The notes under the pieces were generated by a model that made no database searches, was not told the origin of the DNA, and was given only the letters and a program-made list of their open reading frames with translations. Made by a program: the position numbers and the translations under genes. Of a stretch of DNA of 64,000 bases, positions 1 to 64,000 are shown in pieces; position 1 is the stretch's first letter; each line of letters starts with the position of its first letter. Source of the stretch: an uncultured Microbulbifer sp. (GTDB lineage Bacteria; Pseudomonadota; Gammaproteobacteria; Pseudomonadales; Cellvibrionaceae); NCBI RefSeq assembly GCF_947504145.1, contig NZ_CANNGQ010000001.1, positions 124,001 through 188,000 on the forward strand. Direction: 5' to 3'.

Positions 1-1140
1 CGCCGCCGCTGGGGCCAGATGGAATTGCTCGGTCATGATCTGCAGGCGCTTGCGCTGCATTTTCAGACTGTATTCCAGCTCTTTGACGCGGGTGCGGATT
101 GCCGCATTTTCCCAGGTGCTCAGCAGGCGCTCGCGGGCATTTTCATAGCGTTGTTGCTGCAGTTCTTTCCACTCGGCAAGCGCCGCGGAAAAATCTTGTG
201 CCTCTCGCTCCAGTAGCTGCCGCCAGCTTTCGCAATGTTTGGATTGTTCGAGCTTTTTCTCGGCGCGTTTGAACTGCATGGTCAGCATGGCGCGCTGAAT
301 GCGCATGGCCGGCACGGTTTTCAGGTTGCGCGCCAGGCCCAGCCAGCTCGCCGTCTTGATCAGCCACTTGGTGGGATCCCACTGGTACCAGCGGATACCG
401 TTGCGGTAATCGGTCTGAAAGATGTGGTGGTAGTTGTGATAGCCCTCACCAAAGGTGAAAAACGCCAGCAGGTCGTTGTCGCGCGCGGTGTTTTCATCGG
501 TATAGGGGCGGCGGCCCCAGATGTGTGCGAGGGAGTTGATAAAGAAGGTGGTGTGGTGGTTGACCACAATGCGCAGCACGCCGGCAAGCAACAGCATGCC
601 GATCACGTCGCCGGTCAGCAGGCCGAGCACGAGGGGCACGCCCACATTCATTGCCACAGTAACTGGCACATAGTGGTTGTGCTGCCACATCACAATTTTG
701 TCGCGTTGCAGATCCTTGGCATTGTCGAAATCTTCCGCACCACTCGGGTACTCCCGCAGCATCCAGCCGATGTGGGAGAACCAGAATCCGCGCTTGGCGG
801 AATAAGGGTCTTGATCGTTGTCGTCGCAGTGACGGTGGTGGCGGCGATGGCCGGAACACCAGATCAGCGCACTGTTCTGCAGCGCGGCGGCGCCAAACAG
901 CGCATAAAAGAGGCGCAGGGACCAGTGTGCTTCATAGGTACGGTGGGACCATAGGCGGTGATAGCCCGCGGTAATGGACAAGCCGCAAAAGGCACCCAGG
1001 ACGGCGAATGCCAGCCACTGGTACCAGTGGTAACCAACCAGGAAGCCGTACAACGGTACGAGGGTCACGGCCACCAGTGCGGTACTGGCAAAGAGTACGG
1101 TCGTGAGCCAGATACGTGGGGCCTCGGGAACTGCTTTCAT
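1..1140 (-). CDS. Fatty acid desaturase (delta-9 acyl-CoA/acyl-lipid type), partial at 3' end
   Basis: Membrane di-iron desaturase that introduces a double bond into saturated acyl chains. The minus-strand frame from the ATG at 1140 is open to base 1, giving 380 codons without a stop, so the C-terminus lies outside the window. It starts MKAVPEAPRIWLTTVLFAST with N-terminal membrane segments. All three histidine boxes are visible: GYHRLWSH, then GHRRHHRHCDD, then GEGYHNYHH, spaced as in the delta-9 family. The tail after about residue 300 is rich in Glu, Arg and Gln and looks like a coiled coil, longer than in the minimal family. It is transcribed away from the small RNA at 1567. The family call is secure; whether the substrate is acyl-CoA or lipid is inferred. 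Confidence 0.93.
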   Translation of the reverse strand, partial: MKAVPEAPRIWLTTVLFASTALVAVTLVPLYGFLVGYHWYQWLAFAVLGAFCGLSITAGYHRLWSHRTYEAHWSLRLFYALFGAAALQNSALIWCSGHRRHHRHCDDNDQDPYSAKRGFWFSHIGWMLREYPSGAEDFDNAKDLQRDKIVMWQHNHYVPVTVAMNVGVPLVLGLLTGDVIGMLLLAGVLRIVVNHHTTFFINSLAHIWGRRPYTDENTARDNDLLAFFTFGEGYHNYHHIFQTDYRNGIRWYQWDPTKWLIKTASWLGLARNLKTVPAMRIQRAMLTMQFKRAEKKLEQSKHCESWRQLLEREAQDFSAALAEWKELQQQRYENARERLLSTWENAAIRTRVKELEYSLKMQRKRLQIMTEQFHLAPAAA

Positions 1141-1541
1141 ATGTTTACAACCTTGTTTGAGCCTTCCGATCTCGATCCCGGCAGTTTGTTCGCGGGTCGA
1201 AAGCGAAATCCTACCGCAGATGCCCGGTCGGGACACGTCATTCGAGGGCAGTATGGCCTATGTGAGACTTCGATAACTGGAAATCGTGCGCTGTCGGGAC
1301 GGGAAAAGTGCACTATTCGGGAATGGAAAGTCACATTACGGCGGAAAGGTCGGTTTGCGCATTGTTTTGGTGCAAGAGTGAGTTTTTGCGTTCATTCTTG
1401 GGTCGAGCGCTGTCATTTATCGGCAACAGTGGCGTCGTTAGCACAGATATTTCATTGGCACGCAGATCTTGGTGGTCACCGTTTGATCAATTTCGGGCGC
1501 CAAGGGGGATTTTTAAGAAATTTTTAGCTTTTTTCAAAAGT
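1141..1541. other. Intergenic region upstream of the desaturase and the sigma-54 element
   Basis: No credible gene is seen. The stretch must hold the desaturase promoter (minus strand) and any enhancer for the sigma-54 element at 1542. An imperfect dyad with arms TTGCGCA and TGGTGCAA lies at 1355-1375, about 170-190 bases upstream of that promoter, a plausible distance for an activator site. The 40 bases before the promoter are AT-rich. The dyad does not fit the NtrC consensus exactly, so its role is open. Confidence 0.4.
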
Positions 1542-1557
1542 TGGCACACCGGTTGCA
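1542..1557 (+). promoter_or_regulatory. Sigma-54 (-24/-12) promoter
   Basis: TGGCAC, five bases, then TTGCA. GG at 1543-1544 and GC at 1555-1556 are separated by exactly ten bases, as sigma-54 promoters require, and the flanking bases match TGGCACr-N4-TTGCw almost perfectly. The predicted start, 12 bases after GC, falls at 1567-1568, precisely the first base of a strong stem-loop. The preceding bases are AT-rich. Confidence 0.75.
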
Positions 1558-1566
1558 ATACCTTAA

Positions 1567-1690
1567 GCGTGGGCCGCGAGGTCCACGCTCCGGGAATCCA
1601 TCACGGGTTATGGCATACGAAATAATGCGTGACTTCCCGTTTTCTCTCATCATCGCTATTTTGGGCCCCGCATTGCGGGGCCTTTTTTTA
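1567..1690 (+). ncRNA. Candidate sigma-54-dependent small RNA (~120 nt)
   Basis: Not a recognised RNA family. The predicted transcript starts at the sigma-54 start point and ends at an intrinsic terminator about 120 nt later. Three stems are readable. Stem 1, 1567-1588, pairs GCGTGGGCC with GGTCCACGC (one G-U) around a GCGA tetraloop. Stem 2 pairs CGGGAA (1591-1596) with TTCCCG (1634-1639), with inner helices TCAC/GTGA and GCAT/ATGC. Stem 3 is the terminator at 1664. Between stems 2 and 3 is an unpaired pyrimidine-rich linker (1640-1662, with TTTTCTCTC), which could bind Hfq or pair with purine-rich ribosome binding sites. Size, sigma factor and architecture recall Qrr and similar sRNAs, but no sequence identity to them is claimed. 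A translated ORF across it would run through the terminator and is unlikely. Confidence 0.6.
1664..1689 (+). terminator. Rho-independent terminator
   Basis: GGCCCCGC, loop ATT, GCGGGGCC, then seven T. It closes the predicted small RNA and lies before the likely start of the sensor kinase gene. Confidence 0.85.
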
Positions 1691-1778
1691 TCTGCCGATA
1701 AGTGATTCACTACCCCCAGATATTCCCGGAATTTTAAGTGGCTACTGGCTGTGCGTTGGCAGCTCTGACGGCGAAATA

Positions 1779-3806
1779 GTGTTGAACTCTGAATCCTCTC
1801 AATCTCAAGCAGTCAGCCTGAATCTCGCTACCCCCGGTGAGCTTGACAGCTTGGAGCCAAAGCAGGCCCTGACCCAGGTGCGCTACCTGCACAGTCTGCT
1901 ATTGAGTGCCAATCGAGGGGTCTGGGAGTGGCATCCCGAGAGCGGCGCCCAGCGCGCGACAGGAAACCTCTGGCTACAGCTACACCGGGATCCCGAAGCT
2001 GCCCTGTCCGGGGTATGGAGCGGGGATCTCGCCCTTGTTCACTCCGATGACCGCGATGGCTTGATGACCTTGCGCACACGCCTGTGTCAGCAGGGGATTT
2101 TTGTTGATACCACGATTCGCGCCTACGCCCGCGATGGACAGCCGGTGTGGCTGCGTCTGTGGGCGCGCGCTTTTACCGCCCCGTCGGGGGAGCGTTTCTT
2201 TCTCGGCGGCTGTACCGACTACAGTGAGTCGCTCTCTCCCAGGTCGCTTTCCTATTTTTCCGGTGAACGCTTTCACTACGCTCTGGATATGGTGGGGGAC
2301 GGGCTGTGGGAGTGGGACCTGCGCGCGGATGAGATGGTCCTCGACGACACCTGTTGGCGAATGCTCGGCTATGCCAGTGGGCAGAGTGAATCGGATGCGC
2401 GCGCGGCACTCGCACGCTGGAAGACCCATATGGTCGCGGACGACTACCCGGATGTGAAACAGGCCATGGAAGACAATGTCCGCGAGCAGCTACCGCTGGA
2501 TATTGAGTTCCGCCTCAGGCACCGGGAGCGGGGGATTGTGTGGGTGCGTTGCCGTGGCAATGTACAGCGCAGCAGCGGGGGGCAGCCCATTCGTGTTTTG
2601 GGGACCCTGCAGGACATCACCGCGAGTAAAAAGAAGTTGCTCAAGCTGGAGGAAGACTCTCGCAGGTTGAAACAGGAAAGCCGGGACAGGGCGGAGCTGA
2701 TTTCCAGTTTGAGCCACGAGCTGCGTACACCGCTAAACGCCATTCTCGGCTACAGCCAGATGGTGGAGCTGGACCAGAGCTTGAATCCGGACCAGCGATT
2801 GCGTCTGGCGGAGATACGCAAGGCGGGGCAACATCTGCTGCATCTGGTGGGCGACGTTCTGGATCTCGCTCGTATTGATAGTAACCGACTGGCTCCGTCC
2901 ATCGAGGCCGTGCAGCCGGCGCCACTGGTGGCCGATTGCCGCCAGTTGCTGGAGCCACTGGCAGAAACCCGCAAAGTCAGCCTTACGTTTGAGCCGTTGG
3001 GGTGGGAGCGCGCCTATGTGCTTGCGGACCCCACGCGATTTAAACAGGTGGTACTGAATTTGGTGGGCAATGCGATCAAGTACAACCGGGAAAACGGCCG
3101 CGTAGTGATTACCTTCGCCCCCCAAGCCGAGGGCTGGTTGCGCCTGAGTGTATTGGATACCGGTAGCGGTATCGCCGTCAGTAAACAGCCCCATGTGTTC
3201 GAGCCGTTTAATCGCCTGGGCGCGGAGCAGGGCAAGATCGAGGGCACCGGTGTTGGCCTGGCAATTGCCCGGCAATTGACGGAAGCGATGGGTGGGCGCA
3301 TCGGGTTTGACAGTGAGGAGGGGCAGGGCTCGGTTTTCTGGGTGGAGTTCATGATGAACGATGCACCCAGTGAAGTATTGAAGATGGCCGCGCGCCCGGA
3401 TTACACCAGTATGCTACCGGTTTGCCGTGTGTTGTATGTTGCTGGCCGGTCTGCTTGGGCGAACCGGATGAAAGCCGTGCTGGCATCGGTTCAGCAGGTT
3501 GAAGTACAGGTTGTCAGTGATGCCATGAAAGGCATTTTCAGTGCCCGCACCGGAAGTGTCGATATCATTGTTGTCGATGGCGAGCTGCCGGGAATATCCC
3601 TGAAGGATTTCTCGACGATTGTGCGCGGGGATGCCGCAACCGCAGGCACGCCGATTCTGGGGCTGGTGGACCAGAGTAGTGAGTGCCTGGATGTCTGTGT
3701 CCCAACGAGCTACGACCTCCCGCAATTGGCCGAAGGGCTGAGGTACTGCCTGGCGCTGAAAAAAGAAACCGGCAGCGATGCCCAGCGGCAGGTCGGTTCT
3801 TCATAG
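1779..3806 (+). CDS. PAS-domain sensor histidine kinase with degenerate receiver domain
   Basis: Soluble-looking sensor kinase of 675 residues from this start. Two PAS domains come first; the second begins near WEWDLRADEMVLDD. HisKA carries SSLSHELRTPLNAILGYSQ with phospho-acceptor His near residue 313. The ATPase domain has N (NLVGNAIKYN), G1 (DTGSGIA) and G2 (GTGVGLAIA) boxes, so the kinase core is intact. The last ~110 residues resemble a receiver: VVDGELPG keeps a possible phospho-acceptor Asp, but the acidic pair after the first strand is replaced (VLYVAGRSA), so it may be a pseudo-receiver. Start: the frame is open from GTG 1629, but a terminator at 1664-1689 lies inside that extension and it adds nothing PAS-like. 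GTG 1779 or TTG 1782 are likelier, though neither has a strong Shine-Dalgarno. No partner regulator is adjacent. Confidence 0.85.
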   Translation: MLNSESSQSQAVSLNLATPGELDSLEPKQALTQVRYLHSLLLSANRGVWEWHPESGAQRATGNLWLQLHRDPEAALSGVWSGDLALVHSDDRDGLMTLRTRLCQQGIFVDTTIRAYARDGQPVWLRLWARAFTAPSGERFFLGGCTDYSESLSPRSLSYFSGERFHYALDMVGDGLWEWDLRADEMVLDDTCWRMLGYASGQSESDARAALARWKTHMVADDYPDVKQAMEDNVREQLPLDIEFRLRHRERGIVWVRCRGNVQRSSGGQPIRVLGTLQDITASKKKLLKLEEDSRRLKQESRDRAELISSLSHELRTPLNAILGYSQMVELDQSLNPDQRLRLAEIRKAGQHLLHLVGDVLDLARIDSNRLAPSIEAVQPAPLVADCRQLLEPLAETRKVSLTFEPLGWERAYVLADPTRFKQVVLNLVGNAIKYNRENGRVVITFAPQAEGWLRLSVLDTGSGIAVSKQPHVFEPFNRLGAEQGKIEGTGVGLAIARQLTEAMGGRIGFDSEEGQGSVFWVEFMMNDAPSEVLKMAARPDYTSMLPVCRVLYVAGRSAWANRMKAVLASVQQVEVQVVSDAMKGIFSARTGSVDIIVVDGELPGISLKDFSTIVRGDAATAGTPILGLVDQSSECLDVCVPTSYDLPQLAEGLRYCLALKKETGSDAQRQVGSS

Positions 3807-3889
3807 CATGTGTTAAGGGATTTGCTGAAGCAGCCGTATAGATTGGCTGCAAAGAATAAGAAAAGCCAACCAAAAGGAAGTAGTGGTTG

Positions 3890-6800
3890 ATGTCCGTTCA
3901 TTTTCCCGGTGGGAGCCCGTCTCCCCAACCCACTGGTAAGCGTCAGCATGAGGCTGAGCGAACCAGTATGTTGTCAGTAGCCTGCTTACTGATGATGGGG
4001 AGCTTTTGTCTCGCCTATTTCTGCAAACATTTTCTGTCGTTCAGTGATGGCATCGCGACCATCTGGCTGGCCGATGCGCTCACCATTGCGGTTCTGTACC
4101 GCTTCCCTGTCGGGCGCTGGATCTTCCTGTTAGCGGCCTCTTTTATTGGTAGCGTGGCAGCCTCGGTCGTCAGTGGCCTCGAGCTTGCGATCGCCACCCT
4201 GTACTCGGTGGCGGGTGTGGTCGAGTCCGTTGTTGCCGCGTCGCTATTGCGCTTCTTTTGTGCGGATGGCGATTTTTTTGGCAGCATATGGCGTTGGTTG
4301 CGGTTTCTGATATTTGGTGCGTTGCTGTCGACCCTGGCAGGGGCGGGTGTTGGTGCTGGCGTGGCCGCACTGTTCCGTGGCCTGCCATTCAGTGATGTAT
4401 TTCTTTTCTGGTACCTCGCGGATACCGTTGGCATCAGTATATTTCTTCCGTTTCTGCATATGCTCAATATGCAGGTGTGGCGAAGCCTGGTGGCTCCCCG
4501 GCAGTTGCTGCGCTTTTTAGGTATATCGGCCTTTTCTCTGGTCTGTATTTTTGCCGTACTAAAACTTTTGCCACACCCGTTCGTCTATGTGGCACTGCCA
4601 CTAATCTGGGCTGCCTCGCGTTTGGCGTTGCCACAAACCCTGCTGTTGGTATTTTCCACGGTGCTGACGTTGCTGATGATCTTCGTCAATGGCAATGCCT
4701 GGCTGCCGGAAAGCATCCGCAGTATCGATAGTTCGCTGGATTTTCTGCCGCTGTATGCCGCAATGATTCCCGCTTATGTCATGGCAGTGGCAACCAGTGT
4801 CGAGCGCAAGCGTAGCCAGCGGATCATTGAAGTGGAGAGTAGTTTCCGCGCGGCCATGGGGTCTTCCCGTATCGGTATGCTGCTGGTTTCACTGGATAAC
4901 CGGATTATTCAGTCTAACTCCAGTTTCTGCCGGTTTATCGGTTATTCGGAGGTGGAGCTGCGCGGATTGAATATTCGCGAGGTGATCGGAACGGAGGAGC
5001 GGAGCCTTAACCACTCTGCGTCCAGCGAAACCGGCGGTTCCGGCAGTGGAAACCTGCTGTTTGATTTTGAGCTTGGGTATGTGCAGGACGCCGAGTGGCG
5101 GTTTATGTGCAAAAGCGGAGAGCAGGTGTGGGGGCACTGGTCCTGTACTCTCGCCCGGGGGGCAAATAACGAGCCGCTCTACGCCGTGGTTCAGGTCGAG
5201 GATATCGACTGGAGAAAGCGCAGTGAAACACAGCTGGCCAAAGCCGAAGAGCGCTGGAAATTCTCCCTCACGGTGACCGGGCAGGTGGTATACGACTGGG
5301 ATCTCGGCTCTGGCAAGACATTCTATTCCGAGTGGTTGAGCAGTGGCGTTGGCATTGATGCCGAACACCTTGCCAGTCGCCATGATTGGCTGTCGCGGGT
5401 AAGCGGAGATGATCGCGAGCGCCTGCTGCAGGCGCAGCTCGCACACATCAGTGGTAAGGCGAAAGATATCGACTGTCAGTACCGTGTGCGTACCGATTCC
5501 GGAAAAATCCGCTGGATCCACGAAACTGCCCGTGTAATGGAGTCCGGTGAAGAGGGGCAGCCGATGCGTCTGATCGGTATTCTTCGGGATATTACCGACA
5601 ACAAGCAGATGGCGCGCTCGCTGGAAGAAGAGAAAGAGCACCTGCAGGTGACCTTGAATGCGATTGCTGACGCGGTGATCGCAACCGACAGGCGTCGGCG
5701 TATCACATTTATGAACCCGGTTGCGGAGCAGCTTACCGGTTGGTCTCTGGGTGAGGTACAGGGGCGGGATATCGATAGTGTTCTGCAGTTGTCCACCGGT
5801 CGCGACGGTAAGCCGGTCAGCAGCCCGGTGGACGATTGCCTGCAAAACGTGATGCCGTTTGTCTCCGCCGAAGGCTCGGTGTTGCACAACCGCAGTGGCA
5901 ACAGTTACGACGTCAAATGTTCTGCGTCACCCCTGCGCACGGGCAGTGGTCAGGTTTTAGGGGCGGTGCTGGTGTTCCAGGACGTGACAGAAACTCGCCA
6001 GCTGATCCGGCAGCTGCGTTACAAAGCTCACCATGACGATCTAACCCACTTGCCCAATCGCGAGGCCTTCAAGCGCGACCTGCTGGAAGCGGTAGCTTCG
6101 GTGCGAAACAACGAAGTGGTGCATACCCTCGCGTATATGGATCTGGATCGGTTCAAGGTCATCAACGACAGTGCTGGTCACCAGGCGGGCGACGCGCTGC
6201 TGCGCAATGTGGCGCGCTTCCTGAAGGGCCAGTTGCGGGATTCCGACTGCGTTGCCCGTCTAGGAGGGGATGAGTTCGGTCTCCTGCTGCGGGATTGCAA
6301 TAAAGAGCAGGGGCGTTTGCGCTGCGAGCAGTTAGTGCGAAAAATCATTTCCTTGCGCTTCCCCTGGGCTGGGCGCGTATTTGATGTGGGCGCCAGTGTG
6401 GGGGTGACGGAGATTCGTCGGGAAAACAATCATGTGGCTGACCTTATGAGCCAGGCCGATGTCGCCTGTTATTCGGCAAAGCACGCGGGGCGCGGTGTGG
6501 TCATGCTGTATGAGGCTGATAGTAGTGCAGCGGCGGAGCAGCACCGGGAAATTCATATGGCCTCGCGTATTCGCGAAGCGCTGGACGAAAACCGCTTTGT
6601 GCTGCATGCGCAGCCGATCGCGAGCGCCAGGGATGCTAGCCGAGTCAGCCATTATGAATTGCTGGTACGTATGGTGGGGAGTGATGGCGCTCTGATTCCC
6701 CCTGGAGCGTTTATCCCTGCCGCCGAGCGCTATGGGTTGATGTTGCAGATCGACAATTGGGTGATGAATGAGTTTTTGTGCAACAAGGTAAAAATTGCTG

Positions 6801-7387
6801 CCGCCAGCGGTCTCAGTTTTGCGATGAACCTGTCTGCCGAAGCCATTGGCGATCGCGATTTTCAGCAGAAATTCATCGCGCTGCTGGAAAAGGCCGAGCT
6901 GCCTTCCCCGCGCCTGGGGATTGAAATCACCGAAACGGCGATGATCAACCAGATGGAAAGCGCCAGCGAATTTGTGGCCTCATTGCGGGAAATGGGCTGC
7001 AAGGTGGCGCTGGACGATTTCGGCAATGGCCTGAGTTCCTTCAACTATCTGAAGGCCTTCTCCATTGACTACATCAAAATTGACGGGAGCTTTGTGCGGG
7101 AGGTGGATTCCAATTTTGTCGACCTGATGATTGTCGAGTCCATCAATCAGGTTGCCCATCGCCTGAATGCGCACACCATTGCGGAGTTTGTCGAGGACCT
7201 GGGTACTGCGGAGCGCTTGCAGGAGATCGGAGTCGATCTGTTGCAGGGCTACCACATCGGTCGCCCCCGTCCGCTGGATGAAGTGCTTGCCGAGATGCCC
7301 GAGCGGGTAATCGCCAAGTTGAGACGGCAGCGGAAGCCCGAGAGTGTTGAACGGGAAGACAAGAGTGAAGTGGAGATGGAAACCTGA
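3890..7387 (+). CDS. MASE1-PAS-PAS-PAS-GGDEF-EAL cyclic-di-GMP enzyme
   Basis: Inner-membrane signalling protein of 1165 residues that may make or degrade cyclic-di-GMP. Residues ~20-300 form a MASE1-type bundle of hydrophobic segments. Three PAS domains follow, starting near 317, 455 and 583. The GGDEF domain has RLGGDEFGLLL near 790, and an RxxD inhibitory site (RDSD) lies exactly five residues before GGDEF, as in feedback-inhibited cyclases. The EAL domain has ELLVR in place of EALxR, plus EITETAM, LDDFGNG, IKIDGSFV and QGYHIGRP, so metal and catalytic residues look retained. Both activities are therefore possible. ATG 3890 follows AAGGAAG at a usable distance; the in-frame TTG three bases upstream is less likely. 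It trails the sensor kinase by 83 bases, so co-transcription is possible. Confidence 0.92.
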   Translation: MSVHFPGGSPSPQPTGKRQHEAERTSMLSVACLLMMGSFCLAYFCKHFLSFSDGIATIWLADALTIAVLYRFPVGRWIFLLAASFIGSVAASVVSGLELAIATLYSVAGVVESVVAASLLRFFCADGDFFGSIWRWLRFLIFGALLSTLAGAGVGAGVAALFRGLPFSDVFLFWYLADTVGISIFLPFLHMLNMQVWRSLVAPRQLLRFLGISAFSLVCIFAVLKLLPHPFVYVALPLIWAASRLALPQTLLLVFSTVLTLLMIFVNGNAWLPESIRSIDSSLDFLPLYAAMIPAYVMAVATSVERKRSQRIIEVESSFRAAMGSSRIGMLLVSLDNRIIQSNSSFCRFIGYSEVELRGLNIREVIGTEERSLNHSASSETGGSGSGNLLFDFELGYVQDAEWRFMCKSGEQVWGHWSCTLARGANNEPLYAVVQVEDIDWRKRSETQLAKAEERWKFSLTVTGQVVYDWDLGSGKTFYSEWLSSGVGIDAEHLASRHDWLSRVSGDDRERLLQAQLAHISGKAKDIDCQYRVRTDSGKIRWIHETARVMESGEEGQPMRLIGILRDITDNKQMARSLEEEKEHLQVTLNAIADAVIATDRRRRITFMNPVAEQLTGWSLGEVQGRDIDSVLQLSTGRDGKPVSSPVDDCLQNVMPFVSAEGSVLHNRSGNSYDVKCSASPLRTGSGQVLGAVLVFQDVTETRQLIRQLRYKAHHDDLTHLPNREAFKRDLLEAVASVRNNEVVHTLAYMDLDRFKVINDSAGHQAGDALLRNVARFLKGQLRDSDCVARLGGDEFGLLLRDCNKEQGRLRCEQLVRKIISLRFPWAGRVFDVGASVGVTEIRRENNHVADLMSQADVACYSAKHAGRGVVMLYEADSSAAAEQHREIHMASRIREALDENRFVLHAQPIASARDASRVSHYELLVRMVGSDGALIPPGAFIPAAERYGLMLQIDNWVMNEFLCNKVKIAAASGLSFAMNLSAEAIGDRDFQQKFIALLEKAELPSPRLGIEITETAMINQMESASEFVASLREMGCKVALDDFGNGLSSFNYLKAFSIDYIKIDGSFVREVDSNFVDLMIVESINQVAHRLNAHTIAEFVEDLGTAERLQEIGVDLLQGYHIGRPRPLDEVLAEMPERVIAKLRRQRKPESVEREDKSEVEMET

Positions 7388-7413
7388 AGCAGCGGGTGCC
7401 GCTTCAGGTTTTA
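7381..7413. terminator. Bidirectional terminator between convergent genes
   Basis: Perfect ten-base stem AACCTGAAGC / GCTTCAGGTT around a ten-base loop, followed by TTAA on the plus strand and AA-rich sequence on the other side. It spans the stop codon of the GGDEF-EAL gene and lies 3' of suhB. Confidence 0.65.
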
Positions 7414-7445
7414 ACTCGGATGTTAACCGCGGATGGTTACACTTG

Positions 7446-8252
7446 TTATTGGGGGATTTTCCCCAGGTGCTTACCCACAACCTGCAGGAGCGGTTTGAAG
7501 GTCTTCGGTGTGGCGCAAACCAGGTTGCCGGATTCCAGGTAGTCGTTGCCACCGCGGAAGTCGCTGATCAGGCCGCCGGCTTCTTTCACCAGCAGTGAGC
7601 CCGCGGCGATGTCCCAGCTGTTCAGGTACATTTCCCAGAACCCATCAAAGCGGCCGGCGGCCACATACGCCAGGTCCAGGGCAGCGGCGCCCGGGCGGCG
7701 GATACCCGCGGTCTGTCCGGCAATTTCTTTCATCACTGCCAGGTAGGCGTCAATGTTTTCCAGCGGTTCGCCATTGAACGGAATGCCGGTACCGATGAGC
7801 GCGCCTTTCAGGCCCTGACGTGGGGACACGCGAATACGACGACCGTTCAGGGCCGCACCGCGACCGCGGCTGGCGGTAAATTCTTCACGTTTGATCGGGT
7901 CGAGAACCACGGCGTGCTCAATCTGTCCGCGGTAGCGGCAGGCGATGGACACCGCGAAATGCGGGCAGCCGTGGATAAAGTTGGTAGTGCCGTCCAGGGG
8001 ATCGATGATCCACTCGTATTCCGGCTCGGCGCCTTCCTGGAGGCCGCTTTCTTCGGCGAGGATGCTGTGCTTGGGGTAAGCCTTGCGCAGGTGGTAGATG
8101 ATTTCCTGCTCGCTGGCCTTGTCCACTTCCGTCACGAAATCGTTGCGACTTTTTTCTTCAAACTTCATCAGGTCGCCGCGCTCCCAGGCGCGTTCGATCA
8201 GTTCACCGGCCTTGCGCGCCGCGCGCAGGGCAATATTCAGCATGGGTTCCAT
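7446..8252 (-). CDS. suhB: Inositol-1-monophosphatase family protein SuhB
   Basis: Mg-dependent phosphatase of the IMPase family, 268 residues; in E. coli SuhB also joins rRNA antitermination complexes. Visible signatures: NDFVTEVD near the N-terminus, ILAEESG, the metal-binding WIIDPLDGTTNFIHG, and SWDIAAGSLLVKEAGG near the C-terminus. The start MEPMLNIALRAARKAGELIE (ATG at 8252) matches the family; the open frame to 8456 runs through the intergenic promoter region and is not used. It is divergent from trmJ with about 150 bases between, the arrangement seen in pseudomonads. Confidence 0.95.
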   Translation of the reverse strand: MEPMLNIALRAARKAGELIERAWERGDLMKFEEKSRNDFVTEVDKASEQEIIYHLRKAYPKHSILAEESGLQEGAEPEYEWIIDPLDGTTNFIHGCPHFAVSIACRYRGQIEHAVVLDPIKREEFTASRGRGAALNGRRIRVSPRQGLKGALIGTGIPFNGEPLENIDAYLAVMKEIAGQTAGIRRPGAAALDLAYVAAGRFDGFWEMYLNSWDIAAGSLLVKEAGGLISDFRGGNDYLESGNLVCATPKTFKPLLQVVGKHLGKIPQ

Positions 8253-8340
8253 AGGAATTCCGCGATCAGTTGTGGGTGTCGATGGTAAAAAGCAGTGCCG
8301 GGCAGGCCGGCGGCGCGATTGTAGGGATTCCTGTGCAATT

Positions 8341-8368
8341 TTGCTACACTCCGCGCCCGTTTTATAAC
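8341..8368 (+). promoter_or_regulatory. Putative sigma-70 promoter for trmJ
   Basis: TTGCTA, 16 bases, TATAAC, ending 36 bases before the trmJ start codon. Both hexamers have one or two mismatches to consensus. Confidence 0.4.
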
Positions 8369-8404
8369 AGGCCCTAGTGTAGTCATTCTGACCGGGTAAC
8401 CAAT

Positions 8405-9217
8405 ATGGCGACTTCTCCTTCCGAAACCGCATCGAAATCGGCGTCCAAGAGTGCACTGGCTGCGCTGGACAACATCCGCGTTGTGCTGGTCAACAGTGCC
8501 CACCCGGGCAATATCGGTGGCGCCGCCCGCGCGCTCAAGAATATGGGGCTGAGCCAGCTGTATCTGGTGCAGCCGCGGGAATTCCCCGCTGCCAATGCGG
8601 TGTGGCGTGCTGCCGGTGCCGCAGAGCTGCTCGATAGTGCAGTGGTGGTGGAAACCCTGGAAGAGGCGGTGGCAGATTGTGGCCTGGTGGTCGCCACCAG
8701 CGCCCGCGAGCGCCGTATCCCCTGGCCGCTGCTGACGCCGCGGGAATGCGGCGAACGTGCAATCGTCGAAGCCCAGTCTCACCCGGTGGCGCTGGTATTC
8801 GGTCGCGAAGACCGGGGGTTGACCAATGAGGAGCTGCAGGCCTGTAACTTCCATGTGCATATTCCCGCAAACCCCGAATACAGCTCCCTGAATCTGGCTA
8901 CGGCGGTACAGGTGCTGGTGTACGAAGCGCGAATGGCGGCGCTGGAAGCGGAGAAGGGTGCGGCACTCAGCTATGCCGATTGGGATCGCCCCCCAGCGAA
9001 AGCCGGGGATATGGAGCTTTACTACGACCACCTTCAGCTGGCGCTGGGCGAGCTCGGGTTTATCGATCCGGACAACCCCCGTCAGACCATGACCCGCCTG
9101 CGTCGACTGTTTAGTCGCGTCCGTCCGGACGATATGGAGCTGGGGATACTGCGCGGTATGCTGACCGCGATTCAGAATCTGATTCATCGCACCGGTGGCA
9201 AGGGGCGGCCGAAATAG
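8405..9217 (+). CDS. trmJ: tRNA (cytidine/uridine-32 2'-O)-methyltransferase TrmJ
   Basis: SpoU-family (SPOUT knot) methyltransferase, 270 residues, that 2'-O-methylates position 32 of tRNA. The N-terminal stretch NIRVVLVNSAHPGNIGGAARALKNMG is the SPOUT RNA-binding and cofactor motif, split here by its conserved Asn and Arg. VALVFGREDRGLTNEEL and NPEYSSLNLATAVQVLVYE are the SAM-knot motifs 2 and 3. The C-terminal ~100 residues match the TrmJ extension. It lies directly upstream of iscR, as in pseudomonads and relatives, but the IscR boxes between them suggest separate transcription. Confidence 0.95.
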   Translation: MATSPSETASKSASKSALAALDNIRVVLVNSAHPGNIGGAARALKNMGLSQLYLVQPREFPAANAVWRAAGAAELLDSAVVVETLEEAVADCGLVVATSARERRIPWPLLTPRECGERAIVEAQSHPVALVFGREDRGLTNEELQACNFHVHIPANPEYSSLNLATAVQVLVYEARMAALEAEKGAALSYADWDRPPAKAGDMELYYDHLQLALGELGFIDPDNPRQTMTRLRRLFSRVRPDDMELGILRGMLTAIQNLIHRTGGKGRPK

Positions 9218-9305
9218 TCCACTGGGTCACGCTTCCCCGGTGGGTGGCACCTGTATATATCGCCGGCGCCGCCAGTGATAACCAATTGGTATAACCTTCC
9301 GCCAA

Positions 9306-9355
9306 ATACCCGACTGGTTTACTCGGCTATATACTTGACTGAAGTAGTGGGTTAT
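9306..9355 (+). promoter_or_regulatory. Two abutting type-1 IscR binding sites
   Basis: Two 25-base elements lie end to end. The first, 9306-9330, reads ATACCCGACT-GGTT-TACT-CGGCTAT. The second, 9331-9355, reads ATACTTGACT-GAAG-TAGT-GGGTTAT. Both fit the IscR type-1 consensus (ATA-YY-GACT...YAGT...TAT). The second overlaps the -35 region and spacer of the iscR promoter, which fits autorepression by [2Fe-2S]-IscR. Confidence 0.85.
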
Positions 9356-9363
9356 TCCATACT
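9335..9363 (+). promoter_or_regulatory. isc operon promoter
   Basis: TTGACT, 17 bases, CATACT, placed about 105 bases upstream of iscR. The -35 hexamer sits inside the second IscR box, so repressor and RNA polymerase binding would be mutually exclusive. Confidence 0.7.
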
Positions 9364-9467
9364 CGCGCCCCGGTTCGGTAGTACTGGTTTCGGGCCCTGA
9401 AGCCCGTAAAGCGGGGCGATGGGAGGGGGCTTTTCAATCGAGAGCCGAGAGAAGGCCAGGAGAGCGT

Positions 9468-9968
9468 ATGCGTTTAACAACCAAAGGGCGATATGCGGTC
9501 ACAGCCATGCTGGACCTGGCATTACACGCCGAGCGCGGCCCCATTAGCCTGGCTGACATATCCAAGCGCCAGGATATCTCCCTGTCTTATCTTGAGCAGC
9601 TGTTTTCCCGCCTGCGTCAGTCTGGACTGGTATCCAGTGTGCGCGGCCCCGGCGGCGGCTATCGCCTGGCCCGGGCAAACGCGGACATCTGCGTGGCGGA
9701 AATCATCGATGCGGTCAATGAATCGGTCGATGCAACCAGTTGCGGCGGTAACAGCGACTGCTCCGCCGGTGAACAGTGCCTTACCCACTACCTGTGGACG
9801 GATCTCAGCCGTCAGATTCACGGCTTCCTCAACGGGATCAGCCTGGCCGATATGGTCGAGCGTGCCGATGTGCAGGAAGTGGCCCGCCGCCAGGACGGGC
9901 GCGCCGCGTCCGATGCTCTGGATCAGGTGGTAGAACAGAAAGTGGCGATTATTGGTGGCTTGCAGTAA
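9468..9968 (+). CDS. iscR: Iron-sulphur cluster regulator IscR
   Basis: Rrf2-family winged-helix repressor of 166 residues that senses iron-sulphur status through a [2Fe-2S] cluster. [20 protein letters not shown] and the HTH region [20 protein letters not shown] are typical. The three cluster cysteines are at 92, 98 and 104, as in E. coli IscR. First gene of the isc operon and placed just downstream of two IscR boxes, so autoregulation is expected. A purine-rich GGAGAG lies before the ATG. Confidence 0.97.
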
Positions 9969-10071
9969 GGTGCCGCCCGCCCGGTCAGGCTAGCGGGTCT
10001 GACCAACCGAACATTGAGCTTAATCAGCAGTATGGCGCCGGTAACAGATCGGCGAGTGGAGAGAAAAGATT

Positions 10072-11286
10072 ATGAAGCTTCCCATTTACCTGGATTATTC
10101 GGCAACTTGCCCGGTAGACCCGCGCGTCGCCAGTAAGATGGCGGAGCAGATGACTATGGAGGGTAACTTCGGTAACCCGGCGTCCCGCTCCCACCTGTAT
10201 GGCTGGAAAGCGGAAGAGGCGGTGGAAGATGCCCGTCGCGAAGTGGCGGAGCTGGTCAACGCCGACCCCCGTGAGATCGTGTGGACCAGTGGTGCCACCG
10301 AGTCTGATAACCTCGCCATCAAAGGTGCTGCGCACTTCTATCAGGGCCGCGGCAAGCACATCATCACTTCCAAGATTGAGCACAAAGCCGTACTCGATGC
10401 CTGCCGCCAACTGGAGCGCGAAGGCTTTGAAGTGACCTATCTGAATCCGAAAGAAGACGGCATCGTCTACCCGGAGCAGGTACAGGAAGCGCTGCGTGAA
10501 GACACCATTCTGGTGAGTCTGATGCACGTCAATAACGAAATTGGCGTAGTCAACGACATTGCCGCGATCGGCGAGCTTTGCCGCGAGCGCAAAGTGATCT
10601 TCCACGTGGACGCAGCCCAGAGTGCCGGCAAGATCGATATCGATCTGGCGGAGCTCAAAGTGGACCTGATGTCCTTCTCCGCTCACAAAGTTTACGGCCC
10701 CAAAGGTATCGGCGCCCTGTATGTGCGTCGCAAGCCGCGCGTGCGTCTGGAAGCGCAGATGCACGGTGGTGGCCACGAGCGCGGTATGCGCTCTGGCACT
10801 CTGCCCACCCACCAGATCGTGGGTATGGGTGAAGCATTCCGCATCGCCAAAGAAGAGATGGCGGAAGAGGGCAAGCGCCTGGTTGCACTGCGCGAGCGTT
10901 TCTGGAATCAGATCAACGATATGGAAGAAGTGCACATCAACGGCTCTGTTGAGCAGCGTGTACCGGGCAATCTGAACGTCAGCTTTGCGTTCGTAGAGGG
11001 TGAGAGCCTGATCATGTCGCTGAAAGATCTGGCGATCTCCTCCGGCTCCGCGTGTACGTCGGCGAGCCTGGAGCCCAGCTACGTACTGCGCGCGCTGGGT
11101 GTAAACGACGAGATGGCCCACAGCTCCCTGCGCTTCAGTTTTGGTCGCTTTACCACGGAACAGGACGTGGATACCGCGGCCAAAGAAGTAAGGCAGGCAG
11201 TGGAAAAACTGCGCGAACTGTCCCCGCTCTGGGACATGTACAAAGATGGCGTTGACCTCAGCACCATCGAATGGGCAGCCCACTAA
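10072..11286 (+). CDS. iscS: Cysteine desulfurase IscS
   Basis: PLP enzyme of 404 residues that takes sulphur from L-cysteine and passes it to IscU and to tRNA-thiolation partners. [20 protein letters not shown] opens the protein. The PLP lysine lies in [20 protein letters not shown] and the mobile catalytic cysteine in [19 protein letters not shown]. Length equals that of E. coli IscS. It follows iscR by about 100 bases and precedes iscU by 39 bases. Confidence 0.98.
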
Positions 11287-11325
11287 GCTGCCGCGCAAAT
11301 CGAGAATTTTTGAGAGGGTATAGTC

Positions 11326-11730
11326 ATGGCCTATAGCGATAAAGTAATTGACCACTATGAACATCCCCGTAACGTCGGTCGCATGGACGACAAGGCGGAA
11401 AATGTGGGGACTGGCATGGTCGGCGCACCGGCTTGTGGTGACGTCATGCGTCTGCAGATTCAGGTGAACGAAAGCGGCATCATTGAAGACGCCAAGTTCA
11501 AAACCTATGGCTGCGGTTCTGCCATTGCTTCCAGCTCCCTGCTCACCGAGTGGGTGAAAGGCAAGAGCCTGGATGAAGCGGCGCAGATCAAGAACACCGA
11601 GATTGCCGAAGAGCTGGCGCTGCCGCCGGTAAAAATTCACTGTTCCGTACTCGCCGAAGATGCGATCAAGGCCGCAGTGAATAACATCCGCGAGAAGCGC
11701 GGTGAGAAAACCGAACAGGCTGCGGGCTGA
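11326..11730 (+). CDS. iscU: Iron-sulphur cluster scaffold IscU
   Basis: Scaffold of 134 residues on which [2Fe-2S] clusters are assembled from IscS sulphur. The three cluster cysteines are at residue 37 (GAPACGDVM), near 63 (YGCGSAIASSS) and near 106 (KIHCSVLAEDA). The HscA-recognition motif LPPVKIHC is present, which fits the hscBA genes downstream. Typical length. Confidence 0.98.
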   Translation: MAYSDKVIDHYEHPRNVGRMDDKAENVGTGMVGAPACGDVMRLQIQVNESGIIEDAKFKTYGCGSAIASSSLLTEWVKGKSLDEAAQIKNTEIAEELALPPVKIHCSVLAEDAIKAAVNNIREKRGEKTEQAAG

Positions 11731-11792
11731 GCTCAGGCTCAGGTCCCGAGACTGTCAGGCAAGAGTGAAGACCGGTAAGGAGTAGCACCGAC

Positions 11793-12116
11793 ATGGCAAT
11801 TTCCATGACCCAAGCGGCCCAGGCTCACGTCGCCAGGCAATTGGCCAGCCGTGGTAGTGGTATCGGTATTCGCGTCGGCGTGAAGACCGCCGGCTGCTCT
11901 GGAATGGCCTACGTTCTCGAGTTTGTCGATCAGGCTGAGGCGGAAGATACGGTGTTTGAAGCGGGCGGCGTCAAGCTGATTGTCGACCCCAAAAGCCTCG
12001 CCTATCTCGACGGTACCGAACTGGACTTCGTCAAAGAGGGGCTGAATGAAGGCTTCGCCTTCAAGAACCCCAATGTAAAAAATGAGTGCGGCTGCGGCGA
12101 GAGCTTCCACGTTTAA
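11793..12116 (+). CDS. iscA: A-type iron-sulphur carrier IscA
   Basis: A-type carrier of 107 residues that moves clusters or iron to target apoproteins. The conserved cysteines appear as AGCSGMAY and as the C-terminal [10 protein letters not shown] pair. [17 protein letters not shown] is a usual IscA start, preceded by AAGGAG. The 62-base gap after iscU lacks a terminator, so it is read as part of the operon. Confidence 0.97.
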
Positions 12117-12190
12117 TACCTGGGCTTTCGCGCAGTTGGAGGCCGGATGCCTGGTGCATGCCGGCCTTTTTGTTATTTGGCAGCACTTTT

Positions 12191-12709
12191 ATGCAACAGA
12201 ATCACTTTGAAATTTTTGGCCTTCCGGTCTCCTACGCGGTTGACCGTCAGGCGCTGGCAAAACGCTACCGCGAGTTGCAGCAGGAATTCCATCCGGACCG
12301 CTTCGCGGCGAAGTCCGAGCGCGAGCAGATGCTGTCGATGCAGTACGCAGCGCAGATCAACGAAGCCAATAACACCCTGAAAGACCCGGTGGCCCGCGCC
12401 GCCTATCTGTTGCAACTGGCCGGTGTTGAAATCAATCCGGAACAGACGACCGCCGATGGCGAGTTTCTCATGCAGCAGATGATGTTGCGTGAACAGCTGG
12501 AAGACGTACGCACGGCCGCCGATCCGGAGGCGGAGTTGGACAACCTGGGTAGCGAAGCAGGCCAGCTGTTTAAGGCGCAGGAGGCTGCCTTCGCCTCTGC
12601 CCTGAGCGCCAATGCGCTGGAAGAGGCGAAAAGCGCACTGCTCAAACTCCAGTTCCTGGCCAAGTTGCAGCGGCAGGTTGAAGAGCTCGAAGAAGATTTA
12701 CTGGACTGA
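12191..12709 (+). CDS. hscB: Co-chaperone HscB
   Basis: J-type co-chaperone of 172 residues that delivers IscU to HscA and stimulates its ATPase. The N-terminal J domain has the HPD tripeptide in QEFHPDRFAAKSEREQ. The C-terminal three-helix domain includes NNTLKDPVARAAYLLQL and RQVEELEEDL. ATG 12191 (MQQNHFEIFGLPVSY) matches the family start. The longer frame from 12086 would overlap iscA's end and is rejected. Confidence 0.96.
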   Translation: MQQNHFEIFGLPVSYAVDRQALAKRYRELQQEFHPDRFAAKSEREQMLSMQYAAQINEANNTLKDPVARAAYLLQLAGVEINPEQTTADGEFLMQQMMLREQLEDVRTAADPEAELDNLGSEAGQLFKAQEAAFASALSANALEEAKSALLKLQFLAKLQRQVEELEEDLLD

Positions 12710-12730
12710 AGCGAACTAAATATTAGCACT

Positions 12731-14611
12731 ATGGCATTACTGCAGATTTCCGAACCCGGCCAGACGCCCGAGCCTCATCAGCGCAAGCGCGCGGTAGGCA
12801 TCGATCTCGGTACCACTAACTCACTGGTGGCCACCGTGCGCAGTGGCTCGGCCGTACCGCTGCCCGCGGATGATGGCCGCGTGATTTTGCCCTCCGCGGT
12901 GCGTTACACCGAAGCTGGTGTGGAAGTGGGTTATGGCGCCCGCGCCGCCGCCGGTGAGGACCCGTATAACTCGCTGATTTCCATCAAGCGCCTTATGGGC
13001 CGCGGCCTGGCAGATATCAAGAATTTCGGCGATCAACTGCCCTACCACTTTGCCGAAGACACTGGCGGCATGCCTGCGATCGAAACAGTCGCCGGTAAGG
13101 TAAACCCGGTGCAGGTTTCCGCAGAGATTTTGAAAGTGCTCGCTGCGCGCGGCGCCGAGTCGCTCGGTGGGCCACTGGACGGCGCGGTGATTACCGTGCC
13201 CGCGTACTTTGACGAAGCCCAACGCCAGGCCACCAAAGATGCCGCCAAGCTCGCAGGTTTGAATGTACTGCGTCTGCTGAACGAGCCCACCGCAGCGGCG
13301 GTCGCCTATGGGCTCGACAAGCAGGAGGAGCGTGGTGATGCTGCCGACAAGACGATCGCCGTCTACGATCTCGGCGGCGGCACCTTTGATATTTCAATTC
13401 TGCGCCTGTCCAAGGGTGTATTTGAAGTGCTCTCTACCGGTGGCGACAGCGCCCTCGGTGGCGATGACTTTGACCGCGCGGTGGCTGAGTGGATTGCCGA
13501 GGAGGCCGGGCTGGGTACCGACCACGACGCCGGCGAACAGCGGAAGTTGCTGAACACCGCCTGTGCCGCCAAGGAAGCCCTGGCCAGTGAAGTTTCGGTA
13601 TCCGTCAGTTACGGCGGCTGGTCCGCTGAACTCAGCCGGGAAAAGCTCGCCGAGCTGCTGGATCCATTGATCGCGAAGACCCTGCGGGCCTGCAAGCGCG
13701 CCCTGCGCGACGCGGACCTGTCTGCGGAAGAAGTTGCCGAAGTGGTGCTGGTGGGCGGTTCTACCAGAACCCTGCGGGTGCGCGACAAAGTGCGGGATTT
13801 TTTCGGTCGTGAGCCCCACGCAGATATCGATCCGGATCAGGTGGTCGCCATCGGTGCCGCGTTGCAGGCCGACGTGCTCGTGGGCAACAAATCCCGCGAA
13901 GACCTGTTGCTGCTGGATGTCATCCCCCTGTCTCTGGGGATTGAGACCATGGGCGGCCTCACTGAGAAGCTGATCCACCGCAATACCACCATCCCGGTGG
14001 CCAAGGCTCAGGAGTTCACCACCTTCAAGGACGGCCAGACTGCCATGGCCATTCACGTGGTGCAGGGCGAACGTGAACTTGTGCAGGACTGTCGCTCCCT
14101 GGCGCGTTTCGAGCTGCGCGGTATCCCGCCTATGGTGGCCGGCGCTGCGCATATCCGCGTGACCTTTCAGGTAGACGCCGACGGCCTGCTGTCTGTCACG
14201 GCCATGGAAAAGAGCAGCGGCGTGCAGGCGGAGATCACCGTCAAGCCGTCCTACGGCCTGGGAGATTCGGATATCACCCGTATGCTGCAGGACTCCTACG
14301 CCAACGCCGAAGAAGACATTGCCGCCCGCGCCCTGCGCGAGGCCCAAGTCGAGGCCGAGCGCACGCTGGAGGCCATGCTGGTGGCGCTGCAGGAAAACGG
14401 TGCCGAGCTGCTGGACGAAAAAGAACTGGAGGCACTGGAGCGGGGGATGCAGGCGCTGCGGCTGGCCCACAATGGCGGCACCCCGGAAGAGATCCGCAGC
14501 CGTATCGACGAGCTGAATGCGCTGTCCGAGCCGTTTGCCGCGCGCCGCATGGACGAGTCCATAAAGCGCGCCATGCAGGGCCACAGCCTGGATGAATTCG
14601 ACAAGCCCTGA
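12731..14611 (+). CDS. hscA: Fe-S assembly Hsp70 chaperone HscA
   Basis: Specialised Hsp70 of 626 residues that acts on IscU during cluster transfer. ATPase motifs: [16 protein letters not shown], the [21 protein letters not shown] segment (split here by family-conserved residues), [13 protein letters not shown] and [14 protein letters not shown]. The substrate domain begins near [14 protein letters not shown]. Length is close to E. coli HscA (616). It follows hscB by 21 bases. Confidence 0.97.
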
Positions 14612-14676
14612 GGGGCCATTCGACAAGCCCTCACGGGCGGTCATGATTGAAGAGTTGCGACTCGGAGTTTGAAAGT

Positions 14677-15015
14677 ATGCCGAAGATAGTTTTCCTGCCC
14701 CACGAAGAATTGTGCCCGGAAGGCAAAGTCATCGAAGTGGATCCCGGTATCAGTGTCTGCGATGCGGCGCTCAAGCACGGCGTGGAGATTGAGCACGCCT
14801 GTGAGAAGGCCTGCGCCTGCACCACCTGTCACGTCATCGTGCGCGAGGGCTTTGACTCACTGGGTGAGCCAGACGAGCTGGAAGAGGACCTGCTGGACAA
14901 GGCCTGGGGGCTGGAGCCGGATTCCCGTCTGTCCTGCCAGGCGATTGTGGAAAACGAAGACCTGGTGGTCGAGATTCCTAAATACACCATCAACCAGGTG
15001 TCCGAGAAACACTGA
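14677..15015 (+). CDS. fdx: ISC-type [2Fe-2S] ferredoxin
   Basis: Adrenodoxin-type ferredoxin of 112 residues that supplies electrons for cluster assembly. The cluster ligands are in CEKACACTTCHV and in RLSCQA. MPKIVFLPHEELCPEGKVIE is a classical start. ATG 14677 sits after GGAGTTTGAA; the upstream in-frame ATG at 14647 gives a non-conserved leader and is not used. Between hscA and iscX in the conserved order. Confidence 0.97.
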   Translation: MPKIVFLPHEELCPEGKVIEVDPGISVCDAALKHGVEIEHACEKACACTTCHVIVREGFDSLGEPDELEEDLLDKAWGLEPDSRLSCQAIVENEDLVVEIPKYTINQVSEKH

Positions 15016-15039
15016 GGCGAACAGCGCGAGGAAAATGAC

Positions 15040-15234
15040 ATGAAATGGACGGATATTAACGATATCGCCATCGAGTTGTGCGATGCCCATCCGGACGTGG
15101 ACCCACTGCGGGTCAACTTCGTCGACCTGCGCCAGTGGGTCATGGCGCTGCCGGGGTTCGATGACGACCCCAACCGCTGTGGCGAGAAGATCCTCGAGGC
15201 CATTCAAGCCGCCTGGATCGAAGAAAACGAATAG
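15040..15234 (+). CDS. iscX: IscX (Fe-S cluster assembly regulator)
   Basis: Small acidic protein of 64 residues that binds IscS and iron and tunes cluster assembly. MKWTDINDIAIELCDAHPDV, the DPLRVNFVDL stretch and the C-terminal ILEAIQAAWIEE are the whole family signature. Last gene of the operon, 24 bases after fdx. Confidence 0.97.
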   Translation: MKWTDINDIAIELCDAHPDVDPLRVNFVDLRQWVMALPGFDDDPNRCGEKILEAIQAAWIEENE

Positions 15235-15257
15235 TACAAACTTCATCGCACAGCGCG

Positions 15258-15263
15258 TATAAT
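15258..15263 (+). promoter_or_regulatory. Putative -10 element upstream of ndk
   Basis: A perfect TATAAT lies 142 bases before ndk. A weak -35 (TACAAA) is 17 bases further upstream, at the iscX stop codon. Start would be near 15270. Confidence 0.4.
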
Positions 15264-15328
15264 CCGCGCTCCGCGAGGCTGGCTGGTTATTAAATCGCCA
15301 GTTGTTGTGGTGAGAGAATTCAGGGAAG

Positions 15329-15349
15329 AGCAACGAAAGTTGCTTTTTT
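15329..15349 (+). terminator. Terminator or attenuator hairpin in the ndk leader
   Basis: AGCAAC, loop GAAA, GTTGCT, then five more T. It could end isc operon transcription, or it could attenuate transcripts begun at TATAAT 15258, since it lies between that promoter and ndk. A second stem, CTGGC (15279-15283) with GCCAG (15297-15301), precedes it. Confidence 0.65.
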
Positions 15350-15399
15350 CGTATCTGTATTAAGACAATTTTTTACAAAACCTGGAAATGGAGAACATC

Positions 15400-15825
15400 A
15401 TGGCCGTAGAACGCACCCTGTCCATCATCAAGCCGGACGCCGTCGCCAAAAACGTAATCGGCGAAATCGAGAGCCGTTTCGAGAAGGCTGGCCTGAGCAT
15501 CGTTGCGATGAAAATGGTTCAGTTGTCCCAGGAAAAGGCTGAAGGTTTCTATGCCGAGCACAAAGAGCGTCCTTTCTTTAAAGACCTGGTTGCCTTCATG
15601 ACTTCCGGCCCGGTTGTGGTACAGGTTCTGGAAGGCGAAAACGCCATCCTGGCCAACCGTGACCTGATGGGCGCCACCAACCCGAAAGAAGCCGACGCCG
15701 GTACCATCCGTGCAGATTTCGCCGACAGCATCGATGCCAACGCCGTACACGGCTCCGACTCCGCCGCTTCTGCAGAGCGCGAAGTGAGCTACTTCTTCTC
15801 TGCGGAAGAAGTCTGCGCACGCTAA
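15400..15825 (+). CDS. ndk: Nucleoside diphosphate kinase
   Basis: Transfers the gamma phosphate between nucleoside triphosphates and diphosphates, 141 residues. [21 protein letters not shown] is the family start and [12 protein letters not shown] carries the phospho-histidine. ATG 15400 follows GGAGAAC; the upstream ATG (15388) has no such support. In the usual place between isc and rlmN. Confidence 0.98.
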
Positions 15826-15850
15826 GTAGCCTGCTACGCAGTACTATCAG

Positions 15851-15916
15851 CGGGAGCCTGCTCTACAGGCGAATGGTCCGGACTTCGAACCGTTCGCGTG
15901 CAGGGAGGCTCCTGCG
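15851..15916. repeat. REP-like palindrome, copy 1
   Basis: Inverted repeat with outer arms GGGAGCCTG and the matching AGGCTCC, and inner CAGGCGAA / GTTCGC arms. It shares the GGAGCCTGC..CAGG core with the elements at 19031 and 23689. Between ndk and rlmN. Confidence 0.65.
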
Positions 15917-15973
15917 GTGTATCCAAATTCCGCACCGACTTAATTCGCACTCATCTGGGTGCAAGGTGAATCC

Positions 15974-17146
15974 ATGACCGAAGTACAAACCGTACAGGCC
16001 GAAACCCAACAAGCCGAAAGAATCAATCTGCTGGGCATGTCGGTCGACAAGCTCACGGACTTCTTTTCCGGCTTGGGCGAGAAGCGCTTTCGCGCGGTAC
16101 AGGTACTGAAATGGATTCACCAGAGCGGCGTGGACGATTTCGAGCAGATGACCAACGTCAGCAAGGCGATGCGCGCCAAGCTGTCGGAGATCGCCGAAGT
16201 CCGCGCCCCCAAAGTCCTCAAGCAGATGGACTCCACCGATGGCACCCGCAAGTGGCTGATTGAGGTCAGCGGTGGCAACGTGATCGAGACGGTCTATATC
16301 CCCGATGGTGACCGGGGCACCCTGTGTGTGTCCTCCCAGGTCGGCTGTTCCCTGGACTGCAGCTTCTGCGCCACCGGCAAGCAGGGCTTTAACCGCGACC
16401 TGACTGCTGCCGAGATCATCGGCCAGGTGTGGATCGCGTGTAAGTCGTTTGGTCAGCTGCTGCCTCCGCAACCCAAGCAGGAGCGGCCGCGCAAGGTGAC
16501 CAATGTGGTGATGATGGGTATGGGGGAACCCCTGCTCAACTTCGACAACGTGGTCGACGCCATGAACCTGATGATGGAAGACAATGCGTACGGCATCTCC
16601 AAGCGTCGGGTCACGCTGAGCACCTCCGGCGTCGTGCCGGCCCTGGACCGCCTGGCTGAAGCGACCGATGTGAGCCTGGCGATCTCCCTGCACGCACCCA
16701 ACGATGCCCTGCGCAACGAGCTGGTGCCCATCAACAAGAAATACCCCATCGCCATGCTGCTCGACAGCGCCAAGCGCTATATCGAGCAGATGCCGGACAA
16801 TCACCGCAAGATCACCATCGAGTACACCATGATGCGTGAGGTGAACGACCGTCCGGAGCACGCCGAAGAGCTGGCGGAACTGCTGCGCGATGTGCCGGTA
16901 AAGATAAATCTGATACCCTTCAATCCGTTCGAGCTGTCCGATTATCAGCGGGTCAGCAACAACGCATTGCGACGTTTTCAACAGATTTTGTTGGACAAAG
17001 GCTATACCGTAACCGTGCGTACCACCCGAGGCGACGATATCGCCGCGGCCTGTGGTCAGCTGGCCGGTCAGGTGAACGACCGCACCCGTCGCTCCGAGCG
17101 TTATCGCAACGCCGCGCGCCCGGTAAGGATTGTCAGCCAGGCCTGA
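15974..17146 (+). CDS. rlmN: Dual-specificity 23S rRNA / tRNA adenine-C2 methyltransferase RlmN
   Basis: Radical-SAM enzyme of 390 residues that methylates C2 of A2503 in 23S rRNA and A37 of some tRNAs. The 4Fe-4S motif [11 protein letters not shown] is visible, as are [16 protein letters not shown] and [18 protein letters not shown] 15974 follows AAGGTGA; the open frame begins five codons earlier at a GTG without support. The first ~15 residues are a variable leader before [15 protein letters not shown]. Confidence 0.96.
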
Positions 17147-17208
17147 CTCTTGCATCGCCGAAGGGATACGGCGTGCGCAGGTAATACGCACCCGATAACT
17201 ACAAGGTG

Positions 17209-17997
17209 ATGCTCGTGTTAGCAAAAATTTCCAATCCGGCAGTCATTGCTGGATTACTCGTTTCCCTGTTGCTGGGGGGCTGCGTAACCACCGGCGGTGG
17301 CAAGCAGGTCGACCTCGACAAGGCCCGTGAAACTCACGTCCAGCTCGGCTTACGCTATCTGCAAAGCGGTGGTGACAACCGCGAAATGGCCCGTCACCAC
17401 TTCCAGGAAGCCCTGAAGCTGGGTAAACGAGACCCGCAGGCCCATCACGGTCTCGCACTGCTGTATCAGGCGGATGGCGAGCTGGCGGTGGCTGAATCCC
17501 ATTTCGAAAAAGCTCTGCGTTACGACCGCAGCTTCTCCATGGCGCGGGTGAACTACGGCGTATTCCTGTATCAGCAAGAGCGGTACGTCGATGCCAAAGA
17601 GCAGTTTCTCACTGCATCGGAAGATCTTTCCTACAACCGCCGCTCGTACGCACTCGCCAACCTCGGCCGTGCGGAGTTGAGGTTGCGCGAACTGGACGGC
17701 GCCGAGCGCGCGTTCAAAAAGGCCCTGGCGCTGAGTTCCGATCTGCCCGTTGCCTTGCTGGAGCTGGCCGAGCTCAAGTTCGAAAAGCAGGACTACACCC
17801 AGGCCAAGCAGTATCTGGATCGCTTCAGTGAAAAGAATCGCCAGATTCCGCAATCCCTGTGGCTGGGTATCCGCATCGAAAAAATCTTTGGCAACCGGGA
17901 TAAGGAACGGAGTTATGCCCTGGCTCTGAAAAACCTATTTCCCTATTCAGCGGAAACGCTGAAATACCAGCAGATGATGGCCGAAAATGAGCAGTAG
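17209..17997 (+). CDS. pilW: Type IV pilus pilotin PilW/PilF (TPR lipoprotein)
   Basis: Outer-membrane lipoprotein of 262 residues that pilots assembly of the PilQ secretin. A lipoprotein signal peptide ends in LLLGGC, the Cys being the acylation site. Tandem TPR units follow (LGLRYLQSGGDNREMARHHF, ALLYQADGELAVAESHFEKAL and so on). It is conserved between rlmN and rodZ in this branch, and its stop overlaps the rodZ start. Functional partners pilBCD and pilA are 15-20 kb away in this window. Confidence 0.93.
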   Translation: MLVLAKISNPAVIAGLLVSLLLGGCVTTGGGKQVDLDKARETHVQLGLRYLQSGGDNREMARHHFQEALKLGKRDPQAHHGLALLYQADGELAVAESHFEKALRYDRSFSMARVNYGVFLYQQERYVDAKEQFLTASEDLSYNRRSYALANLGRAELRLRELDGAERAFKKALALSSDLPVALLELAELKFEKQDYTQAKQYLDRFSEKNRQIPQSLWLGIRIEKIFGNRDKERSYALALKNLFPYSAETLKYQQMMAENEQ

Positions 17998-19015
17998 TAA
18001 CCTCAATCCGGACCAGCCGGAAACCACCGACGAACAGCCGCAAACCGCTTCCGTCGGCGTGCAACTTCGCTCCGCCCGTGAGCAGGCGGGGCTGACCAGT
18101 GACGAGTTGGCCCGGCGCCTGTGTATGACGCCGAGCAAGCTCGAAGCGCTGGAGCAGGATCAGCTGGATCGCTTCCCCGGCAGCACCTACGTGCGCGGCT
18201 ATATCCGCAACATCTGTAAAGAGCTCCGCATAGATGAGACTGGTCCGCTGGCCGCTTTTGCCCGGCAGGCCCCGGCCGAAGCACCGCGCGCCGCCCAGGT
18301 GCCCAAAGGCCCGGTGGTTGGCGGGAGTGGTTCCTCTGGCGGCTCCGCGTTCGTGCCTATCGTGCTGGTCGCTGCAGTGGTCGCTGCCGGTGGTTACTGG
18401 TGGATGGGGCAGAAGAATGCACCCGTAGCACCGCAGGCCCAGGTTGCAGATAACGCGGTTGTAGATGCTGAACCTGCAGATGAGCTGCCAGATCCACAGG
18501 ACTTTGCCGTGTCTTCGCAGGGCCAGCTGGAGTCCGAGCTGGCGGAAGATTTTGCGCCTGAAACCGATGTCCAGCTGGCTGACGTGGCGGACGTTGTTAC
18601 CGAGAGCCCTGAGCCAGAGCCGGAAGCGGCTGCTGAAGCGGTTGTGCCGGTGCAGGAAACTGTACAGCAGGCGGACCCGGTTGTTTCCGAGCCTCAGATA
18701 GCCATTTCTGAGCCGTCGGTGCCTGCTTCAACGTTGCAGCCAGTGGCAGAACCTCCGGCACCCGTTGCTATTTCCGGTGCTGCGCTGGCCCTGAGCTTCA
18801 GTGAGGAGTCCTGGGTGGAAGTTACCGACGCCACTGGTAACAAGATCCTTGCCAGGCTGCAGCCTGCAGGTTCCACTGTCGAGCTGGAAGGCGAGGCCCC
18901 GTTCAGCCTGATGCTGGGCAATGCCGCGGCTACCACCGTCAGCTACGCCGGAGAAGTGGTGGAAAGCGCCCCCCTGGGCAATCGTCGTACCCGTAAGCTC
19001 ACCGTGGGCGGCTGA
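17987..19015 (+). CDS. rodZ: Cytoskeletal protein RodZ
   Basis: Bitopic membrane protein of 342 residues linking MreB to cell-wall synthesis. The N-terminal HTH (HTH_25) is at about residues 23-85 (LRSAREQAGLTSDELARRL). One transmembrane helix lies near 119-138 (FVPIVLVAAVVAAGG), then a long acidic Pro/Glu/Val-rich periplasmic linker, then the DUF4115 beta domain (LSFSEESWVEVTDATG). It overlaps pilW by 11 bases, suggesting translational coupling. Confidence 0.95.
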   Translation: MSSSNLNPDQPETTDEQPQTASVGVQLRSAREQAGLTSDELARRLCMTPSKLEALEQDQLDRFPGSTYVRGYIRNICKELRIDETGPLAAFARQAPAEAPRAAQVPKGPVVGGSGSSGGSAFVPIVLVAAVVAAGGYWWMGQKNAPVAPQAQVADNAVVDAEPADELPDPQDFAVSSQGQLESELAEDFAPETDVQLADVADVVTESPEPEPEAAAEAVVPVQETVQQADPVVSEPQIAISEPSVPASTLQPVAEPPAPVAISGAALALSFSEESWVEVTDATGNKILARLQPAGSTVELEGEAPFSLMLGNAAATTVSYAGEVVESAPLGNRRTRKLTVGG

Positions 19016-19030
19016 CACTTCCCTCTCTCT

Positions 19031-19094
19031 GTAGGGGCCTGCTTGCAGGTGAACCGGGCGAACACCCAGCTGTTCGCCTGCAAGCAGCCTCCTA
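19031..19094. repeat. REP-like palindrome, copy 2
   Basis: Arms GTAGGGGCCTGCTTGCAGG (19031-19049) and GCCTGCAAGCAGCCTCCTA (19076-19094), extended inward by GTGAAC and GTTC. It is the most symmetrical of the three related copies. Between rodZ and ispG. Confidence 0.75.
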
Positions 19095-19213
19095 AGGCGT
19101 GTTAGTCCGGCGAGGCCCAACAGGTGACTGTAGGTTTGCGCCCAATCTATCTATAATCCCCCCCAATTTTGGTCATCCCCTTTACTCGCTAAAAGCCAAC
19201 GCAGGTGCTGTTT

Positions 19214-20335
19214 ATGCAATTCGAGTCGCCCATAGTTCGCCGCGTATCGCGCCAGATCATGGTGGGTAATGTGCCGGTGGGTGGTGGTGCGCCGATTTCG
19301 GTGCAGAGTATGACCAACACCGAGACCTGCGATGTGGCCGCAACCGTGGATCAGATCCAGCGGCTGGAGAGCGCCGGTGCGGATATCGTGCGGGTTTCGG
19401 TTCCGTCTATGGATGCTGCGGAAGCCTTCGGTGCGATTAAAAAGCAGGTGAATGTACCGCTGGTGGCGGATATTCACTTCGACTACCGCATCGCCCTGCG
19501 GGTGGCCGATCTGGGGGTGGACTGCCTGCGCATTAACCCGGGCAACATCGGTCGCGAGAAGCGTATTCGCGCGGTGGTCGACAAGGCGCGGGATCTGAAC
19601 ATCCCGATCCGCATCGGCGTCAACGCCGGGTCCCTGGAAAAAGACCTGCAGAAGAAATACGGCGAACCCACTCCGGACGCCCTGGTGGAATCCGCCCTGC
19701 GCCATGTGGATATCCTGGACAGCCTGAACTTCCAGGACTTCAAGGTGAGCGTAAAGGCCTCCGACATCTTTATGGCCACCGCGGCTTACCGCAAGTTGGC
19801 CTCCCAGATCGAGCAGCCGCTGCACCTGGGCATCACCGAAGCCGGCGGCCTGCGTGCCGGTACTGTGAAATCCGCTATTGGCCTGGGCGCGCTGTTGCTG
19901 GACGGCATCGGCGATACCCTGCGAGTTTCCCTCGCTGCCGATCCGGTGGAAGAGGTGAAAGTGGGTTGGGACCTGCTGAAAAGCCTGCGGCTGCGTACCA
20001 AAGGCATCAACTTTATTGCCTGCCCCAGCTGCTCGCGCCAGAACTTCGATGTGGTGAAAACCATGAATGAACTGGAAACCCGCCTGGAAGATATCACCAC
20101 GCCGTTGGATGTGGCGGTGATCGGTTGCATCGTCAACGGCCCGGGCGAGGCAAAAGAAGCGGATATCGGCCTTGCCGGCGGTACCCCCAGCCACGCCATT
20201 TATGTGGACGGACAGCCGGACCGTAAATTCAAGAACGACAACCTGGTGAATGATCTGGAGCAACTGATCCGCGAAAAAGCCGCGGCCAAAGAAGCGCAGG
20301 AAGCGCAGATCATCGCCAAAGAAACCACGGAATAA
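19214..20335 (+). CDS. ispG: 4-hydroxy-3-methylbut-2-enyl diphosphate synthase IspG
   Basis: [4Fe-4S] enzyme of 373 residues in the MEP isoprenoid pathway, acting on methylerythritol cyclodiphosphate. The cluster ligands lie in [12 protein letters not shown] and in [23 protein letters not shown] and [10 protein letters not shown] are typical. ATG 19214 ([20 protein letters not shown]) is preferred over the upstream in-frame alternate codon at 19205. Confidence 0.97.
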
Positions 20336-20383
20336 CTGGAAGCTCTGAGCTCCGTTTAATCGTCAAGACGTTAAGGACATCCG

Positions 20384-21646
20384 TTGAAACAACTTCGCGC
20401 CATCCGCGGCATGAACGACCTGCTGCCCACCCAGTCGCCGGTGTGGCAGTACGTAGAAAGCACCCTCAGCGAACTCTTCGCCCGCTACGGGTACAGTGAA
20501 ATCCGTACCCCGATGCTCGAGTCCACGCACTTGTTTGCGCGCGCTGTGGGTGAGGCCACCGATATTGTCGAAAAGGAAATGTACACCTTTGACGACAAGA
20601 GCGGAGACAGTGTCACCCTGCGCCCCGAAGGTACCGCCGGCACCGTGCGCGCAGCGATCCAGAACAGCCTGCTGAGCCTGCCCCAACGCCTCTGGTACTT
20701 CGGCCCCATGTTCCGCTACGAGCGCCCACAGAAGGGCCGCCTGCGGCAGTTCCACCAGTTTGGGGTAGAAGTTTTTGGCATCAACGGCCCGGATATCGAC
20801 GCCGAAATGCTGATGATGACCGCGCGCATCTGGAAGCAACTGGGTGTGTCCGAGCACGTCACTCTGCAGCTGAACTCCCTGGGCAACAGCGACAGCCGCG
20901 CCGCCTATCGCGATGCGCTGGTGGAATACCTGTCTGCGCGCAAGGATCAACTGGACGAAGACAGCCAGCGCCGCCTCGAGCGGAACCCATTGCGTATTCT
21001 CGACAGTAAAAATGCCCAGACTCAGGAACTGCTGACGGACGCTCCTTGTCTACTGGACTTCCTCGACGAGGAATCAAAATCACACTTTGAACAGCTGCGC
21101 GCACTCTTGGATGCTGCCGGTGTGGTCTACGAGGTAAATCCGCGCCTGGTGCGCGGCCTCGACTACTATGGCAAGACCGTTTTCGAGTGGGTGACCGACA
21201 GCCTTGGCGCCCAGGGTACCGTGTGTGCCGGCGGCCGTTACGATGGTCTCGTCGAACAGATGGGCGGTAAGCCTACCCCGGGCGTAGGCTTCGGCCTCGG
21301 CGTTGAGCGCCTGGTCCTGTTGCTGGAAACACTGGAAGTGTTGCCGGACTCCCTCGACCAGCAGGTCGATGCGTACCTGGTGGCGGTGGGTAATGTACAA
21401 TCCGCAGCCCTGACGGCAGCGGAGCAAGTGCGTAGCGAGCTGCCCTGGTTGCGCCTGCAGACCCACTGCGGTGGCGGCAGCTTCAAGAGTCAGATGAAAA
21501 AGGCCGACAAGAGCAACGCCGATTACGCGCTGATCATTGGTGAAGACGAGGCCGCCGCGGGGCAGGTAACGGTAAAACCGCTGCGCACAGGCGCCGAACA
21601 GCAGACTGTGGCGCTGGCAGATGTGGCCAAAATGCTACAGGCATAA
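20384..21646 (+). CDS. hisS: Histidyl-tRNA synthetase
   Basis: Class II aminoacyl-tRNA synthetase, 420 residues. It starts [15 protein letters not shown] from a TTG codon: TTAAGGACATCCG gives AAGGA eight bases upstream, and the next ATG would remove the conserved IRGMNDLLP start. Motif 2 ([21 protein letters not shown], split in the family) and the histidine-A motifs [13 protein letters not shown] and [13 protein letters not shown] are intact. The anticodon-binding domain follows from ~330. Confidence 0.97.
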
Positions 21647-21719
21647 GGCGCTCACCGGCCACCCGGCCGGATATCAAGACCGAATTTACGTATTGGATTA
21701 AAAATAAGGCGAATAAGAA

Positions 21720-22484
21720 ATGGCTGACCATTTGACCGAAGAAGAACAGATTGAATCGCTCAAACGCTGGTGGAAAGAAAACGGTACCGGCATCGTCACC
21801 GGTATCGTACTGGCGCTGGCCGGTTACTTCGGCTGGCAGTGGTGGCAGGGCAAGGAGCGCAGCGATGCAGAAGCGGCTTCCAACGTGTATCAGGGCTTTG
21901 TTGAAGCGCTGGCTGCCAACGAGGGCAACCCGGACAACAAGCAGCTGACCACTGCCCAGTCTCTGGCCCGCGAACTGAAAGACGACTTCGCCAAGCGTAT
22001 TTATGCCGCGCAGGCATCGCTGCAGCTGGCGGGTCTGGCGGCAGAGAAGAATGATCTGGAAACTGCCGCCAAAGAACTGCAGTGGGTGCTGGATAACAGC
22101 GGCGACGAATCACTGACGCTGGTGGCCAAGCGCCGTCTGGCAGCCGTCAAGGCCGCGCGCGGTGAAACCAAAGAAGCCCTGGCGCTGGTACAAGGCGATG
22201 TACCTGCAGCGTTCGCCGCGCTTTATGCGGAAACCCGCGGGGATATTCTGGTACAGCAGGGCGATAAAGAAGCCGCCCGCGCTGCCTACCTGCAAGCCCG
22301 CGCCCAGTTGCTGCCAGAGCAGGCTGCCGGCTCGCGCCTGCTGGACCTGAAAATTGAAACCCTGGGCGAAGCACCCCAGGCTGAAAAGTCGAATGCTCAA
22401 GACGGCCCGGCCGCACAAGCGGCAGGCGACGCAAACGAAGCAGAAACGGACAGCGAAGCAGCAACGGAGAAGGACGCGCAATGA
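21720..22484 (+). CDS. yfgM: YfgM-family TPR membrane protein
   Basis: Inner-membrane protein of 254 residues, one N-terminal transmembrane helix (GIVTGIVLALAGYFGWQWW) and a periplasmic TPR domain (TPR_21). In E. coli YfgM works with PpiD at the SecYEG translocon. The tail after ~225 is low-complexity Ala/Glu/Asp. Its stop overlaps the bamB start (ATGA), so the two are translationally coupled. Confidence 0.92.
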   Translation: MADHLTEEEQIESLKRWWKENGTGIVTGIVLALAGYFGWQWWQGKERSDAEAASNVYQGFVEALAANEGNPDNKQLTTAQSLARELKDDFAKRIYAAQASLQLAGLAAEKNDLETAAKELQWVLDNSGDESLTLVAKRRLAAVKAARGETKEALALVQGDVPAAFAALYAETRGDILVQQGDKEAARAAYLQARAQLLPEQAAGSRLLDLKIETLGEAPQAEKSNAQDGPAAQAAGDANEAETDSEAATEKDAQ

Positions 22485-23665
22485 TAGCTACTCACACAGG
22501 CGTACGCATGGTGGCGGGCAAAGCGCTTAACCGGATTGCCGCCGTGGCTCTGGCCGCAGTGATCGGTGCCTGTGCTTCCACCGAAGAAAAGGAAGATACC
22601 GATCCCGTAGAGCTGACGGAAATCACCGAGAGCGTCCAGCTGCGTGAAGTCTGGTCGCAGAATATTGGCGATATCGACGCGCTGCGTTATGCCATGCTCA
22701 AGCCGGGCATCATTGATGGCAAAGTCATTGCCGCCAACAGCGATGGCGATGTGAATGCCTTTGATCGCGCAAGTGGCAAACGTCTGTGGAAAGTGGATAT
22801 CGATCAGTCCATCAGCGGCGGTGTCGGTGTTGGCCTGGGTATGGCCGTAGTGGCTGATTATCGCGGCCGTATTGTCGCCTTGAACCTGCACGACGGCAGC
22901 GAGCGCTGGGCCACCCAGCTGGGTGGCGAAGTGGTTGCCACCCCGGCAGTGGGTTCCGGCATGGTGGTCGTGCAGACCGTGGATGGCAAACTGCTGGGTC
23001 TGGATGCCAACACCGGTGAACAGCAGTGGCGGCACAACACCGCGCTGCCGGTACTGACCCTGCGCGGCACAGCCAGCCCCGTGATCTCCGCCGGCATGGT
23101 GTTCGCCGGTCTGGACAACGGTAAGCTGCTTGCTCTGAATGCTTCCGATGGCCTCACCCGCTGGGAACAGCGCGTTGCCATTCCCCAGGGGACCGCCGAG
23201 CTGGAACGTGTCGTCGATGTCGACGGCACGCCGCTGGTACGCGGTGACCTGGTTTTTGCCGCGAGTTATCAGGGCCGCGCGGTTGCGCTGTCCCGGGAAG
23301 ATGGCCGCGGCCTTTGGGCCCGTGACGCCTCGACCAACCACGGGGTGACCGTGGGTGCCGGTCAGGTGTTCCTCAGCGGCGCCGATGGCAGTGTCCACGC
23401 CTACAATGTGGGTAATGGGCAGATCCAGTGGACCAACAGTGAACTGCTGCGTCGCGAATTGAGCGGACCCGCGTATTTTGGTGATGTCGTGGTGGTTGGC
23501 GACCTGGATGGTTACCTCCACGCGCTGGATCCATCTACCGGCCGCTTTGTGGGCCGCACCCGTATCGACCGCGATCCAGTGCGCATCCCGCTGCTGGCCG
23601 ATGGCGACCTGCTGTTCGCCCTGTCGGACGACGGCGAACTGGTGGCACTGCGCCTGGAGCGCTAA
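22481..23665 (+). CDS. bamB: Outer-membrane assembly lipoprotein BamB
   Basis: Lipoprotein of the Bam complex that helps BamA insert beta-barrel proteins, 394 residues from the overlapping ATG. The lipobox is VIGAC near residue 27. A PQQ-like eight-bladed propeller follows, with repeated blades such as NAFDRASGKRLWKVD, VALNLHDGSERWATQ and LGLDANTGEQQWRHN. A shorter start at 22508 (MVAGKALNRIAAVALAAVIG) would give a more usual signal peptide. Confidence 0.95.
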   Translation: MIATHTGVRMVAGKALNRIAAVALAAVIGACASTEEKEDTDPVELTEITESVQLREVWSQNIGDIDALRYAMLKPGIIDGKVIAANSDGDVNAFDRASGKRLWKVDIDQSISGGVGVGLGMAVVADYRGRIVALNLHDGSERWATQLGGEVVATPAVGSGMVVVQTVDGKLLGLDANTGEQQWRHNTALPVLTLRGTASPVISAGMVFAGLDNGKLLALNASDGLTRWEQRVAIPQGTAELERVVDVDGTPLVRGDLVFAASYQGRAVALSREDGRGLWARDASTNHGVTVGAGQVFLSGADGSVHAYNVGNGQIQWTNSELLRRELSGPAYFGDVVVVGDLDGYLHALDPSTGRFVGRTRIDRDPVRIPLLADGDLLFALSDDGELVALRLER

Positions 23666-23688
23666 CGTAGTTTTAGTACACGATCGTT

Positions 23689-23720
23689 TGTAGGAGCCTG
23701 CCTTCAGGCTGTGTCCTACA
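23689..23720. repeat. REP-like palindrome, copy 3 (short)
   Basis: TGTAGGAGCCTG and CAGGC..TCCTACA form a compact inverted repeat. It shares TGTAGGAGCCTGC with copy 2 but lacks the long second arm. Confidence 0.65.
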
Positions 23721-23734
23721 ACGGAAAACCGAAC

Positions 23735-23757
23735 CGCCCGCATCACTGCGGGCGTTT
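23735..23757 (+). terminator. Probable terminator downstream of bamB
   Basis: CGCCCGCA, loop TCAC, TGCGGGCG, then TTTGCATTT. The U-tract is short, so efficiency is uncertain. Confidence 0.55.
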
Positions 23758-23840
23758 GCATTTCTGGTTAAAGCGTGCCCAACGCAGCCCGTAGACATTT
23801 ATATATCTGGCCCGATGCCAGCATTTGAGTACCTCCTGAT

Positions 23841-25232
23841 ATGTTGCCTGTAATCGCCCTCGTAGGGCGCCCCAACGTGGGTAAATCCACCCTGTTCAAC
23901 CGGCTCACCAAAAGCCGCGATGCCCTCGTGGCCAACTACGCCGGCCTCACCCGCGACCGCAAATACGGCGAAGCGGAATTCGAAGGCCGCAAAATGATTC
24001 TGGTGGACACCGGCGGTATCAGTGGTGACGAAGCAGGTATCGACGCGGCCATGGCCGAGCAATCCATGCAGGCCATCGAAGAAGCGGACTTTGTGCTGTT
24101 TTTGGTGGACTGCCGCGCGGGCCTCACCCCGGCGGACGATATGATCGCCGAGCGCCTACGCACCCGCTCCAAGCCCACCATATTGGTGGCCAATAAGGTA
24201 GACGGGGTAAATCCGGATATCGCCCTGGCGCCATTCTACGAACTCGGCATCGGCGAACTTTTCCCCACCACCGCCACCCACGGCCGCGGTGTTCGCTCAC
24301 TGATGGAGCGCCTGGTCGAGGGGCTGCCGGCGACGGAAGAGGAAGAGCAGGAAGAAGCCAAAGGCATCAAGATTGGTATCGTCGGCCGCCCCAACGTGGG
24401 CAAATCCACTCTGGTGAACCGCCTGCTGGGCGAAGAGCGCGTAGTGGTTTTCGACCAGCCCGGCACCACCCGCGACAGCGTGTACATCAACTACACCCGC
24501 GACGAAAAGCCGTACACCATCATCGACACTGCCGGCATCCGCCGCCGTAAAAACGTCAAGGAATCGGTGGAGAAATTCTCCATCGTCAAAACCCTGCAGG
24601 CAGTGGAAGATGCCAACGTGGTGGTGCTGGTGATCGATGCCAGTGAAGGCCTGGTGGATCAGGATCTGCACCTGATGGGCAGTGTCATCCAGGCCGGCCG
24701 TGCTTTGGTTGTGGCCCTGAACAAGTGGGACGGCCTCGATCCCGACCACCGCGACTTTGTCAAAACCGAACTGGAGCGCCGCCTGCGCTTTGTGGACTTT
24801 GCGGATATTCACTTTATTTCCGCACTGCATGGCACGGGCGTGGGCAATCTGTACAAGTCCATCGAAGACGCTTATCAGTCCGCCACCGACAAGCTCTCCA
24901 CTAACCACCTCACGCGGATTCTGCAGTGGGCGGTTACTGAGCACCAACCGCCGCTGGTGAATGGCCACCGCATCAAACTGCGCTACGCCCACGCCGGTGG
25001 TCAAAATCCTCCGGTGATTGTGATTCACGGCAACCAGACCGCCCAGGTGCCGAACCACTATGTGCGCTACCTGGAAAAAACCTTCCGCAAAGCCCTGGAC
25101 CTGCACGGCACCCCGGTAAAGATCGAATTCCGCACTGGCGACAACCCCTACGCGGGCAAGAAAAACAAACTCAACGAGCGCCAAAAAGCCAAGAAGCGCC
25201 GCCTGATGAAGTTTGTGAAAAAGAAAAAATAG
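23841..25232 (+). CDS. der: Ribosome-assembly GTPase Der (EngA)
   Basis: Double GTPase of 463 residues needed for 50S subunit maturation. Two P-loops are visible: [12 protein letters not shown] near residue 9 and [12 protein letters not shown] near 183. Each domain has DTGG/DTAG and NKVD/NKWD motifs, and a KH-like domain with a lysine-rich tail ends the protein. ATG 23841 gives the family start [11 protein letters not shown]. Unusually, the ten bases before it (ACCTCCTGAT) contain the anti-Shine-Dalgarno sequence rather than a Shine-Dalgarno. Confidence 0.97.
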
Positions 25233-25312
25233 CCGCGGAGTCGAACTCGGTTGAAATCGGCACGGGGCGTCGCAATACCCTTTAGGTAAGGGCAGAAAAA
25301 ACTGCGGAAGGC

Positions 25313-25338
25313 TAGAATTGCGAACAACGAACGTTCGT
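25313..25338 (+). promoter_or_regulatory. Possible -10 and palindromic operator before gabD
   Basis: TAGAAT at 25313-25318 is followed by the perfect 12-base palindrome ACGAACGTTCGT at 25327-25338, where a repressor would block elongation or opening. No convincing -35 is seen. Confidence 0.3.
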
Positions 25339-25391
25339 AGCTAGCCGCGCCGCAACTCAAGCTGCTGGCAACTACAAGGAAAGGCCCCCAA

Positions 25392-26849
25392 ATGCTAAGT
25401 CTTAAGAACCCCAACCTGCTGCGCAAACAGTCTTACATCAACGGCCAGTGGGCAGATGCGGATTCCGGCAACACCCTCGACGTCATCAACCCCGCCAATG
25501 GTGAAGTCGTGGCCACCATCGCCTCCTGCGGTGCTGACGAAACCCGCCGCGCCATCGAAGCCGCCAACCAGGCCTGGCCTGCCTGGCGCAACCGCACCGT
25601 CAAAGAGCGGGCGAAAATTCTGCGCGACTGGTACAACCTGATCATCGACAACGTCGACGACCTTGCCGCCATCCTTACTGCAGAGCAGGGCAAGCCCCTC
25701 AGCGAAGCGAAAACCGAAATCACTTACGGCGCCAACTACCTGGAATGGTTCTCGGAAGAAGCCAAGCGCGTTTATGGCGACGTCATCGCCCCCCCGAGTA
25801 ACGACAAGCGCATTGTCGTGGTAAAACAGCCCGTGGGCGTCACCGCGTCCATCACCCCGTGGAATTTCCCCAGTGCCATGATCGCGCGCAAGGTCGCTCC
25901 GGCCCTGGCCACCGGCTGTACCTTCGTCGCTAAACCCGCCTCAGAAACCCCGCTCTCCGCCGTGGCTCTAGCCGTGCTGGCAGAAAAGGCCGGTGTCCCC
26001 AAAGGGGTATTCAACGTAGTGGTGGGCAAAAGTTCGCGGGAAATCGGCGCCGAGATGACCGGCAACCCGCTGGTGCGCAAATTCACCTTCACCGGCTCCA
26101 CTGCCGTGGGCAAACAACTGCAGGCCCAGTGCGCCGACACCATCAAGAAAACCTCCATGGAACTTGGCGGCAACGCGCCGTTTATCGTGTTCGACGACGC
26201 GGATCTGGACGAAGCGGTGAAGGGCGCCATCGTGTGCAAATACCGCAACGCGGGCCAGACCTGTGTCTGCGCCAACCGCATCCTGGTGCAGGAAGGTGTT
26301 TACGACGAGTTCGCCAAAAAATTCACCGAAGCCGTGAAGGCCCTGAAAGTGGGTGACGGCACGGAAGAGGGCGTGGAAGTCGGCCCCATGATTAACCCCG
26401 GCGCGGTACAAGACGTAAAAAAACTGGTGGAAGATGCCGTTAGCAAAGGCGCCAAAAACCTGAACGATGGCGGTCCCAGCGATCTGGGGGAGTGCTTTTA
26501 TACCCCGACAGTACTGTCCGGCGTGGACGACACCATGAAACTGTTTAAAGAAGAAATCTTTGGCCCCGTCGCGCCACTGTATAAATTCTCCAGCGAAGAA
26601 GAAGCCATTCAGATGGCTAACGATACCGAGTTCGGCCTGGCTTCCTATTTCTACTCCCGCGATATCGGCCGAATCTGGCGCGTGGCGGAAGGGCTGGAAT
26701 ACGGCATGGTGGGCATTAACGAAGGCATCATCTCTAATGAGATGGCCCCCTTCGGCGGTATCAAGGAATCCGGCACCGGCCGCGAAGGTTCCAAGTACGG
26801 CATCGACGATTACTTGGAAATCAAATACCTCTGTATGGGTGGGATTTAG
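25392..26849 (+). CDS. gabD: NAD(P)-dependent succinate-semialdehyde dehydrogenase
   Basis: Aldehyde dehydrogenase of 485 residues, best matched to GabD, which oxidises succinate semialdehyde to succinate. Visible: TPWNFPSAMIARK for cofactor binding, FTGSTAVGKQL, catalytic Glu in MELGGNAPFIVFDDADLD, catalytic Cys in NAGQTCVCANRI, and the C-terminal MAPFGGIKESGTGREGSKYG with the GabD-type ending EIKYLCMGGI. No gabT lies nearby, so the physiological substrate is inferred from family resemblance. Confidence 0.9.
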   Translation: MLSLKNPNLLRKQSYINGQWADADSGNTLDVINPANGEVVATIASCGADETRRAIEAANQAWPAWRNRTVKERAKILRDWYNLIIDNVDDLAAILTAEQGKPLSEAKTEITYGANYLEWFSEEAKRVYGDVIAPPSNDKRIVVVKQPVGVTASITPWNFPSAMIARKVAPALATGCTFVAKPASETPLSAVALAVLAEKAGVPKGVFNVVVGKSSREIGAEMTGNPLVRKFTFTGSTAVGKQLQAQCADTIKKTSMELGGNAPFIVFDDADLDEAVKGAIVCKYRNAGQTCVCANRILVQEGVYDEFAKKFTEAVKALKVGDGTEEGVEVGPMINPGAVQDVKKLVEDAVSKGAKNLNDGGPSDLGECFYTPTVLSGVDDTMKLFKEEIFGPVAPLYKFSSEEEAIQMANDTEFGLASYFYSRDIGRIWRVAEGLEYGMVGINEGIISNEMAPFGGIKESGTGREGSKYGIDDYLEIKYLCMGGI

Positions 26850-26861
26850 TATGGGTGGTAC

Positions 26862-27593
26862 TTGAGCGCGCCATTAAACACTGAGTTGAAGATAGCCCCC
26901 GTCGCGATCACTCACTCCTGCTTCACGGAAAAATTCGGCATCCCCCGGCAGCCCCTGCTGGCGGATGCCAGCCGCGCATCCATCGAACTGCTGCCACCAT
27001 TCAACGACCCGGATGCTGTCAGCGGACTGGAACAACACAGCCACCTCTGGCTCACCTGGCAATTTCACCAGGTCGCTGGGCAGTGGTCCCCCAAAGTGCG
27101 CCCACCGCGCCTTGGTGGCAATAAAAAGCTCGGTGTCTTCGCTACCCGTTCGCCATTTCGACCAAATAATATCGGCCTGTCGGTCGTGCGTCTGATCGAA
27201 GTGCGTTTACACCCCAAAGTGGAACTCATCGTTGCCGGTGCCGATCTATTGGATGCTACGCCGATCCTGGATATCAAACCCTACATTCCCTATGCAGATA
27301 GCGTCCCTTCGGCAACCAGTGCGCTCGCCGAGCAATCGCCCGCGCTTGTCAGCGTGCATATCCCAGACCCGATCCTGCGGCGGGCTCGTGAATATAGGGA
27401 TGCGTTGGGAACCGACCTTCCGCAACTCATTCAGCAGGTTCTTGGGCAGGACCCGAAACCCGCGTATCAGCAACCGGACCCGGAGCGGGTCTACGGCATG
27501 AAGCTCTGTAGTTTTAATCTGCAGTGGCGGTATAGAGAGGGCGGGATCGAAGTGGTGGCAATGGATCAACTGACCAGCGAGGTGGCAGGGTGA
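26862..27593 (+). CDS. trmO: tRNA (N6-threonylcarbamoyladenosine37-N6)-methyltransferase TrmO
   Basis: TsaA/UPF0066 family protein of 243 residues that methylates t6A37 of tRNA. Typical segments: KFGIPRQPLL, SGLEQHSHLWLTWQFHQ, RPPRLGGNKKLGVFATRSPFRPN (broken by conserved Gly/Lys) and LLDATPILDIKPYIPYADS. The start appears to be TTG 26862, with GGGTGG six bases upstream; the nearby ATG at 26851 runs into a stop. It overlaps the next gene by four bases. Confidence 0.92.
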   Translation: MSAPLNTELKIAPVAITHSCFTEKFGIPRQPLLADASRASIELLPPFNDPDAVSGLEQHSHLWLTWQFHQVAGQWSPKVRPPRLGGNKKLGVFATRSPFRPNNIGLSVVRLIEVRLHPKVELIVAGADLLDATPILDIKPYIPYADSVPSATSALAEQSPALVSVHIPDPILRRAREYRDALGTDLPQLIQQVLGQDPKPAYQQPDPERVYGMKLCSFNLQWRYREGGIEVVAMDQLTSEVAG

Positions 27594-28090
27594 AGTGGCG
27601 CAGTGCGGTTTGGTCTCTCACAAAATTTATTTTGCTCGCCGCTGTCATTGTCAGCGCCGTCTCCTGGTACCACAGCCGCAACATGCCCCAAGGCCAGGCG
27701 CCAGACCTGCTGGCCCCGGACATCAATGGCCGCTTGATCAGCCTGCAGAAAATGACAGAGAAGGGCCCGGTGCTGATTTATTTCTGGGCCACCTGGTGCG
27801 GTTACTGCCGCGTGGTGTCCCCGGCCGTCTCCGACCTATCAGAGGATCACCAGGTCATCACCATCGCTTTGCAATCGGGCACTCCGGATGAAGTGGCCAC
27901 TTACCAGCAAAAACACAATCTCAAATTCCGCACCATCAACGATCCAGCTGGTGCACTGAGTAATAGCTGGGGCCTCAAAGTAACCCCATCTATAGCCATT
28001 GTAGATACCGAGGGGAACGTTAGTGCCGTAACCTCAGGCATGACCTCAAAGTGGGGATTAAAAACACGGCTGTGGCTCGCAGACCGCTAA
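27590..28090 (+). CDS. Membrane-anchored thioredoxin-like disulfide oxidoreductase (ScsD/TlpA type)
   Basis: 166 residues: an N-terminal membrane anchor (FILLAAVIVSAVSWY) then a periplasmic thioredoxin fold. The active site is WATWCGYCRVVSP and the cis-proline motif is VTPSIAIVD. CGYC differs from the CPYC/CPHC of Dsb oxidases. A GTG start overlaps the trmO stop (GTGA), so the pair is coupled. Partner substrates are not evident. Confidence 0.85.
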   Translation: MKWRSAVWSLTKFILLAAVIVSAVSWYHSRNMPQGQAPDLLAPDINGRLISLQKMTEKGPVLIYFWATWCGYCRVVSPAVSDLSEDHQVITIALQSGTPDEVATYQQKHNLKFRTINDPAGALSNSWGLKVTPSIAIVDTEGNVSAVTSGMTSKWGLKTRLWLADR

Positions 28091-28127
28091 CTCCCTCCAT
28101 AACCCAGGCGCCCCATACCGTATTACC

Positions 28128-28156
28128 GTAGGGTGGATAAGCGCAGCGCATCCATC
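28128..28156. repeat. Dispersed palindromic repeat (GGTGGATAAGCGCAGCGCATCC type)
   Basis: GTAGGGTGGATAAGCG followed by CAGCGCATCCATC forms a near-perfect dyad. This sequence family is widespread in proteobacterial intergenic DNA and is unrelated to the three REP-like copies at 15.8-23.7 kb. Confidence 0.6.
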
Positions 28157-28321
28157 AAACTCTGCACCACCTATCTGCGCGCTACCTACCTGCTCCATTT
28201 ACCTGGGACGATTGTACCCCAACTATTTTTGCCTGAGTTTTGGCGTCTTTGATAGTCTACCTTCTGCACCGGGTTGACCGGTTCACATCAATGGAAAACC
28301 CGTCCGCAGAAGGAACTCGCC

Positions 28322-29608
28322 ATGGGACAACCGCCATCGATTCAATCCCCCGTTCAATCATCTAGCGCTCTGCAAGCCTGGGGTAGCAATTCTGCTGGTT
28401 CCTCGTCTGGCCGCGCCATTTTCGCCAACGGCCATCATCAACAATTACTCGACAACTTCCGCCAGCTCAGCACTCAGCAAAGCAGTGAAGGTTTCCACGC
28501 ACAAACCCTCATCAAAGCCGTAAACAGCCTCCGCGGCCCCGCCAGCCCCGTCAACAGCATGTTAAAGCCGAATAGCCCTACCCGCCGCTTGCTGGTGGCC
28601 GGGGGATTTGAGATTGAGTATGAGCTGAACAGTTACTATGGGGGATGTCAGACGGATGTGGAGATTGTGGATATTCGGATGGCGATGGAGGACGCGCGGG
28701 AAGAGCGGCGCTCCGCGCTTTGGAGTATTGAGCACCGCTCAGGTGATCAATGGGTTCAGGGTGGTGCTGACCCCAAGTTACAGTTGGAGCCATCGCCCAA
28801 AATGGCAGGTAAAAAAGAGAGCCCAATAAAAGTTGGTGTAAATGGCCACAGTGAAGATCTGGCTCATGCGGCTACAGCACTGGGAAAGCGTATGGCTCGC
28901 GGCGATGAAGGTAAAAAGGCTAGTCTGGAATATACTGGCTTTCAACTTCTCTATGTGCCGTCAGGTTCAAGTGCTTTGGTAAACGAGTGGGTTTCGATAA
29001 AGAGTTTGGGGCTAAATGGAACCGATGAGCAACGTAGAGCCTCAAGAGTCTTAGCGCAACATATGTACGAGGCTCATGAAAAGCAGTTGTACGTCGAGTG
29101 GACGGCTCACAAGCACGGGGCATGGGTGTTAACAGAAGCCATGCAGCAGCTGGCGCATAAGAAGGTTAACCTCGAAGAGCGACAAAAAATCTTCCTCAGT
29201 GATGCGTCTTCGAGTCACCTGGTCGCAGATCGGGCCCGTCACGCGATCAAAATGGATACGAAAGACAGTACCTGGCACAACATCTCACCAGGCCCGGCAC
29301 AGTTGGTCGGCGGTTTACATTTTGGCGTCGGGCCACTGCTTTGTTTGGCAGATGAGCTGCGCCATCGCACCTCGAAAGACGAAATGCTGGGCAAAGGTGG
29401 GGACCTGCTCTGGCAGTCAGGTACCAAAGGCTTGTTTGTTACCGGCGCGGCAACCGCAATGATCTCTACGGCGGGAGTACCCGCTAGTCTGGCCATTTTG
29501 GGGGCGAGTATCCTGATCGCGTCTTTACCAGGAGCTAGAGACAGCCATTATAAAAACCCCGGTCAACAGCTCGGTGCATGGTTAAATCGCTTTCGCAAAC
29601 AAGGCTGA
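28322..29608 (+). CDS. Unrecognised protein with hydrolase-elbow-like segment and C-terminal hydrophobic hairpin
   Basis: I do not recognise this 428-residue protein. ATG 28322 follows AAGGAA at a good distance. Residues ~1-80 are Ser/Gln/Ala/Pro-rich with no signal peptide. A central domain contains GGFEIEYELNSYYGGCQTDV. Near residue 270, LYVEWTAHKHGAWVLTEAMQ resembles the strand-turn-helix of an alpha/beta-hydrolase nucleophile elbow (hydrophobic-AHSxGG-helix), but with His where the nucleophile Ser would be. The C-terminal ~70 residues hold a Gly/Ala-rich hydrophobic stretch (TGAATAMISTAGVPASLAIL and on) that could form a membrane hairpin. The next gene begins 12 bases later, so the two form an operon. 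Toxin or effector is only one possibility. Confidence 0.75.
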   Translation: MGQPPSIQSPVQSSSALQAWGSNSAGSSSGRAIFANGHHQQLLDNFRQLSTQQSSEGFHAQTLIKAVNSLRGPASPVNSMLKPNSPTRRLLVAGGFEIEYELNSYYGGCQTDVEIVDIRMAMEDAREERRSALWSIEHRSGDQWVQGGADPKLQLEPSPKMAGKKESPIKVGVNGHSEDLAHAATALGKRMARGDEGKKASLEYTGFQLLYVPSGSSALVNEWVSIKSLGLNGTDEQRRASRVLAQHMYEAHEKQLYVEWTAHKHGAWVLTEAMQQLAHKKVNLEERQKIFLSDASSSHLVADRARHAIKMDTKDSTWHNISPGPAQLVGGLHFGVGPLLCLADELRHRTSKDEMLGKGGDLLWQSGTKGLFVTGAATAMISTAGVPASLAILGASILIASLPGARDSHYKNPGQQLGAWLNRFRKQG

Positions 29609-29620
29609 GTAGGCAAATTT

Positions 29621-30679
29621 ATGATTTTTGGCAATGAGATAAGCCCAAAAGGGCCCGCTTGGCATAGGCTTCAGAGCGTCGACAAGAATATTTCCGGTAC
29701 CCGTATTCGGTTCTCTACGCCGATGATGCGGTTACCACTGCGGGGGCGTAGCGAACTTGAAGAACAGCCTGATACGTTCGACCTTGGTGATACTGCAATC
29801 TATAAGCCCTATGAGAACAGCGAAGAAGAAAATTGTATACAGGATGCACGGATCTGGCTTAGTGGATGGAATTTTACCGGGCGGCCCATCTTGGATGGTG
29901 AAACACTTGGCGATTTAGTATTGCGGTTGAGTGTACTGCACGTAAAAGATCTTGCCATTAATCAGAGCCTCTTTACCCGTTCGACCTTGGCCGAACTGGT
30001 CGCCCGCTTGCACGATAGGACGGATATCGGGCGATACCATAAGGGACACGCTGAAGACAGGAACCCTTTTGATCTGACGCAGCATCAATGGCCTAACTAT
30101 TTGTCCCCGATCAACAGCCAGTGGTTGGATCGAAATGGTAGCGAGTGGCTGTATTTTGAAACCCAGCCATTGTGGAGTGGCGCGCAGGATTTCTTCTGGT
30201 TGACCCCAATAGGCCATCAATACTGCGTAATGGGGCATTTTATGGTCACGCAATGGCTATCCAATGCTGGAAACCCGTACAGGCAGGCTCAGCGGAGCCC
30301 CACAAGTAATTACCGCGAGTTAATGGAATCCATTATGGATACGGTCACCATAAATTTATCCGAAGTGGCGAAATCAGAACGGCAAAATGCCACCAAGCCC
30401 AACGATGAACACCCCCTACCCAAGCTTTCCGGCCATCTTGTGAGAGACGCGAAACATACAATGTATATGTGGAGTGGTAAGGGCTACACGGATAAATCCC
30501 AACCCAAACAAGGTGGAGATCACCGCGCCCCCAAAGAAGACGTAGCGGCCTTTATCGACCAACGCATCCAGCCTCGCCCGCTACCGGGCTGCCTTGCCAT
30601 TGGTCCTGCGTCGGTTGAGGTTAATGCCGATAGTGAGAACAGAACAAAAGCAGAGATGCCAGCTTTGTCCGCTAAGTAG
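29621..30679 (+). CDS. Unrecognised cytoplasmic-type protein paired with the preceding gene
   Basis: 352 residues with no recognised domain, signal peptide or transmembrane segment. It starts MIFGNEISPKGPAWHRLQSV. It is rich in Trp/Tyr/His in the middle (SQWLDRNGSEWLYFETQPLW) and has a hydrophilic, likely disordered tail after ~270. Its base composition is less GC-rich than the flanking housekeeping genes, suggesting acquisition with its neighbour. The 12-base spacing makes co-expression very likely. An accessory, adaptor or immunity role would be speculation. Confidence 0.72.
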   Translation: MIFGNEISPKGPAWHRLQSVDKNISGTRIRFSTPMMRLPLRGRSELEEQPDTFDLGDTAIYKPYENSEEENCIQDARIWLSGWNFTGRPILDGETLGDLVLRLSVLHVKDLAINQSLFTRSTLAELVARLHDRTDIGRYHKGHAEDRNPFDLTQHQWPNYLSPINSQWLDRNGSEWLYFETQPLWSGAQDFFWLTPIGHQYCVMGHFMVTQWLSNAGNPYRQAQRSPTSNYRELMESIMDTVTINLSEVAKSERQNATKPNDEHPLPKLSGHLVRDAKHTMYMWSGKGYTDKSQPKQGGDHRAPKEDVAAFIDQRIQPRPLPGCLAIGPASVEVNADSENRTKAEMPALSAK

Positions 30680-30739
30680 CGCGCCGAGAGGTCGAGCGCC
30701 GCGGGCGTTAGCCGAAGCACGCTCACCCGTACGGTGCGC

Positions 30740-30952
30740 TCAGTGCCGGGTTTTGGAAGGATCCAGGTCCTCACTCATCACATCGTCAAACACCGGCTGC
30801 CCCGGGATCTTGTGTCCTTCACTGGCCCACTCACCAAGGTCAATCAGCTTGCAGCGCTCGCAGCAAAATGGGCGGTAGAGGTTCTTGGGGCTCCATTCCA
30901 TCGGTTTCTTGCAGGTAGGGCAGGCGACGGTTGGTGTTTCGGGGTTGGACAT
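30740..30952 (-). CDS. yacG: Zinc-binding DNA gyrase inhibitor YacG
   Basis: Small zinc protein of 70 residues; E. coli YacG binds GyrB and inhibits gyrase. Four Cys ligands are present as CPTCKKP and CCERCKLIDLGEW, followed by the acidic tail (FDDVMSEDLD). It is the last gene of the pilBCD-coaE-yacG cluster, 20 bases after coaE. Confidence 0.95.
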   Translation of the reverse strand: MSNPETPTVACPTCKKPMEWSPKNLYRPFCCERCKLIDLGEWASEGHKIPGQPVFDDVMSEDLDPSKTRH

Positions 30953-30972
30953 AACTACAGCTATTGCGAATG

Positions 30973-31587
30973 TTATTGAGAGTGGGCGGCTAGTTGAACG
31001 TACTTCTGGTGAAGCGTATCCACCTGCGCATTGAGTGATTCGAGCGAGCCGCTATTATCCAGAATATCGTCCGCCTTTGCACACCGCTCCGCCCGCGGTA
31101 GCTGCGCGTCCATAATCTTGCGGATCTGCTCCACCGAATTGGCATCCCGCGTACTGGCGCGCTGCAACTGCAATTCCTCCGGAATATCCACCACACAAAT
31201 CCGCTGTACCAGTTCGAACTGGCCGGATTCGATCAACAAGGGAGATTCGAGAATCGCGTAAGGAGCAGAGTGGGTCTTTGAACTGGCTCCAAGAGAGGAA
31301 ATAATTTCTTCACGGATTAACGGATGGGTCAAGCGTTCCAGCCAGCGCCGCCCTCCCGGGTCATTGAACACCAGCTGGCGCAACGCCGCCCGGTCCAGCG
31401 CCCCATCCGCCTGAATCACGCCAGCCCCAAAATGTTCCGCAATCGCCGCAAGCGCCGGCTGCCCAGGCTCAACCACAACGCGCGCGGCAACATCCGCATC
31501 CACCACATTCACCCCATGGTGCCGAAACCGCGCGGCTGCAGCGGACTTGCCGCTGCCGATACCTCCCGTCAGGCCCACAGTCAACAT
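30973..31587 (-). CDS. coaE: Dephospho-CoA kinase
   Basis: Last enzyme of coenzyme A synthesis, 204 residues. P-loop [17 protein letters not shown] at the N-terminus, then [13 protein letters not shown] and HPLIREEI, all typical. It normally follows pilD directly; here about 800 bases with a toxin-antitoxin module separate them, so it may need its own promoter or read-through. Confidence 0.96.
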
Positions 31588-31602
31588 AGGAGCATCAACC
31601 TT

Positions 31603-31791
31603 CTATCGCTTGGGGCTGCGGGGCAGGCGGGGGCGATTCCGTGTAATCCGACTCTTGAAGCCTTTCCGGCTCGAGCCCGGATTGTTATCCGATTCGTAGG
31701 CGGCCAGCCGCGAATCGAATACTTCTCTCTGGTGCAAAGTCAGAGTTGGCTCTTGCTCGAAAGCTGTGCCGTTGTGTGCGTCATGCCGCAT
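31603..31791 (-). CDS. Small protein resembling the C-terminal half of an Unstab_antitox (PF09720-type) antitoxin
   Basis: 62 residues starting at an ATG that overlaps the end of higA by 11 bases. The segment LTLHQREVFDSRLAAYESDN followed by PGSSRKGFKSRI resembles the end of addiction-module antitoxins (LTxxQxxELDRRLAxYExxPxxGSSWEEVKxRI). The N-terminal helix of that family is absent and the WEEV is replaced, so this is probably a remnant, or a short third gene of the higBA operon. The Arg-rich tail is unlike the family. Confidence 0.45.
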   Translation of the reverse strand: MRHDAHNGTAFEQEPTLTLHQREVFDSRLAAYESDNNPGSSRKGFKSRITRNRPRLPRSPKR

Positions 31792-32074
31792 CGGGGTCCA
31801 GCCTTTGAACGTTGTTCAACCGGACATGCTTTCTTGCTTGCCACAAGTCAAAGTTATCCTGCATAGCCAACCAGCTTTCCGGAGTGCGCCCGAGGGCTTT
31901 GGAAAGTCGTAGTGCCATTTCCGGGCTAATGCCACTTTGGCCCTTTAGTACCCGGTTCAGCGTAGAGGCCGCCACATCAAGCCTTGTAGCCAAAAAGCGG
32001 CAGCTAATGCCAAAGGGCTCCATATAAGTAAATTGAATGAATTCGCCGGGGTGTGGAGGGTTGTGCATGGTCAT
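31781..32074 (-). CDS. higA: HigA-family antitoxin
   Basis: XRE-type DNA-binding antitoxin of 97 residues. NPPHPGEFIQFTYMEPFGIS opens the protein as in HigA/VapI. The helix-turn-helix is ATRLDVAASTLNRVLKGQSG, followed by ISPEMALRLSKALGRTPESW. It overlaps higB by four bases (ATGA), toxin first, as in HigBA modules. It should neutralise HigB and repress the promoter at 32360. Confidence 0.92.
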   Translation of the reverse strand: MTMHNPPHPGEFIQFTYMEPFGISCRFLATRLDVAASTLNRVLKGQSGISPEMALRLSKALGRTPESWLAMQDNFDLWQARKHVRLNNVQRLDPDAA

Positions 32075-32352
32075 GAGTGGTAATCCTCGTAATTCAGGAT
32101 ATAGACATTGCCATCACGAAACTCAAAGGTCAGTCGCCAATTGCCGCTCACGGCGATTGACCAGATGCCTTTCCTTTGCCCTTTTAGTGGGTGTAGCCGA
32201 TAGCCGGGAATGTTCAAGTCGTCTATTTCCGCAGCGGTATCCAGCGCCAATAGTTGCATGCGAAGCTTTGGAGCGTGTTTGACTTGAATGCCGGACTTCA
32301 CGCCACTTCGGAAAAAGTGCTCAACACCTTTGTGCTTGAAGGACTTGATCAT
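32071..32352 (-). CDS. higB: HigB/RelE-family mRNA interferase toxin
   Basis: 93-residue RelE-fold toxin predicted to cut mRNA on the ribosome. MIKSFKHKGVEHFFRSGVKS, LHPLKGQRKGIWSIAVSGNW and RLTFEFRDGNVYILNYEDYH match the HigB-1/GraT subgroup, with conserved basic and aromatic residues. The ATG at 32352 is only seven bases after a strong -10, so the mRNA may be leaderless. The frame upstream of it covers the promoter and is excluded. Confidence 0.92.
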   Translation of the reverse strand: MIKSFKHKGVEHFFRSGVKSGIQVKHAPKLRMQLLALDTAAEIDDLNIPGYRLHPLKGQRKGIWSIAVSGNWRLTFEFRDGNVYILNYEDYHS

Positions 32353-32359
32353 TCCGGTG

Positions 32360-32388
32360 ATTGTAGCGCAGTGCGCAACGCGCGGCAA
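32360..32388 (-). promoter_or_regulatory. higBA promoter with palindromic GCGC-rich spacer
   Basis: On the minus strand: TTGCCG, exactly 17 bases, TACAAT. The spacer contains repeated GCGC/TGCGCA dyads, which could be the HigA operator. Predicted start is at or one base before the higB ATG. Confidence 0.65.
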
Positions 32389-32393
32389 TCTCG

Positions 32394-33278
32394 CTAGCTA
32401 CTCAACCCGGAAATCCGAAAATACCACCCCATGATCTGCTCGCCCCACAACATGGCGATCCAGGCCGCGCCGGCGAGGTAGGGGCCGAAGGCAATGGGCA
32501 GATTCTTGTCCCGTCCGGAAATGAGCGTCCACAAAATACCGACCAGCGCACCCACTGCCGCAGAGAGCAGAATCACCATGGGTAGCACCTGCCAGCCAAA
32601 CCAGGCACCAATGGCCGCAAGAATCTTGAAATCCCCCGCGCCCATGCCTTCCTTGCCAGTGACCAGCTTGAAGATATGGAACACACTCCACAGCGCCAGG
32701 TATCCGGCAATCGCCCCGATTACCGCATCTTGCAGCGGCACGAATACACCCCAGATATTGATCAGAAGCCCCGCCCACAACAGCGGCAGGGTGATGTTGT
32801 CTGGCAGCAACTGCTTGTCAAAATCAATGCCGGTCAGTGCGACCAGCGCCCAGGTAAAAAACATTCCTGCCAGCGCCTGCGAGGTGAAGCCCAGCTGCCA
32901 GACCACAATGGCGGTAAGAATACCCGTGGCCAGCTCCACCAGCGGGTAGCGCTTGGAAATTGGGGTGTCGCAGTTGCCGCATTTACCGCGCAGCAATAAA
33001 TAGCTGACGATTGGAACATTCTGCCAGGGCTTGATCACTGCCTCGCACTTGGGGCAGTGGGAGTGGGGCAGTACCAGATTGTAAGTCTGGGCCAGCTCTT
33101 TCTCGTCTTCCGCAGAGGGTGCTTTCTCAAAGTAGCTGTAAAAATCCCGCTGGTATTCCCGCTCCATCATAATGGGCAGGCGGTGGATGACTACATTGAG
33201 GAAGCTGCCGATTAGCAGGCCTAAAATAAAAGCGCTGCTTATTAGCAGCGCTTGGTGTGTAATCAAATAATCTTGCAT
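32394..33278 (-). CDS. pilD: Prepilin peptidase / N-methyltransferase PilD
   Basis: Inner-membrane aspartic protease of 294 residues that cleaves and N-methylates type IV prepilins. The zinc-binding methylase loop has two CxxC pairs (CPKCEAVIKP and CGNCDTPISK). The catalytic Asp residues lie in GIDFDKQLLPD and in GMGAGDFKILAAIGAWFG. Multiple transmembrane helices. ATG 33278 (MQDYLITHQALLISSAFILG) is chosen over the upstream in-frame extension, which overlaps pilC. Confidence 0.95.
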   Translation of the reverse strand: MQDYLITHQALLISSAFILGLLIGSFLNVVIHRLPIMMEREYQRDFYSYFEKAPSAEDEKELAQTYNLVLPHSHCPKCEAVIKPWQNVPIVSYLLLRGKCGNCDTPISKRYPLVELATGILTAIVVWQLGFTSQALAGMFFTWALVALTGIDFDKQLLPDNITLPLLWAGLLINIWGVFVPLQDAVIGAIAGYLALWSVFHIFKLVTGKEGMGAGDFKILAAIGAWFGWQVLPMVILLSAAVGALVGILWTLISGRDKNLPIAFGPYLAGAAWIAMLWGEQIMGWYFRISGLSS

Positions 33279-33288
33279 ATTGGCCGAC

Positions 33289-34503
33289 TTACACCACGTT
33301 ACCGAGCTGGAAGATGGGCAGGTACATGGCAATCATCAAGCCGCCGACCAGAATACCAAGGACCGCCATGATCATCGGCTCTAGCAGAGTCGTCAGGTTG
33401 TCGACTAAATTGTCCACGGCTTCTTCGTAAAAGTCGGCCGCTTTCGCAAGCATTTCATCCAGTGCGCCAGACTCTTCACCGATGGCTGCCATCTGTACCA
33501 GCATGGTTGGATAAAGTCCCGACGAGCGCATGGCGCCATTGAGCGGAATGCCGGTGGCGACTGCATCGCGAATTTTTAACGTAGCCTCCTCGTAAACAAC
33601 GTTGCCAGTAGCCCCTGCAACGGATTTCAGCGCATCAATCAGAGGTACACCAGCGGCGAACGTTGTCGAAAGGGTACGGGCATAACGAGCGGCAATGGAG
33701 TTGTATGTAATCAGGCCCAGGATGGGAAGTTTCAGCATCAACTTGTCGAAAAAGTTCGCTACCTTCTTATTGCGCTTTTTGGCTTCCAGCGTTCCGCCAA
33801 TTCCGACTACGAGGGCAATAAAAGCAATGAGCCAGTTGTTCTGCATCCACTCAGAGATACTTAAAACAAATAACGTGAATGAGGGGAGATCCGCACCAAA
33901 ACTCGAAAAAGTCTCTGCAAACTGAGGTACTACCTTGACCAGCAAAATTGCGGTAACTACTACTGCCACAACCAGTACGGCAATTGGGTAGGTCATGGCT
34001 TTTTTGATTTTAGCCTTGAGGGATTCAGTTTTTTCCTTGTAGGTGGCAATTCGGTCCAGCATGGTTTCCAGCGCACCGGATTGCTCACCAGATGCCACCA
34101 GGTTGCAGAACAAGTCGTCGAAGTAGAGAGGGTGTTTGCGTAAGGCCTCTGCAAAGGCAGTGCCTGAGGCCACATCGTCTCGGATCTTGTAAATTAGCTC
34201 TTTGAGACCGGCGTTATCGAGGCCATCCGCAACAATCTCAAAGCTTTGTACCAGCGGAACGCCAGCTTTCATCATCGTGGCCATCTGTCGGGTGAAAATG
34301 GCAATATCACCGGGTTTTACTTTCTTGTTACCGCCAAATAAGGGTTTGGGCTTTTTTTGGACTTTCCTGGCAATAATCCCCTGGCGACGCAGCTGAGCTT
34401 TAATTAAAGCAGGGCTCGCACCGTTGACTTCACCTTCAACCTTATTGCCTTTGGCATCCACACCCTTAAAGATATAAGCGGTTGCTACTGAGGCGTTGGC
34501 CAT
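33289..34503 (-). CDS. pilC: Type IV pilus inner-membrane platform protein PilC
   Basis: GspF-family protein of 404 residues with two copies of the T2SSF domain. Both start with the typical FTRQMATMMKAGVPLVQSFE and YARTLSTTFAAGVPLIDALK sequences, and the last helix ends in LPIFQLGNVV. Start ATG 34503 (MANASVATAYIFKGVDAKG). pilD follows 10 bases later, so they are co-transcribed. Confidence 0.96.
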   Translation of the reverse strand: MANASVATAYIFKGVDAKGNKVEGEVNGASPALIKAQLRRQGIIARKVQKKPKPLFGGNKKVKPGDIAIFTRQMATMMKAGVPLVQSFEIVADGLDNAGLKELIYKIRDDVASGTAFAEALRKHPLYFDDLFCNLVASGEQSGALETMLDRIATYKEKTESLKAKIKKAMTYPIAVLVVAVVVTAILLVKVVPQFAETFSSFGADLPSFTLFVLSISEWMQNNWLIAFIALVVGIGGTLEAKKRNKKVANFFDKLMLKLPILGLITYNSIAARYARTLSTTFAAGVPLIDALKSVAGATGNVVYEEATLKIRDAVATGIPLNGAMRSSGLYPTMLVQMAAIGEESGALDEMLAKAADFYEEAVDNLVDNLTTLLEPMIMAVLGILVGGLMIAMYLPIFQLGNVV

Positions 34504-34634
34504 GTTGTTATTCCCGTTGCTCTTAAAACGAAGTCGAATCGACCCGTAATACAATTAATTATTCAATTATCGTCATTCCGGGCTCGCTCCGGAGTTCGGT
34601 CTTATACCTTCACTGCTTGATTCGAGCCCAGCGC

Positions 34635-36347
34635 TCAATCGTTCGTTACCCGGTTAGCTTCCTCAAGACTGGTAACCCCCATCACTACTTTCCGCAAAGC
34701 CGAAGTGCGGAGGTTATTGAAGCCTTCTTTTTGCGCTTGGTCAGCGATCTGAATGGAGTTACCTCCCTCCATTATAATGCGCGAAATCCCGTCAGTGATG
34801 CGAACCACTTCATACACGCCTACGCGACCCTTGTAGCCCTTGGAGCAGTGCTCGCAGCCTACCGGCTGGTAAATTTTCCACTCGCTCTTGGGCATGGTAA
34901 CCGCATCAAAACCTTCCTCTTTCAGAACTTCATCCGGTAGATCTACCGGTTGCTTGCATTCACCACACAGCCGGCGAGCGAGGCGCTGGGCGATAATCAC
35001 ACTCACCGAAGTGGCGATATTGAAGGTGGGTACACCCATATTCATCAGTCGGGTCAGGGTCTCGGGGGCTGAATTAGTGTGCAGGGTGGAAAGCACCAAA
35101 TGCCCGGTCTGGGCGGCCTTGATTGCAATTTCAGCGGTCTCCAGGTCCCGAATCTCCCCAACCATCACGATATCGGGGTCCTGGCGGAGGAAAGAGCGCA
35201 GTGCTTCGGCAAAGTTCAGGCCTACCTTGTTGGAGACGTTTACCTGGTTGATCCCCTCCAGATTGATCTCCACCGGATCTTCTGCGGTAGAGATATTACG
35301 CTCAGCGGTATTCAGGATATTCAGGCCCGTGTATAGCGAGACGGTTTTACCCGAGCCGGTGGGGCCAGTAACGAGAATCATGCCCTGGGGTTGAGCCAAG
35401 GCATCCATATAGATCTGCTTTTGTTCTTCTTCGTAGCCCAGCGCATCAATACCGAGCTTGGCCGAAGAAGGATCCAGAATCCGCAGTACAATTTTTTCGC
35501 CCCACAGTGTAGGCAGGCTGTTAACCCGGAAATCGATGGCCTTGGTTTTGGACAGCTTCATCTTGATACGGCCGTCCTGAGGTACCCGTCGCTCCGAGAT
35601 GTCCATTTTGGACATCACCTTCAGGCGGGCGGAAATGCGCGTGGCCAATTGGATTGGCGGGCGCGCCACCTCATGCAGCACACCATCGGTACGTAAACGA
35701 ACCCGGTAGAGCTTCTCGTAGGGTTCGAAGTGAATATCTGAGGCGCCGGTGCGGATTGCATCCAGCAATACCTTGTTTACAAAACGAACGACAGGTGCTT
35801 CATCGCCACCAGCATCATTGTTGTCTTCCTGCCTGGCTTCTCCACCGTCAACATCCAAGCTATCGAGATCTTCATCATCTAACCCCTCTAGGCCACCGCC
35901 AATGTCTCCACTATTGGATAAGTAGCTTTCGATCGCCTTTGCAAGCTTCTCGGTTTCCACCAGAACGGCATCGGTATTCAAGCCGGTATTGAAATTGATT
36001 TCATCCAGTCCCGCCAAGTTGGTGGGGTCTGCCACTGCCACAAACAGCCGATTGCCCCGCTTATATAGAGGCAGCGCAAAATGTTTGCTGATCAGTTTTT
36101 CGTCAACAATATCTTTGGGGAGGAGGTCAAAGTTGTAGCTAGAGAGGTCAAACAGCGGACTGCCGAAGGCCGCCGATGCAATACTGGCCAGCTCCCGGCT
36201 CTTGATCAGCTTGGCCTCTACCGCGTGTTGGGCAAAGGTTTGCCCCTCGCGCTTAGCCGCTTTTATGGCCGATTGGGCCGTAGGCTCATCAATGGCGTTG
36301 TCAGATACCAGCCGCTTGGCCAGGCCGCTCAGTGGAGTGCTGCTCAT
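34635..36347 (-). CDS. pilB: Type IV pilus assembly ATPase PilB
   Basis: Hexameric extension motor, 570 residues. N-terminal MshEN domain, then an acidic insert (LEGLDDEDLDSLDVDGGEAR), then the ATPase with Walker A GPTGSGKTVSLYTG, Asp box and Walker B region DPDIVMVGEIRDLETAE, His box, and the zinc tetracysteine CGECKQP...CEHCSKGYKGR. The 131-base gap to pilC contains a CCGG-rich hairpin (34577-34593). Divergent from pilA. Confidence 0.97.
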   Translation of the reverse strand: MSSTPLSGLAKRLVSDNAIDEPTAQSAIKAAKREGQTFAQHAVEAKLIKSRELASIASAAFGSPLFDLSSYNFDLLPKDIVDEKLISKHFALPLYKRGNRLFVAVADPTNLAGLDEINFNTGLNTDAVLVETEKLAKAIESYLSNSGDIGGGLEGLDDEDLDSLDVDGGEARQEDNNDAGGDEAPVVRFVNKVLLDAIRTGASDIHFEPYEKLYRVRLRTDGVLHEVARPPIQLATRISARLKVMSKMDISERRVPQDGRIKMKLSKTKAIDFRVNSLPTLWGEKIVLRILDPSSAKLGIDALGYEEEQKQIYMDALAQPQGMILVTGPTGSGKTVSLYTGLNILNTAERNISTAEDPVEINLEGINQVNVSNKVGLNFAEALRSFLRQDPDIVMVGEIRDLETAEIAIKAAQTGHLVLSTLHTNSAPETLTRLMNMGVPTFNIATSVSVIIAQRLARRLCGECKQPVDLPDEVLKEEGFDAVTMPKSEWKIYQPVGCEHCSKGYKGRVGVYEVVRITDGISRIIMEGGNSIQIADQAQKEGFNNLRTSALRKVVMGVTSLEEANRVTND

Positions 36348-36856
36348 GGGGAACCGTTAATGTGAGTGCCGAATGTATTATCTTTGTTTAAATTTTGTTC
36401 TTAAGTGCCGGCCAGCAAAGAAAATTTGCCATTGGCAGACTCGCCAATATAGCGAATAAGCACCCGCCAGCCAATGATCCCGACGAGCCATTCCCGAAAG
36501 CTGTGAACTGGATATCTTCCCAAATAACGTATCACAGAGCTAACCGCCGTCCCGGATCGGTCCGGGATCCAGCACAGTCTTCTAAGTAGCTATGAACTTT
36601 GCAGCACTGTGTTGCGCGATCAAGTCATCCCCTCTCTGCCAGCGCCTGACAAATTTCGTCACTACGCGCCATGACTTGCTCAAAATTTAAAAGTATTGGC
36701 TAACAAGCGATCAATCCTAGTATGACTTTCCTCGCAAACTACACCATAAGGACAATTTCCACGCTTGCGCGTTTTGCCACATTACCGGTATTGTAACTGC
36801 CGACTTCCTCACGGGATTTCATCTTAAAAACAACAGTCTGTATGGAGACGGTTACA
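36348..36856. other. pilB-pilA divergent intergenic region
   Basis: No convincing gene. It carries promoters for pilB (minus) and pilA (plus). A perfect hairpin TCCCGGA-TCGG-TCCGGGA lies at 36550-36567, of the dispersed GTCCCGGA...TCCGGGA repeat type. I looked for a -24/-12 sigma-54 element, as controls pilA in Pseudomonas, and found none with correct spacing. Confidence 0.5.
36696..36723 (+). promoter_or_regulatory. Possible sigma-70 promoter of pilA
   Basis: TTGGCT, 16 bases, TAGTAT. This would leave an unusually long leader of about 125 bases before pilA. Tentative. Confidence 0.3.
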
Positions 36857-37342
36857 ATGAAAAAGCAACAGGGCTTTACTCTTATTGAATTGATGATCGT
36901 GGTTGCAATCATTGGTATTCTGGCTGCGGTAGCGTTGCCTGCGTATCAAGATTACACCGTGCGTGCGAAAATGTCTGAGGTTGTACTTGCGGCCTCTCAG
37001 TGTCGTACCAGCATCACTGAAACCATCCAATCTGCTACTGGGACCACTTTGCCTAACGCTGGGGAATGGGGCTGTGAGTCTTCGACTGCAACTACCAAAT
37101 ATGTAGGGTCAATCGCTACCAATAATGCTGGCGTGGTTACTGTTACTGTAGCTGATTCCACTGCGGCACCTGATCTTCCTTCTTCCGTGAACAGCACCAC
37201 TATTCAGTTGGTTCCCTTCTCTGATGCAACTACCGCAATTACTAATGGTGATGTAGGTGCTACTGTCCATCATTGGGAATGTGGTCCTGGCGCGACTAGC
37301 GGCGTTGACCCTAAATACCTGCCGGGCTCTTGCCGTAGCTAA
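36857..37342 (+). CDS. pilA: Type IV major pilin PilA
   Basis: Prepilin of 161 residues. The leader MKKQQG is cleaved before [20 protein letters not shown], with Glu5 present; the mature protein is ~155 residues. The globular domain is Ser/Thr-rich. The C-terminal disulfide loop lies between the Cys of WECGPG and the Cys of LPGSC, with the usual DPKYLP segment between. The chain ends Cys-Arg-Ser, so the last residue is serine, as in pilins glycosylated by TfpO/PilO. ATG 36857 follows GGAGACGG; the ATG at 36842 would add five residues to the leader. A strong terminator follows. Confidence 0.95.
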
Positions 37343-37376
37343 GATCCTTCCGGCGATCGAGCTAGCTGGATTACTT

Positions 37377-37403
37377 AAAGGCCCCATATTTTGGGGCCTT
37401 TTT
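37377..37403 (+). terminator. pilA terminator
   Basis: AAAGGCCCC, loop ATATTTT, GGGGCCTTT, then TT. It separates highly expressed pilA from the modification genes downstream, leaving only read-through or a separate promoter for them. Confidence 0.85.
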
Positions 37404-37472
37404 GCTTTCATACTGCCTCACTAGTTGGGCTGGTAGGCTCTAACAGATTTTTTTGATTAGATTTAATGTCCA

Positions 37473-39386
37473 ATGTTCCATGAAAAGCAGGCAGGACTGA
37501 AGCTCGTAATCTCGTTCTTGATCATCGTAATGGCCGGCTTCATGGGGCATCTTGGTGGCCCTCAACCTGTTTTTGTTGGTGTTGAAGGAAGTTTAGGGCT
37601 TGCTTTTCTCACACTGTCCTTTTTACTGTTGTCGCTATTCCTGCCGTCACGTCTTGCTTACTTGGTAGTCTCGCTTTATTTCACCTTGTTCTTGCTTCTG
37701 GTGTTTTCCAACTGGTGGCACTATCAGTTTTTCCAAAGTTACTTTAACTACGAATACCTTGCATTTGCACGGGATGGTTTGCGTGCGTTCGAATCGCTAA
37801 GCCAGTATGCCTATTGGCCACAATTCTCGGTTCAAGCTGTAATTACGGTATTGGTGGTCCTGCTCTATGCCAGGTTGCGAGCATTTACTATATTTCCCTC
37901 TCGGGTGCTACTTCAGTCGTCTACTTGTTTGTTGTTGTCGATAGTTTTTGTCAGCTTGTCGATCTTTCAATTGGAGCGTTTAAGGCAGGCAAATGCATTG
38001 GCATTGTCTCCATATTACTTCCATCCAGTGCAGGCATTTTTCTATCCCATGGCTGTACCTGATATTGAAACTAAAGAGGATTGGCAGCAGTTCAAATCAC
38101 GAAATCACGTTGAAAATCCAAATAAGTTTCTTTCCGGGCAGTTGGCAGGAAATAAATACAATGTGATTGTTGTGACTCTAGAGTCGTTCCGAGCTTCTTT
38201 TATTGGTGTATATGGAGGGCAGGGCTCGTTAACACCTCATTTTGATGAAATGGCAACAAAAGGTGTTCTTTTTGAAAGTTTTTACGCAAGCTCCAACTAT
38301 ACGGTGAAAAGCGAGAATGCCATTCTCTGTGGTTTCTTCGATCATAATGCAAAACTGTCAATTGCTGAGCTCGAAGGAGAAAAGAACTTAAACTGCTTAC
38401 CGAAATTTCTCGATGAATCTGATTATAAAACTTATTACATGCACGCAAATCGTGGCAAGTTTTATAACCGAGAAAATTATCTCCCACAGCTCGGTTTTCA
38501 TGATATTTATTTTCACGCAGATCGGGTTCTCAATGAAATCGATAATCGTAATTACATTGGCTGGGGGCTTTCTGACGCTGATTTTTATGAATTAGCATTG
38601 CAGCGATTGCAGGCAGACTCAGAGCAACCTTTCTTTGCGCATCTTATGACCCTGAGTGCGCATTATCCCTTTCAGTATGATTGGCCCTTAACTGTACCCA
38701 ACGAATTGACGAACAGTATGTCAAAATCAGAGAAGGTATATGCCGGATATGAAAATGCTATTTACTATAGTGATGACGCGCTCGGACACTTCTGGAATCA
38801 GTTTATCCACTCGCCTTTAGCTAAAAATACTATTCTCATAGTCACTGGGGATCACGGTGTATGGAGCTTTATTTCTGAGCTGGATCATGTGCGCCAAAAT
38901 GAGCAGTATTTTCGGGTTCCACTGTTTATCTATCACCCGGAATTAAAGGGTGGGCAGCGAATTTCTCAGGTTGGAAGTCATGTGGATATCCCGCCGACGC
39001 TTTTATCCCTGCTGGATATTCAATATGATTCTGGGACGTTCGTAGGGAAGAACCTGTTCGACCAGGTAGTTGAGCCATGGGCTGTCATGATGAAGGGGGG
39101 CGAAGTGATTGTGCGGCTAGGTGAACAGATCTGTCTCTCGCCTACACCAATGTGTGGTGGTGGAGCCTACCAAAGCTGTTGGGCGGATACGGATATCTCT
39201 GAGTTTGTTAAAAATTTCGGCCGTGGTGACTGTTATCGTATTCAAGGTGATTTGTTGAAAGGTGGGACGGAAGTGAAAATTTACGATAACTCAAGACTAA
39301 TGAAGTCCGCAGTTAGGATGATTACCTATGAAAATAACCGTGTGCTTGATAGGTCATCGGTAATCACGAAGAAATACAACGAATAA
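37473..39386 (+). CDS. LtaS/MdoB-like membrane phosphoglycerol/phosphoethanolamine transferase (sulfatase fold)
   Basis: 637 residues: about five N-terminal transmembrane helices, then a periplasmic alkaline-phosphatase/sulfatase domain. Metal and catalytic features of the LtaS group are visible: VIVVTLESF (Glu ligand), SNYTVKSENA (putative nucleophile Thr), MTLSAHYPF (His) and IVTGDHGVW (Asp-His pair). It therefore more likely moves a phosphoglycerol or phosphoethanolamine group than cleaves sulphate esters. The position, 130 bases after pilA and 46 bases before a Wzy_C ligase, suggests a surface-modification role, possibly on pilin or its glycan (inference). More AT-rich than the housekeeping genes. 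Confidence 0.82.
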   Translation: MFHEKQAGLKLVISFLIIVMAGFMGHLGGPQPVFVGVEGSLGLAFLTLSFLLLSLFLPSRLAYLVVSLYFTLFLLLVFSNWWHYQFFQSYFNYEYLAFARDGLRAFESLSQYAYWPQFSVQAVITVLVVLLYARLRAFTIFPSRVLLQSSTCLLLSIVFVSLSIFQLERLRQANALALSPYYFHPVQAFFYPMAVPDIETKEDWQQFKSRNHVENPNKFLSGQLAGNKYNVIVVTLESFRASFIGVYGGQGSLTPHFDEMATKGVLFESFYASSNYTVKSENAILCGFFDHNAKLSIAELEGEKNLNCLPKFLDESDYKTYYMHANRGKFYNRENYLPQLGFHDIYFHADRVLNEIDNRNYIGWGLSDADFYELALQRLQADSEQPFFAHLMTLSAHYPFQYDWPLTVPNELTNSMSKSEKVYAGYENAIYYSDDALGHFWNQFIHSPLAKNTILIVTGDHGVWSFISELDHVRQNEQYFRVPLFIYHPELKGGQRISQVGSHVDIPPTLLSLLDIQYDSGTFVGKNLFDQVVEPWAVMMKGGEVIVRLGEQICLSPTPMCGGGAYQSCWADTDISEFVKNFGRGDCYRIQGDLLKGGTEVKIYDNSRLMKSAVRMITYENNRVLDRSSVITKKYNE

Positions 39387-39432
39387 TTAACTTGATACAC
39401 TGATTGGGCATTAAACCGGGCGAGGCGGGGGT

Positions 39433-40683
39433 ATGTTTTCAGCTATTAATTGTTTATTGACCAGAGTTAGGTCGTTTGTATTTACTGTATTAGCTGTGGG
39501 CCTCTTTTTTTCTCCAGTTTACTTTTCAATAGGAAATCCTTGGTTCCCGTTTAACTATTATTCTGCAATGGTGAGTCTAACGGTTGCCGCTGGGCTAATC
39601 ATTCTCTATCAGTATGATTACGAAAAGATAGTGTTTTCGGCTGTTCCAGGAGCAATACCGCTTGGTCTTTTGCTACTTATGTTTTCTATTGCGTGGATTA
39701 TTTCTGGAACGTTGATTTTCTTTGTTGATAGGTATTTCGTTATCATTTGCATGTTGGCGCTGTACCTGTCCGTGTCTGAGTTATACCAAAAGGATGTAGG
39801 ACTCTTTCTTAGTATGCTTCGCGTAAAGCTTGCTGTCATAGTGGGGGTTGCTATTTCTTTTGCGGTTTTCGTGTTCTTACTTCAGGATCCCAGCCTCGAA
39901 GGGCAAGTAAAGAGGCAGCCTCCTATTTATCAGGATCTTCGTCACTTTAATTACGATTTGTACTTTGCATTGCCTGTATTGGTGTTTTTGTTAAAGGATA
40001 ACTTGAGGAGTTTAGGCCTGATTCTGTTTGCTTTTATTCTATGTGTAACTGCCGTGTGGACTGCAGGTAGGGGAATGATGCTTGCGTTAATGGCTTCTTA
40101 TACGGTTGTTCGATTACGCTTGTGGAATAGGCCGCCCCAAAAGCTGGAGATTGTGTGTTTTTTTATTCTCATATGCTCTTTGTTATTAATTCTCGTGACA
40201 GGTAAAACGGTATTTCTCTATGACACTACTTTAAAAACCGTTGCGTCGGACTCTTTGAATCAACTTAGTTCAAAGCGTATTGATCTTTGGATGGCCAGCC
40301 TTGATGCCTACTTACAGCAGGATGTTCTTGCTCAGGTTTTTGGAATGGCACCCGATGCATTTGCTCGTTACGGAGTTTGGAGAGCCGGGTCGGGCCAGCC
40401 ACATAGTAGCTTGGTACAGTTTTTAATAGAATTTGGTGCCATAGGGTTAATTTTGTTTATTGGTCTATCCGTGTCTTTGGTTAAAAAATCATTGTATTTG
40501 ATTATTTATTCAGAGTCCGATACTGATCTTTTGGCTGCTTCACTTCTTGTAGGAGGCCTTGTTTTTGGCCTCGTTGATGGGATTTTCTACCATACTGCGC
40601 CCATGGTAATGATGGTTCTAGTTATTTCATTTGTCATTCTTCGATACCATAGTTTGACTACGGGTAGCAGTTCTCGGGTGTAA
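39433..40683 (+). CDS. Wzy_C O-antigen ligase homologue, candidate pilin O-oligosaccharyltransferase (TfpO/PglL-like)
   Basis: Polytopic protein of 416 residues with around ten or more transmembrane helices. The large periplasmic loop ends in GQPHSSLVQFLIEFGAIGLI, the Wzy_C/WaaL signature with its conserved His; TAGRGMMLALMAS carries the conserved Arg of the upstream motif. WaaL, TfpO and PglL share this fold, so sequence alone does not separate them. Closeness to pilA, with its terminal serine, favours a pilin O-oligosaccharyltransferase as in Pseudomonas 1244 and Acinetobacter. GGGGG precedes the ATG. AT-rich, likely acquired. Confidence 0.8.
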   Translation: MFSAINCLLTRVRSFVFTVLAVGLFFSPVYFSIGNPWFPFNYYSAMVSLTVAAGLIILYQYDYEKIVFSAVPGAIPLGLLLLMFSIAWIISGTLIFFVDRYFVIICMLALYLSVSELYQKDVGLFLSMLRVKLAVIVGVAISFAVFVFLLQDPSLEGQVKRQPPIYQDLRHFNYDLYFALPVLVFLLKDNLRSLGLILFAFILCVTAVWTAGRGMMLALMASYTVVRLRLWNRPPQKLEIVCFFILICSLLLILVTGKTVFLYDTTLKTVASDSLNQLSSKRIDLWMASLDAYLQQDVLAQVFGMAPDAFARYGVWRAGSGQPHSSLVQFLIEFGAIGLILFIGLSVSLVKKSLYLIIYSESDTDLLAASLLVGGLVFGLVDGIFYHTAPMVMMVLVISFVILRYHSLTTGSSSRV

Positions 40684-40867
40684 TCGAGTTTCCTCGCTTA
40701 AAAAGGGAGCGCGTAACAGTTAAACTTTATGGCTATACTGATTAGTATCGAGTGGCGTATTGTAGCGCTAAAGGAGGTCGATTCGTATATTCCTATGGTG
40801 GGGCAAACGGCGGTACTTTGTTTGGCCTGGGTTCCCTATGGGCTTGCCATCATTGATAGAAGTTTGA

Positions 40868-42271
40868 TTAATAGGCGTGCTTACTTACAAAGCCCTTAAA
40901 TATTGTAAAAAAGATAATCTTAATATCAAGCCAAGGCGACCAATTGCGAATGTAATACAGATCGTATTCAACGCGCTTGGTAAGGTCAGTGTCCCCCCTC
41001 CAACCATTAATCTGCGCCCAACCGGTAATGCCGGCCTTCACTTTATGTTTCTTCATATAACCTGGTATCTCGGCTTTAAACTGCTCCACAAATACGGGAC
41101 GCTCGGGGCGGGGACCTACAATCGACATCTGCCCCATCAAAACATTAAGAAACTGTGGCAATTCGTCGAGTGACGTTCTGCGAATAAACTGGCCGAACGG
41201 AAGCGCCGCCTTGTTTCGACCCCCTCCCCATTGGATGCCATCTTTTTCACTGTCCACAGGCATTGAGCGAAACTTAAGCATCTCAAAGTGCTGACCGTTC
41301 CAGCTTACCCGCTCTTGCCGATAGAAAACCGGCCCGGGAGAGCTTAACTTTACACCGATGGCTAGAATCAGCATTGCCGGCGAAATTATTGCCAAGATTA
41401 ACGCCGCGATAATTCGGTCTTCAAGAGCCTTAATCAGGCGATTGACACCGCTCATGGGTGATACGGAGATATTTACCAGTGGCATATCTCCGACTTCGGA
41501 AACTGAATGATTCAGTAACGAAAAGCTAAAAATATCCGGTATATAACACACGTCGACTGTGGAAGTGTCTAGGCTGTCTACTACCTGTTTGATCGTGGCC
41601 GTTTGCTCCAACGACATGGCAATCCAGACCTGGTCCACATGGTTCCGGGAGACGTACGCAGCTGTATCTGCGGACGCCCCCAAGAATTCTATATCGTTAC
41701 CGATATCACCAGTCTTTGCCCCTTCAAAATCGGAGAAAAAACCCACTATGTCGTAACCAAGCTCTGGAGAGAGCTTTATCCTTTCCGCAGCCTCTTTTGC
41801 TAAATCGGAGCCACCGACAATCACCATTTTACTGTGATTGATACCCCTCATGCGTAGGCGAGCCAGAATGCCTCGTATAGCCAACCTACTGGCAAGCAAG
41901 CACAAAAAGCCCAAACCGAACCACAGGCCAAACCACAGCCGCGAATAATCATTTGAGGTTTTTGTAATGACAGAAAGTAGCGCTAGTCCGGTAAAAAGTG
42001 TCACCCAGGCAACACTAACGGTACGAAGCTCTTGAATGAACGGTACACCGCGCCGTACACGATATAGCGAGAAATAGGGATAAACAGAAAAAGAAAGTGC
42101 AGCAGCAATAACGAAGGCAACTAGGTATCTAAAACCAAAGCTCCGCCCCTCGAAAACAATGCCATAAGCCAGCCAGCAGGCGGCCCAAAGTACTGCCAGA
42201 TCCAAAAATCGCGTTAGCCATGTCAATAAAAGTGAAAACTCACGTAGAAGGCCCGCATACAGGCTGCGCAT
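40868..42271 (-). CDS. Polyprenyl-phosphate hexose-1-phosphate transferase (WbaP/WcaJ family)
   Basis: Initiates glycan synthesis by moving sugar-1-phosphate from a nucleotide sugar to undecaprenyl phosphate; 467 residues. Four N-terminal helices and a CoA-binding-like domain (MVIVGGSDLAKEAAERI) precede the catalytic domain: SSPGPVFYRQERVSWNGQ, FEMLKFRSMPVDSEKDG, RRTSLDELPQFLNVLMGQMS, GPRPERP and KAGITGWAQINGWRG. All key motifs of the bacterial sugar transferase are intact. A near-perfect GGAGG precedes the ATG at 42271. The sugar cannot be told from sequence. Confidence 0.92.
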   Translation of the reverse strand: MRSLYAGLLREFSLLLTWLTRFLDLAVLWAACWLAYGIVFEGRSFGFRYLVAFVIAAALSFSVYPYFSLYRVRRGVPFIQELRTVSVAWVTLFTGLALLSVITKTSNDYSRLWFGLWFGLGFLCLLASRLAIRGILARLRMRGINHSKMVIVGGSDLAKEAAERIKLSPELGYDIVGFFSDFEGAKTGDIGNDIEFLGASADTAAYVSRNHVDQVWIAMSLEQTATIKQVVDSLDTSTVDVCYIPDIFSFSLLNHSVSEVGDMPLVNISVSPMSGVNRLIKALEDRIIAALILAIISPAMLILAIGVKLSSPGPVFYRQERVSWNGQHFEMLKFRSMPVDSEKDGIQWGGGRNKAALPFGQFIRRTSLDELPQFLNVLMGQMSIVGPRPERPVFVEQFKAEIPGYMKKHKVKAGITGWAQINGWRGDTDLTKRVEYDLYYIRNWSPWLDIKIIFFTIFKGFVSKHAY

Positions 42272-42540
42272 CTCCCCTCCCCAATATCTCGAAATTCAGT
42301 CAATATCCGTGGTGTCAATTGGGAAACCGTTGTTGCCCTGACACCCTGTCAAAAATTAGTTCTATTTTAGTAACAAGCATGTCATTTATATCATATGGCT
42401 CAAGGCTAATACGTAGAGATCATCTCAGCTTAGGCTTGTTATAAGTACAATAAGTCATACCTTTTCTCGAGGCCATCGAGAACCTAAAATATCTGTGTAT
42501 TATATATACAGTAATTTTGAGGCAAGTCTAGTATGGCTAC

Positions 42541-43833
42541 TTAGCGTCGCCAGACCGCGAGCGTGTTGAAGCCGAGCAGCCGTTTCACCTGCCAAGCTGC
42601 CAGTAGGTTCTGTGTGGCCAGAGCTACTGCCGTAGCAACAGCACTACCTGTTTCTCCCCAGACAGGTACTAGCGCGAGAGCCAGGGTAACTGCAATCGGA
42701 CCTGAAATCAGGGCCATATTTCGCAATTCCCTTTCGTGACCAGACATAGTCAATAGTATTGCAACAGAACCTGTCACGACATTTACAAACTGCCCAATGA
42801 CTAGAATTTGTAGCAGATGAGCCCCATCTCTAAAGCCATCTCCAAATAGCGACATCACCAAGCCGGGTGCTACTAACATAACCGTCACAGCCGGAAGAGC
42901 AAGCAATACCATTAATTTCACTGACGAGAGCGCCAATCTTTCCGCTTCAAGTGTTTGCCCCTTTTTGTACATTGCGGCAAAGCGAGGAGCGATCACCAAG
43001 TTACAGGCAGTGAGGATAAAACTAGTTAAAAGCGCGGTACGCTGGGCCACAGCAAGTTGGGCAACCGCATCAGGCGCACACCAAATTCCAGCAATAATCT
43101 GCCCGGACCACAAAACCAGCTGGCTCATGATCATCGTAACCCATAGTGGTAGGCAGCTTTGGAATAGAGCTCGCCAAGTGATGAGACCAGTACTGTCACC
43201 AATTCCCAATCTGAAGAAAGCATAAGCGATAAACATAATTGACAGCGTGGCAGCGCTGTAAGCCCAACCTGCATATTCAGCGTTTTTAATCCCGAAGAGT
43301 AATAGCGCCAGAGCGAGCAGCAGGTTGACCAAAATGCCAACGGTGGTTACCGACGCAACAACACGCCTCAACCCTTGTAAACTCATGGAGACTAGAGTGA
43401 GGAGCGCAAGGCCTACCAGACCTGGGGCCATTGCGCGAAGCACCTCCTCCAAACTGGGCTTACCGAACACATAGTTGGCAAGTATGCCTGCGGATAAGTG
43501 CAGTGTCAGGGCCATAAGCGAGCTAACACAAGCTACTAACAGAATGGACCGGTGGGATACTGATCGTACTACTCCCCATGCCTGCTCTACTAATGCGGCA
43601 CCAGTAAAACGGAGCACCGCATTGTCGAGCCCCACGCGGGAAAAAGCCGCCAGAACGGTAATAAGACTAAAGGCCAAAAAGTAGTAACCTGACTCAGCAG
43701 CTCCAAGCTGACGACCAACCACCACACTTGCAAGAACCGCACTTAGTGCGGCCAAAATACGAGCGGTAATACTAACCGCCGAGGTTCGCAGAAATTCTTT
43801 TTCTTGGCTGCACCAAGTAGATAACACCGTCAC
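42541..43833 (-). CDS. Wzx-type polysaccharide/oligosaccharide flippase
   Basis: MOP-superfamily membrane protein of 430 residues, about 12-14 hydrophobic helices, typical Wzx start (FLRTSAVSITARILAALSAV). Predicted to move a lipid-linked oligosaccharide to the periplasm. The start is GTG 43833, with GGGGA upstream; a nearby ATG at 43838 is out of frame. A gap of ~270 bases separates it from the initiating transferase downstream, with no gene in it. Confidence 0.88.
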   Translation of the reverse strand: MTVLSTWCSQEKEFLRTSAVSITARILAALSAVLASVVVGRQLGAAESGYYFLAFSLITVLAAFSRVGLDNAVLRFTGAALVEQAWGVVRSVSHRSILLVACVSSLMALTLHLSAGILANYVFGKPSLEEVLRAMAPGLVGLALLTLVSMSLQGLRRVVASVTTVGILVNLLLALALLLFGIKNAEYAGWAYSAATLSIMFIAYAFFRLGIGDSTGLITWRALFQSCLPLWVTMIMSQLVLWSGQIIAGIWCAPDAVAQLAVAQRTALLTSFILTACNLVIAPRFAAMYKKGQTLEAERLALSSVKLMVLLALPAVTVMLVAPGLVMSLFGDGFRDGAHLLQILVIGQFVNVVTGSVAILLTMSGHERELRNMALISGPIAVTLALALVPVWGETGSAVATAVALATQNLLAAWQVKRLLGFNTLAVWRR

Positions 43834-43890
43834 GTCATTTTCCCCAAAAGAAGATGCTTTTAAATTTCCATCTTATGAGAATAAATCTCA

Positions 43891-44577
43891 TCAAACGCTA
43901 ATTTCATACCCGAAAACTCTGAAATCGGAGTGATACAATTCATAGATTGCGGACTTAATTTCTTCACTGAAGTCTGGAGTCTCTTCCGAATGGTAAGTAT
44001 TGTTTGCGTGAGGGAAATTCTCTGGGGAAGGTATATTTAAATTCTTAAAAACAGCAATAATTTCATCTTCAATATGTTCTAACTTACATACGTGATCGAC
44101 TACAATTTCATCAAAATAATTGCAAACAAAAAATACTTGTGGGCGAAACAGGTTATGCTTGAAGACGCTTGATGGTGTTAGATAATCCAAAATAAAACTC
44201 TCAAACGTGGGAGAGGTAATCTGTAGGTGATGAGAGAATTCAAGGTCAGCGGGTCGACCATTTCCGCCATTTAAAATGTAGTTATATGCAGAATAAATTC
44301 TTGTGACTGGGTGGCGTACTATCGTGAACTTGAAAAAATCGTCAAAATAAAACCTGTTTGCTTCTTTATATATTTCCCAAGGTGCATGATTCCTTCGAGT
44401 AGGAGCTTTAAGCGCTCTGAGCATGCTCGTACCTCCGGATTTTGGGATGTGTACGAAAACATACTTATATTTCACCATGGACGAAGTATAAGGGTAGGGG
44501 TAAATGGAATTTTGTACCTGCCTCAAAAGCCCTTTTCGGAGTGGTATCGACTTCCCAATTGTTTGTAAAAAGCTCAT
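43891..44577 (-). CDS. Carbohydrate sulfotransferase (Sulfotransfer_2 type)
   Basis: 228 residues. The PAPS 5'-phosphosulphate loop is FVHIPKSGGTSMLRAL and the 3'-phosphate motif is FTIVRHPVTRIYSAYNY, the two defining elements of the family. No signal or membrane segment, so it should act on cytoplasmic lipid-linked glycan. Strongly AT-rich. PAPS supply genes are not in the window. Confidence 0.88.
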   Translation of the reverse strand: MSFLQTIGKSIPLRKGLLRQVQNSIYPYPYTSSMVKYKYVFVHIPKSGGTSMLRALKAPTRRNHAPWEIYKEANRFYFDDFFKFTIVRHPVTRIYSAYNYILNGGNGRPADLEFSHHLQITSPTFESFILDYLTPSSVFKHNLFRPQVFFVCNYFDEIVVDHVCKLEHIEDEIIAVFKNLNIPSPENFPHANNTYHSEETPDFSEEIKSAIYELYHSDFRVFGYEISV

Positions 44578-44621
44578 TTGCTCAAGCCAATTGAAAATTG
44601 AAAATAAATTTCGAGTATCAC

Positions 44622-45755
44622 TTAAATCCCCAAAATAGCACGTAGTCGCAGTTTATCTCTTTTTGAGTCGAAATGTTCTATAGCTCTTTTGCGGCCTTTG
44701 GCACCCATTTTTATACGAAGTTTTGGGTCACTCCAAAGTCGTAGTAAGGCATTCGCATGCGCTTCAATATCACCAGTAGGGATTAGAAACCCTGTCTTCT
44801 TGTCCACTATCGTTTCAGTAACACCAGCGCTTCTACCTGTCACTACAGGGATTCCAAAAGACATTGCTTCAATGATTGAAACGCCAAAAGCTTCTTCCTG
44901 TTTAGTTTTTTCGGACTTTTTATTATGGGCAGTAAAAATATCGGCTGAGCCAAAAAACTCCATAGCTCTATCTCGCTCTACAGATCCATATAAGTGAATA
45001 CTTTCTTTAAATGTAGACTTTGCTACAAGTTTGGCGCATGCCTTTTTTAATGTCCCGCCGCCGACCAGGTGCAAGTCACCCTTCAGCCCCTTTGACCTTG
45101 CTATCTCAAATGCTTTAATGGTTTCAATGGGGCCCTTGAAGTCTGTTAGTCGCCCCAAGTATAAAATATTTACTTTATCAGATTCAGGTTTTCTAGTCGG
45201 TTTTAGTTCGTCCGTATTAACAGAAAGGTGATTTACGATTATATCCGCTTCTGGAAATCCGATGTCTATAAGCTTTTTTTTCGTGCACGTGGAGTTCGCA
45301 ATCAAAGTTACCTTTCCAATAAGTTTTTTGGCTCTGGCTACATAGAAAAACCCATGGGCACGAAAAAATGGAAGCCCCTCTATCCGCCTATCCCAAGTAA
45401 CGTCGTGACCGTGACAATGAATTATGATTTTCTTATTAAACTTTTTAAGTTCTTTCCAGAGGTAAACTGCCGTTGTCAAGTAATGGCAAAATACAACAGT
45501 ATCCTTGGGTGACTCACTTAGAATACGGTTCAATCTTGCCTTAATTGCTTTTGAGAAAAGATATAAATGAAGCTTTATTGGCATGCCAAAAGTGCGGGAG
45601 AGTGAAGCTCCACCATGTGGGGAGTCTGGAGAATCTAAAATAGAGGATGCAAGGGAAACGAACATATTTTCCGGCATGATGAAATCATTTATGCGGGTCA
45701 TCCACACTTCAGAAATCTTAGGAGGTGTAGGCGCAATCGTTAAGACTTTATACAT
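44622..45755 (-). CDS. GT4-family glycosyltransferase
   Basis: GT-B fold transferase of 377 residues. NILYLGRLTDFKGPIETIKA opens the donor domain, and the EX7E-type motif is EEAFGVSIIEAMSFGIPVV, with GVTETIVDKKTGFLIPTGD following. N-terminal HCHGHDVTWD is an acceptor-side loop. ATG 45755 (MYKVLTIAPTPPK) has GGGGA upstream and overlaps the preceding sulfotransferase by eight bases, so the two are coupled. Confidence 0.92.
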   Translation of the reverse strand: MYKVLTIAPTPPKISEVWMTRINDFIMPENMFVSLASSILDSPDSPHGGASLSRTFGMPIKLHLYLFSKAIKARLNRILSESPKDTVVFCHYLTTAVYLWKELKKFNKKIIIHCHGHDVTWDRRIEGLPFFRAHGFFYVARAKKLIGKVTLIANSTCTKKKLIDIGFPEADIIVNHLSVNTDELKPTRKPESDKVNILYLGRLTDFKGPIETIKAFEIARSKGLKGDLHLVGGGTLKKACAKLVAKSTFKESIHLYGSVERDRAMEFFGSADIFTAHNKKSEKTKQEEAFGVSIIEAMSFGIPVVTGRSAGVTETIVDKKTGFLIPTGDIEAHANALLRLWSDPKLRIKMGAKGRKRAIEHFDSKRDKLRLRAILGI

Positions 45756-46518
45756 AGTCGCTATCCCCTCCGCAGCCTGAATTAGATACAAAATCAATCA
45801 GTTCCTTATAATTGATGACAAACTCATCAAGTTTCGCAGGGTTTGATTTTACATAGGTGCTGATCAGCGAACTTCTGTCTACATTTAAAAAATCGCAGAT
45901 CGCCTCTGAAATTTGTGGTTTCAAACCACTCCCGGCAACCATCTCTTCGTAGTCTATATCTATCGATTCAAGACCGGAGAAAAACTGCTTGTATTTTTGT
46001 CGCTGAGTTTGAATCCTTTTGATATAAAAAACTGCTTCGCTCGGATCCACTCGCAACGTTACGGTCTCCGGCTTTTCATATACATGTGCGGAAAAACGAC
46101 CGTGTTTGGTTTGATCGTGCATTAGCTTAAGAGAAACGAATTGTTTTAAAATATTTCTTCTCTTTAAGGTTATTAGCTTGACTCCAGACAGCCCTGATAA
46201 ATAGTGCTTGACACGTGGGTCTCTCTCAATTTGGTTGTACATCAGCCGAAACCCCATTGCGCTCTCATTGGACCTAGGCGCCCAACTGTTTTCCATGGTT
46301 TTTATCGGGTTCATCGCTGCACCACTAACAACTGTCTTCCATAGAGTTCGTAATCTTCTATACCTCTTTAAAATATGAGGGGGTGACTTCTTATGCAAGC
46401 CGCCATAGCCAAGCAAAACCTCACCATCACACCGAATTTTTGAGTGTGAGTTTAACGATTGCTGCAGGAAGGCAGAGCCTGTCCGCTGGGAAGATAGCAG
46501 TATAAACTTTTCGTTCAC
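45748..46518 (-). CDS. Sulfotransferase family protein (Stf0-like)
   Basis: 256 residues starting from GTG 46518. The N-terminal FILLSSQRTGSAFLQQSLNS is the 5'-phosphosulphate loop of Stf0/NodH-like enzymes, and the segment VKLITLKRRNILKQFVSLKL resembles the 3'-phosphate region with its Arg. Second sulfotransferase of the cluster and unlike the first, so two positions may be sulphated. AT-rich. Confidence 0.8.
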   Translation of the reverse strand: MNEKFILLSSQRTGSAFLQQSLNSHSKIRCDGEVLLGYGGLHKKSPPHILKRYRRLRTLWKTVVSGAAMNPIKTMENSWAPRSNESAMGFRLMYNQIERDPRVKHYLSGLSGVKLITLKRRNILKQFVSLKLMHDQTKHGRFSAHVYEKPETVTLRVDPSEAVFYIKRIQTQRQKYKQFFSGLESIDIDYEEMVAGSGLKPQISEAICDFLNVDRSSLISTYVKSNPAKLDEFVINYKELIDFVSNSGCGGDSDYV

Positions 46519-46543
46519 AATTCAACCTGACTAGCTAACATAT

Positions 46544-47710
46544 TTAACGACTGGGTTTCCAGGTTGTGGTTTTTATGCCCAACATGACTTTTAACACTGC
46601 AATTGCTGCGGCAACGTGAATGTACGTGAAATAGAATACAAAATAAGGGAGTTTTATTCGGATCCCTTTTTCCTCAGCGAATAATCCCAGTAGTAAAAAT
46701 ATTATCCAAATCGCCGCCCCCGTCATGGTGAGAAGCACAGCTACCGGGCTACCGCTGGCCAGTAGTGAAATAACTGCAAAAAACCCAAAGAAAAGGGTGA
46801 ACCACCTAAGAACTCTTCCCGAAAACACATGGATGAAATACCACCCTGTTTTAATTGGATTAAAAATTTTCGGGCGGCATAAAATCGAATATAAAGCTCG
46901 ATTTACTGTTCTTACTCTTCTTAAGAAATCTTCTTTGCTGGAAAGGCTGTATTCCTCTCGGGAAACGGCATTTGGTTCATATGCAACCCGGTAGCCTTTT
47001 AGGACCACATCGAACGCTATAATTCCATCTTGGGTGCAACCAGTCGGTATTTTTTCAGGATATAACTTTCTCAGCATGGCAAAGTTGCCCCCTTGTACAT
47101 ATGGAAGTGACCCTATTTTTGTTAGATGAGTTTTTATGAATTCTTCATATTTATAAAATAATCCCTGGCCTTCGCCAGCACCATTGTTAGATATTTTCTG
47201 GTGAATTTCTCGACCACTTACCGCACCAATTCCGTGTTTCATTAATGTTTCTACCAATGCATCTACACAGTTCAGATCAAGAATTGCATCGGCGTCGCTA
47301 AACACTAAAACTTCTGAGCAAACGTTTTTTAATGCGTTCGCTATCGCAGCTTCCTTTCCCACTCTTATCGAGCTTGCATATATTTTTATTGGATATGGTG
47401 TTTCTTTATCGTGATAGCTCTCAAGAAGCTCTTTGCTCCCGTCATTACATCCGTCAAGTACAAATAGAAAGGTCAGATTCCCTTCGTACTGTAAATTCAT
47501 GATATTTTTTATTTTTCTATTAATGAGGTGACGAATGTTATGCCCGGGGATCAATAGCGTAACTTCTGGCATCAGTCTGTTTTTTGGGGAAGCTTCAGAT
47601 TTTGAATTTCCAAAAATATTTGCAGAAAACCATAGGGCAACCGGATAAGCTATATAGCAATATATGATTAATGAAATAAATATAACAGCAAGAAACATAA
47701 AGAAGTTCAT
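46544..47710 (-). CDS. GT2-family membrane glycosyltransferase
   Basis: 388 residues: one N-terminal helix, a GT-A domain and three or four C-terminal helices, like cellulose-synthase/HAS-type transferases. VTLLIPGHN opens the domain; the DxD-like VFSDADAILD binds metal and nucleotide; a later QDGIIAFDV (acceptor Asp) is present. The usual QxxRW is replaced by FLRRVRTVNRAL, so it is probably not a processive synthase. First gene of the minus-strand cluster. Confidence 0.87.
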   Translation of the reverse strand: MNFFMFLAVIFISLIIYCYIAYPVALWFSANIFGNSKSEASPKNRLMPEVTLLIPGHNIRHLINRKIKNIMNLQYEGNLTFLFVLDGCNDGSKELLESYHDKETPYPIKIYASSIRVGKEAAIANALKNVCSEVLVFSDADAILDLNCVDALVETLMKHGIGAVSGREIHQKISNNGAGEGQGLFYKYEEFIKTHLTKIGSLPYVQGGNFAMLRKLYPEKIPTGCTQDGIIAFDVVLKGYRVAYEPNAVSREEYSLSSKEDFLRRVRTVNRALYSILCRPKIFNPIKTGWYFIHVFSGRVLRWFTLFFGFFAVISLLASGSPVAVLLTMTGAAIWIIFLLLGLFAEEKGIRIKLPYFVFYFTYIHVAAAIAVLKVMLGIKTTTWKPSR

Positions 47711-48199
47711 CTAATGCTCAGCATGTTGGGGCAATTTAGTTATCTGAAATATCGGATAATATGAATGGTGAAGCGAGAGACACTACTGCACTACTGTTGG
47801 TGGTACACGTCGGTACGCAATGCTGGTTGAATTTTGGGGTGATGTTAGGTAGCTCGCGGTAGAGGCTATTTTACTTAATTCTATCGGTAGGGGCTATGGG
47901 GCCATCAATAGAATTAGCCCCGAGATTCAGTACAAGCGGAAGCGTTCAGACTGATAGGTCAAAAAATGCTTAAGTCGGGCAATGTGTAGATATACGGAGT
48001 GTGGTGGCGTAGAAATTTTGGCTACCTGACTTTCGGTGATATTGTTCCGCTTAACGATGGGCAGGTTAAATAATGACCATCTCGAAAATGGTAAGGTTCG
48101 GCCCAGGGTTTAGGTTTAGGGTCCGCCAAAATTGTGCTTGACTATTTTTTTACAATGGTTGTTTAGAGTGAGGTCTTTGGGTTTGTATAACCACTGAGG
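47711..48199. other. Intergenic region at island edge
   Basis: No gene found. It holds an inverted repeat AATTCTAT...ATAGAATT around a GGGGCTA core near 47878-47920. A TTGACT at about 48138 precedes the transposase remnant. Promoters for the minus-strand glycan genes must lie near 47.7 kb but none is convincing. Confidence 0.4.
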
Positions 48200-49005
48200 T
48201 GTGCCAACGGACTGGCATCCAGCCCTATATCTATCACTTTATAATCCGGACGCCGAAGCGCAACTTCTGTTGCGAAGTGGGGCATATCAACGGGTCAACA
48301 ATCTGCGATTGAACTGACTGCAGCGCCGTGGCGGGCCTTGTTCGTGTCGATATAAGGCAGTTCTGGTCGACACTGACAGTTACCACCTATATTCACCACA
48401 ACTCGATTGAGATGCTAAGGCCACTGGTGGACCGGTTGGAAGATTACCCCTGGTCCAGCTATTCCGCTTATCTAAACTTATCCGACGCGCCAGACTGACT
48501 TTTTAGAGACTTCACTTATTACGCGCTCAGTCTCCGTGATCGATACCGTGGATATCGCCAGTTTGTGGAGCTTGGGGTAGATGAGGAATTGTCGGAATTT
48601 TTCCGGCGGGAACGGCAATCATCGATTCTTGGTGATGAAGCGTTTCGTAAGCAGATGATCCTAAAGCGGGGTGCGCTCTCTGCCGAAGTACCACAGCAGG
48701 AGAGGGCTCCAGGTTCTGCGCTGGACCACTCAGAGGTGGTGGGTGCGGTGGCGAGTATATTTGGCGTGGTTGCGAATACTCTTTACCTCCGTGCTTCACT
48801 GGGGCGAGCTGGAGCCAATCCGGCACGGGCGGTAGCTATGTGGCTGTGCCAAGAGTGTGCTGGTATGACGCAGCCAGAAATCGGGCGGGTATTTGGAGGG
48901 GGTCATTACAGCGCGGTGAGCCAGGCGGTGCGGAGGATTAAGGGGAGAGCGCTATCGGCCCCTGCTTTGTCTGAGAGGGTGGAGGCTGCGCGGGGGCTTC
49001 TTTAG
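48200..49005 (+). pseudogene. Decayed REP-associated tyrosine transposase (RAYT, Y1_Tnp family)
   Basis: Fragments of one transposase are readable in shifting frames. The HUH region survives as YHFIIRTP then PDAEAQL (48216-48270). After a stop comes RRGGPCSCRYKAVLVDTD and SYHLY, then in another frame TYIHHNSIEMLRPLVDRLED and YPWSSYSAYL. From ~48540 to 49005 the C-terminal part is open: DRYRGYRQFVELGVDEELSE, then MTQPEIGRVFGGGHYSAVSQ, the DnaA-like helix-turn-helix that ends many RAYTs. At least two frameshifts, an internal stop and a missing N-terminus make it inactive. It marks the border of the glycan island. Confidence 0.75.
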
Positions 49006-49017
49006 TGAACGCCAGCT

Positions 49018-49055
49018 GACCTCCAAAGGCGGCTATATGACCTACATTGGAGGTC
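49018..49055. repeat. Inverted repeat downstream of the RAYT remnant
   Basis: Perfect nine-base arms GACCTCCAA and TTGGAGGTC with a 20-base loop, starting 13 bases after the transposase stop codon. It could be a terminator stem without U-tract or a residual REP end. Confidence 0.5.
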
Positions 49056-49236
49056 GAAAACGGCGTCGTGGATAATCAAGCGACCAGTGCAACCGAACTC
49101 CTGCTCATGTTCGTTTCAGTCAACCCGTCGTGACCACCTGGTCTCAATCGAGGGGTTTCGCTGTGCCAAGAAGCTTGGACTTTCAGGGTTTGCTCTCGAT
49201 TCTTACGATATTGATATCGATAAGTGGGTGGTAAGA

Positions 49237-49428
49237 ATGGCTGTGGCAACCTTGTCCAGTAAGTTTCAATTCGGGATTCCAAAGTCTGTTCGTGAAGAGC
49301 TTGGGCTTCAGGCAGGGCAAAAGTTTACGGTGATTTCTAAAGGCGGCGTGATTGGGTTGGTGCCATTGCGGTCATTGGTGGAATTAACGGGCATGATGCG
49401 TGGTGCGCGGATTGATGGATTCCGATGA
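49237..49428 (+). CDS. Orphan AbrB/MazE-type (SpoVT-AbrB) small protein
   Basis: 63 residues from ATG 49237: MAVATLSSKFQFGIPKSVRE then ELGLQAGQKFTVISKGGVIG, a swapped-hairpin AbrB DNA-binding fold of the VapB/MazE antitoxin kind. The C-terminal toxin-binding tail is short and no PIN or MazF gene follows; only a few codons remain before the next gene on the other strand. Likely an orphan or truncated antitoxin. The frame further upstream is not antitoxin-like and is excluded. Confidence 0.7.
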   Translation: MAVATLSSKFQFGIPKSVREELGLQAGQKFTVISKGGVIGLVPLRSLVELTGMMRGARIDGFR

Positions 49429-49532
49429 TCATTTCGAAGGGGCGGAAGGTGTGACCTTTTTCGATAAGCGAAATGGTTAATAGGCTGGCTTTCTGACAGA
49501 GTGCTCCCCAGCGCGTAGCCCGCGTCTGCAGT

Positions 49533-51008
49533 TTATTGAACCCTGAAAGTCTCCACCATAGCCGGAATCCCCGGAAACATACCAATCGCCAGCATGACGG
49601 CGCACAACAGGGCGAAGACAATACCGGGGATAATCCAGCGGCCAGTGTGACCAAGTTCCTGCCCGCGCTCTTTGCAGCCAATCAGGCCCAGGTTGTCCAG
49701 GAGTACCGTCAGGGACCAGCCGAACACCGGATTGACGATGGCAGAGGCGAAAATAACAACCGCAGCGGATTCCGTAGTTTTGCCCTTGCGTGTCATTTGC
49801 ATGCCGGCTTCCAGCAGCGGCAGGAATACGCCGACAATCAGCGCGATACTCAACACCGGCGGCCATACCGCTAAATCCATCGGGTAGCCCAGTACGGCAG
49901 TGGCGATACACAGGATACCGGTTAGCACGGCGCCACCTGGGATTGGCCGCTTGGCGATTGCGGCCGGTACGATATATGTCCCCCAGGAAGAGGTGATGTT
50001 GGCACCCCCCAGTACACTGCCGACCATTTGCCGGGAAGCCGCGCCAATCATGGTGTCGTCAATATTCATGATTACCCGGTCGGTATTTTTCGGGTAGTTG
50101 AGCCTCTGGAACACCTGGTGACCCAGGAAGTCCGGTGACCACATGGCAACCGCCAGAATGGCGAAGGGCGTGACTGCCAGAAACGCCTTTAAGTCCGGCA
50201 AGCCCAGCTGCCAACCGGTAGTCTCCCCCCACCAATACGCCGGATTCATGTTTGGCAGGCCCGGTTCGGTTGTAAATTCGAATGGTGCGCCGAGTGCAAA
50301 AGCCACAACGCCCGCCAGCAGACAACCCAAGGGGATGGCCAGCCAGCGTTTGCGTATGTGCTCCAGCAGGGCGTACATCACAATCGTCGCCACCAGTACT
50401 ACAAACGCGATATAGCCCTTGTCAAAGCTTTCCGCCCACGCAAACAGGCGCTCAACCTGGCTGGTTACACCGATGAACCCAAGGTATAGCAACAGGCCAC
50501 CAGCCACGCCGTTGCTGGTCAGCCTGGTCAGCAGACTCCCTCCCTTGGTGATGCCCAATATAAAGCCCAGTATCCCGATCATGATTCCCAGCGCCATGGG
50601 GTGCCCACCAGAGGCGACGACCAGCGGGATCATGGGGATCAAGGGTCCGTGTGTGCCCGGCAAGTTGGCAGTGGGATTCAGGAACCCTGAAAGGAAGAAC
50701 GCGAACAGCGCTGCGGCGATCAGCATCTCGAAGCGAATGTTCTCTGTCATAAACTCGGCTGACAATCCCAGCGGAGTGGCAAAGGCCGCTACGATGGCGG
50801 CCACCATCACGACCTTGCCGATGGTAGCGGCCATGGCGGGTATCCAGTCTTCCCATTCAAATCGGTAATCGCGGAAGGGGTAATTGGGGGCCCAGCGGCG
50901 CGGGGCCATGATTTGCAGTTCGTGCTCCAGGTACTCTTCGCGAGTAGCAAACGCGGATCTCGGCTTGCGCTGTGCACGATAGCTACTCTCGGTTTGAGGC
51001 TCACTCAT
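49533..51008 (-). CDS. DUF3360-family putative membrane transporter
   Basis: Polytopic membrane protein of 491 residues with about 12 hydrophobic helices. The soluble N-terminus (RPRRWAPNYPFRDYRFEWED-like) precedes segments such as LNPTANLPGTHGPLIPMIPL, PFAILAVAMWSPDFLGHQVF and MIGAASRQMVGSVLGGANIT. I match it from memory to DUF3360, a family distantly related to xanthine/uracil and sulphate permeases; substrate unknown. Start ATG 51008. A tandem 17-base repeat lies just upstream. Confidence 0.75.
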   Translation of the reverse strand: MSEPQTESSYRAQRKPRSAFATREEYLEHELQIMAPRRWAPNYPFRDYRFEWEDWIPAMAATIGKVVMVAAIVAAFATPLGLSAEFMTENIRFEMLIAAALFAFFLSGFLNPTANLPGTHGPLIPMIPLVVASGGHPMALGIMIGILGFILGITKGGSLLTRLTSNGVAGGLLLYLGFIGVTSQVERLFAWAESFDKGYIAFVVLVATIVMYALLEHIRKRWLAIPLGCLLAGVVAFALGAPFEFTTEPGLPNMNPAYWWGETTGWQLGLPDLKAFLAVTPFAILAVAMWSPDFLGHQVFQRLNYPKNTDRVIMNIDDTMIGAASRQMVGSVLGGANITSSWGTYIVPAAIAKRPIPGGAVLTGILCIATAVLGYPMDLAVWPPVLSIALIVGVFLPLLEAGMQMTRKGKTTESAAVVIFASAIVNPVFGWSLTVLLDNLGLIGCKERGQELGHTGRWIIPGIVFALLCAVMLAIGMFPGIPAMVETFRVQ

Positions 51009-51031
51009 TGTGGGTTCCTTCGCCAGCTCCG

Positions 51032-51065
51032 CAGGAGTTTAGGTAACTCAGGAGTTTAGGTAACT
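51032..51065. repeat. Tandem 17-base direct repeat
   Basis: CAGGAGTTTAGGTAACT occurs twice, head to tail and without mismatch, 24-57 bases upstream of the DUF3360 gene start. It may be a doubled operator or a slippage product. Confidence 0.85.
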
Positions 51066-51217
51066 ATAGACGTGGGGATGTAGAGGAAGGCGAAGCTCGG
51101 CCAGTTGCCTGACGGCTGTGCGGGGTTGTCTTTGAGTGCGTGTCAGGGTTATTGGGGGAGCACCGGAGTGGAGACTACAATAGTTTGGTGAAGTAGTAGT
51201 CACAGGAGTTGCAGTCA

Positions 51218-51469
51218 ATGTCTTCTATTCCCTCCCGTACCCTGGAAACCGAGTTTCCCGACCTCGCCGATAGCATTCGCCACCTGGTTCAGGACAGCAT
51301 TCAGTACAAGAGTGATCGCGATGATTACCACAAGCTGGACAAGGCCATCCGCGGCCTGGAAGAGCGGGGCGTTGCGACGGATGACGATCATTTTAAAGAG
51401 CTGAAAACCCAGCGCGCTCGGTTAAAAGATCAGTTGTATCAGAAGGCCAAGAACCATAGCCCCCAGTAG
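51218..51469 (+). CDS. YdcH/DUF465-family small protein
   Basis: 83 residues, helical. EFPDLADSIRHLVQDSIQYK, then DDYHKLDKAIRGLEERGVAT and the ending FKELKTQRARLKDQLYQKAK match DUF465. ATG 51218 lies a usable distance after AGGAG; the in-frame TTG at 51209 is too close to it. Function of the family is unknown. The ~300 bases to the next gene hold nothing I can identify. Confidence 0.82.
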   Translation: MSSIPSRTLETEFPDLADSIRHLVQDSIQYKSDRDDYHKLDKAIRGLEERGVATDDDHFKELKTQRARLKDQLYQKAKNHSPQ

Positions 51470-51768
51470 CGCATCAGGAATCGCGAAGTAATTTGCAGCA
51501 GTGTTCGACGAACTGGCCAATTTTCAGGTATTTTTCTTAGTTACTGTCTGCACGAGAGTTCAGTCTAGATTCAGGTCATTGTGAACAATGGCGTTGCGCA
51601 TTCTGGTAACGCCGTTCATTTCTTGTGCGGGTCTTGTTGGGTGGGTAACAGTTCGGTTAGGCTCAAGCATCAGAATAACGCCTTTTTCTAGCTATTCCCC
51701 TTGGGTTCATCAAGGATGTTGTTGTGATCTGGCTTTTGGTCAATGCACTCTGATATGGAATTTAACTT

Positions 51769-52428
51769 ATGAAGTACCTTTTGGTCGCCGCTGCACTGAC
51801 TCTTTGCAGTTTTAATGTGTTGTCTCAGGATATTCGCTTGCCCGAAAAATTACCGGACCTGGCAGAAACCGAGAATGCCGATCTCGGCAAAGTCGAAACC
51901 GGCCTGAAAGCGGGCGAGAAGCCTGCAGACTTTTCTGTATTGACGCACAAGGGCAAAGAGAAATCCCTCGAGAGTCTGTTGAAGGAAAATGCGCCAATCC
52001 TGGTGGTATTTTACCGCGGTGGCTGGTGCCCTTACTGTAATGTGCAGATCCGTCAGTTGGCAGAAGCCTGGCCGGAGTTTGAGAAGCGAGGGGTCACGCC
52101 GGTGTTGATCAGTGCGGACAAGCCGGATGCCGGTGCCATGGCCAAAGCGACTTATGAGATTCCGTTTCCGGTGCTGTCTGACCCGGATCTCAAGGCCCAT
52201 GAGGCGTTTGATGTGGTGGTTCAGATTGATGATGCCACTGCGGAGAAGTACAAGACCTACGGTATTGTGCTGGAAGACTGGTCCGGTAAAGATCACCACA
52301 AAATCGCTGCGCCGGGTATCTTCCTGGTAGATGCCGATGGCACTGTAGAGTGGGCTCACGTGTCCAAAGACTACAAAACCCGCCCGAGCGTCGATCAGTT
52401 GCTCGGTATGCTGGATGCGCGCAAGTAA
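51769..52428 (+). CDS. Exported peroxiredoxin-like protein (AhpC/TSA family)
   Basis: 219 residues with a signal peptide (MKYLLVAAALTLCSFNVLSQ). The thioredoxin-fold domain has FYRGGWCPYCNVQIRQLAEA: a CxxC at the position of the peroxidatic Cys, in the FYRGxWCPYC form of the peroxiredoxin-like subgroup. AAPGIFLVDADGTVEWAHVS is the usual C-terminal motif. Predicted periplasmic thiol peroxidase or reductase. Confidence 0.87.
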   Translation: MKYLLVAAALTLCSFNVLSQDIRLPEKLPDLAETENADLGKVETGLKAGEKPADFSVLTHKGKEKSLESLLKENAPILVVFYRGGWCPYCNVQIRQLAEAWPEFEKRGVTPVLISADKPDAGAMAKATYEIPFPVLSDPDLKAHEAFDVVVQIDDATAEKYKTYGIVLEDWSGKDHHKIAAPGIFLVDADGTVEWAHVSKDYKTRPSVDQLLGMLDARK

Positions 52429-52442
52429 TTGCTTTGTAGTAG

Positions 52443-52462
52443 GGGCGGGGCTCACCCCGCCC
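52443..52462. terminator. GC-rich hairpin between convergent genes
   Basis: GGGCGGGG, loop CTCA, CCCCGCCC. It overlaps the stop codon of the GDPD gene and lies 15 bases after the peroxiredoxin stop. No U-tract, so it may also be a REP-type element. Confidence 0.5.
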
Positions 52463-53222
52463 GATTAAGCTTCCCCACCGGCTCAATCTGCTGAGCCATC
52501 ACTTCAGCCGTTTTCTCGGCGTTGTAATCCATGATCAATTGCGGTTCGTCGGTGAATACCCCGTCGGCATTCATTGCGGCTACCAGCGCGAGATCGTGCG
52601 GGTGGTTGACGGTGAAGACGTAACTTTTGAAGCCGCGTTTGTGGCCGTCGGCGATGATTTCCGGGCAGACGAAGTTGAGGCTGTGGTGCAGGGAGTAGGC
52701 TTCCAGTGGCTCACCGCAGGCGGCGAGGTCAAGGGGCACACCGTCGATCAGTACGCCGCGGCGCACGTGGGGGATCAGCTTCAGACATTCGTACACTTGG
52801 CGGTGGTCGAATGAGGAGAGCAGGTACTGTTCGTAGCTGGCACCGTTGTCGCGAATGTAGGATTCCAGTTCCTGCGCGGCGAGGGCGGCGCAGTTGGGGC
52901 CTTTCAGTTCGATATTCAACTGTACGTTGTTACCCACCAGCTCCAGAACTTCCCGCAGGGTGGGTACCTGCTCGCCACCGGGGAGCAGCATCTGGCGAAG
53001 GGTAGCGGGGGCTATGTCGGTGAGTAGTTCGTGCCCGGCGAGCAGGCGGCCGAGGCGGCGATCGTGTTTGACGATCAGCTCGCCGCCCACATTCCACACG
53101 TCGATTTCGATACCGTCGATATCAAATTCGAGGGCATGGGTAATGGCCTGCAGGGTGTTTTCCGTGGCGCGCTTGGGGTAACCGCGGTGGGCAAAACAGA
53201 AGAGGGTGTCGGCGGTGTGCAT
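52452..53222 (-). CDS. Glycerophosphodiester phosphodiesterase
   Basis: 256 residues, UgpQ-like and cytoplasmic, cutting glycerophosphodiesters to glycerol-3-phosphate and an alcohol. CFAHRGYPKRATENTLQAIT has the catalytic His and Asn/Glu; GIEIDVWNVGGELIVKHD has the metal ligands and second His; LNIELKGPN follows. The start is uncertain: ATG 53222 (MHTADTLFCFAHRG) begins at the first strand, whereas a GTG four codons upstream is possible. The open frame to 53294 adds no signal peptide. Confidence 0.9.
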   Translation of the reverse strand: MHTADTLFCFAHRGYPKRATENTLQAITHALEFDIDGIEIDVWNVGGELIVKHDRRLGRLLAGHELLTDIAPATLRQMLLPGGEQVPTLREVLELVGNNVQLNIELKGPNCAALAAQELESYIRDNGASYEQYLLSSFDHRQVYECLKLIPHVRRGVLIDGVPLDLAACGEPLEAYSLHHSLNFVCPEIIADGHKRGFKSYVFTVNHPHDLALVAAMNADGVFTDEPQLIMDYNAEKTAEVMAQQIEPVGKLNRAG

Positions 53223-53368
53223 ATCGACGTCCACTTTGGCGGAGGTCTCCCAAGGGTGTATCAAAAGTATGACTATGAGATGACACGGCGACAATGTGCC
53301 GGGGGAGAATCCGCCGGAATTTTTAGAACGATTGGTTCATATGGTGGGCGGATTTATAACAGGAGGCG

Positions 53369-53896
53369 TTATTCCCCGGCGAGGGCGCGGTAGCGGCCGC
53401 GGTGGAAGACGAGGGGCTCGCCGCCGCCGGCGCTGAATTCGAGCACTTCACCGAGCAGGATGGTGTGGTCGCCACCTTCAATATTTTGCGCGCGGCGACA
53501 GTGGAAAAGAGCGGCGCAGTCATCCAGCTGGGGGATGTTTTGCGGGCCCTGGTGCCATTTGACCTGGCCGAATTTGTCGGCACCGCGGCCGGCAAACAGG
53601 TTGGAGACATGCTGTTGGTCGCCCTTCAGGACGTGTACCACAAACCGCTCGCATTCGGTAAACGCGCTGTAGCTGAGGGAGTTGCGGTCGATGCTCCAGA
53701 GGATCAAAGCCGGGTCCAGAGAGACGGAGTTGAAGCTGTTGACGGTCATGCCTACCGGTTGGCCGCTGGCATCGAGGGTGGTGACCACGGTGATGCCGGT
53801 GGCGAAATGGCCCAGAGTGTCACGCAGGGCGCGGCTGCACTCCCCCGGTGACTGGGCGGTTTCGACAGGGGTTACTGGTTTGCTGGATGCCGTCAT
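53369..53896 (-). CDS. Flavin reductase family protein
   Basis: 175 residues, short-chain flavin reductase fold that binds FMN/FAD and NAD(P)H. Signatures: LGHFATGITVVTTLDASGQP, GMTVNSFNSVSLDPALILWS, FVVHVLKGDQQHVSNLFAGR and the C-terminal GDHTILLGEVLEFS with PLVFHRGRYRALAG. It lies 78 bases after the rubredoxin-reductase fusion on the same strand; both are redox enzymes but a shared pathway is only inferred. Confidence 0.92.
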   Translation of the reverse strand: MTASSKPVTPVETAQSPGECSRALRDTLGHFATGITVVTTLDASGQPVGMTVNSFNSVSLDPALILWSIDRNSLSYSAFTECERFVVHVLKGDQQHVSNLFAGRGADKFGQVKWHQGPQNIPQLDDCAALFHCRRAQNIEGGDHTILLGEVLEFSAGGGEPLVFHRGRYRALAGE

Positions 53897-53974
53897 ACTT
53901 CGATCAAAATCTGGTCAATTTTTGTGCTGGCGGCCATTTTACGGGAAAAATGGCCGATTTGCGTAGTTTTCTTT

Positions 53975-55648
53975 CTATTGCGCCATCAGCGGCGCGCAGC
54001 GATGGCTGAGGGCGTCCCGTTCGGCGATGGCGCTACCGGTGAGGGCGAAGCCGAGCAGCGTGCCGGCGGTATCCAGGAATTCTGCTTTTACACCATCAGT
54101 AGTGGCGGCGACTCGCCATTCACCCGCACTGCCCGGTTGCGGGGGGCAGACTACGGTTGGCCTCAGGGTGGTTTTGACCGCCACCGGCAGGCACCCGTAC
54201 TGCACGGGCGTGGGATTGCCGGTGAGGGTTTTTGCCAGAGCGCGGGCACTTTGCGTCAGTGGGGCGACGTAGTAGAGGCTGAGCCCATCGACTTCTGCGC
54301 AGTCGCCCAAGGCATAGATGTTGTTGTCGCTGGTCTGCAGGTGTCGATCGGTCACGATACCGCGGTTGGTGGTGATATCGGCGCTTTCGGCCAGGCCAGT
54401 GCTGGGCAAAAGCCCCAGGGCGGCGAGGGCGATATCGGCTTCGATTTCGTCACCATTGGCCAGCAGTGCACGGATACCAGTGGCGGTGCGCTCGAGGCGC
54501 GATACCCCGGCACCAAGGTGGAAGCGGGCACCGGCCTGTTCCAGTGTCTGCTGGAGATCCCGGCCGGCGGCTTCCGGCAGCATATTGGCCAGGGGCCAGG
54601 GCTGAATATCCACGACTTCAACCTGATAACCTGCCTGCACCAGATCATTGGCAAATTCGCAGCCGATCAGCCCGGCGCCGATCAGTAGTACGCTCTTGCG
54701 ATTGGTCAGTGCGGTGCGGAAGCGGTGGTAGTCGTCGAGGCTGTTGACCCGGAACAGGCGCGCAAGGCCGTCGCCTTCGATGGGCGGCAACGGCGCGCAT
54801 TGGGCGCCGGTGGCGAAGACCAGTCGCCCGTAGCGCAGTTCGGCACTGATACCGCCACTGTCGGATACCAGGTTGAGTACACGAGCTACCCGGTTCACGT
54901 GGGTGACCCGCGTGTGCACCAGGATTTCGGCGTTCAGCTCTTTGGCCATGGCTTCTGCACTGGCGGTGGCCAGTTGCTGCGGGGTCTTGCCGTGGGCGAG
55001 GGACGCGGACAGCAGGGGCTTGGAGTAGAAGGTGCCGTCGTCGGCACTGATCATGACCAGTGGCGTGCGCTGATCCAGCTTGCGGAATTCTTTTGCCAGG
55101 TGGTAGCCCGCGAGGCCAGTGCCGATGATCACCAGGGGGTCGACGTCGTCGAGAGTGGCGGTTTGCATTGTCGCGGGGGCCACCTCTGCTTCTACAGTCT
55201 GGGGCTGGCTCACCAGCACCATGTCGAAATCTTCTTTGCCGACACCGCATTCGGGGCAGGTCCAGTCGTCCGGAATATCTTCCCAGCGAGTACCAGGGGC
55301 AATGCCTTCTTCCGGCGCGCCCTTGGCTTCGTTGTAGATCCATCCGCACACCATGCATTCCCAGATGCGGCTGCTCGCAGATTGCGCTGCTGGCGCGGGG
55401 GAGGGTGCAGCGGAGTTTTCAACAGGCACCAGGGAAGAGGTAGTTGCTGCTTGTTTCTTTTCGGCCTTGCCGGCGACGACCGCGAGCATGACAAACTCGT
55501 CTTTGGTGGCGCCGCACTCGGGGCAGGCCCAGTCGTCAGGGATGTCTTCCCAGCGGGTGCCGGGGGGGATGCCGTCATCGGGTGAGCCCTTGGCCTCATC
55601 GTAAATCCAGCCACAAATCTGGCATTCCCAAACGCGAAAATCGGACAT
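53975..55648 (-). CDS. Double rubredoxin fused to rubredoxin-NAD(+) reductase
   Basis: 557-residue fusion. Rubredoxin 1 has CxxC pairs at residues 9/12 and 42/45; rubredoxin 2 at about 98/101 and 131/134, the two nearly repeating one another ([15 protein letters not shown] and [15 protein letters not shown]). An Ala/Pro/Ser linker joins them. From ~165 a FAD/NAD oxidoreductase follows, with [16 protein letters not shown] for [20 protein letters not shown] for NAD and [20 protein letters not shown] near the end. Electron flow NAD(P)H to FAD to rubredoxin is expected within one chain. In alkane degraders these parts (AlkG, AlkT) are separate. Start ATG 55648; the six extra upstream codons lack support. 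No alkane hydroxylase is nearby. Confidence 0.93.
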
Positions 55649-55738
55649 GAAGACCCCTGAGTACAACTATTTCTGGTGGTTCTGTTTCTGGTTCTTAAGA
55701 AATTAAGGTTCTAATTTTGCACAACGACAGAATTAGGC

Positions 55739-56395
55739 TCAGCCTTTGGTGCGTTGGGCAATACTGGTCAGTGCCTTGTGGTAGATCTCGTTGATCTGCT
55801 CGGTGCTTTCCACGGTGATCTGCAGGTCGTTGACCAGGCCGTTGGAGAGCCCGTAGACCCAGCCGTGTACCGACAGCTCCTGGCCGTTTTCCCAGGCATC
55901 GCGCACCGGGGTGGTTTGGCATACGTGGATGACCTGCTCCAGCACATTCAGCTCGCACAGCAGGTCGACGCGATCTTCTTCCGGGAAGAGTTCAATCAGG
56001 GTGTGGTGCTTGTCGCGCACATCCTTGATATGGCGCAGCCAGCTTTCGATCAGACCCAGGCGCTGGTTTTCCAGTGCCGCCTTCACCCCGCCGCAGCCGT
56101 AGTGGCCCACCACCATGATGTGCTTCACCTTGAGCGCTTCCACCGCGAACTGGATGACTGACAGGCAGTTGAGGTCGGACGGCACCACCACGTTGGCCAC
56201 GTTGCGGTGCACAAACAGCTCGCCCGGGAGCAGGTCGACGATCTGGTTGGCGGGGACGCGGCTGTCGGCGCAGCCGATCCACAGGTACTCGGGGGATTGT
56301 TGCTTGGAGAGCTTCAGGAAGAAGTCCGGCTTTTCCCGGCGAGTGGATTCAGACCAGGCGCGGTTTTTTTCGATCAGATCGTTCAGCTTTGACAA
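55739..56395 (-). CDS. can: Beta-class carbonic anhydrase
   Basis: Zinc enzyme of 218 residues interconverting CO2 and bicarbonate. Zinc ligands and catalytic dyad are visible: Cys42-x-Asp44-x-Arg46 in WIGCADSRVPANQIVDLLPG, then HYGCGGVKAA with His and Cys. It matches E. coli Can in length and start (MSKLNDLIEKNRAWSE). Confidence 0.96.
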   Translation of the reverse strand: MSKLNDLIEKNRAWSESTRREKPDFFLKLSKQQSPEYLWIGCADSRVPANQIVDLLPGELFVHRNVANVVVPSDLNCLSVIQFAVEALKVKHIMVVGHYGCGGVKAALENQRLGLIESWLRHIKDVRDKHHTLIELFPEEDRVDLLCELNVLEQVIHVCQTTPVRDAWENGQELSVHGWVYGLSNGLVNDLQITVESTEQINEIYHKALTSIAQRTKG

Positions 56396-56648
56396 GGCAC
56401 TAATTCCGGCGGTTTGTGGAGCGGTTATTATGGGAATTCAGGGGCTGTTAACAATAGCCGCGCAGAATAGCGTTTTTACCGCAGCGCGCCAATGTGCACC
56501 GCTGCTGCGGTCTAATTTTTGACCGGTTTGAGCGGGTGTGAGACTGAAATTGATAGTGTGTTCTGCTACTCTGCCGCGACGTAGTTCTGGCTTATTTAAT
56601 GTACATATTCCTCTTCTGTTGAGACAGGATCACACAGGGACAGGCCTT

Positions 56649-56861
56649 ATGGGGCTCAGAAATTCAGCAATCCGTCGCCCGCGCCGATTCAACAAGCACA
56701 ATGCGGCGCTGACGCGACGGCGTAAAAAAGTGCGCTGGCTGTTGGCCCAGCGCGCTCGCGTGCGCAACTACCGACGTTTTTTTGCCATTCAGAGTGCCTT
56801 GTCTGCCAAGGGGGAGGCCTCGCGGAAAGCAGTGAAACCGGAAGGTAAAGCCACGGAGTGA
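56649..56861 (+). CDS. Small, strongly basic hypothetical protein
   Basis: 70 residues from ATG 56649, with AGGGACAGG upstream. Almost a third Arg/Lys: RRPRRFNKHNAALTRRRKKV and WLLAQRARVRNYRRFF. No homologue recognised; composition suggests nucleic-acid or membrane interaction. The frame extends upstream to 56538 but without a ribosome binding site. It precedes the GNAT gene by 33 bases, so the two may share a transcript. Could be a chance frame. Confidence 0.4.
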   Translation: MGLRNSAIRRPRRFNKHNAALTRRRKKVRWLLAQRARVRNYRRFFAIQSALSAKGEASRKAVKPEGKATE

Positions 56862-56894
56862 GTGGTGTGAAAAATTTGAGGTAACAAAGCGAGT

Positions 56895-57407
56895 ATGGAG
56901 AATTTACAAATGGTGCCGGCGGATACAGAAGTGGAAATTGTTATTGCCGATTACCGGGATGAAAGGCAGGGCGCGGATCTACTGGGGTTGATGGATCATT
57001 ATTCCCGCGACCCCTACGGCGGCGGTGAGCCTCTGTTGGATTTGTGTCACCGTGAACTGCTTGGCCGGTTGGCGGAATTTCCCGGCGCTTTCACGGTATT
57101 GGCTTATCGTGGCGAGGAAGCTGTGGGCTTGGCGAATTGCTTTATGGGGTTCTCCACATTTATGTGCAAACCGCTGGTCAATATCCACGATGTGGTGGTG
57201 AAGGACTCTGCTCGGGGCCTGGGTGTGTGCACGCGGATAATGGAGAAGGTGGCCGAAGTGGCCCGCGAGCGCGGTTGCTGCAAAATCACATTGGAGGTGC
57301 TGGAAAAAAACCTGCCCGCACGGGGCGCTTACCTCAAGTGCGGTTTCAAGCCTTACGCCCTGGATGAAGAATACGGTAAAGCAGAATTCTGGCAGCGCTA
57401 CCTGTAA
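56895..57407 (+). CDS. GNAT-family N-acetyltransferase
   Basis: 170 residues. The acetyl-CoA loop lies in VVKDSARGLGVCTRIMEKVA (Q/RxxGxG/A form RGLGVC), with LVNIHDVVV as the preceding strand and ITLEVLEKNLPARGAYLKCG as motif B. Acceptor unknown. Good resemblance to stand-alone GNATs of ~150-170 residues. Confidence 0.9.
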   Translation: MENLQMVPADTEVEIVIADYRDERQGADLLGLMDHYSRDPYGGGEPLLDLCHRELLGRLAEFPGAFTVLAYRGEEAVGLANCFMGFSTFMCKPLVNIHDVVVKDSARGLGVCTRIMEKVAEVARERGCCKITLEVLEKNLPARGAYLKCGFKPYALDEEYGKAEFWQRYL

Positions 57408-57661
57408 ACCGGAGTGCAGCCAGTATTACCCGGGGCGAACATTTCTATTGTAAATACCACGTAATTTACTCCGCCCCACCGGCTGGCAGCGGGCCGGATT
57501 AGCTCTTCGATATTTCCCACAAACGTCATAAATCCGCAGCAAATTCGCGTACTTGTGCAATACTTTTTGAAGGCAAGAGTGCGAAAACTATGCATCAATT
57601 TTGTGCGTTTGCACCGGCAAATTCCCCCTCAGCATTAAGAGAAATCATGGAAGACAATCTT

Positions 57662-58384
57662 ATGCGATTGACTGCTAACCTGGCCCAGGGCCGCTACGAG
57701 TACAGCTGCGATGGCAGAGCCATGCCGGTGCAGGACGACTGGCAACTGGGCCGCGATGAACAGGGCAGGCAGTTGCTGATCAGCCGGCGCTTGGTAGGCG
57801 AGCAGGATCACGGTATTGAAGTGCGGGCACTGATGGACGCCGGGCTGGTGACCGAGTGCCGTGTTACGTGGAAAGACGAGGTGGACGAGGTTAATGCCCA
57901 CTACCGCCTGGCACCCGAAGGTGGCAGGGCACCCCATATGGGTGATCCTATCGAGGCGGAGTGGACCGGGCCCAATGGCCTGCAGCAGAGCGTGCTCGAA
58001 GGCCATAACCGGCTGCTGTTCCCGCTGATGCGAATTTTTATGGGGCCGTTGCTGCTGCGCTTGTGTGATATGGAGTTTGGCTGTGAGGTGGTAGCGCCGG
58101 ACATTGTCGACCCCTCCCAGCGGGGCAAGCTGCTGGCTCCCCGGGTAAGTCACCGCCGCGCCACCATCATGGCCGGCGATGCCAATATCCAGGGGGTACA
58201 CGACCTGGGCGCGGATATCACGGTATTTTCTTACCAGGGTGATGAGGCGGAGCGGGATACCCATTGTTTTGTCGACCCCCGCGGCTTGTTGGTGGGCTAC
58301 GATTGGCCCAGCAGCACTGGTCGCCTGTGGCAGGTGCGTCTGCGGGACCTGGAATGGGCCCGGGAGCTCACATCCCTCTGCTGA
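57662..58384 (+). CDS. Hypothetical protein, no recognised family
   Basis: 240 residues from ATG 57662, which has GGAAG eight bases upstream (the earlier ATG at 57647 and a frame to 57590 are less supported). Predicted cytoplasmic and beta-rich: GRYEYSCDGRAMPVQDDWQL, then repeated strands such as TVFSYQGDEAERDTHCFVDP and GLLVGYDWPSSTGRLWQVRL. No membrane segment or catalytic motif is evident. Normal GC content for the region, so probably a lineage-conserved gene rather than recent import. Confidence 0.7.
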   Translation: MRLTANLAQGRYEYSCDGRAMPVQDDWQLGRDEQGRQLLISRRLVGEQDHGIEVRALMDAGLVTECRVTWKDEVDEVNAHYRLAPEGGRAPHMGDPIEAEWTGPNGLQQSVLEGHNRLLFPLMRIFMGPLLLRLCDMEFGCEVVAPDIVDPSQRGKLLAPRVSHRRATIMAGDANIQGVHDLGADITVFSYQGDEAERDTHCFVDPRGLLVGYDWPSSTGRLWQVRLRDLEWARELTSLC

Positions 58385-58475
58385 TCGGGCGGCTCCGATC
58401 TCCTGACTGGCCGCACGTTATCGGTTCTTAAAACCATGTAAACTGGCGCACTGAACTGATTCAGGAGCGCCAGTC

Positions 58476-59636
58476 TTGTTTTTACCCCTGCCCCTTTTTC
58501 CGCATTCCCTGTTGTTGCGCTTATTGCGCCTGTTGGCCGCGATCCTCGTGTTGCTTGCGGTGCTGGTTTCGCAGAGCGTGTCGGCGGAAGAGCCCGAGCC
58601 CACGGCACCTTCCTATGAAGAAATTGAGCTGCTGCAGACCGACGACTCCTTGCAGAGTGACGAGCGGCGCCAGCAAAACTGTCTGCGCGAACAACTGTTG
58701 ACTGCACCGGCGAACATCACCCTGGAAGAGATGCGTATTCGCTGCGAGTTGTCGGTGATTCGCGATGGCCGACGGGTGAAGGAAACACCGGTGTTTGCCT
58801 CTGTGCCCGAGGTGGAGTCCGCAGAAACTGACGGGGTAAAGGTCAGTGAGCGCGCCCAGGCGATTCGCGATGCGTCGCAGAATCCGTTTACGCTGGCGTC
58901 CCACAAGACCAACTATCTGTTGCCGATTACGTACAACCCCAAGCCCAACAAGGGTGGACTGGAAGATTACGACGTCAACAACGAGCTGGACCTGGATTCG
59001 ATCGAAGTGCAGTTCCAGCTATCGGTACAGGTGCCCGTGTGGCGGGGCTTTCTAGGCAAGGCGTCTTTCATGAGCTTTGCCTACACCAATCGCTCTTTCT
59101 GGCAGGCCTACAACTCCGATGATTCCGCGCCCTTTCGTGAGACCAATCACGAGCCGGAGCTGATCATGACCTGGTTGAACGACTGGACCATTTTCGGTTT
59201 CCAGAATGTCGCCAATCAGATCGCATTCAATCATCAGTCCAACGGCCGCACCGAACCGTTGTCGCGCAGCTGGAATCGTATTTACGCCAATTTCGCCTTC
59301 GAGAAAGACGACGTCTATTTCACCGTCAAACCCTGGTATCGCATCCCGGAAGACAGGGAAGATGACGACAACCCGGACCTGGAGTTTTACCTCGGGCATT
59401 TTGAGTTTGTGGGCGGTATCGAGCGCGGCGACCATAATATTTCCATCATGGTGCGCAACAACCTGCGCTCTGATAACAAGGGCGCGGGGGAGCTGCGCTG
59501 GAGCTTCCCCATGGGAAACCGGGTGCGTGGCTATGTGAAGTATTTCAATGGCTACGGTGAGAGCCTGATCGACTACGATGAATCGGTACAGACCCTGGGG
59601 ATCGGTATTGAACTGGCCCGGGGAACCGGTAACTGA
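58476..59636 (+). CDS. pldA: Outer-membrane phospholipase A (PldA)
   Basis: 386 residues. TTG start at 58476 with AGGAG eight bases upstream; a long hydrophobic signal peptide ends near SQSVSAEE. After a ~110-residue polar N-terminal region comes the 12-strand barrel: NHQSNGRTEPLSRSWNRIYA has the catalytic His and Ser and the downstream Asn region of OMPLA, and the last strand ends GIGIELARGTGN. Dimeric, calcium-dependent outer-membrane lipase by family. Confidence 0.93.
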   Translation: MFLPLPLFPHSLLLRLLRLLAAILVLLAVLVSQSVSAEEPEPTAPSYEEIELLQTDDSLQSDERRQQNCLREQLLTAPANITLEEMRIRCELSVIRDGRRVKETPVFASVPEVESAETDGVKVSERAQAIRDASQNPFTLASHKTNYLLPITYNPKPNKGGLEDYDVNNELDLDSIEVQFQLSVQVPVWRGFLGKASFMSFAYTNRSFWQAYNSDDSAPFRETNHEPELIMTWLNDWTIFGFQNVANQIAFNHQSNGRTEPLSRSWNRIYANFAFEKDDVYFTVKPWYRIPEDREDDDNPDLEFYLGHFEFVGGIERGDHNISIMVRNNLRSDNKGAGELRWSFPMGNRVRGYVKYFNGYGESLIDYDESVQTLGIGIELARGTGN

Positions 59637-59671
59637 GCCACGCTTAAGCGGAATCAAGACAAGGTCCACGG

Positions 59672-60109
59672 ATGGGATTTGACGACACGTACAAGTTGAG
59701 CGCGCACGCGGTTATTACCAACGAGGAAGGAGAGGTGCTGCAACTGCGCGCCACTTACGCGGATAAAACCTGGGGGCTTCCCGGCGGTGCACTGGACCTG
59801 GGGGAAACCATTCACGAAGCCTTGTATCGCGAGTGCCGGGAAGAGTTGGGCCGCGAAATTGTGATCGATTACCTCAGTGGCGTGTATTACCACCGAGTCT
59901 ACAACTCCCATGTCTTTATTTTTCGCGCGCATCTGAAGGCCTGTGGCGTCAATCCCAATGGGGTGGGCCATGGCAGCGGCGATATTACCCTGTCCTCTGA
60001 GCACTCGGCATTCGATTACTTTCCGCTGGCCGACCTCTCGCCGGTACAGCGCGTACGGGTTCAGCACTGTGTGCAGTTCAATGGAGAAGTTCAGAGCGCA
60101 AAGTTCTGA
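59672..60109 (+). CDS. NUDIX hydrolase
   Basis: 145 residues. The Nudix box is complete: GGALDLGETIHEALYRECRE followed by ELG, fitting Gx5Ex7REUxEExGU. N-terminal SAHAVITNEEGEVLQLRATY is the first strand pair. Substrate (nucleoside diphosphate derivative) not predictable. It starts 36 bases after pldA. Confidence 0.93.
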   Translation: MGFDDTYKLSAHAVITNEEGEVLQLRATYADKTWGLPGGALDLGETIHEALYRECREELGREIVIDYLSGVYYHRVYNSHVFIFRAHLKACGVNPNGVGHGSGDITLSSEHSAFDYFPLADLSPVQRVRVQHCVQFNGEVQSAKF

Positions 60110-60248
60110 AGTCCTGCAATTTCCCGTATTTTCATTTCGTATCGATTCCGATTTGTGGTGGTTATCGCCAATTTTTCGGTGGTGCACCTAAATGTCGCCT
60201 GCCTCCTTTAGTATCTGGCTTCTATGCTGAAAGATAAGAAGAAGTGTT

Positions 60249-62240
60249 ATGGGTGTGGAACTGACAATGCCTGATTTGGGCAACCTGTGTGAGCAGCGCC
60301 AGCCACTGGAGTGTCGAGTGGCGCTGGTCAGCAACGATCGCGATTTGAGTAGCGGCTGGGTGAACGCCCTCAACGCTACCGCCGCGCAGCACGAGAACCC
60401 TTTTGGGCTGCGTTTCGAGGCGGTGGCCACCAGTGCGCTGGAGAAATACCTGCGGGAAGAAGATCAGCTGCAGGCGCTGATTATTGACGGTGGCTGCAGC
60501 CCCGACGAACTCAAGGACGCGGAGCAGCTTGCGGACCGTTTGCACGATCTGCGCGCCCAGTTGAATGTATTCCTGGTGGCGCAGGATTCTTTCCTGAACG
60601 ACCAGGGGGGTGCACCCGCCTCGGTGCGCAAACGCTTTGACGAACTGTTCGACCGGCGCGAATGCAACTTTAACCACATGTTCCGCCTGGTACAGGCGTT
60701 TATTGCCCGCCGCGCTTCCACGCCCTTTGCCGATACCCTCAAGGAATACGTATTCTCGGCTCGCGATGCCTGGCACACCCCCGGGCACTCCGGTGGCGAC
60801 AGCCTGCGCAATAGCCCCTGGGTAGGGGATTTTTACCGTTTTATGGGCGAGCATGTTTTCAATACCGACCTGTCGGTATCGGTACAGGTGCTGGATAGCC
60901 TGCTGGAGCCCCACTCGGTGATTCAGGAGGCCCAGGATCTCGCCGCCCAGGCCTTTGGCGCCGAGCAGACGTTCTTCCTCACCAACGGTACGTCCACTGC
61001 CAACAAAGTGGTAATCCAGCAAGTGCTGGGAGGTGGCGGTAAAATCATTGTGGATCAGGCCTGTCACAAGTCTGTGCACCACGCCATCGTCATGAACCGG
61101 ATTGAGCCGGTGTACCTCAAATCCACCCTGCATCCCCAGTTCGGTATTTACGGCCCTGTATGTCGCGCGGATATCGAAAAAGCACTGGATGAGCATCCGG
61201 ACGCAGGCCTGCTGGTGATCACCTCCTGCACCTACGACGGTCTACGCTACGACCTGAAGCCCATTATCGAATACGCCCACGAGCGCGGCGTGAAAGTGCT
61301 GATCGACGAAGCCTGGTACGCCCACGGATACTTCCATACCGAATTGCGCCCGACGGCACTGGAGTGTGGGGCAGACTACGTCACCCAGAGCACTCACAAA
61401 ATGCTGTCTGCCTTTTCCCAGGCCAGCATGATCCATGTACAGGATCCGGACTTTGATGAATTCCGTTTCCGCGAAAACCTGAATATGTACGCCTCCACCA
61501 GCCCGCAGTATTTGATGATTGCGAGCCTGGATGTGGCGCGCAAACAGATGGTGATGGAAGGCTACGGCCGCTTGCGGCACTGTGCGCAAATGGTTGCGAC
61601 ACTGCGCCGGGAAGTGGATGCCACCGGCGTGTTCCGCGCGCTGACTCTGGAAGATCTGGTGCCGGCGCCACTGGCGAAAGACAATATCCGGCTGGACCCC
61701 ACAAAGGTCACGATCGACGTGACTGGTAGTGGATATTCCGGTAAAGAAATCCAGGTAAAATTGTTCGATCAGTTCGGTATTCAGGTAGAAAAAACCACCT
61801 ACAACACAATAACCGTGCTGGTGACACTGGGCAGTACCGAAAGCAAGTTGCTGCGCCTGGTCCACGCTCTTAAACAGCTGGCCCGAAGCCCGCGCAAACG
61901 CAGCCACCCTGGCTCGCCCCGACAGTTGCCCGAATTGACACCGCTCAAGTGTCTGCCCGCCGATGCGTATTTTTCCGATACCGAAGAACTGCCGTTGATG
62001 GACAATGGCGTTGCTGCAGAGAAAAAACTGGTCGGCCGTACCTGTGCCGATGAGATTGTTCCCTATCCCCCGGGCATTCCGGTGCTGGTGCCGGGACAGG
62101 AAATTTCAGCACAGATTGTGCAGTTTCTGCAGCAGTTGTTGCAGGGGCAGAATGCCACGGAAATTCACGGGCTGATTTTCCGCTCGGATGAGCCCATGCT
62201 GCGTGTGATGAAAAAATCGGAACCGGCTGCAAAAAAGTGA
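60249..62240 (+). CDS. Orn/Lys/Arg-type PLP decarboxylase (compact form)
   Basis: 663 residues: an N-terminal response-regulator-like wing domain (CRVALVSNDRDLSSG), a PLP domain and a C-terminal domain. Key segments: DAWHTPGHSGGDSLRNSPWV, FFLTNGTSTANKVVIQQVLG, LIDEAWYAHGYF, and STHKMLSAFSQASMIHVQ with the PLP lysine. PYPPGIPVLVPGQEIS marks the C-terminal domain. Shorter than E. coli SpeC, LdcC or AdiA (711-756). Specificity for ornithine, lysine or arginine cannot be read from sequence; polyamine synthesis is the likely role. Confidence 0.9.
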   Translation: MGVELTMPDLGNLCEQRQPLECRVALVSNDRDLSSGWVNALNATAAQHENPFGLRFEAVATSALEKYLREEDQLQALIIDGGCSPDELKDAEQLADRLHDLRAQLNVFLVAQDSFLNDQGGAPASVRKRFDELFDRRECNFNHMFRLVQAFIARRASTPFADTLKEYVFSARDAWHTPGHSGGDSLRNSPWVGDFYRFMGEHVFNTDLSVSVQVLDSLLEPHSVIQEAQDLAAQAFGAEQTFFLTNGTSTANKVVIQQVLGGGGKIIVDQACHKSVHHAIVMNRIEPVYLKSTLHPQFGIYGPVCRADIEKALDEHPDAGLLVITSCTYDGLRYDLKPIIEYAHERGVKVLIDEAWYAHGYFHTELRPTALECGADYVTQSTHKMLSAFSQASMIHVQDPDFDEFRFRENLNMYASTSPQYLMIASLDVARKQMVMEGYGRLRHCAQMVATLRREVDATGVFRALTLEDLVPAPLAKDNIRLDPTKVTIDVTGSGYSGKEIQVKLFDQFGIQVEKTTYNTITVLVTLGSTESKLLRLVHALKQLARSPRKRSHPGSPRQLPELTPLKCLPADAYFSDTEELPLMDNGVAAEKKLVGRTCADEIVPYPPGIPVLVPGQEISAQIVQFLQQLLQGQNATEIHGLIFRSDEPMLRVMKKSEPAAKK

Positions 62241-62317
62241 TCTCTCAGTTTAAGTGATGATTGATCGCCCTGCGGCAGCAGTGTAGTTTCTGCAGCTCGA
62301 TGAAGGAGCCAAGTAGC

Positions 62318-63088
62318 ATGCAGAAACTGGACTGGAAGAATCACGTCGCCGCAATCTGGCGGGCAAAGCAGGGAATACTCAAGCCTGTGCGGCGCATGGA
62401 CCCGATCGAATTGGATCAGCTGCTGGGGGTGGACCAGCAGAAGCTGCAGCTTGTGGAAAACACGCAAAAATTTTTGCGCGGAGAGCCCGCCAACCACACA
62501 CTGTTATGGGGTGCGCGTGGTACCGGCAAGTCCAGCCTGATCAAGGGGTTGCTGAACCGTTTTGGGGACGATGGCCTGCGTTGTGTCGAGGTCGGCCTCG
62601 AGGATCTGGAAGACCTGCCGGAAATCGTCGACCTGTTGGACAGTGGCGATGCGCGCAATTACCGCTTTATTCTGTTTTGTGATGATTTTTCGTTTGAGAA
62701 AGGCGATGGACGTTACAAAGCGCTGAAAACCATTCTCGCCGGCTCCCTCGAACTGCCGCCAGAGAATGTCCTCCTGTATGCCACCTCCAACCGCCGTCAC
62801 CTGATCCCAGAGAACGCATCAGACAATCAGCAGACAAAAATCGTGAATGGTGAACTGCACCACGGCGACGTGGTTGAGGAGACCCTGTCTCTCGCCGACC
62901 GCTTCGGCCTCTGGTTGAGTTTCTACCCCGCCGACTGGGATAGTTACCTGAAGATGGTGGACCAGTACTTCAACGAGTTTGACGGCGACCGCGAGCAACT
63001 CCACACCGCCGCCAGACAGTTCGCCATGCTCCGTGCCAGCCACAGCGGACGGACGGCGGAGCAGTTTTCCCGAAGTTATATCGCGTAA
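62318..63088 (+). CDS. DUF815-family P-loop ATPase
   Basis: 256 residues. Walker A is WGARGTGKSSLIKGLLNRFG; Walker B-like FILFCDDFSFEKGD; LLYATSNRRHLIPENASDNQ and DRFGLWLSFYPADWDSYLKM are typical of DUF815 AAA-type proteins. ATG 62318 follows AAGGAG; the frame to 62261 lacks support. Function of the family is not established. Confidence 0.88.
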   Translation: MQKLDWKNHVAAIWRAKQGILKPVRRMDPIELDQLLGVDQQKLQLVENTQKFLRGEPANHTLLWGARGTGKSSLIKGLLNRFGDDGLRCVEVGLEDLEDLPEIVDLLDSGDARNYRFILFCDDFSFEKGDGRYKALKTILAGSLELPPENVLLYATSNRRHLIPENASDNQQTKIVNGELHHGDVVEETLSLADRFGLWLSFYPADWDSYLKMVDQYFNEFDGDREQLHTAARQFAMLRASHSGRTAEQFSRSYIA

Positions 63089-63095
63089 TTTCCGC

Positions 63096-63126
63096 TTGAC
63101 ATAGGTCGCGGATAAACTGGTATTGT
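63096..63126 (+). promoter_or_regulatory. Possible promoter of the TPR gene
   Basis: Perfect -35 TTGACA at 63096-63101; the best -10 is TATTGT at 63121-63126, with a long 19-base spacer. About 78 bases upstream of the TPR protein start. Confidence 0.35.
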
Positions 63127-63203
63127 TTCTGTAATACGTTGTTCTCATTCGCAATGAAGCGTTTTGCGCCAATCTAGCACATTGAAACCCCAAGGGACGT
63201 CCT

Positions 63204-63614
63204 ATGGAGCAATGGAAGGCAGTCATGAGCTCAGCCAATCGCGCGTATCAGGAAGGGCGCGAGAGTGATGCAGAGCAACTTTATCAGTCGGCATGTCAGC
63301 GTGCGGTTCCACTACTTACCGAGTGGCAGGATCACGAAGCGGCAATTGCAATGCTCGCGGTGAGTAACCAGAACCTTGCGGATCTGTATTTCAGCCAGAG
63401 CCGTTATGATGAGGCACTTGTGGTTTACGGTGGGTTATTGCGCACGCTCACAGAGCTTAGCCAGAATAAACGCGGCGATAGTCAGCTGGCCCATTTCGCC
63501 GAGAGCGCTCTGGAAAAAGCGGGCGCGGAACTTTCTCAGGAAGTCCGTCGGCGCGAACTGGCGCTGCCAGAAAGTAATCCGGACCTGGAACCTATCCGTT
63601 CCCTGATGTCCTGA
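63204..63614 (+). CDS. Small TPR-like hypothetical protein
   Basis: 136 residues, all helical. Two or three TPR-like units: ANRAYQEGRESDAEQLYQSA and NQNLADLYFSQSRYDEALVV, with polar C-terminus. No signal peptide. Probably a scaffold; partner unknown. GGGACG precedes the ATG weakly. Confidence 0.75.
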   Translation: MEQWKAVMSSANRAYQEGRESDAEQLYQSACQRAVPLLTEWQDHEAAIAMLAVSNQNLADLYFSQSRYDEALVVYGGLLRTLTELSQNKRGDSQLAHFAESALEKAGAELSQEVRRRELALPESNPDLEPIRSLMS

Positions 63615-63657
63615 ATTACCCCGTGATTCCGGCAATTTTTACTGAGCGTGTTTCCGG

Positions 63658-64000
63658 CTAAACAACCAGCGGGTTGCCGCGCTCAATAATGGATTGTACG
63701 TCCACACCCACCGGTAATGTTCCCGTATTGCCCATGCCTCGCGCGCCTAGCCGCGAGGCGATAAATCCTTCTGCCACTGCACTATTGCCGCCCTGTATCA
63801 ATAAGTGGGATTGCATGGTGAGTGCCATCTGATCCACCAGGTGGCGGGCGCGGTATTCGGCATTATCGAGGTTGCCGAGGTCATCTTTCAGATTGTCGAC
63901 CGCCATGTCATAGAGTGGATCACTGCCTTTACTCTTTGCCAGCTCGTCGTACCAGTTGGTGAGGACCGCGGGTGTTTTTGCCAGTGCGCGCAGCACATCC
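63658..64000 (-). CDS. AidB-like acyl-CoA dehydrogenase family protein, C-terminal part only
   Basis: Only the last ~114 residues are in the window; the frame stays open to 64000. The sequence VDQMALTMQSHLLIQGGNSA, VAEGFIASRLG and the ending TLPVGVDVQSIIERG fit the C-terminal helical domain of AidB and isovaleryl-CoA-dehydrogenase-like proteins. AidB binds DNA and FAD in the response to alkylation in E. coli. With the flavin domain outside the window the assignment is moderate. Confidence 0.7.
   Translation of the reverse strand, partial: DVLRALAKTPAVLTNWYDELAKSKGSDPLYDMAVDNLKDDLGNLDNAEYRARHLVDQMALTMQSHLLIQGGNSAVAEGFIASRLGARGMGNTGTLPVGVDVQSIIERGNPLVV

Follow-up and report, generated by a model that had tools for sequence, protein, structure and literature searches.

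In the window (the whole 64,000-nucleotide stretch of Microbulbifer DNA that was analysed) a major type IV pilin gene is followed by an LtaS-like gene and a gene of the Wzy_C ligase family. The initial annotation had placed an LtaS-like gene between a PilA ending in Cys-Arg-Ser and an O-antigen-ligase homologue downstream on the same strand. This arrangement was confirmed at the same coordinates, the ligase matching PF04932 above the cut-off. The features are as follows:

34635..36347, - strand: pilB, assembly ATPase (Pfam/NCBIfam), given for context; pilC and pilD lie next to it on the same strand
36857..37342, + strand: pilA, major type IV pilin of the four-cysteine subtype (161 aa, PF00114 and PF07963, C-terminus YLPGSCRS)
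37377..37401, + strand: terminator-like stem-loop (10-pair stem) with a T run, separating pilA from the accessory genes
37473..39386, + strand: LtaS/LtaP-like membrane phosphotransferase of sulfatase fold (637 aa, PF00884 at 177.9 bits), proposed to transfer phosphoglycerol to the pilin or its glycan
39433..40683, + strand: Wzy_C, WaaL-like ligase (416 aa, PF04932 at 46.7 bits, cut-off 31.7), proposed pilin O-oligosaccharyltransferase
40868..42271, - strand: WcaJ-type undecaprenyl-phosphate glucose phosphotransferase (TIGR03023 at 491.1 bits, over the cut-off)
42541..43833, - strand: polysaccharide flippase-like protein (Polysacc_synt), which may contribute to glycan supply
43891..47710, - strand: two sulfotransferase-like genes, the second scoring slightly under the family cut-off, and two glycosyltransferases; these too may serve glycan supply

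The two enzymes encoded behind pilA

The gap between pilA and the LtaS-like gene is 130 bases and that between the LtaS-like and Wzy_C genes 46 bases. The LtaS-like protein consists of five hydrophobic segments and a catalytic domain in which the Glu, Thr, Asp and His set of the LtaS fold is present and the sulfatase CxPSR motif is absent; four invariant cysteines (C554, C561, C569 and C587) lie toward its C-terminus. It scores 120.1 bits with the curated LtaS model NF053595, far under the cut-off of 970, and is therefore designated LtaS-like rather than LtaS. Its predicted structure is of middling quality (mean pLDDT 64.2, pTM 0.63).

Transfer of phosphoethanolamine instead of phosphoglycerol to the pilin, as by PptA/EptA, would agree with the presence of an EptA/CptA-like gene in the same place behind pilA in one genome of the genus (G028), and also with the phosphoethanolamine that Neisseria pilin receives from PptA according to the accessible part of PMC4010543. 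We regard this as very improbable, since no phosphoethanolamine transferase model matched the window protein or the L165 homologue at E 1e-3 and the best matches, in both sequence and fold, were LtaP and LtaS. Judging from the family, transfer of phosphoglycerol to the pilin or its glycan is on balance probable.

The ligase contains the Wzy_C domain, lacks PglL_A and Wzy_C_2, is predicted to adopt a WaaL-like fold and matches no named NCBIfam family. The fold matches listed include no TfpO or PglL entry, which carries no weight for or against. In the ligase tree, whose branches are long, that of the window's protein included, it groups with the ligases of other pilA-LtaS loci, away from all 21 chromosomal Wzy_C proteins in the comparison (20 chosen ones and L001; the partial ligase L134 and the L164 fragment were left out). 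It does not belong to the genus clade.

Linkage to pilA across genomes

A scan of named genomes yielded 10 strong LtaS-like homologues (36–45% identity in the best segment), all 10 with pilA directly upstream. The carriers are Agaribacterium haliotis, an uncultured Porticoccus, four Zhongshania including Zhongshania marina, Litorivivens lipolytica and three other metagenome-assembled genomes. In a set of 390 genomes from the order, five besides the window's gave an LtaS match at E<1e-100; all five loci adjoin pilA and contain a homologue of the window's ligase. When the five named loci whose matching pilin ends suggest identity with G-handle genomes are counted once each, the 10 named-genome loci, G374 and the window make 12 distinct loci, and pilA lies immediately upstream of the LtaS-like gene in every one of them. 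The supposition that the LtaS-like gene was inserted here by chance is rejected on this linkage. Nor was it borne out that its position between pilin and ligase is an unfamiliar arrangement, as had been noted initially: pilins of this type regularly have the gene as their partner (12/12 loci). No published description of linkage between pilA and a gene of LtaS-like or sulfatase-fold type was found among the matches listed, in a search that covered titles and abstract openings and left subscription journals mostly outside.

A Wzy_C gene is present in 10 of the 12 loci, in varying positions: downstream of pilA on the same strand (the window, L165, L167, L173 and G374), between pilB and pilA (L166, L169 and L172, also G374 with an additional partial copy), or convergent on the downstream side (L164 and L171). 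The L168 locus ends at a contig end, and a ligase fragment lies at the end of another contig of that genome. In the Agaribacterium haliotis genome pilA-LtaS is present but a search for the window's ligase found no homologue, which means that the LtaS-like gene can occur without this ligase; two other Wzy_C genes of this species are both located beyond the 17.9 kb read around the locus. With the ligase as query, all eight other order genomes matching at E<1e-12 have the ligase gene at pilA, with a gene of sulfatase fold beside it. Three weaker matches were left out of this count (G177, G151 and G132, E 5e-10 to 4e-5); only short stretches were read in the first two, and that of G132 sits among sugar genes, the 17 kb read there containing no gene for a pilus component. 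L170 (23%, E 1e-10) was likewise left out of the LtaS count. The LtaS-like family was found in this order only, a sample taken across the class having yielded 0 positives at E<1e-60 in 368 other genomes. A tblastn search of plasmids was negative, and the first genome-contig scan, with the ligase as sole query, found no relative.

The terminator pattern recurs in all 12 pilA-LtaS gaps, against 0.11 expected from mononucleotide shuffles, by a pattern criterion that was fixed after the loci had been viewed; the stem sequences differ between most of these gaps.

The window cassette adjoins a sugar cluster in a region of low GC content (0.39–0.49 across about 37–48 kb vs 0.50–0.59 in the flanks read, 28–37 and 48–54 kb), which also contains the WcaJ-type, flippase-like, sulfotransferase-like and glycosyltransferase genes, all on the - strand. 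This proximity may indicate a polysaccharide role in the window's strain; the neighbouring exopolysaccharide cluster could have its polymerase in the Wzy_C protein and a decorating enzyme in the LtaS-like protein, the nearness of pilA being incidental. Such an explanation would accord with the shared island and with the lack of another Wzy_C gene in the window, the second one of the genome being on contig 2. The next nearest LtaS relative (G049, 32%, E 5e-53) also sits among sugar genes, with polysialyltransferase-like and glycosyltransferase genes as neighbours and no pilA on the visible side. Both genes, however, recur at pilA in loci flanked, as far as tested, mainly by housekeeping genes, the ligase clade includes no chromosomal Wzy_C protein of the 21 compared, and the sugar cluster is on the opposite strand, convergent with the cassette. 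We therefore consider this explanation improbable, and a polymerase function of the Wzy_C protein for that cluster is judged unlikely in view of the eight out of eight order matches at pilA loci.

The variable slot and the pilin end

The relatives set comprises 58 genomes, and the pilA side of pilB was read in all but one of them (57): 37 of the genus (the window's included) and 20 of 21 from elsewhere in the order, some stretches ending at contig ends. The exception, G050, gave no PilB match at the limit used. PilB is 78–96% identical within the genus and the genes behind pilA vary from genome to genome. This slot holds Wzy_C proteins in six genomes of the genus (G000, G002, G008, G012, G028 and G030) and two others of the order (G041 and G042), sulfatase-fold proteins in G000, G016, G021 and G028 of the genus and G039 of the order, and also PF00144 proteins. 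With uniform placement and genomes taken as independent, 0.10 of the 37 genus genomes would be expected to have a Wzy_C gene no more than about 6 kb from pilA, and 6 were observed; for sulfatase-family genes 0.28 would be expected and at least 4 were observed, a lower bound because the PF00884 scan covered part of the slot genes. In G028 the order is pilA, the EptA/CptA-like protein, a gene with transposase-type domains and a Wzy_C gene, which is the functional order of the window cassette made up of different proteins. The multi-membrane proteins of 590–660 aa from other pilA slots, conceivably TfpW kin, gave no family, or only TPR-like or other marginal models, among those tested.

The pilins linked to a Wzy_C gene in the genus end in Ser or Thr in 6/6 cases, compared with 5/31 others (Fisher 2e-4 without kinship correction, where the six represent about three ligase lineages); for Ser alone the figures are 3/6 and 4/31 (P 0.07). 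This count took the first motif-found pilin per locus, several loci having more. Together with the Ser at the end of the window pilin and a ligase domain architecture that fits the O-oligosaccharyltransferase class features given in the accessible text of PMC12645811, these figures could suggest that the ligase glycosylates the terminal serine, with the LtaS-like gene as an independent accessory. We find this rather unlikely, though less so than the other alternatives. In the other ligase-holding loci of the window's cassette type, none of the nine pilins has a Ser/Thr C-terminus; they end in CRG (four), CRQ, CRIAQN, CK, CKAASAPF and CKDDAAPF, the final residue being Gly, Asn, Gln, Lys or Phe. 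The window's ligase is outside the genus clade, and the pilin of G024, 83.7% identical to that of the window, has the same CRS end in a genome in which neither the LtaS-like nor this ligase gene is present; behind the pilin gene come a GT2 gene and one for a multi-membrane protein.

As a general rule, a terminal-serine acceptor is rejected on the 0/9 result. The CRS end of the window pilin and the Ser/Thr ends within the genus agree with the annotated likeness to the TfpO/PilO acceptors; the pilins of the same cassette elsewhere, and the CRS-ended G024 pilin with its lack of this ligase, speak against it. In the window's own strain the terminal Ser is a possible acceptor. The invariant Ser75 and Ser76, which follow the second cysteine, are candidate acceptors as well. 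Ser is found at position 75 in 12/12 LtaS-linked pilins vs 1/4 unlinked four-cysteine pilins, numbers too small and sequences too related for a decision. The four cysteines, WGCESS and YLPGSC are common to the LtaS-linked pilins, and the same pilin subtype also accompanies other enzymes (G002, G024, G029 and G052).

A pilin-accessory cassette and its known counterparts

The recurring linkage to pilA and the ligase clade lead us to conclude with high confidence that pilA and its accessory genes constitute a pilin-accessory cassette, one that belongs with those of the Pseudomonas tfpO/tfpW type and includes a member of phosphotransferase type, and the trio is probably a built-in kit for pilus decoration. 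That the Wzy_C protein glycosylates the pilin is quite likely; this part of the initial proposal is well supported by conserved linkage, phylogeny, the WaaL-like predicted fold and a Wzy_C domain without PglL_A or Wzy_C_2, which point to a pilin-linked O-oligosaccharyltransferase, while the terminal serine as its acceptor is not secure. As the best overall explanation we consider it fairly probable that the Wzy_C protein glycosylates the pilin and that the LtaS-like protein also adds phosphoglycerol to the pilin or its glycan, both the chemistry and the acceptor being inferred.

The pilin gene would thus travel together with genes for dedicated periplasmic modification enzymes, from which an attenuating terminator separates it. 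The terminator would stop most pilA transcripts and read-through would provide low levels of both enzymes, as we infer from its conservation and the Pseudomonas precedent. The ligase, of TfpO/TfpM-like architecture, would then transfer a lipid-linked glycan, for which the WcaJ-type enzyme is a possible source, to a pilin hydroxyl. Finally, the LtaS/LtaP-like protein would take glycerol-1-phosphate from phosphatidylglycerol via Thr277 and pass it to the pilin or pilin glycan, donor and product being suggested by the family. The likely benefit would be variation of the pilus surface, e.g. against pilus-binding phages. It is conceivable, if improbable, that both enzymes form one pathway giving a Gram-negative pilus a teichoic-acid-like coat. 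In every pilin, glycerol-phosphate units would be attached to the glycan or serine or form a polymer starting there, and a swappable pilA cassette would in this way determine the charge of the pilus surface.

To our knowledge, pilin decorations are of two kinds, glycans and phospho-forms. If our interpretation is true, a pilA-linked phosphotransferase beside a ligase unites both in one transferable cassette, by which bacteria with charged pili could be recognised genetically, and the drivers of pilin diversity (phages, surfaces, predators) become testable beyond the usual pathogens. Zhongshania marina, Litorivivens lipolytica and Agaribacterium haliotis have the cassette and direct testing is therefore feasible.

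The cassette resembles the tfpO, tfpW and tfpX/Y/Z cassettes of P. aeruginosa, as far as these are described in the available parts of PMC11841053 and of PMC11626772, the source for the Pseudomonas pilin groups: the accessory genes stand straight behind pilA with a terminator between, and pilin type and accessory genes change in concert. By the same portion of PMC11841053, the terminator is a common feature of pilin-accessory cassettes, and the glycosylation of pilins by TfpO and TfpW leads to evasion of pilus phages. Unlike those cassettes, the present one includes a sulfatase-fold phosphotransferase, and its ligase may lie downstream, convergent or between pilB and pilA. The Wzy_C domain without PglL_A or Wzy_C_2 and a gene near its pilin are shared with TfpO/PilO and TfpM by their description in the accessible text of PMC12645811, where the O-oligosaccharyltransferase classes are defined; in contrast to the pilins of TfpO (Ser) and TfpM (Ser/Thr), those that go with this ligase clade do not conserve Ser/Thr at the C-terminus. 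In Neisseria, PilE carries phosphoglycerol added by PptB (PMC10948894 and PMC4810144, in the parts available), and the proposed phosphoglycerol on a pilin serine would be similar to that reaction; the present LtaS-like gene is linked to pilA and, in most loci, to a ligase gene. With the lipoteichoic acid enzymes LtaS and LtaP the protein shares the five hydrophobic segments and the Glu/Thr/Asp/His catalytic domain; it differs from them in its Gram-negative pilus locus, its score far under the curated LtaS cut-off and the four invariant cysteines of its C-terminal part.

Genes accompanying pilA in other genomes

A beta-lactamase-like protein of the PF00144 family occurs repeatedly downstream of pilA in loci from other genomes, and at two of these (L093 and L202) it is combined there with a sulfatase-fold gene:

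L070, L073, L095 and L099: PF00144 beta-lactamase-like gene, position 1 behind pilA
L093:3426-4592: PF00144 beta-lactamase-like gene, after pilA and the sulfatase-fold gene
L202:7461-8675: PF00144 beta-lactamase-like gene, after pilA and the sulfatase-fold gene

The variable position behind pilA holds a second pilin gene in several genomes (L074, L082, L079, L086, L073, L093 and L110). In Agaribacterium haliotis (L163) the pilA–LtaS pair is adjoined by an accessory gene:

L163:9956-10627, minus strand: TfpX/TfpZ-like accessory gene (NF041437, 126.8 bits, below the cut-off of 200)

In one metagenome contig with the window's cassette type, the LtaS-like gene (L167:655-2564) is made up of two overlapping frames, a split that may reflect either decay or a sequencing error.

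Sugar cluster beside the cassette

Convergent with the pilA cassette lies a low-GC sugar gene cluster (window:40868-47710) encoding a WcaJ-type enzyme, a flippase-like protein and, from two genes, sulfotransferase-like proteins; its product is possibly a sulfated glycan.

Related pilins with other partners

The pilins of L080 (genome G024) and L065 (genome G029), which are 84% and 70% identical to the window pilin, respectively, are adjoined by a GT2 gene and a multi-membrane protein (637 or 653 aa), indicating that closely related pilins are partnered by different enzymes.
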